From Owenia fusiformis (taxonomy: Eukaryota > Annelida > Polychaeta > Sabellida > Oweniidae): DNA of 64,000 nucleotides. Positions within the stretch are counted from its first letter, which is position 1. Each line of letters begins with the position of its first letter. Shown here in pieces: positions 1 to 64,000 of this stretch. The notes beneath the pieces are model-generated. The model did no database searches, was not told where the DNA came from, and worked only from the letters and a program-made list of their open reading frames with translations. The position numbers and the translations under genes are program-made. The stretch is from NCBI GenBank assembly GCA_903813345.2, contig CAIIXF020000011.1:12755754-12819753 (forward strand), written 5' to 3'.

Positions 1-757
1 GCTCGTCTTCAAATGATTCTGCATCTTTATGAGGGTGACTCCTCTTCCAGGGGATGGATGATCTTCCAGACAGCATTTTCTGTTCCAGTTGGTTACATGG
101 CTTCCAGTTTGTGGCTCAGATTCTATTCGGCTGATCAACCCCATGCTAAAGGCAAATCTGAAATACTGTAAATTTGGAAATAAAACTTCAGTACTTACTT
201 GAACAGGATCCTTGAGACTTCTCTCATCTTGAACAAAGCTACTGCAGTCGCACAAGGACATCACCAGAATAACAACATCATATGTAGATACAGGTGCTAC
301 AGACACCAGGTGCTTATTGTAGTTACGATTTGAAACATCCCGGAAAGGGTAGTCTGTTTTAACCTCCAGGGTAAGAGGAGTTCATCTGTAAGTACATATA
401 AAATAGGAAGTCAGCAATGATTTAAATTTTGATTTGTTGTTACAATGCCAAAATGATTGAGCCACTCACTGAACAAGCGGAGGAGGGAATGCAAGACATT
501 CCTTTTATTGATTCTAGTAAATTTCTCATGGCCTTTCACCCCTCCCGGCTCAAAATTTACATCATCAAATCAATTAACTGCCCGAACAGAAGTATCTCTG
601 TAGAAGTGAATTGTGGTCTATATATTTTTAGAACATGAATTAAAATTATGTTTTTGAATATTGAATTACCCCCCTACCCCCAAGCCCAATATAATGAATA
701 GTTTTATTCATTTTTTGATATGTAAAGCCAACATACATATTATCTCCAAATTGGCTC
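1..757. repeat. Copy of the downstream part of the 2.2 kb tandem unit
   Basis: Nearly identical to 4567-5325. It starts in mid-unit at the window edge and diverges abruptly after ATTGGCT near 757. The short ORF at 429-638 recurs at 4995-5204 simply because the DNA is duplicated. Confidence 0.9.
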
Positions 758-3121
758 TACACTATAGCTACCCTTACCTGTGTGGGTGTAACATTCCTGT
801 TGTTTCTTTAGTTGCACACACATATTAGTACAGGCAGTAGCAATATGCTTTGTAGATACATACACTGCAAACAACTGATCCAAATCATTGATCCACTTCG
901 AAAGACCACAACCAGGGTAGAAATTGTTATGACCTGAAAGTACTTAAAAAAGAAAAAAAAGTCAGCAATGATTTGACTTTTTTCCTTAAAAGAAACAAGT
1001 AAATATGCCCATCTCACTGAAATGGCCATTTTTCAGATGTGAGTACATTTACATATAACTTTTAAGAGAATGCATGAACATGCAAAATGTCACCACTGGC
1101 CATTTGTTAAAGATGCACTTGGTTACAGTAAGCCGAACACTAATTGATTACTGCCATCAAGAAGTTTCGTCCACCCATCAGTTTGAGAATATAACATTAT
1201 GTCAACACTTCTGTAGTGACATAAAAATCAAATCATTGCCCAGTAAGTACAGTTTACTAAAAACTATGAACAAAAATCATATCATTACTGAATAAATTTT
1301 CAAATTGTTCCTTTAAAAGCTAGCATTATAGTATTCAAATGATCAAGACCAAATTAATAGAGCTAGAACTATTTTGTTGGTAAGTTTCCAAAGTCTCAGA
1401 ATGAAAATTACCAAACACATGCAAACAGAACCACTGTTCCTTGTGTTGCAGCCAAGAACCTGCTTTGCTGGAAATACAAAAAAGATGCTGTAGTACTTGT
1501 TAATATTACAATTTAAATATATTGCAAAAATTCAAATCAATTAGGAGGGATGGAGTAAGGTACATGTATACATAGTAATACATCTTAACTAGGTAAAAAA
1601 TACTGCTTCCAGCACTGTATAGCTGATTCTTCTGGTGGGTGTATGATCCTGTGAAAAGAGAATTCATTTATTAGTAACTTCCGCATGCAACAGTAGTAGT
1701 TGTAGTTCAGGCAAGGAGCAGTCTTTAACCCTCTTCAAAACACCTGCAATGAGAAAATTATTTTACTGTCTACCTTAACTCCAAAGCATGCAAGGGATTA
1801 TCATTTGCAAAAAAGTTGCCAAGTTGCCTTTATCAATCAGATTCTAGGTCGTAAATACCTAGATGGTTGATTGCTTATTGGACCAAAACATGGTCGCATT
1901 AACACTGACCTCAAAACAAGAAAAAACAGTCAAATTGAAAAATTGATGATGATTTAATGAAACTTAAGATCATCTACCAACTCGCACCAAAAAAGAGAAT
2001 GGTATCCGAAAACTGAGACTAACATACGAAGGTATGTTAAATCTCAGGTGAAAATGAGTTTATAAAAAAAATATGAAGACAATATTTTCCAAATATAGCA
2101 CACATTACTTCCATTTTGATAAAACCAGGTGGATTCCATTATTCTTTCATGTCAGAACATAGAATCCGTTAGGAAGCTTTCAAGCCAACACACCTTAACA
2201 AAAGATCAAACATTGGGTGACCATCCCCCCGCTCATGCTGTATGCTGTCCAGAGAGATTAAGAAGAATAACAAGAATGACATCCTCGGCCATGCATAATT
2301 AGGATACATCACATTAAAAAGATGAAATACAAGACCATACCACTGTCAATTCCCAATAGTATCTTTACTGTAACACTGATAAGCAATGTCTACCTACCTA
2401 AAGAGTACAAGGTAACATGTATCAACCCCAAGGCCATTCCGTACAGATCCAAGTGAACTCTTGCTGCGTCCTCACGAGATCTCTGGATCACACTATATCC
2501 GTCATAGCTAACTACTAACATTACAATACGAGCAAGTAAAAATGAGTGGACCTTCACCAGAGCTCAACGATACCCCTCCAGAACGACCCAATGCATGCCG
2601 GCACCACAGCATGCATTGAAGAAAGAAAATTCAGAATACCTCCTCCTGGTGGGTGCAAGACCCACCATTTTGACTCGCAAGTAAAGAATGCTTTCACCAG
2701 CCATCAGAATATAGGCAAAACAAAGAACCAAGCTCAACAATAAGAATCCAACTTGGAAACTGTTGGTCGGGACTTACAAGGAATTGATACCTGAAACCCA
2801 TGCATCTAGAGATTGATAGACACTGATCATCAGAATCACGGTGGAGGTACTACGAGGAACATCAAACAGTATGACCAAGTAAACCAGAGCTCTCAATGCA
2901 ATGGATCAGAATGACCCATGCTCAACGATGCCTTTCTTAGATATTCCTCAAAATCAATCGGGACAACATAAAACATGAACAGGGGAAGGCCTCCCAACAC
3001 TTGATCAAGTGTTAAGACATGTTTAGCCATCCAGCCTCCTAGCAGATTCCAGGTTCCTTCACTCCAGAATAATGGGTCGGCCAACAAAATCCACCGGTTC
3101 AATCAAAATGGAAGGTGTCCC
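758..3121. other. 2.36 kb segment present between two tandem units and absent between the next two
   Basis: Flanking sequences match those that are directly joined at 5325/5326, so this interval is an insertion here or a deletion there. No terminal inverted repeat or target duplication is seen. Around 930-980 it carries a diverged copy of the flanking GTCAGCAATGATTT region, which hints that it belongs to the older repeat locus. No credible gene is present. Confidence 0.6.
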
Positions 3122-5325
3122 ACTAACGAGAAAACCTGCCGCTCCTAAACCATAGATGGAAAACATGTCTAGCTGGTAGATGACCCCATATGGAATACCT
3201 AAGATAACCTAACCAAATAACTAAGATAACTCAACAAGATTACTTAACTTAGGTGACAGGAACTTCGTGATAAGGCTCATCTTAAAGGGAGTGGAGTCTA
3301 GGGGGCGACTCATTTTCCAATGCATGGTTGCTCTTCTTCCAGTTGGTTGCTCTTCTTCCAGTTGGTTGCTCTTCTTCCACTTGGTTGCTCTTCTTCCACG
3401 TGGTTGCTCTTCTTCCACTTGGTTGCTCTTCTTCCACGTGGTTGCTCTTCTTCCACTTGGTTGCTCTTCTTCCAGTTGGTTGCTCTTCTTCCACTTGGTT
3501 GCTCTTCTTCCAGTTGGTTGCTCTTCTTCCAGTTGGTTGCTCTCCTTTCAGTTGGTTGCTCTTCTTCCAGTTGGTTGCTCTTCTTCCAGTTGGTTGCTCT
3601 TCTTCCAGTTGGTTGCTCTTCTTCCAGTTTGTTGTTCTTATTCCAGTGGGTTGTTCATCTTCCAGTGGGTTGTTCATCTTCCAGTGGGTTGTTCATCTTC
3701 CAGTCGTTTGTTCATCTTCCAGTGGGTTGTTCATCTTCCAGTGAGTTGCTCATCTTCCAGTGGGTTGCTCATCTTCCAGCGGGTGAATTATCTTCCAGCG
3801 GTTGAATAATCTTTCAGTGGGTGGATTATCATCTAGCAGTTGGATCATCTTCAAGGTTGCCATCTTCCACCAGATAGATCATCTTCAACTGGGAACTTGG
3901 CTTTCCAATGGGGGACTTGTCTTGCAGTGTGTGGCTTCCAGTGTGTGGCTCAGGTACTAGTGGGCTGATCACCTCCATGCTAAAGGTAAATCTGGAAGAA
4001 ATATTGTACATTAGGAAATAAAAATACTGTACTTACTTGAACCCCACATCCTAGAGATAATCTTCCATCCCGGGCAATGCTTCTTCAGTAACACACAGAT
4101 ATCACCAGAATAACAATATCCTATGTAGAAACAGGCGTTGCAGGCAGATGGTGCATATTGAAGTTACTCTCATAAACCCCTAGGAAAGGACAGAAACTGA
4201 TCTTCAGGGGAAGAGGAGTGCATCTGAAAGTACATACAAAATAGGAAAAGTTCAGCAATGGTTTCAATTTTCAATTTTTCAACAAGGCTTCCGTGATCAA
4301 GACACTTCCATAACAGGGAGAGGAGGGAATGCAAATCTCCAGTGAGATCATCTTTCAGCAGTTTGATCATCTTCCACCAGGAGGATCATCTTCCACCAGG
4401 AGGATCATATTCCAGCGGATGGACCATCTTCCAGCGAATGGATCATCTTTCAGAGAGCAGCTTGTCTTCAGATGAGTGGCTTGACTTTTTGGCTCTTAAT
4501 CTGGTAGATGGCTCATATTCCAGGAGCTGGCTAATATTCTAGTGGGTGCCTCATCTCCAGTGGATGGCTCGTCTTCAAATGATTCTGCATCTTTATGAGG
4601 GTGACTCCTCTTCCAGGGGATGGATGATCTTCCAGACAGCATTTTCTGTTCCAGTTGGTTACATGGCTTCCAGTTTGTGGCTCAGATTCTATTCGGCTGA
4701 TCATCCCCATGCTAAAGGCAAATCTGAAATACTGTAAATTTGGAAATAAAACTTCAGTACTTACTTGAACAGGATCCTTGAGACTTCTCTCATCTTGAAC
4801 AAAGCTACTGCAGTCGCACAAGGACATCACCAGAATAACAACATCATATGTAGATACAGGTGCTACAGACACCAGGTGCTTATTGTAGTTACGATTTGAA
4901 ACATCCCGGAAAGGGTAGTCTGTTTTAACCTCCAGGGTAAGAGGAGTTCATCTGTAAGTACATATAAAATAGGAAGCCAGCAATGATTTAAATTTTGATT
5001 TTTTGTTACAATGCCAAAATGATTGAGCCACTCACTGAACAAGCGGAGGAGGGAATGCAAGACATTCCTTTTATTGATTCTAGTAAATTTCTCATGGCCT
5101 TTCACCCCTCCCGGCTCAAAATTTACATCATCAAATCAATTAACTGCCCGAACAGAAGTATCTCTGTAGAAGTGAATTGTGGTCTATATATTTTTAGAAC
5201 ATGAATTAAAATTATGTTTTTGAATATTGAATTACCCCCCTACCCCAAGCCCAATATAATGAATAGTTTTATTCATTTTTTTGATATGTAAAGCCAACAT
5301 ACATATTATCTCCAAATTGGCTCAC
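3122..5325. repeat. Tandem duplication unit 1 (~2.2 kb)
   Basis: 3122-4400 corresponds to 5326-6890, and 4567-5325 corresponds to 1-757. The unit contains the first 19-bp minisatellite and several related segments (for example 4020-4150 and 4755-4870 on the minus strand) that each end in a conserved CAAGTAAGTA, resembling repeated splice donors. Confidence 0.85.
3328..3830. repeat. 19-bp minisatellite (GTTGCTCTTCTTCCA core)
   Basis: About 26 copies of a 19-nt unit, first with CTCTTCTTCCA and then drifting to TTCATCTTCCA variants. The unit is not a multiple of 3, so each frame cycles every 57 nt. Because the unit lacks stops, overlapping long ORFs appear on both strands. They are not genes. 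Confidence 0.92.
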
Positions 5326-6890
5326 TAACGAGAAAAACCTGCCGCTCCTAAACCATAGATGGAAAACATGTCTAGCTGGTCGATGACCCCATATGGAATA
5401 ACTAAGATAACTTAACCAAATAACTAAGATAACTCAACAAAATTACTTAACTTAGGTGACAGGAACTTCGTGATGAGGCTCATCTTTAAGGGAGTGGAGG
5501 TAAGGGGGCAACTCATTTTCCAGTGCATGGCTTATCTTTCAGGGGATATTTTCCAGTGGGTGGCTCATCTCTCAGCGGGTGGATCATCTTCCAGCAGGTT
5601 GCTCAATTGTCAGCAGGTGGATCATCTTCCCGTGGAATGCTCATCTTGCAGTGGGTTGCTCATGTTCCTGCGGGTTGCTCATGTTCCAGCGGGTTGCTCA
5701 TCTTCCAGCGGGTTGCTCATCTTCCATCAGGTTGCTCTTCTTCCATTTGGTTGCCCATCTTCCAGTGGGTTGTTCATCTTCCAGTGGGTTGTTCATCTTC
5801 CAGTGGGTTGCTCATCTTCCAATGGGTTGCTCATCTTCCAGTGGGTTGCTCATCTTCAAGCATGTGAATTTTCTTCCAGTTGGTTGCTCTTCTTCCAGTT
5901 GGTTGCTCTTCTTCCGGTTGGTTGCTCTTCTTCCAGTTGGTTGCTCTTCTTCCAGTTGGTTGCACTTCTTCCAGTTGGTTGTTCTTCTTTCAGTTGGTTG
6001 CTCTTCTTTCAGTTGGTTGCTCTTCTTCAAGTTGGTTGCTCTTCTTCTAGTTGGTTGCTCTTCTTCCAGTTAGTTGCTCTTCTTCCAGTCTGTTCTTATT
6101 CCAGTGGGTTGTTCATCTTCAAGTGGGTTGTTCATCTTCCAGTCTGTTGTTCATCTTCCAGTGAGTTGCTCATCTTCAAGTGAGTTGCTCATCTTCCAGT
6201 GGGTTGCTCATCGTCCAGCGGGTGAATTATCTTCCAGCGGGTGAATTATCTTCCAGCTGGTGTATTATCTTCCAGCGGGTGAATTATCTTCCAGCGGTTG
6301 AATAATCTTTCAGTGGGTGGATCATCATCTAGCAGTTGGATCATCTTCAAGGTTGCCATTTTCCACCAGATAGATCATCTTCAACTGGGAAATTGGCTTT
6401 CCAATTGGGGACTTGTCTTGTATTGTGTGGCTTCAAGTGTGTGGCTCAGGTGCTAATGGGCTGATCACCTCCAAGCTAAAGGTAAATCTGGAAGAAATAT
6501 TGTACATTAGGAAATAAAAATACTGTACTTACTTGAACCCCACATCCTAGAGATATATCTTCCATCCAGGGCAATGCTTCTTCAGTAACACAAAGATATC
6601 ACCAGAATAACAATATCCTATGTAGAAACAGGCGCTGCAGGCAGATGGTGCATATTGAAGTTACTCTCATAAGCTCCTCGGAAAGGACAGAAACTTATCT
6701 TCATGGGAAGAGGAGTGCATCTGAAAGTACATACAGGAAAAGCTTGGCAATGGTTATTATTTTCAATTTTTCAACAAGCCGTCAGTGTTCAAGACACTTC
6801 ACTAACAGGGGGAGGAGGGAATGCAAATCCCCAGTGAGATCATCTTTCAGCAGGTTGATCCTCTTCCACCAGGTGGATTATCTTCCATAC
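5326..6890. repeat. Tandem duplication unit 2, with its own 19-bp minisatellite (about 5560-6330)
   Basis: Matches unit 1 from the CACTAACGAG boundary onward. The minisatellite has a different variant order from unit 1, so it has rearranged since the duplication. The unit ends where the chained palindromes start. Confidence 0.85.
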
Positions 6891-7790
6891 AAGACCACTG
6901 AACAGAAAATTTTGAATTTTTCAGAAAATGTGCCCAATATAATGCTTTAAATGATAGGAGCTTTGAAAATTAGAAAAATTGTCTGAAACAAAAATTGTGG
7001 TCATAAAGCAGGAATTTGTTTCAGTTTTTTTAAAGCTCCTATCATTTAGAAAAAAAATATTCTGTCCAGTGACCTTTTCGAAACGCTAACTTTTAACTTT
7101 TTTCAGTCACATTTTCAGATGTCTGAAAAAGCTATTTCAGCATGGTAAGGGTCATTTTTACCATGACCATTGCGATCCTTTCCATGTAAATGTTATATGG
7201 GAGTATTACAAGCGACTGAAGATCAGAGTAGAATTCTGTTATCTTACTTCAAAAAATTCTACCCTCACCATGCTTAAATAGCTTTTTCAGCCCTGTAAAA
7301 TTGTGACTGAAAAAAGTTAAAAGTTAGCATTTCTGAAAGGTGACTGAACAGAATATTTTTTTGATTTTTCACAAAATGTGCCCAATATATTGCTCTAAAT
7401 GATAGGAGCTTTGAAAATTAGAAAAATTGTCTGGAACAAAAATTGTGGTCATAAAGTGGAAAAATTATTTTTTCTCTATTTCTAGAAATGGTTTCAAATT
7501 TTCAAAGCTCCTATCATTTAAAGCAATATGTAGGGCACATTTTCTGAAAAAAATCAAAATATTCTGTTCAGTGACCTTTTCGAAACGATAATTTTTAACT
7601 TTTTTCATTCACATTTCACAGGGCTGAAACAGCTATTTCAGCATGGTAAGGGTCATTTCGACCATGACCATTGTGATCCTGGCCATGTAAATGATAAATG
7701 GGAGTACAGTAGTACAACCGACTGAAGATCAAATCAGAACTCCGGTATCTTACTTCCAAAATTCCAAATTCCAAAATCAGTTTTTTGGTT
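6890..7790. repeat. Chained palindromes (three successive foldbacks)
   Basis: Hairpin 1 (about 6890-7076) and hairpin 3 (about 7345-7577) share arms around AAATGATAGGAGCTTTGAAA and its complement. Hairpin 2 (about 7080-7345) pairs CAGCATGGTAAGGGT-type and ACCCTCACCATGCT-type sequence. After hairpin 3 the hairpin-2 left arm begins again. This looks like tandemly joined foldback elements. Confidence 0.8.
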
Positions 7791-7900
7791 GGTGTAAATT
7801 TCTGAAAACTACCCCGAGACCTTAAATATTTACAATGCTCTCGTGCCTTCAATAAAGTAATACCAAATTGCAATTATTTTCGTTGTAAAATAAAGGCTTA

Positions 7901-8290
7901 CAGTCAAAACAGAAATGTTTGTGACTACTTTGAATTTAAAAAATAAGCAATCAAATGACTATATTGAAACAGTCGATGTAAAAATAAAAACATTTATATT
8001 TATCCTAACTTTTGTATATTTCAGATAGTAATGTATAATGTGCAGCAAAGCTGTGGCCTTTTGTAATTTAGGGAGTTTCAGCCATGTTAATTTTTCCGAA
8101 AATAACATGGCAGAGAAGTATCAAAATATAAGAGGACACAGATATGATAGCTAAACTACAAAACAAACTAAAATATACAAAAGTTAGGATAAATATAAAT
8201 GTTTTTATTTTAACATAGACTGTTTCAATATAGTCATTTGATTGCTTATTTTTTAAATTCAAAGTAGTCACAAACATTTCTGTTTTGACT
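7901..8290. mobile_element. Foldback MITE, copy 1 (~390 bp)
   Basis: Arms of about 120-130 nt in inverted orientation, with ends CAGTCAAAAC and GTTTTGACT, flanked by TA. Same family as 8724-9117. No transposase is present. TA flanks and CAGT-like ends suggest mobilisation by a Tc1/mariner-type enzyme (inference). Confidence 0.75.
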
Positions 8291-8610
8291 ATAGATCATG
8301 ATGTTCACAAAGCTGAAGTTTGTAAAATTCCAACATCAAATTGATACTGACATCAAAGTCTAAATCTAATTGTACATGTATCAACTATCTATTATGTAGA
8401 CGAAGCGTATCTACTTTATGAACATGAAGGTTATCAATCGTTATGATTATTATATCTATGATAAATATTACAAAAATTGGGATAAATTCTTACTAAGTGT
8501 TCCGCCATTATGTCCTTCTCCAATCTACAATCTGATTGGTTAGTGTAAGAAATGGCGGGAAATAATAGGGAGCATATATTATTGCATATTAAATTAGAGC
8601 AATTGATCAC

Positions 8611-8712
8611 GGTGGGTAACTTTGACGCGCCGCCTCGGGCGCACCGCGCTCATATGCCCGGCGCTACTATCAACCAAGCAAGTCCGTAAGATGTCAAAAG
8701 TAACGCCCATCC
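8611..8712. repeat. GC-rich inverted-repeat segment (~100 bp)
   Basis: GGTGGGTAACTTTGAC faces GTCAAAAGTAACGCCCATCC around a CG-rich core, unlike the AT-rich surroundings. It may be a small MITE. It does not fold like a tRNA. Confidence 0.5.
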
Positions 8713-8723
8713 TAACACATCTA

Positions 8724-9117
8724 TAGTAAAATTTTAAATGTTTGTGAGTACTTTGAATTTAAAAAATAACCAATCAAATGACCAAATTGAAACAGTTTAT
8801 GTAAAAATAGAAACATTTATATTTATCCTAAAGTTTGTATATTTCATATAGTAATGTATAATGGGCAGCAAAGCTGTGGCCTTTTGTAATTTAGGGAGTT
8901 TCAGTCATGTTAATTTTTCCGAAAATAACATGGCAGAGAAGTATCAAAATATAATAAGTAGACACAGATATGATCGCTAAACTGCAAAACAAACTAAAAT
9001 ATACAAAAGTTACAATAAATATAAATGTTTCGATTTTTACATTAACTGTTTCAATTTGGTAATTTGATTGCTTATTTTTTAAATTCAAAGTACTCACAAA
9101 CATTTAAAATTTTACTA
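8724..9117. mobile_element. Foldback MITE, copy 2 (~394 bp)
   Basis: Homologous to 7901-8290 throughout its arms and core, but with different outermost bases (TAGTAAAATTTTAAATG). It abuts the truncated foldback arm at 9118. Confidence 0.75.
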
Positions 9118-9296
9118 TTTTTTTCACTGAATTTTCTCGTTTTTTATACATTTTACAAAACAAATCTTCTTACAAGTCTTTTGTAGGCACATAAGTGCAT
9201 CCTTTGTGCAAAACTGGAAGATATAGACAATGTCCGGAAGGAGTGATTCTTGATTGAAAAAAAACATGTGACTCAATTGAGGAATGCAGAAAATTT
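9118..9296. mobile_element. Solo right arm of the 420-bp foldback family
   Basis: Collinear with the right arm of 11381-11800 (from TTTTTCACTGAATTTTC to GCAGAAAATTT). The left arm is missing and replaced by MITE copy 2, so this is a truncated element. Confidence 0.75.
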
Positions 9297-9298
9297 AC

Positions 9299-9616
9299 CT
9301 TCAGTATCCCAGCGCTTGACCTCCTCTAGAAACTGCTGTTGCTTTTTCAACTCTCTTTTGGATATTCAGCTGCTTGTTCAAAAGTGTAGGAACTTGTACA
9401 TTGAGCTCGTGTCTATTTCCACGGTTCTTCTAAGTCTGTTATCATTATGGTCACTTTCGGCAAGGAATTTCTTGACATTTTTGTGGATTGTATCTCTCTC
9501 TCTGTATCTCTGTCTCTCGGCAATTTCTTTATTTGAATACAGAATCCCTCCATGATAAGCGTCATGTTTCAGTTTGCGATCCGAAAAAATACTTTTTACA
9601 CCTCCACGTGTCAAAG
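9299..9616 (-). pseudogene. Decayed coding exon, charged/coiled-coil-like, family not recognised
   Basis: On the minus strand an open frame of about 78 codons begins after a TTAG acceptor-like site at 9617-9620. It is rich in charged residues (for example RQRYRERDTIHKNVKKF). It meets a TGA, then a second in-frame TGA three codons later, and reopens in the same frame as a Lys/Gln/Glu-rich helix-like stretch (KKQQQFLEEVKRWDTE) up to a GTAAAT donor-like site (9293-9298). Both TGAs are one transition from CGA, the usual route of CpG decay. I do not recognise the protein. A chance ORF remains possible. Confidence 0.35.
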
Positions 9617-9654
9617 CTAAGAAGTTACATGCCGCTCTAACATGTATTCATCAC

Positions 9655-9730
9655 TTGGGATCAACTGGAAACGAAGAAATAATGTCTTCGTTTCAACATG
9701 GCCGGACTTCCGGAAACAAATTTGGTAAGA
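9655..9730 (+). promoter_or_regulatory. Leader/first-exon-like sequence: hairpin, then ATGGCCGG and TTCCGGAA, then a splice donor
   Basis: A 10-bp stem (GAAACGAAGA with TCTTCGTTTC, 7-nt loop) is followed by AACATGGCCGGACTTCCGGAA and a GTAAGA donor at 9725. ATGGC plus ACTTCCGG resembles joint YY1 and ETS sites of housekeeping promoters. A diverged copy faces it at 10651-10725. No downstream exon was found. Confidence 0.4.
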
Positions 9731-10650
9731 TCTCGTTTTGTTTTCTCGATTCATCTAAATTGCTTTCCTCCTCCAAATTTCACTTGGATATTTTGCATCA
9801 TAAAACGCAATTGTTTGGATATTTACAAATAAATTCTCTCGATTAGGAAGCGAAGAAAGCTTTCCGCTTTCTGTCAATAAACAAAGACATGTTTGACTTG
9901 GAACAGGGACAATTAGTTTAACCGTATAGAGCAACGTTGTAACATGTATTTGGAGTTAAATTTGCACTTGAAAGTACAACTGTATTAGATATTTTTAGAG
10001 TTGAACTCTTTTGGGACTCACCGTGACCACTTTACTAGCTCAATGTATTCGACGGACAATTTACTTTGATGATAATTGCTGGTCAAATTTAGGATATGGC
10101 CTTCATCCTTATATTATATACAAGAAGGGATAACTGAAACGGTACAGTACAAAGTAATGTTTGACAATCATACTACCATATAAATCAGTCAATACAACCA
10201 GGTGCGTAGGAAAGTGAAAACACAACACATTGCAAATATATATTAATGTAATTTGATAGATATGTCAAATCTTATGTTGTAGAACACTAAATTTACGCTG
10301 GTAAAAGGTCATTAATCAACAATGGTGTCCTTAAAGCCTGTATATAGCCTTTTCGAATCATGAAAATGGATACCATTACATGTTTTGTAAAAAGCAACAA
10401 ACTGTATACATATAAATACGATGTCTTCTTTTCATGCTCCAGAAAGCTATGTACATGTACGACTTCTCTTCTTTGAGCAAATGTCTTCATTTTACAAGTG
10501 GTATAGATAAAATTGTGTAAATATACAATCATTGTATTCTAGTATCTGAGATATGTTTTGAAACCTGAATCTACGTAATAAATATGTGCCAAATATTAAG
10601 TTCAAATTTAGAGGCTAAAAGTGATTAAATCGGGAACACAAAAATTCTTA
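9731..10650. other. Spacer between the two facing leader copies
   Basis: AT-rich DNA with no supported gene. Short ORFs here look random. Confidence 0.5.
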
Positions 10651-10725
10651 TCCAATTCAGATTCCGGAAGCCCGGCCATATTGGAACGGAGACCGTCTCC
10701 GTTTCCAGTTCCAGGGATTCGTTCA
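10651..10725 (-). promoter_or_regulatory. Second, inverted copy of the hairpin/ATGGCCGG/TTCCGGAA leader
   Basis: On the minus strand: CTGGAAACGGAGAC, a 1-nt loop, GTCTCCGTTCC, then ATATGGCCGGGCTTCCGGAA. It is homologous to 9655-9730 in opposite orientation. A short open frame follows the ATG for about 23 codons. CpG-containing sequence with GCATGCGC-type NRF1-like words lies upstream (10830-11130). Confidence 0.4.
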
Positions 10726-11380
10726 ACAATAATCAACTCAGTATCAACGCATACCGCCCGTTCCATTTACACGACGCATAAAGAAATCATTCGTGAGCTT
10801 ATATTCCCACGCTCAAACAGTCAATATGGTACAACGAAAATGGGACTTCTGCGCATGTTAAAATTTTTCGTCAAAACTCAACTTTTGTTCAAGTTGATAC
10901 GATTGTCTTTCGAACTAGAGACTTACCTCATTCGAAAGATCATAAAAGACTTTATCTATACTGAAAATCTTAGATCCAAACATAGTAGAATACGCCGTCA
11001 GTCCGCATTTGATTTTTTGAAGTGAGTTTCGTAGATCGTCAGATTTCTCCGACTGATATCGGTTTATCTCAAACTGGTTCGTTTATAAATACGAATTTCT
11101 TTACCGTTGTAAGCCGCATGCGCAAAATTGATTTATAAACCTTATTGGTTGATGGTTTTACTCCTGCGCATACGTGAAGTCTGATGAACACTTATGACGA
11201 AGACCGGGGCAAACATTATACTAGCTCTCGAACGAAATTCCAAGATTCAGGTCATTTCGCCGTGTTTGCTAAGCGTGTATACGTGAATGACAAGCTGTTT
11301 TGAGTAGATCGGGTACCTGTTTTAGACACAACATTGATTTAGCTTGACATTGATGTGCACATTGGCACTTTTGAGCATGT
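10726..11380. other. CpG-containing, promoter-like stretch
   Basis: It has more CG dinucleotides than its surroundings and GCATGCGC/CTGCGCAT words (NRF1-like). A 134-codon frame across 10621-11025 overlaps the inverted leader. It has no recognisable domain and is probably not coding. Confidence 0.35.
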
Positions 11381-11800
11381 TAAGGACAGGGTGCATGTTG
11401 GGAAATTTTCTGCATTCCTCAATTGAGTCACATGTTATTTTTCAAACATGAATAACTCCTTCCCCACATTGTCTACATCTTCCAAGTTTGCACAAAGAGT
11501 GCACTTCTGTGCCTAGAAAAGCCTTGTGAGAAGGTTTGTTTTGTAAAATGTATAAAAAATGAGAAAATTCAGTGAAAAAAATTCCTGAAAATTTTCCGAT
11601 TTTTTTCACTGAATTTTCTTGTTTTTTATACACTTTATCAAAACATTCTTCTCACAAGTCTTTTCTAGGCACATAAGTGCACTCTTTGTGCAAAACTGGA
11701 AGATATAGACAATGAAGGGAAGGAGTGATTCTTGTTTGAAAAATAACATGTTACTCAATTGAGGAATGCAGAAAATTTCCCATCATGCACCCTGACCTTA
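11381..11800. mobile_element. Foldback element, 420 bp, almost entirely stem
   Basis: TAAGGACAGGGTGCATG at the left pairs with CATGCACCCTGACCTTA at the right. The two arms of about 195 nt meet near 11590 with little loop. It has no coding capacity. A single-arm relative lies at 9118-9296. Confidence 0.85.
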
Positions 11801-12835
11801 ATACAAGTTTTTACACGCTTAGCACGAGACGGGTTTTCGAAAAATCTGTTATCTGATTCACTCGATTATCGTATGGATATGTGTTTCTGCTGACATTTCA
11901 ACACCACATCACATAGAACTACGATGCAGAATGATAATAAAACACAAAACAACTACTAAATTCCACTTGTTATTTCACAGGAGGTAAAAATGCACACTGC
12001 CTAGATTCTTTGTAAGGGTCGTCAGACATCGGATTGGCCGCCATATTTGAAATGAAAATATCACTTAATAGAGGTCTGCGCATGCCTCAACATTTCGACT
12101 GCAAATACCAAAAGCACATAAATGTAAAGTGATCCGAACATGAACAATATAACTATAAATAGATGGCGTATGGATACAAATCGCTTTCAAAACAAGTTAA
12201 ATGCCATTTTTACATACCACAGATATGTGAATGACTCCAGGCCCGTAGCCTAGATTTGCCAAGGGGGTTAACTTTTTAAAATTTTCCGGGGATTATTCAC
12301 TTAGACAACTTTGCCCTAAAAATGCCCAAAATCACTTGAAAAGTTCTCTGAATGGTGAAAAAACTGCATGATTTTGAATGAATTTTTGAGCAGGGAATGG
12401 GGGCTTCTCTCGACCCCCCCCCCCCCTCCTCCCTGTGGGCCTGGACCCAATGGAATCTAAAATGGGATGGAACACGACTAATAACCACCGATATGTCCTG
12501 AATTGACAAACGATTTCGAGGATGGTAGATGTTAAACATAAGACAGTTATCGGAATATTCATTTGTTTTATAAGCTTTAAATTATAAATTAACACTCCCT
12601 TGAAAAAGAAAATCGCGCAAAAGAATTGCATTATTCTGAGGCCTCATCATCGACCTTACGACGGTCCGCTATCAAGGGGAGGGTGGTTATGGGTTAACAC
12701 ACGTATTTTGGTAAGTTTTAAACATTCTGAATAAATTGAGAGCTTTTGATATTAGTTATTTGATCAACTTGTACGTAATCTTCTAAATAAAAATAGTGTG
12801 TAACATAACGAAAGCTATCAGTGAAAAATCTCCAG
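11801..12835. other. No gene seen
   Basis: Mixed AT-rich DNA with a homopolymeric C run near 12414-12426. The minus-strand ORFs at 12297-12631 overlap each other in two frames across that run and show no domain. Confidence 0.5.
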
Positions 12836-13177
12836 AGGCCGTGAATTCGTACGATCCGGAATCCAATCCGGATAAATTTTGTCATGGCATTGATGCATTG
12901 TGGGATTGATCCTAGAATTAGTCCAAAAATCGGTAAATTCGTACGATCCTGGGATTAATTTCAGAATAAATCTCAATCCACCTTTTGAGGTGGATTACTT
13001 TTTGGATAAATATTCAAATTCAAATGCAAATTGGATACATCTTGGGGATTCCCCCTCATAATCCTCGGATCGTACGAATTCACAAAATAATTTTCGGATT
13101 AGTAATCCAAGATTTATCCCAAAAGATAAAATTTATCTGGATTCAATTGGATTGGGGATCGCCCGAATTCACGGCCT
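12836..13177. mobile_element. 342-bp MITE with 3-bp target duplication (Harbinger-like)
   Basis: Terminal inverted repeats AGGCCGTGAATTCG...CGAATTCACGGCCT, extending imperfectly for about 60 bp, are flanked by CAG on both sides (12833-12835 and 13178-13180). A 3-bp duplication fits PIF/Harbinger-type transposition. An ORF from 12985 merely crosses the element. Confidence 0.8.
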
Positions 13178-13180
13178 CAG

Positions 13181-13716
13181 ATGTGGGATGTAATATCACG
13201 TTAGATTTTAAACCAATTGTAACTTTTAACTGTATTTAGTATCACATGTGCAAGATCTCTTGGTCTAAAATGAAATAGGAATTGCTATATCATATATACA
13301 TTATAAGCCTATCTTATCTTAAATTGACTTTAATTTGGAGATGAACATTATGAAACACAATGTACACATTTTGGAGAGGGTTTACTATGCAACCAAATGG
13401 CTCGCTCCAGGAATCGCTAGATCGGGGTACTTCAAATGATTTGGGGAAAGCATAGATTTCAAATTGGTCACGAAGAAGTCAATATTGAGCAAGTTATGGC
13501 TGTTTTAATTCAAATATAACCATTATTCCGAACCGATCCAGCTTTTGTGTCCAAACCGATCCATTTTCGCTAGCTGAGTTGATAATGAACAGCCGATTAC
13601 AGCGGTGCTACAGTCACTGATTGATGAATGATGTTTACAATTCGGAAGCTATTTATGTCAACTGGGTACAATTCATGAAAATCAATTTAAAAATTGATTT
13701 ATTGCAACAAGACCCT
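13181..13716. other. No gene seen
   Basis: AT-rich spacer between two MITEs, with no repeat or coding signal recognised. Confidence 0.5.
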
Positions 13717-13720
13717 TTAA

Positions 13721-14356
13721 CCCTAGAAGCCCTAAGGGGGGGGGGGGGTCAAAATGACCCCCCCCCCTGTTAAGTTTTTTCCCCATAACTTTTTATTGCC
13801 ATATGGTAGGGTCTTCAAATTTTCAAGAAATGTTTTCTGAAAAAATCAGCAAAATTGTACATAGGGTAATTGATTTATTATGATGTAATCATCAGCTGCA
13901 ATAGACAAAATCGGAAAGGACTAGCACTATTTCTACCATACATGCTATCTTTAGAATAAGATTACACATTCTTTCATCATCATAGTTGTTAAAGTAATTA
14001 CACCAAGTTGTAGATAATTGAATGAAGTATATTTTGGGAAAGTTTGAACATCCTAGCTTTACTAATTTGTTATTAATCTATTATGATGTAATCATCAGCT
14101 CCAATAGACAAAATTAGAAAAAGGCTAGCACTAATTCTACCATACGTGTTGTCTTAAGAATAAAATTACGCAATCTTTCATCATTGTAGTTGTTAAAGTT
14201 TTTACACCAAGTTGTAGATAATTGAATGAAGTACAGGTATATGTGGAAAAAATTGAACATCCTAGCTCTACTAATAAAAAAGTTACAAGGGGGTGCCCTT
14301 TTGACCCCCCCCCCTTAGGTGTTCGTGTGACTATTTTTACCTTAGGGCTTCTAGGG
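13721..14356. mobile_element. piggyBac-like non-autonomous element (636 bp) with TTAA target sites
   Basis: TTAA at 13717-13720 and 14357-14360 flank inverted ends CCCTAGAAGCCCTAAGG. piggyBac elements typically duplicate TTAA and begin CCCTAG. Internally, two direct repeats of about 205 bp (about 13870-14080 and 14080-14280) start at TTATGATGTAATCATCAGCT. Runs of G and C lie just inside each end. No transposase is present. Confidence 0.85.
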
Positions 14357-14499
14357 TTAAAGTACAAGTAATACGATTTCGAAACAACTTTTATCGAACG
14401 CTCTCTAATATCGGGATGATAACCGACAGATTTTAATGAGCATTTAAATGCATGCTTCATTCATTTTATCTGCTCTCTGCATACTGCATGGCTTTTTTA

Positions 14500-14617
14500 C
14501 AGGAAGTTGTATCAAGTTCTTTTTGGCCCTTTGCGGAGGTTTTTGCCCGTCCCGGTGAGAGGGACAGGCAGAAACCTTCGTAAAGGCCCAAAACTAAGGA
14601 CTTGATACCACTTCCTG
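14500..14617. repeat. 118-bp imperfect hairpin
   Basis: CAGGAAGTTGTATCAAGT at the left faces ACTTGATACCACTTCCTG at the right, with further pairing inward (GGCCCTTTGCG with CGTAAAGGCCC-type sequence). It is possibly a tiny MITE or a structured RNA. No evidence of expression. Confidence 0.6.
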
Positions 14618-15521
14618 TGGAATTTTTACTATTGCAGATGTTGGAAAATTTCTTCGCTTAACGAATACCATGTTTTTGATATGAAAATGAGAGAGTAATA
14701 CAGGGATTTTTTTTTATTAATCATTTTTATTTCAAGTTCATATATTATAACATTTAATATCATACAATGAAAATTCATCAAGGTTAATCAATTTAACATC
14801 CTGAGTATCAATGTAAAAGGCAAAGAAATCAACGTTTTAGTTTCAGCTAGTGTATTGATTTAACATGGGGATAAGATTGAATTTAAACCTGCATATCAAC
14901 ATGTGCTATGATGACATGTCATAATGGGGATAGATGCAAAATCCTCATCTCCATGGCCACAGCTAGGCACGAGACAAGAAAGAAAGAACGTAGCCTACTT
15001 ACACGCAGCTAGGCATGAGACAAAAATAATTTAGGATAGAAATCTACTTATATAAGAATCATTCAAAGAAACATTGACATTTTCCATTGATAAATATGGA
15101 AATAAACACAAATAAAAGGTGTAGATGAAACACAATTCAATAACAATGAAAGATTTTTATTATTACTTTAAACTAATAAGAAACAACAACAAGTTCTGAA
15201 AAATGCCATTTGAAAGACGTTTGTACTATCGAAGCAATTAACTTTCGGTAAATGAATTAACGGTTTTTTATAAACCATAATCATAACGTCATTACCTATC
15301 GTAGATAACCGCGTGAAACAAAAAATGACACCAAACCACATAATGTTTCAGATTTTTTGTCTGGACATATTCTGACTTGTTTTTTAGCACATTAAAACGA
15401 CAAGTTCCATTTTGCAACTCCACGTGACGAGAAGTTTCAGATGACTAGCTCACCTAGATGCACATTAATGAGCGTTACAAAATGTGTCGTCTATTCATTT
15501 GCGAGCACAACTGGCTCTTAC
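14618..15521. other. No gene seen
   Basis: AT-rich DNA. A short direct repeat CAGCTAGGCA(C/T)GAGACAA occurs at about 14953 and 15006. Confidence 0.5.
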
Positions 15522-15690
15522 ACAAAAATGACACCCACCTTTTGTAACATAATTTTGGAAATAATGTATAATGATTTTATCAATAACATACATACATTAT
15601 TTTAATTGAATTAAATGGAACATTTCCCTGAAAGTACAAGCCAAAATCATTTACAAAGTTATGTCACAAAAGCTGGGTGGCATTTTTTGT
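15522..15690. repeat. Inverted repeat, ~36-bp arms around a ~100-nt spacer
   Basis: ACAAAAATGACACCCACC (from 15522) pairs with GGGTGGCATTTTTTGT (to 15690). A partial third copy occurs near 15882. Probably a MITE remnant. Confidence 0.5.
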
Positions 15691-16764
15691 ATAGAATTCA
15701 TGCGTGTCTGCAAAGGAATGGACGAAATTTGGAGCAAATGTTGTAATGCTCATAACATTTGATCCACTTGAGCAACGCATCTGAAATTTCTCGAGGTGCT
15801 TTCGCATTATGTCTTCTTCAGATGTGCTGATGGACACATCTATATGTGAATAGACAATTGCAAACAAATTATGCAACGTAAGGTGGATGTCAATTTTTGT
15901 GTTACCCTGTATAATATTTGTCGGATGGCAAACTAAAATGTTTAATGTTCAAGCTTCAGCTATCTATTTGAATATTTATATAAAAAGGCTATATTGTATA
16001 CGAGCTCGTACATCCAAGAAGATGTCAAGCCGAGATGTGTAAAGAATATGTAAATGTACGGTATAGATGAATAAAAAATGTCTAACACAAATTCCTCTTC
16101 TACATGTAATACTCCCTTCAGTGGGGTCTCCTTGCTGCATGCTCAGAAGTTAGCACTTGATTTAAAAATACGACAAAAACATTTTGATCCTAGTCAGATT
16201 ATTCATGCTATAAAGCCAGGATCAGATCGGACGATCAAGTTTTTCAAAATCTGCCTCGATTTTAAAAATTTGGTTCGTATCATCCCTTGTTGTGCCTATA
16301 TTTTTTCTTGAATGTCACACCGGAATACCTTGACAACGGCGACGTTCACCGCCGCATCGATTCTTTAATCGGTTGGTTATCATTGGTTGGTTGTTAGCGT
16401 GTCCTGGTGGGGGGGGGGGTAAACGTTACTTTATTCCATAAATTCTATAAGTGTGTGATGTCCAAATTACCCTCCTTTCGGAGATAAAATGTTTGAGACG
16501 GTAAAGAATAGTCGCGCGTGTTCTTTGCAATTTCGAGAAATATTATATATCTCTGTTTCTGCTTTGAAAACCAACATTAAATCGCACTATGTGTACGATC
16601 TTGGCATTAGAATAAAAGATGCATAATATGCTGGTTAAATTAAGTATTTGAACTTTTCAATATTTTGTGGGCATCGGCACAATGACAAATACTTATTAAT
16701 AATGAGAATACAGAAAGAGCATTTACTTTTACATAATACGGTGTAATTACAAACTTTTGTTATT
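15691..16764. other. No gene seen
   Basis: AT-rich DNA with a run of ten G near 16409. The 77-codon ORF at 16078 has no recognisable content. Confidence 0.5.
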
Positions 16765-19700
16765 ATGTCACAACCATAAATGGTGACATATTGTTATGGT
16801 CTCCAACTTTCTGTGATGGTGGTTGGCATCTGGCCTTCAGCATCTGTGACAAAGAACAGGTCCATTTAACAGACTATTGGTCAACTTAGACTTTTTCCAA
16901 AAAACTCATTCTTCAATTTACTTTTAAAACCGATTGCAAGTTGTAGATAAACCTTTTTTCTTGAGATGTGCAATTTCAAAAAGTGGCATTAGTTTTCAGT
17001 TTCTTTGAAAAATTGGCAGTAAGAACCCCTTTCACAAGGCTGTCTGAATATGGGTACACACTATGTTTACCATCAAAATAATATCAAAACTTATCATTAC
17101 ATAGCATTTATTATAAGGAACATGTGGCATACAAGCATTCGGAGTAGAACATTAACAAAATCTAGCTTTGTATGAAGTTTACCAATGCAAATCTGGAAAA
17201 CATTGTCATTTTTGTTCACTTTGTTATCAAGTTTTAGCATGGTGCTCATTTCCTTTCGTTGAAAATTTAACCATCAGCCCACACTCCCACAAAAAAGATA
17301 TTAAAACTGTATAATGCAGAGACTGTAAGGTAGCTTCTCTGCAAATATCATTTTTGTGGGAGTGTGGGCTCGCCACTAAAACTTAACTTTTGTGATGAAA
17401 ATAAGGCTGACTGGTTTATGTTTTCAATATGGCTGCTAACCTGGGCATACATGTACGCTACATAACTGCATGTACAGATTAGGCCATTCAAAATTAATTA
17501 TATGTTGGCATTCTGATGAAGGGCCTTATATTAAAAACTACAAACCCTTTATTTATTTAAAGGGTTTTATATATTATTTAAAAGTGAAAATGCAATACCA
17601 CATTGTGGCAAAGCAAGTAACACCTCTTGATTTAGATGACCTTGTTAATGAAGACAATACTAAAAGCTTATATACATGTAGTTTTTAATCAATCTTGGAA
17701 CTCATTTCAATACAATATAATTCAAGATCACAATTCCCTCTGTCATTTATATGCACTACAAGTACAGAGTACATGGGAACATTTTGTTTTTTTCTGAAAA
17801 CATAGAATTTAGTGACATTAATTATAAAAAATCTTTGAATGGCCTAAGTGTTTTTCTAAATAGGGAATAAGTAGAAATTATCTTAGGCAATCTTTTGAGT
17901 GTCATGCCATTTATACATGATGCTGCCTTATATTTTATGATATATTGTATATTGAAATTCAAATATGGGAATTGCAAATAACTTTAAAACTAGGTTTCCA
18001 TACAGACATTTAATTTCAAATTCCAATGTAAATGCCAATGGGCATTTATCAAATGTGACCCTATAACTATTTAGAATATGGCAAACATGTTTAGAAAACT
18101 GGCGAGAAGCAATTGAAATAAGAAAATCCATTCTCATGGAAGTGCCCTGTGTGCATTTAATTGCAGCAATATTATCCTAATTGCCCATGGGTATTTAAAA
18201 TAATAATCACATCCCAACTCTTAAAACATGCTTATATTAGGATGCTGTTGGAGTCTCAAAAGGCAACAAGAACATTCATTTTTGAAACAGAAAATTTAGT
18301 CCCCCCAAAATGCCCATATGGGGATTTATTTTCAAGATTTTCATGTAATTGCCCATGAGAATTTATTAAAAATATTTTTATTTCCATTCACATGTCTTAT
18401 TATCAGTCACAATCAAAATTAAGCCAATTGCTTTCATATCTTGTATCAGAAAATGGCAAAATTTTGACAAAAATAGCATCTTTCAAAGTTGACCTTTAAA
18501 CCACCCTAATGTCAAGGTCAAATGTCAAAATTCTCAGAAATCACATTTTAAGTAAATTGTCATACTTCCTCTTCAATTCCATGTCAATATATACTTGTTT
18601 TGTAGGGGGGCTAAAAGAGGGGTTTACCGCCACCTGTCCTTTTTACAACTTCCAATAACTTACAAGTACTGTAACGTTTAAACTGACTTCAATATTTTTT
18701 AGATTTTAACTTCTGAGAACTTGTAGATGATTTTGAAAATTTCAAATCTACTCAGATTTGAACTTCTGAGAACTTGTTGATGATACTGAAAAAATTGAAG
18801 TCAGTCTAAATCCTACATTTTGTTTGTTTTTGTTTGTATTGATCATGCCTGTTGATCGGAAGAAATGAATGGAGGAGGAGTAGCCGATTTTTTACTAGAA
18901 AATTCAACAAATCTGGAAGGTTTATTTTTTAAGAAAAACTTTACAATTGAATGGCTAAATGAATACATGCATGCCACGGGAAAATATGTTACATGTTAGG
19001 TCTTCTAGATTTTTTTTAACTGTCAGGCTTCCAAGATCTATTAAGAAAGGTGCAGCGTCACCAACGTGCAAATGCCAATATTTTTGTTATAAATAAAAGC
19101 AACGGGGGTCTACATGACCTGTTATAGATACTTATAAGTGACATTTTTATCACAAAATTAATGTCATTGCTGTCTTTTTTAAATAACTTTCCATACTTAA
19201 AACAAAAAATAATCTAAAATTAAAATTGAATGGAGGGGGAGGAGTGAACGGAGGGGAGTAATATGTCTTTTAAGTTGAAGAAAACAAAAATTCTTGTATT
19301 TGAAAAATGACCTCAGTACGGTAACAACTGGATGTTACAACTTGAAGAGTGAAAAATAGGGACATTTGGAGTTATTGGAAATAAAGTCAAGTAAAGTTAC
19401 ATATCTTATCATGTCCTCATATTCAGCTTCAAACCTCCCAATTCTATTGGGGCCCCCTCTATTAATTATTGTCTTGGCCTACACTCCATTGCATGTCCTT
19501 TCATCTATGATGCATACCTTTGGCCTTGGCGTTTCGCACTTGCAAATGACATATATAAATGCAGACAATATTTTTATATCACTGCCTGACAAATACATAT
19601 AACAATGTTAGTGGCGTGGATCTCAGATCTCAACAGCAGGTTGAAAAAGGCAACGAATTCTAAACAGGTTACTGCAGTCTCATTTGCTGTGAAGTTCCTT

Positions 19701-20096
19701 CCTGATTTCAGTGATAAATAACAACAATTATACATGTAGCATGGTACACTTTGGGTAGACGTTATCATTCCTGGGTGCCCAAACATCTCAGGAAAACAAG
19801 GTACTCAAATTATATTGATCGTACATCATGGTGCAAATCACAATTTTACTGAGTGTCTTCAAAAAATAATAATAAGGTCATCTTAACATGCAAAATGTCA
19901 TAACCTGCGATTTGTTAGAGATGCTGGCCAAATATTAAGTTCACATTTGACATATAAAAATGAAAAAATCAAGAAAAGAAAAAATCTGACCAAACTTTTC
20001 TTCTGGAAGTTTGGCCATGCTGAAACAATGGCATCCTGTCTTCATTTCCATCTTGTATCCCCAATTGAAAAAATACTCTAATTTTGGTGGTGACAT
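16765..20096. mobile_element. ~3.3 kb element with ATGTCACCACC-type inverted ends, interrupted by a nested segment
   Basis: The left end (ATGTCA at 16765, then GGTGACATATTGTTATGG and GGTCTCC) and the right end (TTTTGGTGGTGACAT to 20096) match, in opposite orientation, the ends of 52711-54672. The block from about 18637 (ACAACTTCCAATAACTTACA) matches 54510-54560. In the second element this block lies next to the end, so about 1.8 kb (roughly 16866-18636) appears inserted here. No transposase recognised. Confidence 0.6.
17277..17371. repeat. Hairpin inside the nested segment
   Basis: AGCCCACACTCCCACAAAAA pairs with TTTTTGTGGGAGTGTGGGCT across a ~50-nt loop. The stem is strong and nearly perfect. 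Confidence 0.75.
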
Positions 20097-20187
20097 AAAA
20101 AACAAACACAACACAGCTGACAATTCAAATCTAATTTAACACAACCCATTGTTGAATAAACACAACACAATAATAATTTTCCAAAAC

Positions 20188-20236
20188 ACTCCTCTCCCTA
20201 AATGGCTAATTGAATTAGCCATTTAGGGAGAGGAGT
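20188..20236. repeat. Perfect 24-bp inverted repeat with a single-base loop
   Basis: Arms 20188-20211 and 20213-20236 are exact reverse complements around G20212. The core is AATGGCTAATTGAATTAGCC. Confidence 0.95.
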
Positions 20237-20739
20237 TTATTGAAAAAGTCTATTCTAATAATGATTATTACAAAATTCAGATCTCTCTAAAACCATGAGG
20301 TGCGATGATATAATTTTAGGAATTTGCTGGAGCATGACATTTTAATATTTACTAAGAAATACATTAGCCTACATGTAGCAATATCTAAGTACAATTTACT
20401 TTTTAACTTGAAATCTACTCCAATTTTTACAAATTTATACAATGGCTATTACATTCACAATTTTGCAGGAACTATTGGAAGCCAGTTGTGATCCAAGTGG
20501 AAGTCATTAAAAACAGGGCAGACATCCTTTACTCCGAAAGATCATTTTTCCATTATAACTGTTTATACTTTCATCCAGATATGTACCATCTTTGAGAATT
20601 TGAGTCATAGATCCCGGCCAGATCATTTTGCAGTATGAGCTCATAGGCTCAGAGAATAATTACTTTCTGATGACACCACATAGTTACAGGACATAGTAAG
20701 TTCAGAATTTGCAGACAGACTGATTCTTTATTGTTTAAT

Positions 20740-21068
20740 ATTTGTTATAAATATGGTGATTCTTTATTATTTGTTAATAAATGTGGTGATTCTAGGATTA
20801 TTTGTAATAAATATGGTGTAGGATTATGTGTTATAAATATGGTGATTCTAGGATTATTTGTTATAAATATGGTTATTTGTTCTAAAAAGGTGATTCTAGA
20901 ATAATGTGTTATAAATATGGTGATTCTAGGATTATTTGTTATAAATATGGTTATTTGTTATAAATGGTGATTCTAGGATTATTTGTTATAAATATGGTGA
21001 TTCTGGGATTGTTTGTTATAAATATGGTGATTCTAGGATTATTTGTTATAAATATGGTGATTCTAGGA
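20740..21068. repeat. 30-bp minisatellite
   Basis: About ten copies of a unit containing ATAAATATGGTGATTCTAGG and ATTATTTGTT, with some shortened units. It lies about 0.7 kb upstream of gene A. Confidence 0.9.
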
Positions 21069-21797
21069 TACAGTATAGGGTGCAAGCACAAACAAAATGT
21101 TTATTGAAATCATGATATATATACATGTGAAACTGATAATTACCATGAGACAGGTGGAACTTGCCAACTAGTTTTTCAGAGACAATTAATTTTCATTTGA
21201 TTTTAATTACATGGCAATTATGTAAACTGGGGTAATGAATTTGATTATTTGAAATCCAACCCTAGAAATATATCCCTCTTAAAAAAATTGATTTTCTTTC
21301 TGACTTATGGAATATAATTCATTTCTCTACAAAAGTTAAACCAGTTAAAAAATAAATATATAAAAAATAAATCAAACATTTGGAAACTAAACTTTTAAAA
21401 TACATATAAAGCCATTAAAATTAAGTTTGATATTTATCTGTTTTGCACCTGTTATTAATGATTGTTCACCTGTAGAATTGCAATTAAAGGTAAGATAATT
21501 ATATATAATCACCTGAGTGGGGAATCAACTACCTGACATGCCCTGGACCCACACTCCTGAATTATGTCATTAGAATCTCTTTTATAAACTGAAAAAAACT
21601 ATTTATCTCAATTTGAGTTTGGATCTGCTTCTTGTTTAAGACATTAAAATGCAAGTCTGAGTAAAAATAGGCCAGGAAATTGATGAAATAAATATGACTA
21701 AGAATAAACATTTCACAGTTTAAGAATAAACAAACTTAAAATGTAGCTTCAACCAGGATAATACTGTTGTCTCGTTGTCTTGGATACATAAAGAACA
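21069..21797 (+). promoter_or_regulatory. Upstream region of gene A
   Basis: AT-rich. It should hold the promoter or 5' UTR. A TATAAA-like word (TTTTATAAACT near 21580) is present, but no diagnostic promoter structure can be defined. Confidence 0.25.
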
Positions 21798-21885
21798 ATG
21801 CTGAAGGAAAGGAAAATTGTGAATAAGATACTATTATGGCTGTTTTTGATTCTTATAAATTCAGTGATGTCAGAGGCTGCATATG
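21798..21885 (+). CDS. Gene A exon 1: start codon and signal peptide
   Basis: ATG to a GTAAGT donor at 21886, ending in phase 1 (one G left over). It encodes 29 residues: a Lys/Arg-containing start and a hydrophobic core, with likely cleavage after the SEA or AAY region. Any 5' UTR or upstream non-coding exon cannot be placed. Confidence 0.82.
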
Positions 21886-24800
21886 GTAAGTATATAATGA
21901 TGATAAAATTCCATTTCAATGTGATATATTTTTATACGGATTGTTCTTTAAAGTAAAATGTACATGGTTTTAATTATCCGTAGAACAAAATTTACAATAA
22001 ATCAATTTTATATTTTTATTACATGTTCAATCCTTTTTAGTTGTGATGTTTCCCCTTGACATATTACTAGGAAAGTTATTTTCATCAAGAATTGAAATTC
22101 AATCACCCCTTCATAATGAAGTTGTTTTTAATAATGTTATCATTAAATGAGCTTTTGTCATTTGTTTGAAAAATATTTACATAATAAATTGAAATATTGC
22201 AAAACTAAATCAATTTCTTTATATAATTAACTCCAATACAAATACTGTATATAACTTGTCATTATTTAAGCATCCTGACACTGTGGATAACATTATTCCC
22301 ACTGTAATGATATACCATATTAAATTAAATATCAAAATATTATCTTCATAATGTTATCATTATTATTGTCATTAGGAAAATCAAAATTAAGAAAATGAAA
22401 AAATTTGACCATTTGACAAATTAAACACTTTGATTAAATACCACTTATACAGTATATTTATGCATGATATACTAGTAATATATATTTTAGCACTCACATT
22501 CAAGTCATCCATGTGCTACAACTCCAAAGGGAATGCCTTTATCAGACTCCTCTGTCCTGACACATACAAAATCAAAACCATCACTGCATTCACTGGCATC
22601 AGTCGTAACAATGTGTGTGCCTACAGTTCATGGGACTGTATCATACAGGTAAGCTATTATACAATGTTTCCCCCTACAGTTCATGGGACTATATCATACA
22701 GGTAAGCTATCATACAATGTGTGCGCCTGCAGTTCATGTGACTGTATCATACAGATAAGCTATCATACAATGTGTGCACCTACAGTTCATGTGACTGTAT
22801 CATACAGGTAAGCTATCATACAATGTGTGCGCCTGCAGTTCATGTGACTGTATCATACAGATAAGCTATCATACAATGTGTGCGCCTGCAGTTCATGTGA
22901 CTGTATCATACAGGTAAGCTATTATACAATGTGTGCACCTACAGTTCATGGGACTGTATCATACAGGTAAGCTATTATACAATGTGTGCACCTACAGTTC
23001 ATGGGACTGTATCATACAGGTAAGCTATTATACAATGTGAGCACCTACAGTTCATGTGACTGTATCATACAGGTAATTTTTATACAATGTTTTGCCTACA
23101 GATCATGGGACTGTATCATACAGGTAAGTTATTATACAATATATGTGCCTACAGTTCATGGAACTGTATCATACAGGTAAGCTATTATACAATGTGTGCA
23201 CCTACAGTTCATGGGACTGTATCATACAGATTAGTCATTATACAATGTGTGCGCCTACAGTTCATGGGACTGTATCATACAGGTAAGTTATTATACAATA
23301 TATGTGCCTACAGTTCATGGAACTGTATCATACAGGTAAGCTATTATACAATGTGTGCACCTACAGTTCATGGGACTGTATCACGCAGGGTAGCTATTAT
23401 ACAATGTGTAAAAGCAATCATGGGACTGTATCATACAGGTAAGCTATTATACAATGTGTGCGCCTACAGATCAAAACCCAATTACATGTACTCAATCAGA
23501 ATTTAAAGCCTAAGAAATTGATGCCTTCATAAAAGATTTATTCATTTCAGTTTAACAGCTACTTTTTGAGTTCTTTTTTAGAAGGAAATGTCTATTACTT
23601 TCTTGTTTCTTGAACTTGGGTAAAAAAGTACATGTAAGTGATTGTTAAATAAAAATATTAACAACTGTGATTGCTTTTACATCATAGGAAGGATCTACTG
23701 ATAAATGTGATGACAGACAACAATGTACAGTAAGCGTTTCCCACAATGATGGAAAGGTGGCTCTGACCTGTGGTGCCCAACAAGGCGAAATGAAATACTT
23801 CCAGGTTGAATACATATGTCAATCTGGTGAGTTAGATTTAAGATTTCACCTAGCTTATAGTTTTGCCTTAATTTAAACTAAATTCATACTTTTTGGCCAC
23901 AACCCCTGTTCAGACAAACTAACATTATCTAACACAGGTAGAAAAATATTAAATCACATAAGGTAAATGTAAATATTTGTGCAATGCTTACAAATGTAAC
24001 AATTTTCATTTTAAAAGCAAATACACACTGTACCTTTTGATAGATGTCTCTGTTGTTGAAATATCTATATAAAATTCTTAATATGTTTTGCAGATAATAA
24101 AGCAAAGAACCTGACAGTGAATGATTATTCAACAGTAGGTCCTGCAGTGGAAGACCTTCCTACTCTTCCAAATATACCAAGTAACCCAGAGTTCACATAC
24201 AAGAACCCAAGAGGTAATATATTTATCATATACCACATGTTCAATAAGTACTAAAAAATAATTAAAAGACAAGTCTCGGTTTGAAGAACGGAGTTCATCC
24301 GTCTACTGCACATTATGCCTCTTTTGGACAATATTTGATATTTTTACATATTGTAGATTTAAATGTTCTCTTTTGAAAGTTCATGATTTAATTTGGGCGA
24401 TATTTCTATATTTTTCATAAAAAAATTATTAGCGCAGTACACTGCACTGATGAACTTCTTTCTCCAAAGCGAGACTTGTCTTTTATTGAATCGGTCTACT
24501 GTACGTTACGCCTACTTCGGACCTTTTTGATATTTTTACATCTTGTAGATTTGAATGTCCTCTTTTGAATATTTATAACTTAATTTGGGTGATATTTCTA
24601 TATTTTTCATGAAAAATTATTAGCCCAGGAGACTGTTCTCCAAACAGAGACTATTTTTGTCCTTTGATCAAAAGCAAGCCACAATATTTGAAAGACAACG
24701 TGAAGCATCCCTCATATATAATATAGATAGCCCTCATGTACAATATGTATTTTAATATTTTAGGGCCAACTGTGCCAGCTGAAGCTACAGAAGAAGACAA

Positions 24801-25970
24801 TGCGGTGATGAGTAAGAAATTTCATTTCTATTGTATTTGACTAGCTGTCTCCAAAATATGAAGAATACAATTAAATAGATGGTATCATCAATTTTCAACT
24901 GGTCCATTTTAAAGACTTGAAGAGTTTGCAAAATTAATTCATTCATTTTAACTGCTAAATCATGAATCACAAATTCAACTTTTAACAATTCAGCTGAATC
25001 AAATTAATAGAAAATGTGAAAATTGTAAAATAGTACATGTGTGTATGTTTAACCAGAGCTTTTTAGCATGGTTGATGGAGCTGCTTGATTAAATGACTAA
25101 AGTTTGAAATTATTTGAACAAAAGAAACAAAAAATCTTACTTGTTTATATATAAGTGGAACCAGCCCATTTCACAACTTTTTATCAACCATCACGGCATC
25201 TGAAAATACATGTACATGTATATTAAGTTATCATTAATTAATCAGTGCTAAACAAACATGTATGATATTTTTGTGATGTTTAGCTTAGAATGCTTTTAAA
25301 AAGCTACCCCGAGTGAAGGTCTCTTTAGGAAGTAAAGTTGAACGAATGCAAAGGGTAACATATCAGCAATAATGATTATTATTTTGTATATTTTCAGTTG
25401 CAATAATATGTGGTTCTCTGGTTGGAGTGGTTGTTGTCTGTGCTGTCATGGCAACACTTATACATAGGATAAAGAACAGGTGAGGTGAATATCAGTTTTA
25501 TTTATTATAGTACCATGATATTAAATAATTTCATCATTGGTATGATCAGAAGTATGTTAATATACAAGTAAAATAACTTTTCCCTGATTACAATGTCTAT
25601 CAGATTTTAAAATTATTCAATATTGACATTTTTTAAATGATTTTAAAACACGAATATGACAACCATTGACCCATTTTCCTAGACATTTTTATTGAGGTAC
25701 CACTGTTACAAATAGTTGTAATTCTAAAATATCATTAAAAAAAGAAAAAAACCGATGATTAACTGCTATTTCAGGACTTACACAAATGCACTATATGCTA
25801 CAAGGTCACTTATCAACCCAACCTTGACCCAAAGTTCACCTGACTACCCCAGCAGACGTCCAATGCCAAGGTCACCAAGCCAAAGGTCACCAGGGTCAAG
25901 GTCACCTAGATCACACAGGACAACAAGGAGTTTTGAGAGTGGCTCATATGTTGATACAGAGGCAGTGTGA
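21798..25970 (+). CDS. Gene A: single-pass membrane protein with one SUEL-type (galactose-binding) lectin domain, 7 coding exons
   Basis: Coding exons are 21798-21885, 22491-22648, 23688-23826, 24094-24213, 24764-24811, 25398-25479 and 25775-25970. They sum to 831 nt (276 aa plus TGA), with GT...AG at every intron and all phases closing. Residues 1-28 are a signal peptide (basic start, then LLWLFLILI). Residues ~38-126 form a SUEL-type lectin domain with Cys at 38, 51, 72, 79, 89, 95, 110 and 126 and the family-typical ending KYFQVEYIC. Residues ~129-184 are an acidic/Pro stalk. Residues ~185-206 are a membrane helix, followed by basic HRIKNR. The tail of about 65 residues is rich in Ser, Arg and Pro. 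An in-frame TAA at 21789-21791 supports the chosen ATG. SUEL domains bind rhamnose/galactose or act in adhesion; that role here is inferred. The ligand is unknown and no orthologue name is assigned. Confidence 0.87.
22491..22648 (+). CDS. Gene A exon 2: first half of the SUEL lectin domain
   Basis: The acceptor TATTTTAG ends at 22490 and a GTAAGC donor starts at 22649. The exon enters in phase 1 and leaves in phase 0. It supplies Cys 38, 51, 72 and 79. Its last 22 nt (22627-22648) plus the donor are multiplied in the 53-bp array that follows. The first donor is preferred because it joins exon 3 in frame and completes the domain. Confidence 0.85.
22621..23470 (+). repeat. 53-bp array derived from the end of gene A exon 2 and its splice donor
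   Basis: About 16 copies with 53-nt periodicity. Each contains a CTACAG or CTGCAG (acceptor-like), a 22-nt stretch matching 22627-22648 of the coding exon, and a GTAAGC/GTAAGT donor. The first copy includes the true exon end; the rest lie in the intron. Copies vary at a few positions (CAGATAAGC, CAGATTAGT and GCAGGGTAGC disrupt the donor). Confidence 0.93.
23688..23826 (+). CDS. Gene A exon 3: second half of the SUEL lectin domain
   Basis: The acceptor TCATAG ends at 23687 and a GTGAGT donor starts at 23827. Phase 0 in, phase 1 out. It carries Cys 89, 95, 110 and 126 and the GEMKYFQVEYIC ending typical of the family. Confidence 0.87.
24094..24213 (+). CDS. Gene A exon 4: extracellular stalk
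   Basis: The acceptor TTTTGCAG ends at 24093 and a GTAATA donor starts at 24214. Phase 1 in and out. It encodes 40 residues rich in Pro, Asn and Thr with no recognisable domain. Confidence 0.75.
24264..24484. mobile_element. MITE in gene A intron 4 (~220 bp), with a partial second copy to ~24661
   Basis: AAAAGACAAGTCTCGGTTTG faces CAAAGCGAGACTTGTCTTTT. The following 24485-24661 repeats the interior and right end in diverged form, giving a tandem arrangement. Confidence 0.65.
24764..24811 (+). CDS. Gene A exon 5: short acidic juxtamembrane exon
   Basis: A 48-nt exon between an acceptor ending at 24763 and a GTAAGA donor at 24812. It is symmetrical (phase 1/1), so it could be skipped without a frame change. 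It encodes an acidic stretch (EATEEDN) before the membrane helix. Confidence 0.68.
25304..25360. mobile_element. Fragment of the ACCCTTTGCATTCG-type MITE family
   Basis: GAACGAATGCAAAGGGTAAC and the preceding 35 nt match the right end of 50892-51267. Only this end is present, in gene A intron 5. Confidence 0.6.
25398..25479 (+). CDS. Gene A exon 6: transmembrane helix
   Basis: The acceptor TTTTCAG ends at 25397 and a GTGAGG donor starts at 25480. Phase 1 in, phase 2 out (splitting an Arg codon). It encodes about 22 hydrophobic residues followed by HRIKN, a positive-inside stop-transfer. It is the structural counterpart of 62375-62450 in gene B. Confidence 0.85.
25775..25970 (+). CDS. Gene A exon 7: Ser/Arg/Pro-rich cytoplasmic tail and stop
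   Basis: The acceptor ATTTCAG ends at 25774; the stop TGA is at 25968-25970. It encodes 64 residues, with repeated RSP/SPR-type tripeptides. The DNA repeats AAGGTCACC-like words around 25875-25910. RPMPRSP fits the class I SH3-ligand pattern RxxPxxP. The C-terminus TEAV could suit a class III PDZ pocket. Both interactions are speculative. Confidence 0.83.
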
Positions 25971-26159
25971 TACATTTTTATAATGTTTGATGGTTTCTAA
26001 AACTGTTCAGCTGAGATTGGGGACACTATGCATGAGGATATCTAAGAATCCAGTGAAAATACTCATTAAATGTAGAATATGTACAAAGAAAGAAGTTGAA
26101 AGTGTATAGTAGATTTCATATTTAGATGCATAATTGTATGACATAAAACATAATACAAA

Positions 26160-28225
26160 ATAGTCTATGTAACTTGGCCGAAACAGACAGTGGAATATTT
26201 CTACGGATACTAAATCGAGTTATCCTAATATTACAGGGCCAAACAAACAGTGAAGTTTTCATAAAATAGTAAAGCATGTAATCCAAAATAACAGGGCCAA
26301 ACAAACAGTGAAGTTTTCATTAGATAGTAGAGCATGTAATCCAAAACAACAGGGCCAAACAAACAGTGAAGTTTTCATTAGATAGTAGAGCATGTAATCC
26401 AAAACAACAGGGCCAAACAAACAGTGAAGTTTCCATTAAATACTAAAGCATGTAATCCAAAATAACAGGGCCAAACAAACAGTGAAGTTTTCATTAGATA
26501 GTAGAGCATGTAATCCAAAACAACAGGGCCAAACACACAGTGAAGTTTCCATTAAATACTAAAGCATGTAATCCAAAATAACAGGGCCAAACAAACAGTG
26601 AAGTTTTCATTAGATAGTAGAGCATGTAATCCAAAATAACAGGGCCAAACAAACAGTGAAGTTTTCATTAGATAGTAGAGCATGTAATCCAAAACAACAG
26701 GGCCAAACAAACAGTGAAGTTTCCATTAAATACTAAAGCATGTAATCCAAAATAACAGGGCCAAACAAACAGTGAAGTTTTCATAAAATAGTAAAGCATG
26801 TAATCCAAAATAACAGGGCCAAACAAACAGTGAAGTTTCCATTAAATACTAAAGCATGTAATCCAAAATAACAGGGCCAAACAAACAGTGAAGTTTCCAT
26901 TAAATACTAAAGCATGTAATCCAAAATAACAGGGCCAAACAAACAGTGAAGTTTCCATTAAATAGTAAAGCATGTAATCCAAAATAACAGGGCCAAACAC
27001 AAAGTGAAGTTTTCATTAGATAGTAGAGCATGTAATCCAAAATAACAGGGCCAAACACACAGTGAAGTTTTCATTAAATAGTAAAGCATGTAATCCAAAA
27101 TAACAGGGCCAAATAAACAGTGAGGTTTTCATTAGATAGTAGAGCATGTAATCCAAAACAACAGGGCCAAACAAACAGTGAAGTTTCCATTAAATACTAA
27201 AGTATGTAATCCAAAATAACAGGGCCAAACAAACAGTGAAGTTTTCATAAAATAGTAAAGCATGTAATCCAAAATAACAGGGCCAAATAAACAGTGAAGT
27301 TTTCATTAGATAGTAGAGCATGTAATCCAAAACAACAGGGCCAAACAAACAGTGAAGTTTCCATTAAATACTAAAGTATGTAATCCAAAATAACAGGGCC
27401 AAACAAACAGTGAAGTTTTCATTAAATAGTAAAGCATGTAATCCAAAATAACAGGGCCAAATAAACAGTGAAGTTTTCATTAGATAGTAGAGCATGTAAT
27501 CCAAAATAACAGGGCCAAACACACAGTGAAGTTTTCATAAAATAGTAAAGCATGTAATCCAAAATAACAGGGCCAAATAAACAGTGAAGTTTTCATTAGA
27601 TAGTAGAGCATGTAATCCAAAACAACAGGGCCAAACAAACAAACAGTGAAGTTTCCATTAAATACTAAAGTATGTAATCCAAAATAACAGGGCCAAACAG
27701 TGAAGTTTTCATAAAATAGTAAAGCATGTAATCCAAAATAACAGGGCCGAACAAACAGTGAAGTTTCCATTAAATACTAAAGCATGTAATCCAAAATAAC
27801 AGGGCCAAACAAACAGTGAAGTTTTCATTAGATAGTAGAGCATGTAATCCAAAACAACAGGGCCAAACACACAGTGAAGTTTTCATTAGATAGTAGAGCA
27901 TGTAATCCAAAATAACAGGGCCAAACAAACAGTGAAGTTTTCACTAGATAGTAGAGCATGTAATCCAAAATAACAGGGCCAAACAAACAGTGAAGTTTTC
28001 ATAAAATAGTGAAGCATGTAATCCAAGATAACAGGGCCAAACATACAGTGAAGTTTTCATTAGATAGTAGAGCATGTAATCCAAAATAACAGGGCTAAAC
28101 ACACATTGAAATTTTTATTAATGTAATCCCAATATAACAGGACCAAACAGTACACACAGTAGAATTTAACTTTATATGGTAGAACATGTAATCAAAAAAT
28201 AACAGGGCCAAACAAACAGTGGCAT
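26160..28225. repeat. 58-bp minisatellite, ~35 copies, beginning about 190 nt after the gene A stop codon
   Basis: The unit contains AACAGGGCCAAACAAACAGTG and CATGTAATCCAAAA. Three main variants (ATTAGATAGTAGAG, CCATTAAATACTAAAG, CATAAAATAGTAAAG) alternate in blocks, suggesting higher-order duplication. It probably lies in the 3' UTR or just downstream. Minus-strand ORFs inside it are repeat artefacts. Confidence 0.92.
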
Positions 28226-28405
28226 TTTTCCTTTGAAAGACAAACATTTGCTTGCATTATTTCATAGTACTATATTCTAGTATTAATTGAGTCTCGGAAA
28301 TGCCAATGTATAGCATGCCATGTATTAATGAACAGAAAAGTTTCAAATATACATCTTTTTATTTATCTCTGTATATAACATATGTGTATAACGTACATCA
28401 TAGTA

Positions 28406-29025
28406 GCCTGGCCAGAACCAGTCATGCCTCTCTATTTTCTCAATAACTTTCTCAATTTTGAATATTTTTTCATGAAATTTTCACAGAATAAACTTTTAAG
28501 AATTCCTAACATACAAATCTTTTAGATAAAATTTTAGCCTTGAAAATGAGTTACAATATGCTCCTCAAAATAGGAGCTCTTCAAACTCTGAGGTTCAAAA
28601 ATCACAAAAGTCGTCTGCTAAATTTTGAAAATTCACAGAGATGGTTTTTACAAAAAATTCAAAGGACAATCCATCAAAACAGTATTATAATACCAAGCAA
28701 ACATCACAAAATACTTATGCATACCTTAGAGAAGACAACAGACAGTATTTCACACCAAGAACAAGACAATCTGTATATTAGGACAAACCGTTATTTAGAT
28801 TTTTCGTATCTTTTTAGAAAAAATGGTGACAAAAATGACCCATCAACAGAATATGACATTTTTTTAAAAGGTTGTAACAATGAAATTAACCAGGCATTTA
28901 CCATATAAAAAAAATTGTATGTTAGGAATTCTTTAAAGTTTATACTGAGAAAATTTCATGAAAAAATATTCAAAATTGAGAAAGTTATTGAGAAAATGGA
29001 GAGGCATGACTTGTTCTGGCCAGGC
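28406..29025. mobile_element. 620-bp element with ~108-bp terminal inverted repeats and TA flanks
   Basis: GCCTGGCCAGAACCAGTCATG at the left pairs with CATGACTTGTTCTGGCCAGGC at the right, with pairing continuing through the TTGTATGTTAGGAATTCTT region. TA flanks both ends. The interior has one 122-codon + strand frame (28540-28908) of unknown nature, of a length that chance could produce in a window this large. Confidence 0.8.
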
Positions 29026-29223
29026 TACAGGTATGATATTGGTCAGTAATTATGTATAATATATATCATACATTATATAAATTGCTATAAAAGATGGCCA
29101 TCTGTCAATTTATGTTGAAAGCAGGATCAATCGCAAATCCATTGTATATAATTAAGATATTTGATAAATTATGAAGAAATATAGTGATGTATAGCAATGT
29201 AAATAGTGAAAGTTCTGAAGTGT

Positions 29224-29229
29224 AATAAA
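29224..29229 (+). terminator. Candidate gene A polyadenylation signal
   Basis: An AATAAA follows the 58-bp array and the 620-bp inverted-repeat element. If used, the gene A 3' UTR would be about 3.2 kb and would contain both. In AT-rich DNA such hexamers are common, so the assignment is weak. Confidence 0.25.
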
Positions 29230-29611
29230 CTGTAAATAACAAAAATATTTATAAATGAAAGTCATGAACACTTTTTGTGTAACTTTACTGACCTACATAA
29301 CAAAATAACTGAAAATACTATAAAAAAAACAGAGTACATATCTAGTCAATGTTTCAATAAAAACAAACATGAAGTAAATGAAAGGTTACCTGGACTGAGT
29401 GCAGGCCAGAATTTGAAAAATGAAACAATCATATTCTACAAGTAGAATATCAAATTACAATTAATTTAATTTAAACAATTATGTTACATAACATTTAAAA
29501 AGTGTTTGATTCCAAAGTGCCACCTATTTAGAATAGCATGTAGGCATGCATGTAATTTCTGTATATATATTGAAAATAAAAAAAATTACACTTCAACAAA
29601 TTGTTGGTATT

Positions 29612-29835
29612 TAGATGCAGATTTGAGTCCGAAGACTGGTTCTTAGATACAGATTTGAGTTAGAAGACTGGTTCTTAGATACAGATTTGAGTCAGAAGAC
29701 TGGTTTGTAGATACAGATTTGAGTGAGAAGACTGGTTCTTAGATACAGATTGGAGTCAGAAGACTGGTTCTTAGATACAGATTTGAGTCCGAAGACTAGT
29801 TCTTAGATACAGATTTGAGTCAGAAGACTAGTTTA
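29612..29835. repeat. 32-bp minisatellite
   Basis: About seven copies of a unit containing TTAGATACAGATTTGAGTC and GAAGACTGGTTC. Confidence 0.92.
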
Positions 29836-32800
29836 AGGGTATTTTTCCCCCAAAAAATTATAAATGTTATATTTATTCAGATTAGCATAATAGCAAATTT
29901 GCTAATATAAATGCTTCTCAAAACAAATTCCCATGAACAGTCACATTACATTAAGGGAACTAAAAATAGTTAAATGTGTCAAACTAAAGAACTTTCACAT
30001 ACATTGGGTTCAAAACACTTTTTTCAAGTGAATTATTTATTAAAGATAAACCGTGGGAATTTTGTATCTTTTATTAACTGTTGGAAGATATGTTGGTGTT
30101 GATAAAAAGAACTTAACACACTGGGAGTGAACATACACAAAAAGGAAGTCCTAAAAGTATGATTTAAAAACAAGGATATGTTCTAACATATTCAAGTAAA
30201 AATCAGCTTAACCTTATAACTGAGAATTGCTGAGAACTCGAGGGGCATGATAAGAAAATTGCAAAACAAGGTAAGTAGATCAAAAATTATAAAAAAAATT
30301 AATGCAATTTTACAAAATTGAGAAGCATCTATAAATGAATCTCGAATATGTACTAGATTACAAGCTAACACTGGATTCTGGTGCAAAGTTAAACTGGAAA
30401 ATAAAAATACACTGACCTTACTGAATTAGTGATTTCCAATTAGTTATGCATGCAAAATCTGATAAAAAGTTAAATTGAAAGGGAATCTAATCAGACATAG
30501 AGTAATTAAGTTCTAACATTACAATTGTAATTCTTCTAATTGATTACTTTGGCAAATTGTACCACTTTGTATAAGATCTGTTTTCATTTGGTTTTCTCAA
30601 AAATAAGACCAAATTGTCTAATGTTTATTACCTCTATACAAATGACTAAAATATATTTACTTCATTTCTGCTAATTCAACTTGATTTTACTCAATATTTC
30701 AATTTAATAGATAATCCATAAGACATTTCATCATCAGGTATTGCAAGGGTATCAAGTTTGACATTTCAAACCATCAACATAATATAACATAACCTAACCC
30801 AGTGAATACATGGACTACATATTATTACATTGAGTAGCCTAGCAACAAACCAATTTCACATCAATATCAAGTTTATTAATGATTATTAAAATCATGATGT
30901 ATGAATGCACATGAGGCAACATTGGAAAATACAATAATGAACTCTTCTGAACTGAACTCTACTTGCGAGTGAAGATCAGATCAAATGAAACAGCAATAAC
31001 AGCTACCTGGATGATCCAATACTGTCTGCTGATAATCCATAACATTTATATGAGTGACTTGAGATTATCTGAACAGTTACAAGAATCTATCTCAAGGTAG
31101 GAATGGTAATATAAGCATTTTTGGTTAATAAAGTTCAGCTAGGAATAAGAAAAAACGATCTGATCTTCAATTATTGAGCATTTCATTAGATGTTGGGTAA
31201 GTAATTTATTTTATTTCATATGCAGTAGTAGGTAGATCAGAAAAAAATTTAACACATTCATCCTTGAACTTGATCTCCAAATTTTTCACAAATACCCAAA
31301 TGTTGAAAGGAAATGTGAATTATTTTTTCATTATTAATCTGTGAGATTACCGGCCATCATGAGAACTCCATTAACATTAACTGAAGCTAAATATGACTTA
31401 AATAAATAAAAATAGTAAAAGCGACATTTAATTATAAATGAAACCTTAATATCAGCACTAGCACTTGCATCATGCATGACTTACACCTTTGATTTCTATA
31501 TAATTCAGTGTTCACTGCATGTATGCTTAAAATCATGTTCATACATTGCTCTAGGCAAGGTGTGTCCAATTCCAGCCAATCAGGACACGCTATTTCACGT
31601 TACTGCATTCCGTTATATAACCAATAACGCATTTGTTATATGGTTGTCAAGGTGATAGCTGGACTCAAAGATTGAAATTGATACTTTGCCAAATTGACCC
31701 TTGCAAAAAGTTTCATTGAAAATTTGTTCTTTTAGTGATTTTGTATTTTTGACGTGATTTTGTAGAAAATATTTTGCGATGTGAGAAAGAATTTTAAGCC
31801 AGAGAGACTCAATGCATTGTGGCTGCTTCATTCCACTCAGGCGTGGTTTCCTAAACTTTGCATTCCCGTTGTGTAGTCATGCAAAGATTTGGAAACAACA
31901 CCTTCAATGAAATGATTCCGCATACAATACAGTCCAGGGCTTAAATCCTTAATTATTCCATGCTTTTTCTATTCATTTTCACCTTGTTTTCACCTTGTAA
32001 TACTTTAATGAAAGATTGTGCTTTTAATCAAGAGATTTTAATCATTTGAAAGACAATTGAATTAATTATTGATAAATCCCAGCTAGAGTCTACCTGGAAA
32101 GGCCCTAGATTACCAGGTGGAGACTGAATGAGATAAACCTGTCAGGCGGATAAAGAACAACAGGCCCTTGTACAACATATAGGGGTTGTAGTATGCCTCT
32201 TGCAGGACCTCAAAATAAAATAGGCAAGGCAAAATTCCAAAAGAGATATAATGCTACCATAAGACTTCACTACCACAGTTATGGTTGAAAACCTCTAAAT
32301 AAATATTTTCCAATTTTTTTTGATAAGGCTAGTCAATGCTTGGCTATTCCCCATGTCTTACTTGTAATTATTTTTTGAAGAAACACCAGACTGTTCAGTG
32401 TTTCTTTTTGATTACATTATAAAAATGCAAGAACATATAAATTAGTTACTTGTACCTGTATATTTCTCATACCCAAGTAACTGTACTCTTTATTAGAGCT
32501 CAATTACAATTTCAATCTTAAAATTACAGATGATTTACCTTTTTCAAAATAGAGAACAAATTCACTAAACAAGACACCTCAATTTACTCCCAAGACTTTA
32601 AGGTACAGATAGTTATACATGTACATGTAAGTGATTAGTTGTAGGTGATAAAATCTCAACAAGTGGTACCTTGTCTTGGAAAGTCTGATAAAGTATATCT
32701 TGGGGAGCATATCAAAAGCAGTTCTCTTTTTGCATTTAAGATAATGTGTCACCCCCCCCCCCTCTTTGATAACTACACTTGAGAAAGATGATATGAACTG

Positions 32801-34954
32801 CCCCATCCTAATACAGTCTATCTTGAGAAGCAACTCAAAGGTTCTCTTTTTGCAAGGATAATTTGTCACTCCTCCCTCTTTATACTATACTATACTTACA
32901 AAAATATAGATATGGACTAGCCCCCCCCCCCTAATTCAGCAAATAAAGTTAACATCCCAACGATGATCTTATGAGATGCTCCCTCAGGGTCTTCATTGAT
33001 TTACAGCTGCATCAGGTACATTTATTTTGTTTATTTCGTGACTTCCATGAGTTTCATTCAGGTGTGTAGCTGGCCAGGTGAGGCAAGATGCAGGCAAGGC
33101 AAAATTCATGCAGTATTTCTAGATCCATTAAATATACTGGAGTATAGATATTAAGATTTTAAGGTCAATCATTGACATAGTGTTTCAGGTATTGAACATC
33201 ATATGCATGGCTGCATGAGGCAACTGACTCAACAAAATTTTATTAAACTTTTTTCAGAAAAAAACAGAAATATACTTTTCAGCTGAAATATGAAAATAAT
33301 GCTTTGTTTCAAGTTGTGGTATAATATCCCTTTTGGCCAATATTTTACATCACCTATTTATGCCTTTTCTGGTTATGCCCTTGAACATCATTCATTATAA
33401 TGCTATGAAAATATAATAACTTCCCACGAGGGGGACGGAGAAAATTGAGCCCCTTTTAGGTCCAAATATGCAACATTAATGCCCCTCCATCATCTCTACC
33501 AGTAGACCCTGCAATGCATTTCCCTTGGTTTATCAAAGCAGCCAAGATTTTGAGAAGAAATACATAATAAGTGTGTTTAAGTATCATGTAAATAGAGAAG
33601 ATGCTTCCAATCAGCAACTAATGAAGTTACCTGATAAACAGGCAAACAAAAACACATGCTTACTATACTTCTAAACTCTACCAAACACTGATAAACCTGT
33701 CTCTATACCTTCAACATGTTCTACAGAGAACTAGCAGAAAGTCTCCACACATTTAGGTACATAGTTAGGAGCGCAGCCAGAAATTGTCAAGGGGTGCAAA
33801 TTTTGGGTTTGCTTCACTTTGAGTAAAGCGAGCCCCAAAAAGGGGAAAGGGGGTTCAACCTGGAAATTTGAATTTTATATGGTTCTAAGCATTTTAAACT
33901 GTCTATAATTCTCTTAATGTACTTTCAACAAATTTTTAAAAAATTATGATTACACCCATTGTACCCCTCTCCCCCCTCCACGGCAATGCCCATAACTTAG
34001 CTGTCTTATTTCCCAAAATTCAATTCAATATTTTTTACCCATTGCTTATTCCATTTTTTATTTCTTATATTCTATATTTTTTGCAATGCAGTGCCCATTC
34101 ATACATCCTGTCAATGTGTTCATTTATTAACAAGAGAGTTCAATATAGATTTAAATGAAAGACACAACAGAAAGTACAATTCCAATGTTAATTCACTTTA
34201 TATTTTTCTAGATGGGTGTGACATGAGATTCCTAAATAGTCTTTTGACAAGAAAGATTTGTTGTTTTGTTTTTTTCATCTCATATAGCAATAGTTTTTGT
34301 TTACTATATTAGATCAGATAGTGCACAGGTGTTTGTTTTGTATATTTCCCTCTGTTTTCCCAATCTTCTCTCTCCTTTCTGAAATAAACAACTTATCTCA
34401 AAGCTGGATAAGATAAGATATAATACCATATGATTTTATCTTTCATATACACATGTTATTTCTAAACTGCACCCCAGAGACCCTACAGTGGCAGATATGT
34501 GGTCAGTATGAAACCCAAGACAGATTAACTAATTAGGCCTAGCTAATTAATGTTCATTAGGGAAAGAGGCTTTTCATCTGAAAGACCCCATTCTACTTTT
34601 GCCCAATTTCTTGATAACTGGCATGTTTAGGAAATTCCTGTATTAATTAGGTGCAAATTCAGGACATTGCTGAGATACTCAATCTGGGCTGACCCTATCT
34701 TGTAAAAGATATCTATATCAAATGAGCTCTGCCTTCATATACAGTAGCACTTCAATCCCAGAAGCGTTCGCTTTGAAGAGCTGGCTATGTTGTTATGAGT
34801 TTATCTCATTAACTTCATTAACAAAGTAAACCTAGGAAGGGATATCTAGCAAGGACATTCTATACTCATTCTATACTCATCATATCTCCCCACCCCCTTA
34901 AAAGTGGACCTCTCAAGGGTTTTCATTTTACAGATCCAAATCCTTCTCATTTCA
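29836..34954. other. No gene recognised (intergenic)
   Basis: AT-rich DNA with short random ORFs. At 32685-32930 a diverged direct repeat of ~125 bp (shared GTTCTCTTTTTGCA) carries C runs. At 31560-31640 CCAAT words and CG dinucleotides occur, but no gene follows. Confidence 0.5.
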
Positions 34955-35302
34955 TACCCTTTGCATTCGATTGACTTCACTTCTTAAAAGAGAGCTTTGT
35001 CTTCACTCTTTCAGTTTACAATAAATATCTGATCTCACGAAGTTAGTCAGAGTTCATTGTCAAAAATGGACCACTTTCTATATGTGGTCATTTTCTCTGA
35101 CATAATCGTAGAGTTAATGAGCTCACATTTAGCATGTGTTCCTTCCTGTTTATTGATTGGTTGAGAAAATAGTATGGTAGGTTTGAAGTGATTTATGACT
35201 TGGGCTGTCACAGGCACCAATCTTTGGGGCAGGGCTGCTAAACTGTAATATAGTCTATACTAGGCAGAGGGTAGTTTAAAACTAGATTCTGCAAGCAGGG
35301 TA
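34955..35302. mobile_element. MITE of the ACCCTTTGCATTCG family (~348 bp)
   Basis: Begins ACCCTTTGCATTCGATTGAC and ends GCAAGCAGGGTA. Inverted relative to 50892-51267, with homology strongest at the ends (CTTCTTAAAAGAGAGCT; TAGTTTAAAACTAGATTCTGC). Confidence 0.65.
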
Positions 35303-35785
35303 CTCATTTCAATATCCAAGCAATAAAATTGTGTAACAGATGTATTTGAGGTGTGGAAGTGTTTGACTTTTAGAGGTGTTGATCTTGCAGACTACAGGGG
35401 CCAGGTGTTTTCATGTCATGTGCAGACAGTCTCTAATTTCCAGAATAAAACCTAGGTGTTTCCAGATACAAGAGCTTGTGAGATAGAACAAGGTATAGGT
35501 AGTGAGGTGGCACCGAAAAATGTACCCGCTTCTGAACAAATTGAAATTACTTGTTTCTTATGTATTTTTATGTGATACTTCAGAAAATTTTAGTCTGACG
35601 CGCCGTATCCGGGGCGAAAGTTGTCAAAATTGGGTTTTTGACCCTCAAAAGGAAAATTACAGGGGGTACATTATCATCATTGAATAATTCATTCAGTTAG
35701 TCTTCAATCATCATATTGATTTTATTGAGAGTTGATGAGATCATTTTAAGGTAGTATGCAAAGTTTCAATGGTCTGTCACTCGTG

Positions 35786-35799
35786 GTTGCCATGGAAAC
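35786..35799. promoter_or_regulatory. X-box (RFX-type) motif in the foldback left arm
   Basis: GTTGCCATGGAAAC matches the RFX consensus. The mirrored copy in the right arm is at 39406-39419. Confidence 0.35.
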
Positions 35800-36968
35800 C
35801 ACAATTTTTGCTGAGAAAATCCTTAATTTTGGTAAAACCTGTACCTGTACATAATATAGAATGTGGATTATTTTTCAAATAAACAGATATCAGAACATTT
35901 TAGCACTCTAAAAATCACCAGGGCTGTCCAAACATTTGTTTAAAGAGAAAGAATATTGCAATTTATATGACTGGTAAGTGTCAAAGACCATACAATTACA
36001 TAAGTGGTCAAAAGTGGGCATCGCCCTCATAATAGTAGTTGATTGCCATTCTCTATAAATACAGAGTTTTACTTGACTTTTGAGATACCTTTATATTGAA
36101 TTTATTTGGTTATACTTAATATCAAGCATTTTTACATCTAAGTGTTATAGTTATTGCATGGGGATACAGGGGGGAGGGGGGTAGTAACAGAATTGGGAGG
36201 GGGCAGAGCTTATCAGCCTTAAGTGTAAATCTCATCTACATGGTTCTAGATTTCATAGGGTACAGCTTCTGGGTCGTATTATATTCATCTCAATATATAA
36301 GATATTAGAATTTACATGGTTGGTAAGTGTCAAAGACCATAGAATTACACATGTGATCAAAAGTGGGCGTCGCCCTAATCATTGTATATGGTTCATTCTC
36401 TATAAATACAGAGTTTAACTTGACTTTTGAAGTACATTTACTTAAAAACATCTTTGATTTATAGTTAATGTCAAGCATTTCTGGTAAGTTATATATGTAC
36501 ATCTAATTGTAATATTTATTGTCTGGGGGTGGAGGATGGGGGGGGGGGAGAGTAACAGAATTGGAAATGGGCAGAGCTAATAAGCCTTAAATGTAAATCT
36601 CATTTACTTAGTTCTGGATTTCAAGGGGTGCATCTTCTGGGTCTTCTTCACATTCATCTCAATATATGGGATATTCCAATTTACATGATTTGTAAGTGTC
36701 AAAGACCATACAATTACATAAGTGATCAAAAGTGGGTGTTGCTCTAACAATAGTAGATAATTCATTCTCTATGAATATGGAGTTTAACTTGACTTTAAGA
36801 TTTATTTTTTAAATTAAAACTTCTTTGATTACATTTAGTATTGTAATAGTTATTCCCTGTGGGGGGGGGGGGCAAGGGGGGTAGTAGCAGAAATGGGAGG
36901 GGGCAGAGCCAATGGCCAGTTTTAAGTATTAATATCATAGTCTGATCATTTTCATTCACCTCCCGATG

Positions 36969-38210
36969 TTAATATATTAACAATATCATGTGGGAGAATA
37001 CTAGTATACCACTACACTTGCAGATTTGAGAGTCATTCAGTTGAGTGTATCTATATGGCGCTCCACCTTTGCCTTTTAAAAAGGTGCTATTGCTATTGCC
37101 CCTTCTGCATGACACTTCATCTGTGAATGTGTGAAGTGCTAGGAAGGCTGCATATATGTCAGGGTCTATATTGGAGGAAATACCACTGACATCAGTCTTA
37201 ATTTGTTTCCAACTCAAGTATCCAGCAGCACACTTTCCTGTATTTGCTTTTTGTTTTCATCATCATACAAGAACTAAATCCAATCTTTAGGGACTCTTGT
37301 TTTTCTACCTTAAATAGGGCAAGGTGTCCCTCCCCTCTTTCAGGTTCCTTTATAGAATTTTTGATGTAATTATCACATACAAAAACTAATCAATCTCCAA
37401 TTGTAGAATCTTGAAAAAAGTCTCCGCCAGATCCAGAAACAAAACTACCTTTCAAGTTGAATTATGATTTGGGATAGTTGGGGTTTGTTTTCCTTATGAT
37501 TTGTATACATTTAGAAGTTTTCTTTTTCTTGCTGGGTTCTATTACAAATTTTGGTCCTTTCCCTTTGGCACTTGTGGGTACATGTCCATGCATAGGGATG
37601 GGTTTCTCTGTTCTTGCAAGAAGTCCAGTCAGTGTTCCTAGAGCCCAACTGTGACTGTCACTGTTGCTGCTGTAGTTTGCTGCTATAGTTTTCAATTTCA
37701 TATGTTTTATTAGATCATGAAATCTTTTTTTCAACTAATCTCAGATGGTATCTCTTCATGCAATTTCCCCTTTTGACTAAAATTAGATGAGATCTGCAGC
37801 GACATCATTAATGGCACAGATTTTCCTTATGATACACCGTAGAGATGACCTTCATCCTCAAAATGGTAAATGGATCAAGAAAGTCTTTGATTGCGGTTTT
37901 TGTCATCTTTATGTCTTTTTCTGTACTTGCTATTTGTGCCTTTCCACGATCATTATGGGTGTCACACTCATCTCATCTCTAGATAATTTTCCTAAGTTGG
38001 TCTTATGAAGGACTGTCTGATTGTTGTAACCATCTCATCCATATAAAGCACTTATTGTCTGTATGGCCCATATTGCAAATCCTCGTAGTGAACCACCAGA
38101 TGGACTTGAATGGAAACTAAATGACTCCATATCTTTCCAGTGGGTATTGACTGATATTCTCATACAAGAGATTGGTGATATAGCAACACCAGGAGATGAA
38201 TCAGAAAACT
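36969..38210 (-). pseudogene. Single-copy centre of the foldback element, with decayed minus-strand coding remnants
   Basis: Minus-strand open stretches occur at 37462-37734 (90 codons, ending in a Lys-rich tail) and 36969-37217 (82 codons), and broken frames continue upstream to ~38200. Around 37830-37940 one minus frame reads TEKDIKMTKTAIKDFLDPF, which looks protein-like but is followed by stops. I cannot name the family. It may be a decayed transposase or a captured host fragment. Confidence 0.3.
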
Positions 38211-40674
38211 CCAGAAGATGTACCCTATGAAATCCAGAACTAAGAAGATGAGATTTATACTTAAGGCAGATTAGATCTACACATTCTAATTCTGTTACTA
38301 TTCACCCCTGCCCCAATGTAAAAACTATAAAACTTACACAGATGTATTTACCAGAAATGCTTGACATAAATTAAAATAACAGCAGTTCAGTATAACTATG
38401 AATGTATCTCAAAAGTCAAGTTCAATTTTGTATTTATACAAAGAACCAATCATCTATTATTGTTAGGGTGACACTCCTTTTGATCATTTATTAATATGTA
38501 ATTGTATGGTGTTTGACAAATCCTGTAAATTGTAATATCCCATATATTGAGATGAATATGAAGAGGACCCAGACGATGTACCCCATGAAATCCAGAACTA
38601 TGCAGATGAGATTTATACTTTAGGCTGATTACCTCTGCCCCCTCCCTATTCTGTTACTACTCTCCCCCATCCTCCCCCAGGCAAGACCTATTACAATTAG
38701 ATGTGCATTACTTACCAGAAATGCTTGATATTAAGTATAATCAAAGAAGTTGTAATGTAAATGTATCTCAAAAGTCAAGTTAGACTGTATTTATAGAGAA
38801 TGAATCTATGATAAGGGCGACGCCCAATTTTGATCACTTGCGTAATTCTATGGTCGTTATACTTACCAATCATGCAGAATTATAATATCCGATATATTCA
38901 GATGAATGTGAAGAAGACCCAGAAGATGTACCCCATGGAATCCAGAACTATGTAGATGAGATTTATACTTAAGGGTGATTAGCTTTGCCCTCTTCCAATT
39001 CTGTTACCCCCCCCCCAATCTACCCCCTCCCCCATGCAATAAGTATAACACTTACATGTACATTATTTACCAAAAATGCGTCATATTTAGTATAACCAAA
39101 GAACATCATTATAAATGTATCTCAAAAGTCAAGTAAAACTCTGTATTTTTAGAGAATGGCAATCATCTACTATGATGAGGGCGACGCCCACTTTTGATCA
39201 CTTATATAATTGTATGGTCTTTGACACTCCCCAGTTATGTTAATTGCAATATCCTTTATATTTAAATAAATGTTTGAACTGCCCTGGTAATTTTGAGAAT
39301 GCTAAAATGTTCTGATATCTGTTGATTTGAAAAATAATCCACATTCTATATTATGTACAGGTACAGGTTTTACCAAAATTAAGGATTTTCTCAGCAAAAA
39401 TTGTGGTTTCCATGGCAACCACAAGTGGCAGACCATTGAAACTTTGCATACTACCTCAAAATGATCTCATCAACTCTCAATAAAATTATTATGATGATTG
39501 AAGACCAACTGAATGAATTATTCAATGATGATAATGTACCCCCTGTAATTTTCCTTTTTAGGGTCAAAACCCCAATTTTGACAACTTTCGCCCCGGATAC
39601 GGCGCGTCAGACTAAAATTTTCTGAAGTATCACATAAAAATACCTAAGAAACAAGTAATTTCAATTTGTTCAGAAGCGGGTACATTTTTCGGTGCTACCT
39701 CACTAACTAGTAGTAAAATGAATTGATACATGCAAAGTTCCCCGGGGCAAAGGTATATATATCCTATACAGATTCATTGACAAAATTATCCAATTCATGC
39801 ATGATAAATACCGTGATAACAAAAGTGAGACACCCACACATCCACCCATCCCTGCCTATACCTATTTTCGGAATAGTCAAACCTGGTAGTAGGTAGTGTA
39901 CTACACTTACTATACACTATCTAAGTACAACATAACCTTATATCCCTGGGAAATGGGACCTCAGGCACACTTATCTAACCAAAACATCCTGCAAACACAA
40001 CATAATTCCACTAAAACAGTCTTGATATCTCATACCCTTTGAAATAGCCATTTAATATATCATACTCTCTAAACTTATGGTAACCCTCTCAACTCAATGA
40101 GCCAATCAGAATCTGCCATTGCTGAGCCAAACCCATTTGGACATATTTTATAAAAGTGTAAATATTAACACGGCTCTGTGATGTTCTCTGATTGGTAAAA
40201 AATCTTAAAAACTGTAAAATATTCACTCTCAATCAGAGGGTGGTGTACTAGACAATAAACCAGGGTAGATACAATATCTGCCCATATGCCACACACTCTG
40301 GTATCAAATCAAGACATATCAGGTTCAGTTAATGTTTTGTTGTTTTCAGTTCAAACCCCATAGTGAGACATGTCCCATGGCTGGTAATCACACAAACACA
40401 ACTGAGTGTAAGTGTGCAAGAGGAAAAACATTTCAAACCACTTGAAGAATTTTAGTGCTTTTAAGAGAGAAGTGAAAACTAGTCGGATTAAAGTCAACAG
40501 TCCAAAACCGTCTTGGTAATAATCATAATGAAATAGACTATTATTCTATCAATTTAATTGATTGTAAAGATTGAGACTCACCATATCTCTTCTAATTTAG
40601 TATTTTTTGTTACTGTAAATTCTTCTTTTTTATTCAACATTCATTGTGATGGTTTATAGGTTTTTTTTACTTAA

Positions 40675-40892
40675 CCTCTTGAATACCCAGAGTGACGGAT
40701 ATATCCGTCACAAATGAAATAAGACTGGTGCCCAGAGGGACGAGAAAATCCATGTAGAAATGATCTCTGCCGTCCAAATTTACTAAGCTGAGCATCTAAA
40801 GTTGTATGGGTATGTAATAAAATGTCAAAAGGTGGCAAAAAATGAAAAATTCTCTGGTTTCATGCCAATTTTAGAGCCTGGGATTCAAGAGG
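40675..40892. mobile_element. piggyBac-like MITE (218 bp) with TTAA flanks and an 18-bp palindrome
   Basis: TTAA at 40671-40674 and 40893-40896 flank inverted ends CCTCTTGAAT. Inside, TGACGGATATATCCGTCA (40693-40710) is a perfect palindrome. It has no coding capacity. Confidence 0.75.
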
Positions 40893-41629
40893 TTAAGATT
40901 TGTTCATCTGATTATCAGAATTATACACATTTAGTGTTGATGGTTTATGGTCAGATTTTATGACTTAACTTAATGGAACTATACATTCTTCATTCCAAAA
41001 GACAACATTCAAATAAGTAGTGAAATAATCCAGGTTTTGTGATTTGAGATTATATAATATTATAACCTATGTACATTTGCCAATGTGTAAATCTTGTTTG
41101 ATTAAAAGTGGCTCAAACATGCAGCGTGATATATAGATACCTGCAGACATGGTAGATACCTGTTCTTTACAGACATCTCAATTTCTAACAGCTCAACTGA
41201 GATATCAAGGCACTGCCCTTAATGAATATGCCATGATAATTGTTATGTTATGATTTCCCCTGTTACATCGATCGAAGATTATGAAGATATTGATACACTT
41301 TTTACAAATATTTTTGACCTTCAGGATTTATTTGCATAAGTTGATTTTATCTCAGGTATGTACACGTTGCTTTTTACTTTAATTATAAGTCATTTGCAAG
41401 GTGTGTATTACGTAAGCTAGTAAAATACTAAAATACCTGGGATATCATATCATATATTTTTTACGGCCATGTTGTAGTGAAATTCCTCAGTAGAGCAACC
41501 AGATGAATTCGAATTTAGATTATCAATTACAGTTTAATGCAGAGCTTCAACAAAAATGATTACATTTTTAATATTTAAATGATGCATAATGAGACTACAA
41601 ATGTATAAGGAGGTTAATACATGTAAATA

Positions 41630-41808
41630 CAGTAAAAACCTGTATACAGTGAACACATATAAAGCCACAAAAATGTGTTCACTGTAAAGCAGGTGTTTCC
41701 AACAGAGGCAATTTTAACAGAAATCAGATGAATAATGTTCTGAGAATGGGTGTTCATTGGACAAAGGTGTTCACTAGAGAGATGTGTTACAAAGGCAGGT
41801 TTAATTGT
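41630..41808. mobile_element. CAGTAAAACCTG-type (pogo/Tigger-like) MITE
   Basis: Starts CAGTAAAAACCTGT and ends GCAGGTTTAATTG. The interior repeats GGTGTTCACT-like words. Same family as 42545-42698 and 58879-59066. The class is inferred from the ends and TA context. Confidence 0.55.
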
Positions 41809-42544
41809 ATTGTCATTTCTAAAAGAAACATGGACACATTTGATCACTCCCTCAGCTCTGGTGGTTTCTTAATAACAGCCTTCTGTTAAGCAATTACCAT
41901 TAAGGTTACCTCTCTGCACCTCATTGATGTTTAACTTCCAGAAAAAATGCATCGCTTAAAACTGAGGAAATGTATTTCTTACTTTGTAAATAATTCCCTA
42001 AAAAAATTATAATCACTTTTTAGTTTTTTTTAAATGCTCAAATAAATTACTTTGATCCAACATGTTCTAAGATAGTTTTCTTGGACTACTTTAATCAAAA
42101 TAACATTTGAAATTTAATGCAAGGACTGAATGTCCCACCTGTCCAAAAGACAATTCTAGTCGCGTGCCAGATGACCTATTGAGACCCCTTCACCACAAAA
42201 ACCACTACTTAAGACCTCTCCTAACCAGTATAACCCAATACCATTATCAAAACTCAAGTATGCTGAAATTTGATAAATGATTATTTGATATATAATTTTG
42301 AGTACTTGACACAAGTCTATCGCAAATAAAGGTTATGTACTTTTGCTATATGCTTAAATAAATTAAGCATTCATAAAATATATCTTAGGTAATAAATGTT
42401 GACATTTTTATGATGCCATCAGATTGTCATACATAATCAGAACCAGTCAATTGTCCTTTATTGGTTCTATACTTATTTGAAATACAGGTGATTCAGATAA
42501 CCTCCATGAGGTTCACAAATTGTTTTCACAAATCAAATAATATT

Positions 42545-42698
42545 AGTAAAACTTGTCTAATCTGAACACCCCTGAGATGGGAGACGACCAAAGGTGTTCA
42601 GACTGGCAGGTGTTCACATTTCAGGATTTTCTATTAAGGGAGTCTATGCCAGATTTAAAAATGGGACAGAAAAAATGTTCACACCAGGTCTCACTTTA
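42545..42698. mobile_element. Second CAGTAAAACCTG-type MITE, diverged
   Basis: GTAAAACTTGTCTAATCTG faces CCAGGTCTCACTTTA, with the family's GGTGTTCAGAC/GGTGTTCACA interior. The ORF from 42594 crosses its boundary and is not a gene. Confidence 0.45.
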
Positions 42699-43075
42699 TG
42701 TCCCATGAGTAGGGGTCAGGGGCAATTTAATGATGCCAGTAATTTATGGTTCTTACATGATTTTTGTTTCCAAACGGCTTTTAGTAGGTATATTTTTTGG
42801 GATGTTTCACAGAAAATAGATGTTTTCCAGATGGATGTCACATTTGAGCCAACCCCTGAGATAACTTGTGTTTTATAGCAAATTATATGTTATAGGGAGT
42901 TACCTAACCTAGACATCTGATTTTGCAACAAAATTCAATTTCAAAATAATGATAAAAGCTGTTTTAAACCACCTTCATCCATGTAATTTTGTGTTTTAAG
43001 ATATAACAGAGGATCACAATGACATTCAACCTCCGATCACAGGGCTTCAAAATCCAGAATATATTCTTTCTTTTT

Positions 43076-43236
43076 ACCCCCTGCGATAAGCAGTTAGCAT
43101 TTCCCCCGATTGAGAACTCGCAATCTGATTGGCTGTCGCAACAATGCGACAGAAATCATGTATAAAGTCATTGCGCATAATTAGATTATGTGATTCTATT
43201 TAATCGGGCGCTTCCAAATTGGTTATAGCAGGGGGA
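43076..43236. mobile_element. Small inverted-repeat element (~160 bp)
   Basis: CCCCCTGCGATAA at the left faces TTATAGCAGGGGG at the right. The interior contains a CTGTCGCAAC...TGCGACAG stem and several CG dinucleotides. Confidence 0.45.
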
Positions 43237-46200
43237 AGAAGGAGGTACGGATTCTGGACACTTGCTTAGGAGGATAGATGACATTAAAAAAGCTTAATTC
43301 AGAATAGTTAAGCATGAAAATTACAATATTCCCACAAGCACCTATTAAACTATAAATTGAATTTTTCTTTTTAAAGCGTGAACATCATAATATGTCATGA
43401 TATGCTATATATGAAACTCACCATGTGCTGGGAGATAATCAATACTGCATAAATAGAAGCAGATTGCAATGTAGTAGATCTGGTAAACAACAGAGTAGGT
43501 TACATCTGTGTGTATAAAGGTATATAGGTGAGAAACAGTTGTTAACAGTGCTAGAAATGTCGGATATGGACAGATTTAGTAAGTGATCTCTGTTGAAATG
43601 TTGGATATGGACTGACCTTACTTGAGCGTTCTCCAATGAAATACTGGATATGGATAGATCTAAATTGATTTGATAACTATAGGTTAAACACATATGAGTT
43701 GATCTTGAAATTTTCACGATTGAATAGCCTCCTGCACTGAATTGTTGGATTTTCCTTTCTCTTTAGAAATGTTGAAGGATTAGGGTTATTATTGAATGAA
43801 CCATATGCGAATGAACTATTGGCCAGCAGCTGGGGTGTCCCTATGGACAAGCTCATCTTAAGACAATGGTAGACACAATGGATTGAGAAATCTGCAATAT
43901 TAAAGTAAGTAGTTGGAATAATGGGGATTTGAGGTCTTCTTAACAAAGCAGACTTACATGAAATTATGATTATGGATCTATCCTGGAAGTCCAAGGAAGC
44001 CCAGGCCTTTAACAAATGAAAATGCAGGCCCGTTTGAGAACATGTCCTATTTTCTAGAAATGAGGCCTATTTCAAAAATAAGGCCCTATGAGGCTCTATC
44101 TGCCACCCCCCACCCCCTTACTATAATCAGCCTGTAAAGAAGTTCAATGCACTGGATTAGTAGGTGCACATTTTTTCAGTCAGTTTGACATTTTCTCATC
44201 ATTCTGATATCTCTCACATCGTTCTGTTTTTTACCTAGCAAGACTAAGAAAGGAAAACAATGACATACAGTTTATCAAAATGTCTCTACAATGACATAGT
44301 TTATCAAAATGTCTCTAGATTGAAAAGGAAGGATACATCATGTGGGAGATGACATGGTTTATCACAATATATTCCCCCTGCTAACACTATAGTCTAACAT
44401 AGTGATAGTAACACATGATGATATGTAGACTGTTCATAAAATGTCTAAGTAGTCACATTTTAAAATGCAAAATAAGGTGATAAAGAAAGAAAATAGCTAA
44501 AAATTAAGAAGATGGGCATATACCCCACACTCCAAATCATGTAGAAATGCAAGAAAATTTAATACTTCATTCAAATTTTAGTGAGAAATAATGAAAAATA
44601 GACATGAGCAGACGGACATTTTTTGTATGTGTTATCTTTGAGTAAACCTGTTCACAGTTCACCATGTTATTCACCTGGTTATACAGAGTGAAGTAAAACA
44701 GAGCCATTCTTCTATTTTGTTATTTCTTATTGATATTTCACTGTCTGCACTGATTGTACTTTAATATAGATTTTGACACACCCTTTTTAAAAGTTTAATT
44801 TGAAGTATTTCATTTACACTCTCTGAATAAGAGTTGATCTCATTCTGAATAAAGATGTAAATCCAATTACCAAATCAGAATTATGGTTCAGTTTATGGTC
44901 ATTGCCTGAGGGGGTGTAATAGGTGCCATCGCACCCCCCCCCCACACCCTCAAAAAATGAAACAAAAAAGCAATGTTGTGAAATTTGTTGAAAAAATACT
45001 ATATTATTATCTATTTGTCCCAATCAGAGTATAGTAACTATATACCTTCTGACTGTCAGGGTAGTTTTTACAATATACAGATTATTGTACACGTGGATGA
45101 TTTAATGATAATGGATTTAGCATAAAACATAGTTTAATAAAATGATAATTTTTATCTATATTGGATGAAAAAATTCGAATAAAATCCTAATTTTTTTTAT
45201 CTTAATCTAATCTAATCATCAATAAACAATAATAAGTCAATAGTATCCCCCTCCTGACAACCCTCCACTTCTCCCCCCCCCCCGCTCCCCCCCCCCCCGT
45301 CTTTCAAGTCCTATCCCTAACACACCATGGAAGTTAACCAGATGTTTCTGATACTAATGTCCTCTAATATAATATTAATTCCAGTAATACATCTCCATGT
45401 CACACAATATCTTAAATTAACCTCTCAAGAGACAGGTGCTAAAAATCCGCCAAATCCAGCAAAGAAGATAATAACAATGATTCCTGTATATACCTGATAT
45501 ATAACACCCCATGTTTTTGTTTAATGATGGGCAAAATTCACAACAACCTTTCAACTCATTCCATGACAAAGCCTTTTGTTGTTGTGGAACTTAAACAATG
45601 CTCCCAAACAGGGAACCTTCTCCTGTTTTCTCCAGGACGGTTAACAGAGATTTGACAGTGCAGATTCAATTCACCTGTCTACATTTTTTACCTACCATTC
45701 ATTCTTTATACATTCATTTTTATTAAGAATTTTTGGGGATGATTTTTTTGTGCTCAGTTGAAAAATTACATTGATCCCAAAATAGGGGTTCTCTTCTTAA
45801 ATTGTTGGATTGTTTTAGTAAGCAACATAGCATATATCTGTGTCCCAAAAGAAAATGTACTTGAATGAATTCCAATTTCTTGACTGGAAAGATTTTGTCA
45901 GCTGTCTTAATTTAGAGACAACTGGTCTTTGAATTCCTTGCCTGGTACCAGAATCACCCATGAATAAAATTCTGCAAAGGGTGAATTTAAATATGAAATA
46001 TGCTGGAATATTAGGGAATTTGGATTTAAAAAAGTCAATCCAATACAGTCTAAAACTAGGGATGTTTTATATTTTGAGAAAAAATGACACACTATTTATT
46101 AGTAATGTTGTGATAAAAATTATAACAACTGACAGTGAAACGTTAAACAGGGGAACATCATACTTGAATTTCATCCACAAATCACTGGTCACACTTCTTA

Positions 46201-46831
46201 TTACAATTTTAATTTATGCCCTTAGAGATTAAAATATGCAATGAATTATTTGATAGTCTTTTCTTAAAAAGATAGTGAGAATAATACTTTTATCAAAAAC
46301 AATGAAACAAACATATTATCATTCATACATTTGTATTCAATAGTTTAAACAAACATAAAATATTGTAGAATAGCAGAAATAAACCCTACTTCAATCAAAG
46401 CAACCAATTCTAAATTCACTAAATCTTTTCACCTCACTCAAAAGGACAAGCTATCAATCATTAATAACTTTGAATAGGCCCGCCTAGTTCATTGAGAGGG
46501 TTGATTTGAAGTAGGTTTAATAAACCACCCATACAAGCTGTCGCGTGCCGTCTGTATGCTGCAAGGCATTATGGGTAATTTGTGTGTATATATTTGCAGG
46601 AGCACATGGCTGACTGACAGATGGAACAGAAATCAAAGAGTAAGATAACAACTTTGAATTTATACTCCAGATCCAGCATTAAGCCAATAAATATTGAATG
46701 AAATCTAAGGTTGAAAATGGACTAGACATAGAAGATAAAGCATATCTGTGGAGTAGTACTATAAGACGGAAAACGAATTCTATAAAATTGTATGTCATAA
46801 GGAACTTTAAAATAGAGACATTAGAAGAATC
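43237..46831. other. No gene recognised; upstream region of gene B
   Basis: AT-rich DNA with C runs near 44932 and 45273-45298. The promoter of gene B should lie toward the right end. GGCATTATGGGTAAT and a CG-containing patch (46540-46580) are possible promoter features, but nothing is diagnostic. Confidence 0.4.
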
Positions 46832-46898
46832 ATGGATATCACACAGAACAACTTAGTAGTCTTGCTGATTATTCTTGCTCAAACATTAATGACATTGG
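46832..46898 (+). CDS. Gene B exon 1: start codon and signal peptide
   Basis: ATG to a GTAAGT donor at 46899, ending in phase 1. It encodes 22 residues with the hydrophobic core LVVLLIILAQTLMTL. It is separated from the next coding exon by a very long repeat-filled intron, so its linkage to gene B rests on phase, signal-peptide character and the absence of any other start exon near 56 kb. Confidence 0.7.
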
Positions 46899-49800
46899 GT
46901 AAGTGAATTTTATATATCTAAAGAAATTAAGTTAATGTCATGCTCTAATGCATCATTGCAATGCATGTATACTGTATCATCTCTCATAAGGAGCATACAT
47001 TTAGTAAGTAATTAATCATTTACGATATAGTCACATTTTTGTTTTTTTCTTGTTTTAATTGCTAGGTTTTCATTACAACATAATTCATAATTTACTTCCT
47101 TGTCCATGTGCTATATATAGCAGCACATGTTTAATTGTTCCTATAATTATAATTAACATATTATGTACCAACTGTTTGCATGTATGTAGTTATATCAGTA
47201 AGATGAGTGTCCGTTTTCAAAGATTCAACATTGAGCAATGAAATAGGGAAGATTTCTCAGACTTAAAACATAACATCAAGTCTGTGGACATTCCCTCTAA
47301 CCCCCCACCCCCATCTACTGACCTTCATAGTAGAGGTGGGGGGTGAGGTGGTCTGAAGGTCTTGGTGCATAGCTACCATATTCTCTCTGATAAGCACACA
47401 TTGCGATTTTCAAATTGAAATTTAAAGGGGTAAGATATTGTGAGAGATTCCAATAAGTGCACATACAAAATAATTTACAAACATCGCCAATACTCTTTTT
47501 AGTTGTTATCACTAAGGGTTACATACTATACAACTCCTGCATTTCTTTATCTTGTTATGTAAATAATCAAAACTTACTTACTTGTCTTCTAGAGACCAAA
47601 ATAAAAGTTGTATGTACGCTCATTGTGGAATTGTATGCTCATTAGAGAGAATGTGGTACAGCTATTACTTAATTTAAATCTAGAAGAAATATAGAAGATA
47701 ACTCTTAAAGTTAAACTCTACTTGGATTCATTCCCAAAATTACTCCAAGATATAATAACATAGTACTACAAACTGGCAGAAATTACTATGAAAAATAGCT
47801 GGATCCATTGATGCAATTCAATTGATGTTATTCCCCTGAGTGAAATCATAAATCACTTTCTCATTTGTTTCTTGTCAAATAACTCCTTGTAGAATTCTAC
47901 TATTTAATATTGAATGATTCTCAAACAAACTCAGTGAATGTACTGAAGCTTTGTAATCCATAACTGACTCTAATTATTGTTTCTAAATTCAACTGTTCAT
48001 CTTAAATATTGGATTTCAGCTATTTTTAAATGTTGCCCTTTTTGCTGTTTGAAAGCGTTAGATTGTGTTGAAAAAATTGATTTGTTCTTGTTTGTTTTGT
48101 TTCTTGTCATCTGTTAGTCTAAATCATTGAACTTGGAGATGTTTTCAAATGTTGCCCCTTGTGTTTATTTCAGTGTATAGCAAGAGCAACTAATTCCACA
48201 TACTGTAATACAAGTGATTAATTGAATTGATTTTGTTCTCTGTATTTTTGTAGCAGTGTTTGACATAAAAATATGATATCTTTGAAAACTTGTGATTATT
48301 GAATTTTTATAGACAATCTGTTAGAATTACATAAACAGGCACAAAATCCATTTCTTAAAACAACTAAATTACTACTTATTACAACGAATTTTATTTCACA
48401 GCATTCTGGCCAACAATTATTTTTTGATAATGTGAGATTGTAAAGCATGTGTTACTGATAATCCTAGTAAAAATGAGGTAATTCCAGATAGCAAAACACA
48501 ACCTTGCGTTTATAAATCAAAGTATAAGTGGAACCCTGACAAGTAAATTGTCCTTTACCCATAAATATAATACCAAAGTCACATTGTAATATATGAAATA
48601 GCGTGAACATGAGTATACTTTTTGCAAGGGATATGTCATAAAAATGTGTAGAGTGAACATTATAAATCATAAGGAATCAGAGAAAGTCAAGCAGGTAATT
48701 GAAATATTTAGAGAAAAGGTATGAAATGATGGGAAAGGAGTGTTATTTTAAACATGGGTATAGGTGAAGTATAGAATGCCATATCAAGGAATATCAGTCT
48801 CAGATATTAGAAAATAATGGCATCGGAATTCAAGATATAGTAGAAGGAGTAATTGGTTGGAACAATGCTTTAAACGTATATCTCATGTCTAAATGACTAA
48901 TAATACCAAAGTGGGTATCAATCTATACAATATACTTAAAGTATGTTGTATATTTCTACAAAAGCTGTATATTTCTGAATCTAAATTGAAAGAAATTCCT
49001 ATAATTTCAAAGAAAATATGATCAAAATGACTGATGGGTGTGAAATCTCCTTTTTGAGAATCAAGGGAGAAACCAAAACTGATACTTTCTGGAGATATCA
49101 ACCCCCCCTCCCTCATCCAGGAATCCATAAAAATAAGAACAATCTATGATCCGATGTGCATTTTTCCTTGAGATATAAAATAAGCAGATGGACCATAAAA
49201 CAAAGGGATGAACCCTCTACCATAAATGTATATGAATGTGGTCAATTCCAGGGTTACATGGTGCAAGCCCTCAAATTAAGTCTAAAGAATATACATTTCC
49301 TTTCCAAATTCACTCCAAAATTTGAATGAAATTCTCAATTTTCTTGTATTTCTTTACAATTCGGAGTATCCCCTTCATACACATCCACCCCATTCCTTTC
49401 AAATTCCTCTATTTTGCACTTAATTTTGGATCTGAAAACTTGACCCCTGTGAAATTCTGTGGCATGGTCAGATGTGAACAGATGGAGTCTACATACATTG
49501 ATAGATGTGATAGACACAGAGAATTAGCTCAGATTAGTGCTATCTGGGTAGCAATAAACCATGCAGGGAAACCAAGCTTCCATGGATTAACTATTTAACA
49601 CCTTGTCATGGTGATACCTGAACCATTCACCAAGTAGTTCCTCCCAACATACTAAAGGAATATATCCTCTTAAAGTTACATTTAACACATCTAGCTGGGC
49701 AAATGGATTTCTATGTAAGAAGAGACACACAATACATACTCATTTAATGATTGGTTATATATATATTAGCTTGCAATTTATTCAAAATAGCTCCTTCTAA

Positions 49801-52800
49801 ACTAGGGAGTTACTCTAAATCATATAGGTTCTCCAAAGCAAATGGTTACTATAAATCAAATGGTTACCCTGAACTGGGCAGAGTACTACATAAATGCCCA
49901 TTTTGATATTTTATCAGTCTATCTATAAATCAATTGTTTTATATTAGGTTAGTCACATGTTTCTTCTCAAATAATATTACCTATAATTGCATATTATTGA
50001 TTGTCTATTTTTCTTATACCTACATAGCGGAAATCAATTGATTCCTGACAAATATTTGTGTAATCACACACCTTACTATAGATTAAGGAGGCTTAATAGG
50101 TACCCAAAATGGGGAAAATAAAGGGATGGATAAGTGATATCTTGTCTGGATAAATTCAATTTTTGTTGAAAAATGTATGTTTGTGGTTGTGCTAATAAAA
50201 TAAATGGATCTAAACATAGTGTTGCATACAGAATGAAGAGTGCTTAATGTGAGCTCATTTTGACAAAAACACTGTTTTCTTGGTTGTACAAGGGACTGTA
50301 AGGAGTAATTATGGATACTCCCATCAGGAACCCTTAAGTGTGTATAACTGGAAATATCACAGGATAAGTGGATCACAAGGTCTACTTGAATCTGATCTGA
50401 TCCTTAACAATTTACATAATACATTGATTTAAACAGCTAGCTTGATACAAGAATCTATGGGTCTAATGGCTATGGGTTTATGGCCATGGGTCTATGGGTC
50501 TATCCATACCTGTATACACGGTATACCAGTGTATTCATTCAGTCATTGAAATACTTTGATACATCAACATGATCTGGGGTCTAATAATTTCACATTTCCT
50601 ATGATTTTGAGGTTTAATAGATTATACCTCATCTAAATCATGAAAATTATGTTAATGTATTTCTTAATTCACACTTTACACATTTGTACTTTATAAGTTA
50701 TCAAAACAATATTATCATTGCCCTCCATGAATTCCATAATAACCCCCTCCCGCAATGCCAAATTCATTTAAATGATTTAAATTTAAATCAAAATCTAACA
50801 AAAACATAATTGAAAACATAAGGTACATGTATTTTCTCTCACATCTAGAAATGTTCAATACCTCACCTGCTGTTTTCATTTCCCACCAAAAGTTACCCTG
50901 CGTGCAGAGTCTAGTTAAACTACACTCTGCCTAGTAGAGACCATATTACAGTTTAGTAGCCCCGCCCCCACGACGGGTACCGGTGACAGTTTGGGTAAAT
51001 CGCTTTTGACCTACGCGCTGACCTTCCACCAATCAGCGAGCTTGAAGGAACATACGCCAAAAGCGTTCTAATTAAATATGCGCATGTCATTGGTCAATTC
51101 CCGGCTCAACGATGACATCAGAAGGAATGTATCATATAAAGAACGTCGGTCAAATTTGGCCGACGAACACTGATTGGCGCGGTGAGATCACAGGTTTATT
51201 TTAGTTTGAAAGAGTGAAGACGGAGCTCTCTTTTAAGAAGTGAAGTCAAACGAATGCAAAGGGTAACCAAAAGTCTAAAATAATTATCTAAATTATCACA
51301 ATTAAAGTTAAATATTGATCTTATTTTCCACCTGGTATTAAATGTATTTTATTCTTTTAAATCTTGACTTCTGGATCCCTTTGATCTTCTGAATCAGCTA
51401 CCAGCTTGTTTATTCTTTGGATCTTTTGCCAGGTGATTTGATCCCTCATCATAACAAACCACTTTTCGATCATCAAATTATGAATGCCTGGATCCCTAAT
51501 TAAACATGACTTAAGATTTTTATTTGATTAAATTCCCTTTGATCTTTTCATGAATATTTGATCCTGTGATCCCTATTGAGTTTGATCACCTGCCTTTTCT
51601 TTGATCTTCTCAAGATTGTAATTAATCATTCAGGATCTATGCTGATCATTAAAGGATCCAATTACAAGAGGGTTCATATGGGATCACTTGGATCCTTTGA
51701 TCATCATTTAAATCAATACATTTAATTGTATTTCTAACATTTAGAAGGAGGAGTGTATCAAAATCCAAGATGGAGGCCTGAATTTTTAATTGTTACCATA
51801 GCGCAGGTGTTTTTCAAGCTGTTTATTTAATAAGAAACCTATGAAGAGTTCAATCATACAAACGTGAATTCAATGAATCCATATATACCTCAACTGAAAC
51901 CCAAATTTTATTTTGCTTCATTAAAAATTTCATACTGTATGAAGAAATGTGACAAAAATATTCTTAACATTTGTTATCCTTTTAAAATTGATAACATTAA
52001 AATCATTAGTTTGTTGTTTTTATTTCAAATTGCATGTAATAAAGTTGACTCCTGAAAATCTTAAAATCTTAATTAATCAGAAGGCATGTGAGGAGGTATA
52101 GGAATCAATATTCTCTACATCTTTAAGATAACAAATAGAGATTTCATATAGTGACCATTTGGAGTTATATTGGATATACTGGCTCTGGGGATTATTCAAG
52201 ACAAGTTCTAATCATTCAAGTTGGCAATTGATATTTCCAAATGTTGCTGCAGTGAAACTAAATTGTTTGAAAATTAACATTTAATCTTTCAAATCAATAA
52301 AATAGATCATTGTTATTAAATTATACATTATTTGAAATTTTATATTTTTGCTATAATCCCAAATGCCCCAGTCCCTAATCCTGAATCAACATAAAACCAA
52401 AGGCCTTTTAAACACTTGAAGGGAGATCATGTTACAATACAATTCTTGGCGCGTGCCAGAATAATGTAGCACGTGTTATAAACAAACAGAGGTACACTTA
52501 AGAAATATAAAACTTTTGTTACTTTTCTTTAAGAATCAACATTTAATGGTTTACCCTTATGAAAAATTCAAATCTTAATATTTTAATATTTGTTTATACT
52601 TGAACTACATTCAAAAGAAAAATGAAGTAAAGGGGAATAAAAATAAATTTGTAAGATCAAATTTTTATGACAAATCACGACAAAAGATAACAAGGCATTA
52701 ACATGACAAAATGTCACCACCTAGTTGCTCACAATATTATGAGTTCAAACTTAAGTCAGATTTGAATTTCTGAGAACTTGTAAAGTCAAATTTGAACTTC

Positions 52801-55800
52801 TGAAAAGATGAAGATGATTTTGAAAAAAAAATTTGGTCAATTTGAAGCAAGTTGAAAACAGACCTTTTTGACCTTTTTTGACCTTGAGAAGGTCATTAAA
52901 GGTCAAATGTCAAATCTAAAGTCAGATTTGAATTTCTGAGAACATGTAGATGATTTTGAAAAAAAAAATTAGTCAATTTGAAGCAAGTTGAAAAAAGACC
53001 TTTTTGACCTTTTTTGACCTTGACAAGGTCATTGAAGGTCAAATGTCAAATCTAAAGTCATATTTGAATTTCTGAGAACATGGAGATGATTTTGAAAAAA
53101 AATTTAGTCAATTTGAAGCAAGATGAAAAAATACCTTTTTGACCTTTTTTGACATTGAGAAGGTCATTGAAGGTCAAATGTCAAATCTAAAGTCAGATTT
53201 GAATTTCTGAGAACATGTAGATGATTTTGAAAAAAAAAATTAGTCAATTTGAAGCAAGTTGAAAAAAGACCTTTTTGACCTTTTTTGACCTTGACAAGGT
53301 CATTGAAGGTCAAATGTCAAATCTAAAGACATTATTGAATTTCTGAGAACATGTAGATGATTTTGAAAAAAAATTTAGTCAATTTGAAGCAAGATGAAAA
53401 AATACCTTTTTGACCTTTTTTGACATTGAGAAGGTCATTGAAGGTCAAATGTCAAATCTAAAGTCAGATTTGAATTTCTGAGAACATGTAGATGATTTTG
53501 AAAAAAAAAATTTAGTCAATTTGAAGCAAGTTGAAAAAATACCTTTTTGACCTTTTTTGACTTTGAGAAGGTCATTGAAGGTCAAATGTCAAATCTTAAG
53601 TCAAATCTAAAGTCAGATTTGAATTTCTGAGAACACGTAGATGATTTTGAAAATTTTTTTTAGTCAATTTGAAGCAAGTTGAAAACAGACCTTTTTGACC
53701 TTTTTTGACCTTGAGAAGGTCATTGAAGGTCAAATGTCAAATCTAAAGTCAGATTTGAATTTCTGAGAACATGTAGATGATTTTGAAAAAAAAATTTAGT
53801 CAATTTGAAGCAAGTTGAAAAAAGACTTTTTTGACCTTTTTTGACTTTGAGAAGGTCATTGAAGGTCAAATGTCAAATCTAAAGTCAGATTTGAATTTCT
53901 GAGAACATGTAGATGATTTTGAAATTTTTTTTAGTCAATTTGAAGCAAGTTGAAAACAGACCTTTTTGACCTTTTTTGACCTTGAGAAGGTCATTGAAGG
54001 TCAAATGTCAAATCTTAAGTCAGATTTGAATTTCTGAGAACACGTAGATGATTTTGAAAAAAAAATTTAGTCAATTTGAAGCAAGTTGAAAACAGACATT
54101 TTTGACCTTTTTTGACCTTGAGAAGGTCATTGAAGGTCAAATGTCAAATCTTAAGTCAAATCTTAACTCAGATTTGAATTTCTGAGAACACTTAGATGAT
54201 TTTGAAAAAAAAAAATTTAGTCAATTTGAAGCAAGTTGAAAACAGACCTTTTTGACCTTTTTTGACCTTGACAAGGTCATTGAAGGTCAAATGTCAAATC
54301 TAAAGTCAGATTTGAAGGTCAAATGTCAAATCTTAAGTCAGATTTGAATTTCTGAGAACATGTAGATGATTTTGAAAAAAAATTTAGTCAATGTGAAGCA
54401 AGTTGAAAAAAGACCTTTTTGACCTTGAGAAGGTCATTGAAGGTCAAATGTCAAATCTAAAGTCAGATTTGAACTTCTGAGAACATGTAGATGATTTAGA
54501 AAAAAACTGAAGTCAGTCTAAACAGTATTTGTTAAGTTATAGGAAGTTGTAAGAAATTGTTACAGACGCCGGACGCCAACCGCCGGACGCCGGACGCCAA
54601 CCACCAACCGCCGGACACCGTCGCAAAAAAACGGAGACCATAACAATATGTCACCACTTTTGGTGGTGACATAAAAATCTTAACTTGAGATAGAGAAAAA
54701 CAAAATCATAATTTTCACAATGGTATTGACAAGTAGCATGAGACCAGAGAAACATATGGTCGATTCAGAATAAGCTTGTCATGAACATAGATCTGTAAAG
54801 TTGCACCCTCAAGGTATGCCATATCATAAGGGACATGTATAGGTGTCTGACTGTGTTCCAGCTGCCCCCTGATTTTGAAGGGTATGAGTTGATCTTTTGT
54901 GAATCAAATGGGTTTCTTTAATACCTTCATGGAAAATTAGTCTAATTATCATTCAGTCTTATTCCCAAATACAGCAAAACCGGTCTAGGGGGAACACCTT
55001 TGGAACCTCTAAAAAGTGTTCAGTTAAGTTAGTTGATCTCCAATGTAAATGATTTTTATTCGACCAATGAAAATGCTCTTTTCAATAGTTTCATTTCACT
55101 TCTTAAGGAGTGATACATTTAATAGGCCATGAACGACTTGAAAGAGGTACAACATTAGATGTAACCACAGAAACATATCCAAATAAAAATCTGGAATATT
55201 CCCTGATCATGTAAACCAGAAGTTCGCAAAGTACCCAAATATACAGGTGTAAATAACACTGTTCCTTCCTCAGAATGTAACTGAAACTATGTTGTACCTG
55301 GAGAAGAGTATTTTCTGTTTACTTCTCTTAAAGTAGATCTTGAAACAATTCCATCCATTCATATGAAAGACTTTGTTTATGTTATGCATTTCCTACAAGC
55401 CATGTTTACAATTCAGGGTACTTAGGTACCTCTGGGTCATGTTTTAAAGGTATATTAAAGGTATTCTGAACAAATACAATGTAACTTGTACTATTTTACA
55501 AATATAAGGAAATCTGGCAAAAACTGTGAAGATCTACATTCAAACTACAAAAATTGTGTTTGTGTTTTTGTAAGCAATGTTATACACAATGTTATACAAT
55601 GAGGCAAAAGATATAGTGAGAAATGTATAACTGAACGCAATCAGCAATTACTATTTGCATCATTTAAAGTATTCACTCATTTGCAATTGATCCGGACCCA
55701 AAATAGATGAAATGAATAGAATGCTAGTATCAAGCAGCCCTGTATAAATACTAAGAGGTTCAAATTGCACAAAATTCTGATCAAAATTCCACTAACTTAC

Positions 55801-58800
55801 ACAAAATATTCCAGAAATTATTCCAAAATATTATTCTACATATTTTTGAGGGTATCATATGGTGTTAATGGATACACACAAACTCTCTGCCAACTTGTGC
55901 TAATTAGACAGAATATTTGATGCATATACCTTCAACCACTAAATGCCAAAACTGTCTTGCCGTCGCTAAAAATATCACAGAATATGACGTGGGTTAGACC
56001 AATCAATCAAATTATTCCAATCAAAATTTGAGCTCTAACATAACAAACATAAAATTTGATTCCAGTTTAGATCAAACCTAAAAAATGTTATCATGAAGAT
56101 TACAAAAATAAAATTATTATTTTATTCTTTATCTTGTTTGGCTGTTTGTTTACCAGGAGTGTGCTCTTCTTACAGTTTAATGAAGGCAGGTAAAGAAAAT
56201 ATAAATCTTATTCATGAACCCAAGTTCATCCCTGGTTCATCTACCTGAAAATAGTGGTTCTTTGGTGCATAGAGTAGGTAGTCATTTGTCAGTTCATTTT
56301 TTGTCTGTTATTTGTTTGTTTGATCACTAGACTGGACCATGTGGAGCAACAATTGAAATAGTACCATATCAACATTTGTTCCATAACATTTTCTTTTGCA
56401 GCCAGATAAAGTTGGTTTCTATATATGCAGTGCAAGTCATGAACACTAACTATTTGTTTGCTTGTTTGTTTGTTTGTTTGTATATTTACTTGTTTACTGA
56501 GGCTATATGATGCAATATCCCTTATGAAGCCTTTGTACATGTTCAAGGTAAATCATATTACCCACAAAACTCATGTTGATAATAATATAATTTTAGGTGA
56601 AAGACAAACCACAAGTCGATGCTTCAGCGACCCAAACAAAGTCCTCAAAGTTAAATGTCCCGACCACCACATGCTACTGATCTTTGAGACCAAATATGGT
56701 AGGAACAATGATACAGACGTATGTCACTTCATGCCTGGAGATTGCGTTGAGAGGGAGCGCAAGCATTACGATGTGGGACGTCAAGAATTGAGCATTAATC
56801 TACCATCAGGATCAATAGGAAGGGTGATCCCTAACTGTGGATACAGCACATACTTTCAGATTGACTACGAGTGCGTACCAAGTAAGTATGCATAATTTAA
56901 ATTACTTATTTCAGCTGCCAAATTCTGCTTCAAAATCTTGAGAATATAGCAGGGAAATACAAGGTGAAACACGAGGAAAACACAAAGGGCAACATTGGAA
57001 AAATAAGGAAAACACAATGGGTTTACATAATGAAAACAATAAGAGCATAATAAGGAAAATAATATTCATAATAAGGAAAATAATAACAGCATAATAAGGA
57101 AAATATGAGGCCCCGGGCAACATGAGGAACTAAACTGAGTCAGTTGGTTTAAGTAACTATGAACATCTTGAATCATTGAATTGTCACTTCATGAACATAA
57201 ACCAAAATGATCAGAAATCTATAATATTCAAGTCATCTTTTGGTGCAGTCTCTCTTGACTTATAGTAGATATATCTCAACTGTAATTTAGTATTGGCTCT
57301 ATTATATCAGGCTGAAACATCATTTTCCCAATTTCGACCAATTCATCTATCATAATCCAATTTCATGACACATAACATCACCGAGCAATCTAATAATAAA
57401 CCCAATTCCAATTTCTCATATTTAAGAACAAATCTGCACAAATATAATACTTCATATTTAGGTGACAAAATTACTTTGAAAACATCTACGTATGATTTGA
57501 CATTAAAGAATTTCTATCATGGCTATGCTTTAACTAAGTCAGATTTCAATTTAATGCCTCAATGATAAAGGGGTTGAAAGATATCAATATTTCAAATATA
57601 GCAATTTCATGTTCTGATTCCTTTAATTCTAGGTTTTAGAAAATAGAGACTGTGTCACTATTCACCAATTAACCTATATAAAGAGACTGTGCCACTTTAA
57701 AAATCCCCCACAGAAAGAGACTGTGCCACTTTAAAGTTTATTCACAATGTTACAAAAATTATTAGATCTCAGACCAAAAGGAAATCTACCTAGACTGAAT
57801 GTAAACTTAGGTGTGCATGTGAACGTCACATTTGAGTAACAAAAACCTGAAATTAATCAGCAAATTGACACTGATGCATCAAAAAACAATCCATTAAGAA
57901 AAGTCAACGTGACAAATTTTATTAATAATTCAGGCATATTTCTTTGATATATAGTGCTACAAGAAAATGGATCTCCATACATGTCACTGCATACTACATG
58001 GCGGTAATTAATGAAATTGAAACCAGGAAAATCAATATAAAAACCTTAGCTGGGAGTTTAATTCCCAGCATGACTCAAAAAAATATTTTAAGTGTGAATT
58101 TACAAGACACAGAGTAAACAATATCGCACCCTAGAGTATAAGATATAATTCTATTGGAAGATAGTAGAACCAGGGCTAGATTTTCATAAAATAAAGCATC
58201 CATCAAATTTTAAAACAAATCATTCAATGGTTCACATTGAAACATGATGACAATAATATGAAATAAAATGTTATGCTATGTTAAAAATGAAAAAGCCTCC
58301 TTACAAATGTGACATCTACCTTTATTTCTTTTTTTTCCGGCACAAGTCTTTTTACTTTAATATATTATTATGTGTATTGTGTATAATGTAAATGAAATAA
58401 ATGGGCTATAAAAGCCGAAAAAAAAATGAAATAAGTAAGCAAAGTCAAATTCAAAATGGCCGCCTAATTTATACCAAGCATGCCACACTCCTATTCATGA
58501 TATTCTGGTTTATTTACAGCCGAGGACACTGTTAATGTCTGTGACAACAAAGTAATGACATCGCAACAAGGTTACATCACAACTCCCAACTATCCTTTCA
58601 ACTATGGGAACAATCTCCACTGTACTACAACAATCAGAGTCCAGCCGGGGCAGAAAATCAAGCTCTACATCCTGGACATTAACATCGAGGAGCCACCTAA
58701 AGACTCCAGCTGTAATGACTACCTTTATATGAATGATAAGGTATGTAATAAAATGTCTTTCTCCTTAATATATTGAATAAATATAAGTTATTTCATGGTT

Positions 58801-61800
58801 GATTTTCAATATATGAACATGGATCATTACTAAATGGAAATTCTCAAAAGGATAAAAGTCATCAACTTCATGTACGTACAGTAAAACCTGTTTAATACAA
58901 ACACCTCTTGGACCGACCAAAAGTGTTTGGATGAGCAGGTGTTCATATATCAAGGTTTTATAAACATGTGATTCAATGCGAGGTAACAGATTTTGGACTG
59001 AGAAAAGGTGTTCTCATTGAGAGGTGTTTGGCTTAGAGATGTGTTCGATATACAGGTTTCACCTTACCGTATATGTATGTTAATAACTTCAGGTGTTTGG
59101 CAGCAGTACAGTATGCAGGACCATGCAGGACCACATAGAATTGTTTCACACATACCACTACAACTCCCTGGAAGTGACCTTTGTTAGTGATGCACAGGTT
59201 AACAGAAAAGGATTCTGGCTCTATTATGAAGGTATGGAACTTTACATTCATAGCGATAGTGATGATAATGGCTCTAATATGAAGATGGGGAACTTTACTT
59301 ATCATCAGACATCCAATCAGCATATTTACCTTTCCATTATTCAAAATTTTGTTATCAAATGATGATTGGCGGACCGCGGTGAATCTTTTATTTTAAAAAT
59401 CAGCAAAAGTCTGTCCAAAATATAAGTTATGTTTAGCTGGATAGAGGGGCTCTAAATGTAAATAAAAAGAATATCCAGGGACATGCTCTCCCTCAATCAT
59501 CTTATCAGTTTATTGAATCAAATATAAGTATTAATTTTCTGTTATAGCTGATCCTGAAATGTCAACAACAACAAATAAATTGATTACCAAACAACCAACA
59601 AACCCAACCATGACACCTTCAAGCACAACCAACACATTACAGAGCACAACCAGCACACAACGAAGAAACCCAAAAATCATGATAACAACATTGAAGCCAC
59701 AGAGGCCGACATATGAGACGTTATCAGAATCAATCCCTACACAGCTGGTGCCAACTGAGCCTATGCCCACTGAGAAAAAACAGGATCTTCCATTTGGTAA
59801 GTTATACATTTTTCAAATCTCGTCACAATCAACTCTATCATAATTTGTCACAATCATTTCAAGAATATTCGTTCACAATCAACTCTAGTGTCACAATCAT
59901 TCGTATCATATTATGTCACCGCCAACTGTATGTTATGTCACAATCAACTTGTTTTATGTTCTTTACTCATTTATCACAAATAAAAGCATGAATATTGGAA
60001 AATAACATGGGGCAACATCAGAAAAATAAAGGATATTATCTTGATTCTAATAGGTAAACATAACCAATAGAATCAAAAGAATTATTATAGTTCATGACTT
60101 TCCAAAGACAAAGGTTCTAACACTTTGTTTGACACCTTGTAATATGCAAATATGACAACATCCTAAGGGAATTAATTTGCACATCTAAAGATACACTGTC
60201 CAGCTGTATGTGTAATTCTTGTAAAATAATTCAAATTAGGACGCACGGAATGAAATCAACTTTTCAACAATTTTAGAGGTGTACAATATAAATTATGATT
60301 CCATTACTGAACTGGTATTTTTTAAATAAAAACTTTTTTGTTGAACTTGACACGAAATGTTTGATCGCAATACCTTTTAGCAAGACATTATTTGACAGAT
60401 ATGAAACCTTTCTATTAAGTATTCCTTAGACAGATGTTGAGCTATGTCAAGCCGAGCAGATTAGGTTGATTCCATTATATTCTAAAGCTGGCAATACCTT
60501 CCATGCCTTGAATCAGAGAGAGAGGAGGGCTAGATTCAAAATTGGCATAAGTTGGCATAGATTGGCATAAATTGGCATTTTTTACCCAAATTTGTATTTT
60601 TGGCAAAATTGACATTTTCCCTTACAATCTTAAAATTCTCAGGAAGTTTACTCTTGTAAAAAGTTGATGTACTTTAAAAAATAAATTTCTTTATGTTTCC
60701 TGCCATTTAAATCCTGTGTTTATTTCAACGAATTTGATTCGTCCGTCGATTTCACCAATTCTAAAACTAAAGTGCCCTACACCAAATTCCATGGCGATCC
60801 ATGATACAAGAAGAGAGGGCCATGGTATTCCATGGTGAGAGATTTACTGGGTGATGAAGTCTCCCAAAGGAGACAATGGGATACTTAAATGTTGGGTATT
60901 CAATATTCATGAATAATGATCAGTTGTTCTATAGTCAACTAGCAAAACAATCTTCAATAGCAGACTTTTATATACAGTCCCACACACAGAATTAAGAAAT
61001 GAAGTACACCTCTAGCTCTCAGTTGATTTACATAGACTAATTTCATAAATTTTTGGGGTCTGTATGCCAAACTGTATCTGTATATAGAACAATAGAAAGA
61101 ATATCGCACATGTTAGAGACTGTAAATTTCCCAAGAGAATTAATTAATGGTCAAAGTCTATCGCTTTGATATTCTTCAAGAATTCAATTAGTGGCCGACC
61201 ATAAAAAATATTTTCACTTTGATAAGGGAAAAAATTCTATTATAATCCAGCTGCTTCTGGAAATAAAGATTATTACTACCCGGAAAAAAAACATTTGAAG
61301 TAGAAAACTGAGTGCCTTGTGGACATCTCATATTAATATATTGCTTCTGAAAAATATCAATGGCCATCACAAGTCGATATTGATATATCCACAAAAGAGT
61401 GCATTAAAAAAAGATACAAGTATATTAAAATATGGCAAATAATATTTTTGGAAAATGATATTTGTCAGTTTGGAGACTTTTTGAAAAAATATGATACTCT
61501 GATTCCTATATTGATTATTCCTTCACATAATGATACATGAGTAAGATTAGACAAATATATAGCATGTATAACTTACATGTATGGCATCAAGAATATCTTT
61601 AGAGATGAACGATACAAGATGTTTAAAGACGTGATCATATGAATATAATAAATTTTGAAACAAAATAGAAATTACGAAACGTGCAAATTAAAATCAAAAT
61701 AAGTTAAGAAAATATTTTCTAATTGATCTTTTTCTTTCATAAAATAGTGTAGGAGTAAACTTTAATTGATTATACTGTTTGCACAGACGTTTTATTCAAA

Positions 61801-63335
61801 ATCAATTGATCTTTAAAGTTGAATAAGTGTAACAAGTTAAGTTTTACTTGTTAATTTTGTATTGATTTTACATGCCAAAATTGCTAGTTTTAAGCTCGAT
61901 ATTGACGAACAAAATAACAAATTTGCCTAAGGAGCAATTTTAGCATATTTACTCAGTCTTTGAAAGATTTGTTATGTGAATTTGAACATGTTTTACATAA
62001 CATATCTGGCACTCTTAATATGGCATGAAGTGATGTACAGCACACATGTTTTGAAAAATATCAAAACAACACAGTGATATAATCAGCAAATAAAACACTG
62101 TAATTCACCTGTAATTTCAGAGGCAATTCCTGGGGTTTTAAATAAAACTGCAACTTGCTTCAAAATATTAATTTTAGTGGATTAATAATTCATCTCAGTG
62201 TTTCAAAGATTTTAAATAACATTATTGCTTTAATAACAAGATTAATCGATTATTACAATATTTCGATTAACAGGAAGCAGTTTCAAAAATCCACAAGAAA
62301 AATCAAAATGTCATAAGATTTGTTTCAAGTATAAATGGCATGTTTTAATCCATGGGTGAATTTTGTATTTTCAGGTGCCATAATAGGAGGAGTTCTAGGC
62401 AGTCTGTTGTTTGTCTTGGTTGTCCTGTTATCCCTTCTCATATACAGAAGGTAAGAACATCATCTAAAAACGGAACTGTCTAGAAAATATCATGAAGGTA
62501 TTGGATGAAGCTATGGGACAGGCAATGCAAATACCTTGCCAAAATTAATTTTAGCCTCTCAAATTCTATAGAATTTAAAAGCAATGGAACTTGGAGCTTC
62601 GCTCAAATTTAGCTAAAATGCGTGGAACAAACTTGAGTAAAACAAATATTAAGTTCTGTTAAAGTAATCAATAAAAAATGACAAGTTTGATGTGCAATAA
62701 AGCTCAAAACAAACATAAGATGTTCTAGCTTTTCCAAATCTATGGCAGATAGTTGGATTGAAAGATTAAATCCAGCAATACCTGGATATATCATAAGTTA
62801 CCATAGCAACCAGAGATCTTAAGTCTCTTAAATGCTGAACATGATACACCTGTTAGGAACATATGGTCCTGAACTAGATAGATACTGAATCTATATACCA
62901 GCTGAATGACAAGAGACTGATTATACCATATAATCTAATCTATTACCACTATCAAATCAGAAAATGGAGAGACAAAACATTATTTTTTTTATAATTGTAT
63001 TTGCTTTTTCAATATGTTACTTTGATAAATGAATGCTGTTTAATTTTTATCAAATGTATGAAAACAATACTTATCATTTAACTGTTGCTATGGTAACCAA
63101 ATTATAACTTGATATCTGTTTTTCATAATGAAATACAAGTAAGCAAATCTGATTTTCTGTAACTGCTTGATTTTACGTTTATAATCTTCATTTCAGATTA
63201 CGAGAGAAAAAGCTTAGAGAACAGCGCCATTATGATATGCACGTGTCGTCAAGTATTGCACAGATCCAGAACAGCCTCAATGACGACTGCTCTGGTGGAG
63301 AATGTAACAGCTTCTCAGAGGGTTACTATTGCTAA
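46832..63335 (+). CDS. Gene B: single-pass membrane protein with SUEL-type lectin and CUB domains, 7 coding exons (plus an optional micro-exon)
   Basis: Coding exons are 46832-46898, 56597-56881, 58520-58740, 59093-59231, 59548-59796, 62375-62450 and 63197-63335. They sum to 1176 nt (391 aa plus TAA) with all phases closing. Residues 1-22 are a signal peptide. Residues ~31-115 are a SUEL-type lectin domain with Cys at 31, 43, 65, 72, 103 and 115, a KYGR motif (the family's YGR) and the ending YFQIDYEC. It lacks the Cys pair that gene A has at 89/95. Residues ~125-237 are a CUB domain (Cys 125, 152, 182, 199; GYITTPNYP; ending FWLYYE). Residues ~238-320 are a Thr/Ser/Pro stalk, probably O-glycosylated. 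Residues ~321-343 are the membrane helix, then a 46-residue tail. An in-frame TAA at 46808-46810 supports the start. It is probably a cell-surface binding or adhesion protein. The ligand is unknown. Confidence 0.87.
46899..50891 (+). other. Gene B intron 1, proximal part
   Basis: AT-rich intron sequence with no further coding exon recognised. The 90-codon ORF at 49326-49598 has no domain and no plausible splice context. Confidence 0.45.
47303..47346. repeat. C/G-rich hairpin in gene B intron 1
   Basis: CCCCCCACCCCCATCTACT pairs with AGTAGAGGTGGGGGG across a short loop. Confidence 0.65.
50892..51267. mobile_element. Promoter-like MITE (376 bp) with GTTACCCT ends
   Basis: GTTACCCT and AGGGTAAC bound a CpG-containing element homologous, in inverted orientation, to 34955-35302. 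It contains CACCAATCAGCG (CCAAT box), GATGACATCA (CRE/bZIP-like), TATAAAG and a CGTCGG...CCGACG hairpin, in an order resembling a Pol II promoter. Confidence 0.65.
51317..51702. promoter_or_regulatory. Dense GATC / CTTTGATC cluster (TCF/LEF-like) in gene B intron 1
   Basis: Eighteen GATC tetramers in 386 bp. At this base composition about one would be expected. Four lie in CTTTGATC: 51378-51386, 51536-51544, 51599-51606 and 51694-51702, matching the TCF/LEF core (CTTTGAT). It could be a Wnt-responsive enhancer or a very degenerate tandem repeat. Confidence 0.4.
52711..54672. mobile_element. ~2 kb element with ATGTCACCACC inverted ends, filled by a ~137-bp tandem array
   Basis: ATGTCACCACC at the left and GGTGGTGACAT at the right. 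About a dozen units (52740-54500) each carry TTTGAATTTCTGAGAACATG, an A run, and paired TGACCT and AGGTCA words. A CGGACGCC-rich patch (54565-54625) precedes the right end. Related to 16765-20096, inverted. Confidence 0.8.
54673..56156 (+). other. Gene B intron 1, distal part
   Basis: AT-rich. A fragment of the CAGTAAAACCTG-type MITE lies near 54970-55035 (ACAGCAAAACCGGTCTAG). No exon recognised. Confidence 0.45.
56157..56189 (+). CDS. Gene B optional micro-exon (33 nt, 11 codons)
   Basis: A pyrimidine-rich acceptor (TTTGTTTACCAG) ends at 56156 and a GTAAAG donor starts at 56190. The segment is phase 1/1, so it can be included between exons 1 and 2 without changing frame. It would add 11 residues, including one Cys, just before the lectin domain. 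No transcript evidence is available, and it may be a chance pair of sites. Confidence 0.38.
56453..56483. repeat. (TTTG)n microsatellite
   Basis: Simple tetranucleotide run just upstream of gene B exon 2. It accounts for a Cys/Leu/Val-rich reading frame entering the exon. Confidence 0.85.
56597..56881 (+). CDS. Gene B exon 2: complete SUEL-type lectin domain
   Basis: The acceptor AATTTTAG ends at 56596 and a GTAAGT donor starts at 56882. Phase 1 in and out, so this is a mobile-domain-style symmetrical exon. It holds the whole lectin domain uninterrupted, whereas gene A splits its domain with a phase-0 intron. G+C and codon use are visibly higher than in the surrounding intron. Confidence 0.88.
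56882..58519 (+). other. Gene B intron 2
   Basis: AT-rich. Three copies of AGAGACTGTG(C/T)CACT occur at about 57647-57735. No additional exon seen. Confidence 0.55.
58520..58740 (+). CDS. Gene B exon 3: N-terminal two-thirds of the CUB domain
   Basis: The acceptor TTTACAG ends at 58519 and a GTATGT donor starts at 58741. Phase 1 in, phase 0 out. It encodes Cys 125, 152 and 182, the CUB signature GYITTPNYPFNYGNN and the SSCNDYL region. Confidence 0.9.
58879..59066. mobile_element. CAGTAAAACCTG-type MITE next to a gene B splice acceptor
   Basis: CAGTAAAACCTGTTTAATAC at the left, ACAGGTTTCACC at the right, GTGTT(T/C)-rich interior. It ends about 26 nt before exon 4 and therefore may contain the branch-point region. 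Confidence 0.6.
59093..59231 (+). CDS. Gene B exon 4: C-terminal part of the CUB domain
   Basis: The acceptor ACTTCAG ends at 59092 and a GTATGG donor starts at 59232. Phase 0 in, phase 1 out. It contains Cys 199 and the CUB-typical strand LEVTFVSD and ending GFWLYYE. A Tigger-like repeat (58879-59066) ends only about 26 nt before the exon. Confidence 0.88.
59548..59796 (+). CDS. Gene B exon 5: Thr/Ser/Pro-rich stalk
   Basis: The acceptor TGTTATAG ends at 59547 and a GTAAGT donor starts at 59797. Phase 1 in and out. It encodes about 83 residues dominated by Thr, Ser, Pro and Asn. This is mucin-like low complexity, expected to be an extended O-glycosylated spacer between the CUB domain and the membrane. 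Confidence 0.82.
59797..62374 (+). other. Gene B intron 5
   Basis: AT-rich. It holds degenerate GTCACAATCA(A/T)-type repeats (59820-59950) and an 11-bp TTGGCATA(A/G) tandem repeat (60539-60577). No exon recognised. Confidence 0.55.
62375..62450 (+). CDS. Gene B exon 6: transmembrane helix
   Basis: The acceptor TTTTCAG ends at 62374 and a GTAAGA donor starts at 62451. Phase 1 in, phase 2 out (splitting an Arg codon), exactly as in gene A. It encodes a Gly-rich start followed by a Leu/Val helix, then YRR. Confidence 0.87.
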
Positions 63336-63598
63336 CTTTGGTCACCATAGTAACAAATGTCATAGTTACATAAGCAAAATACAGTCAAATACATGGTAAC
63401 TATAATGGTTATGACAACTAACATCATTGTTTCATCACCTGCTGCCATAGTTACATTTACAGTTACTATGGAAACCACAGTGAAGAATGAGAGTTTAAGA
63501 ATGATTGACAAAGATGTACTTATTTCATAAGAGTTTGTTCAATTGACAGAATGCAGTGGCCAAGACAATGTTACTTTTAAGACCATTACCATGGTAAC
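62797..63598. promoter_or_regulatory. Cluster of RFX X-box motifs in the last intron and 3' end of gene B
   Basis: GTTACCATAGCAAC (62797-62810), GTTGCTATGGTAAC (63084-63097), GTCACCATAGTAAC (63341-63354), GTTACTATGGAAAC (63462-63475) and ATTACCATGGTAAC (63585-63598). The first four fit the inverted-repeat RFX consensus closely, and half-sites lie between them. Function is inferred only from motif density. Confidence 0.4.
63197..63335 (+). CDS. Gene B exon 7: cytoplasmic tail and stop
   Basis: The acceptor TTTCAG ends at 63196; the stop TAA is at 63333-63335. It encodes a 45-residue tail: a basic LREKKLREQRHY segment, then Ser/Asn-rich sequence with Cys residues and a terminal YYC. No known motif is recognised. 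Confidence 0.85.
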
Positions 63599-63741
63599 AA
63601 AAAGTAAAGTAACAGATGGTATGGATATTCCAAGACATAATCACAAAGTGATAGAAGAGTAGAAATCTGTGGAAAACAACAGATGAAGAATGCAAGTTAA
63701 AAGTGCAAATGTGACAAGGGACACAAATGTATGCAAGTGAA

Positions 63742-63747
63742 AATAAA
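63742..63747 (+). terminator. Candidate gene B polyadenylation signal
   Basis: An AATAAA lies about 400 nt after the gene B stop codon. The distance is ordinary for an animal 3' UTR. No transcript end is available to confirm it. Confidence 0.35.
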
Positions 63748-64000
63748 GAATTCACCAGAGACACATTTAAAAAAAAATTAAGACTGTACATTGAAGAAAG
63801 GGAGAAATTATGTGACACGTGACATATTGTCACATCAAAATGTCATCCTGAAGATGTCAAAACAATGTCAAGTGACAAGTAAATGTGATAACACCACATC
63901 AAACAGTGAAAATAATTATGTTCATGAATAAGTGTCTTAAAAATGAATCTATACAAATGTACATGAACCCAGCTTTACACATTCTCGCATCAAATCTATA

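Follow-up and report, generated by a model that had tools for sequence, protein, structure and literature searches.

Tandem duplications that cross exon-intron boundaries, known as mirages, have been described in amphioxus in Adh3, in globin genes, in TnC and, in imperfect form, in PGBD5; in passages of the two reports, the units of the Adh3 mirages measure 10-72 bp (PMC3087553, PMC3902484). According to the same passages, regular splicing is undisturbed by the amphioxus mirages, their length is unstable, and they have been proposed as a source of introns (PMC3087553, PMC3902484). Another system is the VNTR in intron 18 of human ABCA7, which has a 25-bp unit and begins at the donor of exon 18. 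Passages of the report give retention of one unit in 2 ± 1% of transcripts, independent of array length, and more skipping of exon 19 in longer arrays (PMC5954066). A related case is that of the human internal tandem repeats found at exon edges (PMC2812944), and the introns of earthworms contain minisatellites, for which passages of the report give no position at splice sites (PMC12783039). In a literature search that left subscription papers mostly outside, no report of exon-edge arrays in annelids was recognised.

The window analysed here, a stretch of 64,000 nucleotides from the annelid Owenia fusiformis, contains a gene on the forward strand with seven predicted exons and predicted introns of 267-1039 nt; the exons give one open frame of 276 residues with a single stop. 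The coding part of exon 1 (21798-21885) carries the start codon and a signal-peptide-like N terminus and ends in phase 1; its frame and GTAAGT donor were assigned by inspection. Exon 2 (22491-22648) ends in phase 0 at CAG/GTAAGC and is separated by intron 2 (22649-23687; 1039 nt), which contains the array, from exon 3 (23688-23826), the second half of a SUEL-like domain. A phase-0 end at 22648 and a next exon from 23688 had already been proposed in the earlier note on this DNA, and the predicted model agrees. Exon 4 (24094-24213) would supply a linker or stalk, exon 5 (24764-24811) a linker, exon 6 (25398-25479) a transmembrane-like segment whose hydrophobicity was judged by inspection, and exon 7 (25775-25970) a cytoplasmic-tail-like end and the stop codon. 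Read by inspection, the predicted product would be a single-pass membrane protein with a signal peptide, a SUEL-like domain, a linker, a transmembrane segment and a tail. The gene model rests on frame, splice signals and domain.

The domain was earlier called a SUEL domain. The predicted domain covers nearly the whole profile of Pfam SUEL_Lectin (PF02140; 2-80 of 80, E 4.6e-4), the sole family that matches it at E 10. The score of 20.9 bits falls short of the cut-off of 31.4. A Pfam search with a longer piece of 169 residues at E 0.001 gave no match, and neither did a PDB search for the lectin domain at E 0.01. The PF02140 family search of the genome returned 18 places, and the host gene was absent from them. 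The closest relatives of the domain in the genome are weak, with 29% and 34% identity; the latter (C11:12554448-12554714, E 0.003) itself passes PF02140 at 41.3 bits. The domain is named SUEL-like because its Pfam score is below the cut-off, it is absent from the places of the family search, and its genome relatives are weak.

The 16-copy array of 53-nt units reported earlier was recovered by TRF at 22608-23473, with a period of 53 nt, 16.4 copies and 88% matches. Read in register, it holds 16 full units (22608-23450) and a partial 17th unit of about 20 nt (23451-23473) at its 3' end, all on the forward strand; units follow one another at 53 nt, except that the step to unit 10 is 51 nt and the step to unit 16 is 50 nt. 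The unit is composed of the final 41 nt of coding exon 2 and the initial 12 nt of intron 2. The repeated exon piece (22608-22648 in unit 1) is therefore 41 nt long and not 22 nt as first supposed, and the CTACAG that had been taken for an acceptor is protein-coding in unit 1 (..V C A Y S S W D C I I Q, up to the junction). Unit 1 (22608-22660; GTAAGCTATTAT) is the end of exon 2 itself and carries the presumed authentic donor, and the remaining 15 copies (units 2-16, 22661-23450) are inside intron 2. A donor had been ascribed to every unit, which holds for most of them: CAG/GTAAG followed by C or T is present in units 1, 2, 4, 6-8, 10, 11, 13, 14 and 16. Unit 9 reads GTAATT, and GT is missing from units 3, 5 and 12, where the donor place reads AT, and from unit 15, which has GGTAGC. 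GTAAG is thus retained in 11 of 16 units, or 10 of the 15 intronic ones, and GT in 11 of those 15. At the acceptor-like place, AG is retained in 14 of the 15 copies from 2 to 16. Three pairs of units are identical (u3 = u5, u7 = u8, u11 = u14); otherwise, many substitutions and a number of indels set the copies apart.

A 16-fold tandem array is more than chance. When the 498-Mb assembly was searched with two of the units, all eight matches fell within the array; this search scores the best candidates only and may miss others. Between 22491 and 23687, inverted repeats of at least 10 nt and at most 200 nt apart were limited to one 14-nt pair outside the array, and Rfam at gathering cut-offs gave no match over 20000-27000. 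The window also holds a second array, with a 58-nt unit and 32.6 copies (26233-28121), just 3' of the last coding exon of the gene, and a higher-order tandem array of 136/271 nt at 52781-54316.

Compared with the amphioxus mirages, including those of BflGb6 and BflGb9, as passages of the reports describe them (PMC3087553, PMC3902484), the present array shows three of their features: a minisatellite unit that spans an exon-intron boundary, a splice signal kept in many but not all units (here GT in 12 of 16), and a homogenised interior with a diverged edge unit (here u16 at the 3' edge, the most diverged, with 64-78% identity to the others). The 53-nt unit also falls within the range given for Adh3. 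The differences are the host, an annelid here and amphioxus there, and the sixteen copies of the present array, which is known here from the sequence of one assembly. Amphioxus is unlikely as the source of this DNA: GC is 0.32-0.37 in ten arbitrary 8-kb pieces of the genome, amphioxus being richer, and three matches to the annelid erythrocruorin linker domain, all above its cut-off and one containing a stop, lie within 15 kb. A search for mollusc haemocyanin gave no match, and neither did its control. With the ABCA7 VNTR, as it appears in passages of that report, the locus shares an array that begins at the exon's own splice donor (PMC5954066). The human unit, however, starts at GT, so that the ABCA7 array repeats without a coding exon tail, whereas the present unit repeats a tail of 41 nt; moreover, length polymorphism and an effect on splicing have been shown for ABCA7, while the present array is known from sequence (PMC5954066). 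In the Rogers model, where introns arise from tandem duplication of segments that contain splice sites, and in the potato RdRp intron gain, a duplicated segment likewise crosses an intron-exon boundary together with its splice signals (PMC4974935); the present array differs in lying inside one existing intron, with no new intron seen.

The spread of differences over copies 2-16 was compared with the consensus. Mismatches occupy 7 of 75 cells in GTAAG and 57 of 786 in the whole unit; as the two drift at about the same rate, the later donors show no visible sign of being preserved or eliminated. Divergence is lower in the 22-nt core, where 12 of 330 cells are mismatched, than in the rest of the unit (45 of 456). 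Selection on this core was considered and set aside: over all 16 units, 6 of its 22 sites vary and 18 of the 31 others (Fisher p 0.049, rank 2 of 53 among windows of the unit), which is suggestive, and the signal weakens for units 2-15 (p 0.16, rank 10 of 53), with p 0.11 and rank 4 for the 11 units left after removal of edge and indel units. These p-values are not strict, because the copies are related by descent and not independent.

Other arrays of this kind were sought by screening the genome for three spaced donor words, with reversed words as the control; many matches fall within one array. The word CAGGTAAG gave 341 forward and 70 reverse matches (control 62 and 2), CAGGTAAGT 105 and 36 (55 and 1), CAGGTGAG 241 and 173 (16 and 30) and AAGGTAAG 235 and 233 (81 and 46), and the controls indicate that an array with some given word is no rarity. 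Besides the present one, 29 separate arrays or clusters could be told apart in the matches listed for the four words, and all of them are counted here; this is no whole-genome count. Among the matches listed, 10 of the 29 have a database-supported exon end at their 5' edge (L005, L009, L014, L016, L019, L022, L026, L028, L032, L033). Eight have an open exon-like end without good support (L007, L010, L013, L015, L020, L024, L025, L029), the best of the weak Pfam values being E 0.0087 (L007), 0.043 (L015) and 0.055 (L029); one (L012) overlaps an open frame by no more than its final 5 nt, and for ten no exon edge was seen (L006, L008, L011, L017, L018, L021, L023, L027, L030, L031). At L006:1877-2419, a 21-nt CAGGTAAG array lies about 44 nt past an exon-like end and is open in frame for 181 codons.

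Eight of the supported exon ends are over the Pfam cut-off (NIF, Peptidase_M24, B56, Rieske_4, WD40, tRNA_bind, SNF and Il2rg). The Kringle exon end is below it when the exon is taken alone, and the INTS9 exon pair, at 19.6 bits, is also below it and has a PDB sequence match to INTS9 at 1e-26. When the first donor was joined to the next exon, the same domain continued in all nine supported arrays tested, L028 (WD40) being outside this set; the score rose from 41.3 to 99.9 bits for B56, from 52.9 to 127.3 for SNF and from 23.4 to 71.1 for Kringle. The joins were picked to match the domain, four pairs from among several in-frame acceptors, and hence they indicate that skipping of the array is compatible with a conserved protein and do not in themselves show its use in the cell. 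In the aminopeptidase P-like gene, the long donor ladder of L009 starts at 2035 and has a base unit of 29-30 nt within higher-order repeats of 60/119 nt. In an SLC6-like gene, the first exon after the donor ladder has a second long tandem array (L047:1725-2850) downstream of it.

Arrays at the other exon edge were screened with the spaced word TTTGCAGG, which matched 73 and 86 times, against 3 and 37 for the control. Among the matches listed, 19 acceptor arrays were found and every 3' edge was read; 10 are exon-start-like. Pfam searches with these 10 edges returned EGF (3.1e-4), 2OG oxygenase (0.0017) and Myosin_head (0.0087), all below cut-off, and no match for the other seven. In PDB searches with four of the exon-start-like edges, FCHO2 (8.1e-12) and myosin-Ib (1.7e-7) were matched and two edges gave no match; the edge of L065 may be exon-like too. 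Some exon support therefore exists for 4 of the 19 acceptor arrays among the matches listed, two of them good (FCHO2-like and myosin I-like) and two weak. Given these supported arrays, both exon edges seem to be affected in this genome, a likeness to the amphioxus mirages as reported in passages of the first study (PMC3087553). One acceptor ladder (C2:31100650-31100915) lies about 8 kb from a donor ladder on the opposite strand (C2:31108229-31109875), the latter in an AIMP1-like gene.

The use of the additional copies was followed in the predicted reading frame. Extension of exon 2 to any of donor places 2-16, 11 of which have GT, truncates the protein in 15 of 15 cases, at codon 115 with donor 2 and at codon 101 with the other later donors. 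The inclusion of 22-nt pieces truncates it in all 15 single and all 105 double cases, none of the 105 two-copy combinations being open. Three copies were said to add 22 codons; this works in 190 of 455 combinations, which are open, and fails in the 265 that are truncated. From each donor to the acceptor-like site of the following copy there are 31 nt, and no intron of the gene model is shorter than 267 nt; it is therefore unlikely that both of two neighbouring copies are used. The pyrimidine share is at most 0.53 before 14 of the 16 acceptor-like sites, compared with 1 of 6 real acceptors, the values for the acceptor-like sites lying at the low end of the real range and overlapping it.

The array is probably a neutral minisatellite of the mirage type that is spliced mainly from its first donor, with perhaps a rare use of donor 2 beside it. 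A 53-bp segment across the exon 2/intron 2 junction would have been tandemly duplicated and then multiplied, through unequal exchange or slippage during replication, until there were 16 copies. The first of them would stay the real exon end and donor, while the others drift neutrally in the intron. Splicing would then mainly join 22648 to 23688 and give the open protein of 276 residues; if donor 2 were used now and then, 53 nt would stay in the mRNA and the protein would end early, at the codon given above. A minisatellite that captured an exon edge was among the options of the earlier note and is now the best supported of them, with ten arrays at unrelated exon ends, donors that drift and later donors that truncate. 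Points against this reading are the less diverged 22-nt core, the exon-heavy units discussed below, the 10 of 29 ladders without an exon edge and, from passages on ABCA7, the fact that array length there alters the skipping of the next exon (PMC5954066).

It is considerably less likely that the array acts as a splice-site decoy or dosage element, in which the extra donors compete with the first and the copy number sets the level of intact mRNA, with the remaining transcripts truncated through one retained unit or a skipped exon 3. Such a role would draw on the 10 later copies that keep CAG/GTAAG with C or T and so equal the real donor by sequence, and on the human ABCA7 VNTR, for which passages describe both the retention of one unit and a length-dependent skipping of exon 19 (PMC5954066); yet the same passages give a one-unit retention that is unchanged with array length (PMC5954066), and the donors of the present array show no sign of being kept. 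In the nine tested genes, the conserved domain continues only if everything from the first donor to the end of the array is omitted, and therefore the ladders should not dominate splicing there. Computed RNA accessibility is 0.0027 for the first donor and 0.0006-0.043 for the copies, so that the first donor is undistinguished among them; the idea that RNA structure sequesters donors was rejected on these values. By analogy, a low-level decoy action is possible.

The neutral mirage-type reading leaves the question of how often such arrays should fall on a junction by chance. Ten arbitrary 8-kb pieces (80 kb) contain, by TRF, 6 arrays with a period of 20-70 and at least 3 copies, several of them loose, and the window contains 5, the present array included; extrapolation gives roughly 37,000 arrays genome-wide, with a wide error. 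If about 200,000 donors are assumed, some 3% of them CAGGTAAG, and a unit length near 45 nt, capture at random would yield about 20 CAGGTAAG arrays at exon edges, a number that does not yet demand three intact words. The CAGGTAAG matches listed cover about 109 Mb and include 7 arrays; four of these (L005, L007, L009, L010) sit at an exon end or an exon-like one, which scales up to about 18; the rate of arrays thus fits random capture within error. What random capture leaves unexplained is that the units are exon-heavy: over the present array and the ten supported ones (n = 11), the mean exon share is 0.69, whereas random placement gives 0.48 (simulated P 0.001). TRF edges may be off by several bases, however, the 30-nt unit taken as the base of L009 was a choice, and n is small. 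Together with the 10 of 29 ladders on supported exon ends and the acceptor-side arrays, this share argues for mirage arrays as a genome-wide class formed preferentially on junctions by the copying of mainly exon ends and not by random capture, a proposal that we regard as doubtful. Such preferential copying would perhaps be coupled to transcription or splicing. If the proposal were true, donor ladders of variable length in many conserved genes would tune splicing and give rise to new introns.

It is highly improbable that the array is an assembly artefact, a repeat collapsed or over-expanded: tandem repeats are prone to misassembly, and passages of one report mention an amphioxus array that had been assembled aberrantly (PMC3087553), but the copies are told apart by many substitutions and several indels, and comparable arrays were found at unrelated exons. 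Least likely, and likewise highly improbable, is the micro-exon ladder, in which inclusion of the 22-nt copies would yield variable lectin domains as suggested earlier; the AG kept in nearly all later units, the 22-nt core as the least diverged part of the unit and the open three-copy combinations speak for it, but it has little support, given that single and double inclusions always truncate, that most products are truncated, that the acceptor-like site is coding exon in unit 1 and pyrimidine-poor upstream, and that neighbouring copies would require 31-nt introns.

The array is, then, ordinary in kind and well developed in degree, of a sort that recurs in this annelid genome and is most likely neutral. 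Mirages, which have been reported from lancelets, would thereby be extended to an annelid and to both exon edges, and they could serve as raw material for the gain of introns. Every array amounts to a natural experiment in which many copies of one donor stand within one intron, in conserved genes where the conserved protein results if the array is skipped from its first copy on. How splicing chooses among equally good donors is an old question that such arrays make testable by cDNA alone, and the useful part of the finding is the set of conserved genes in which the choice among near-identical donors can be measured.
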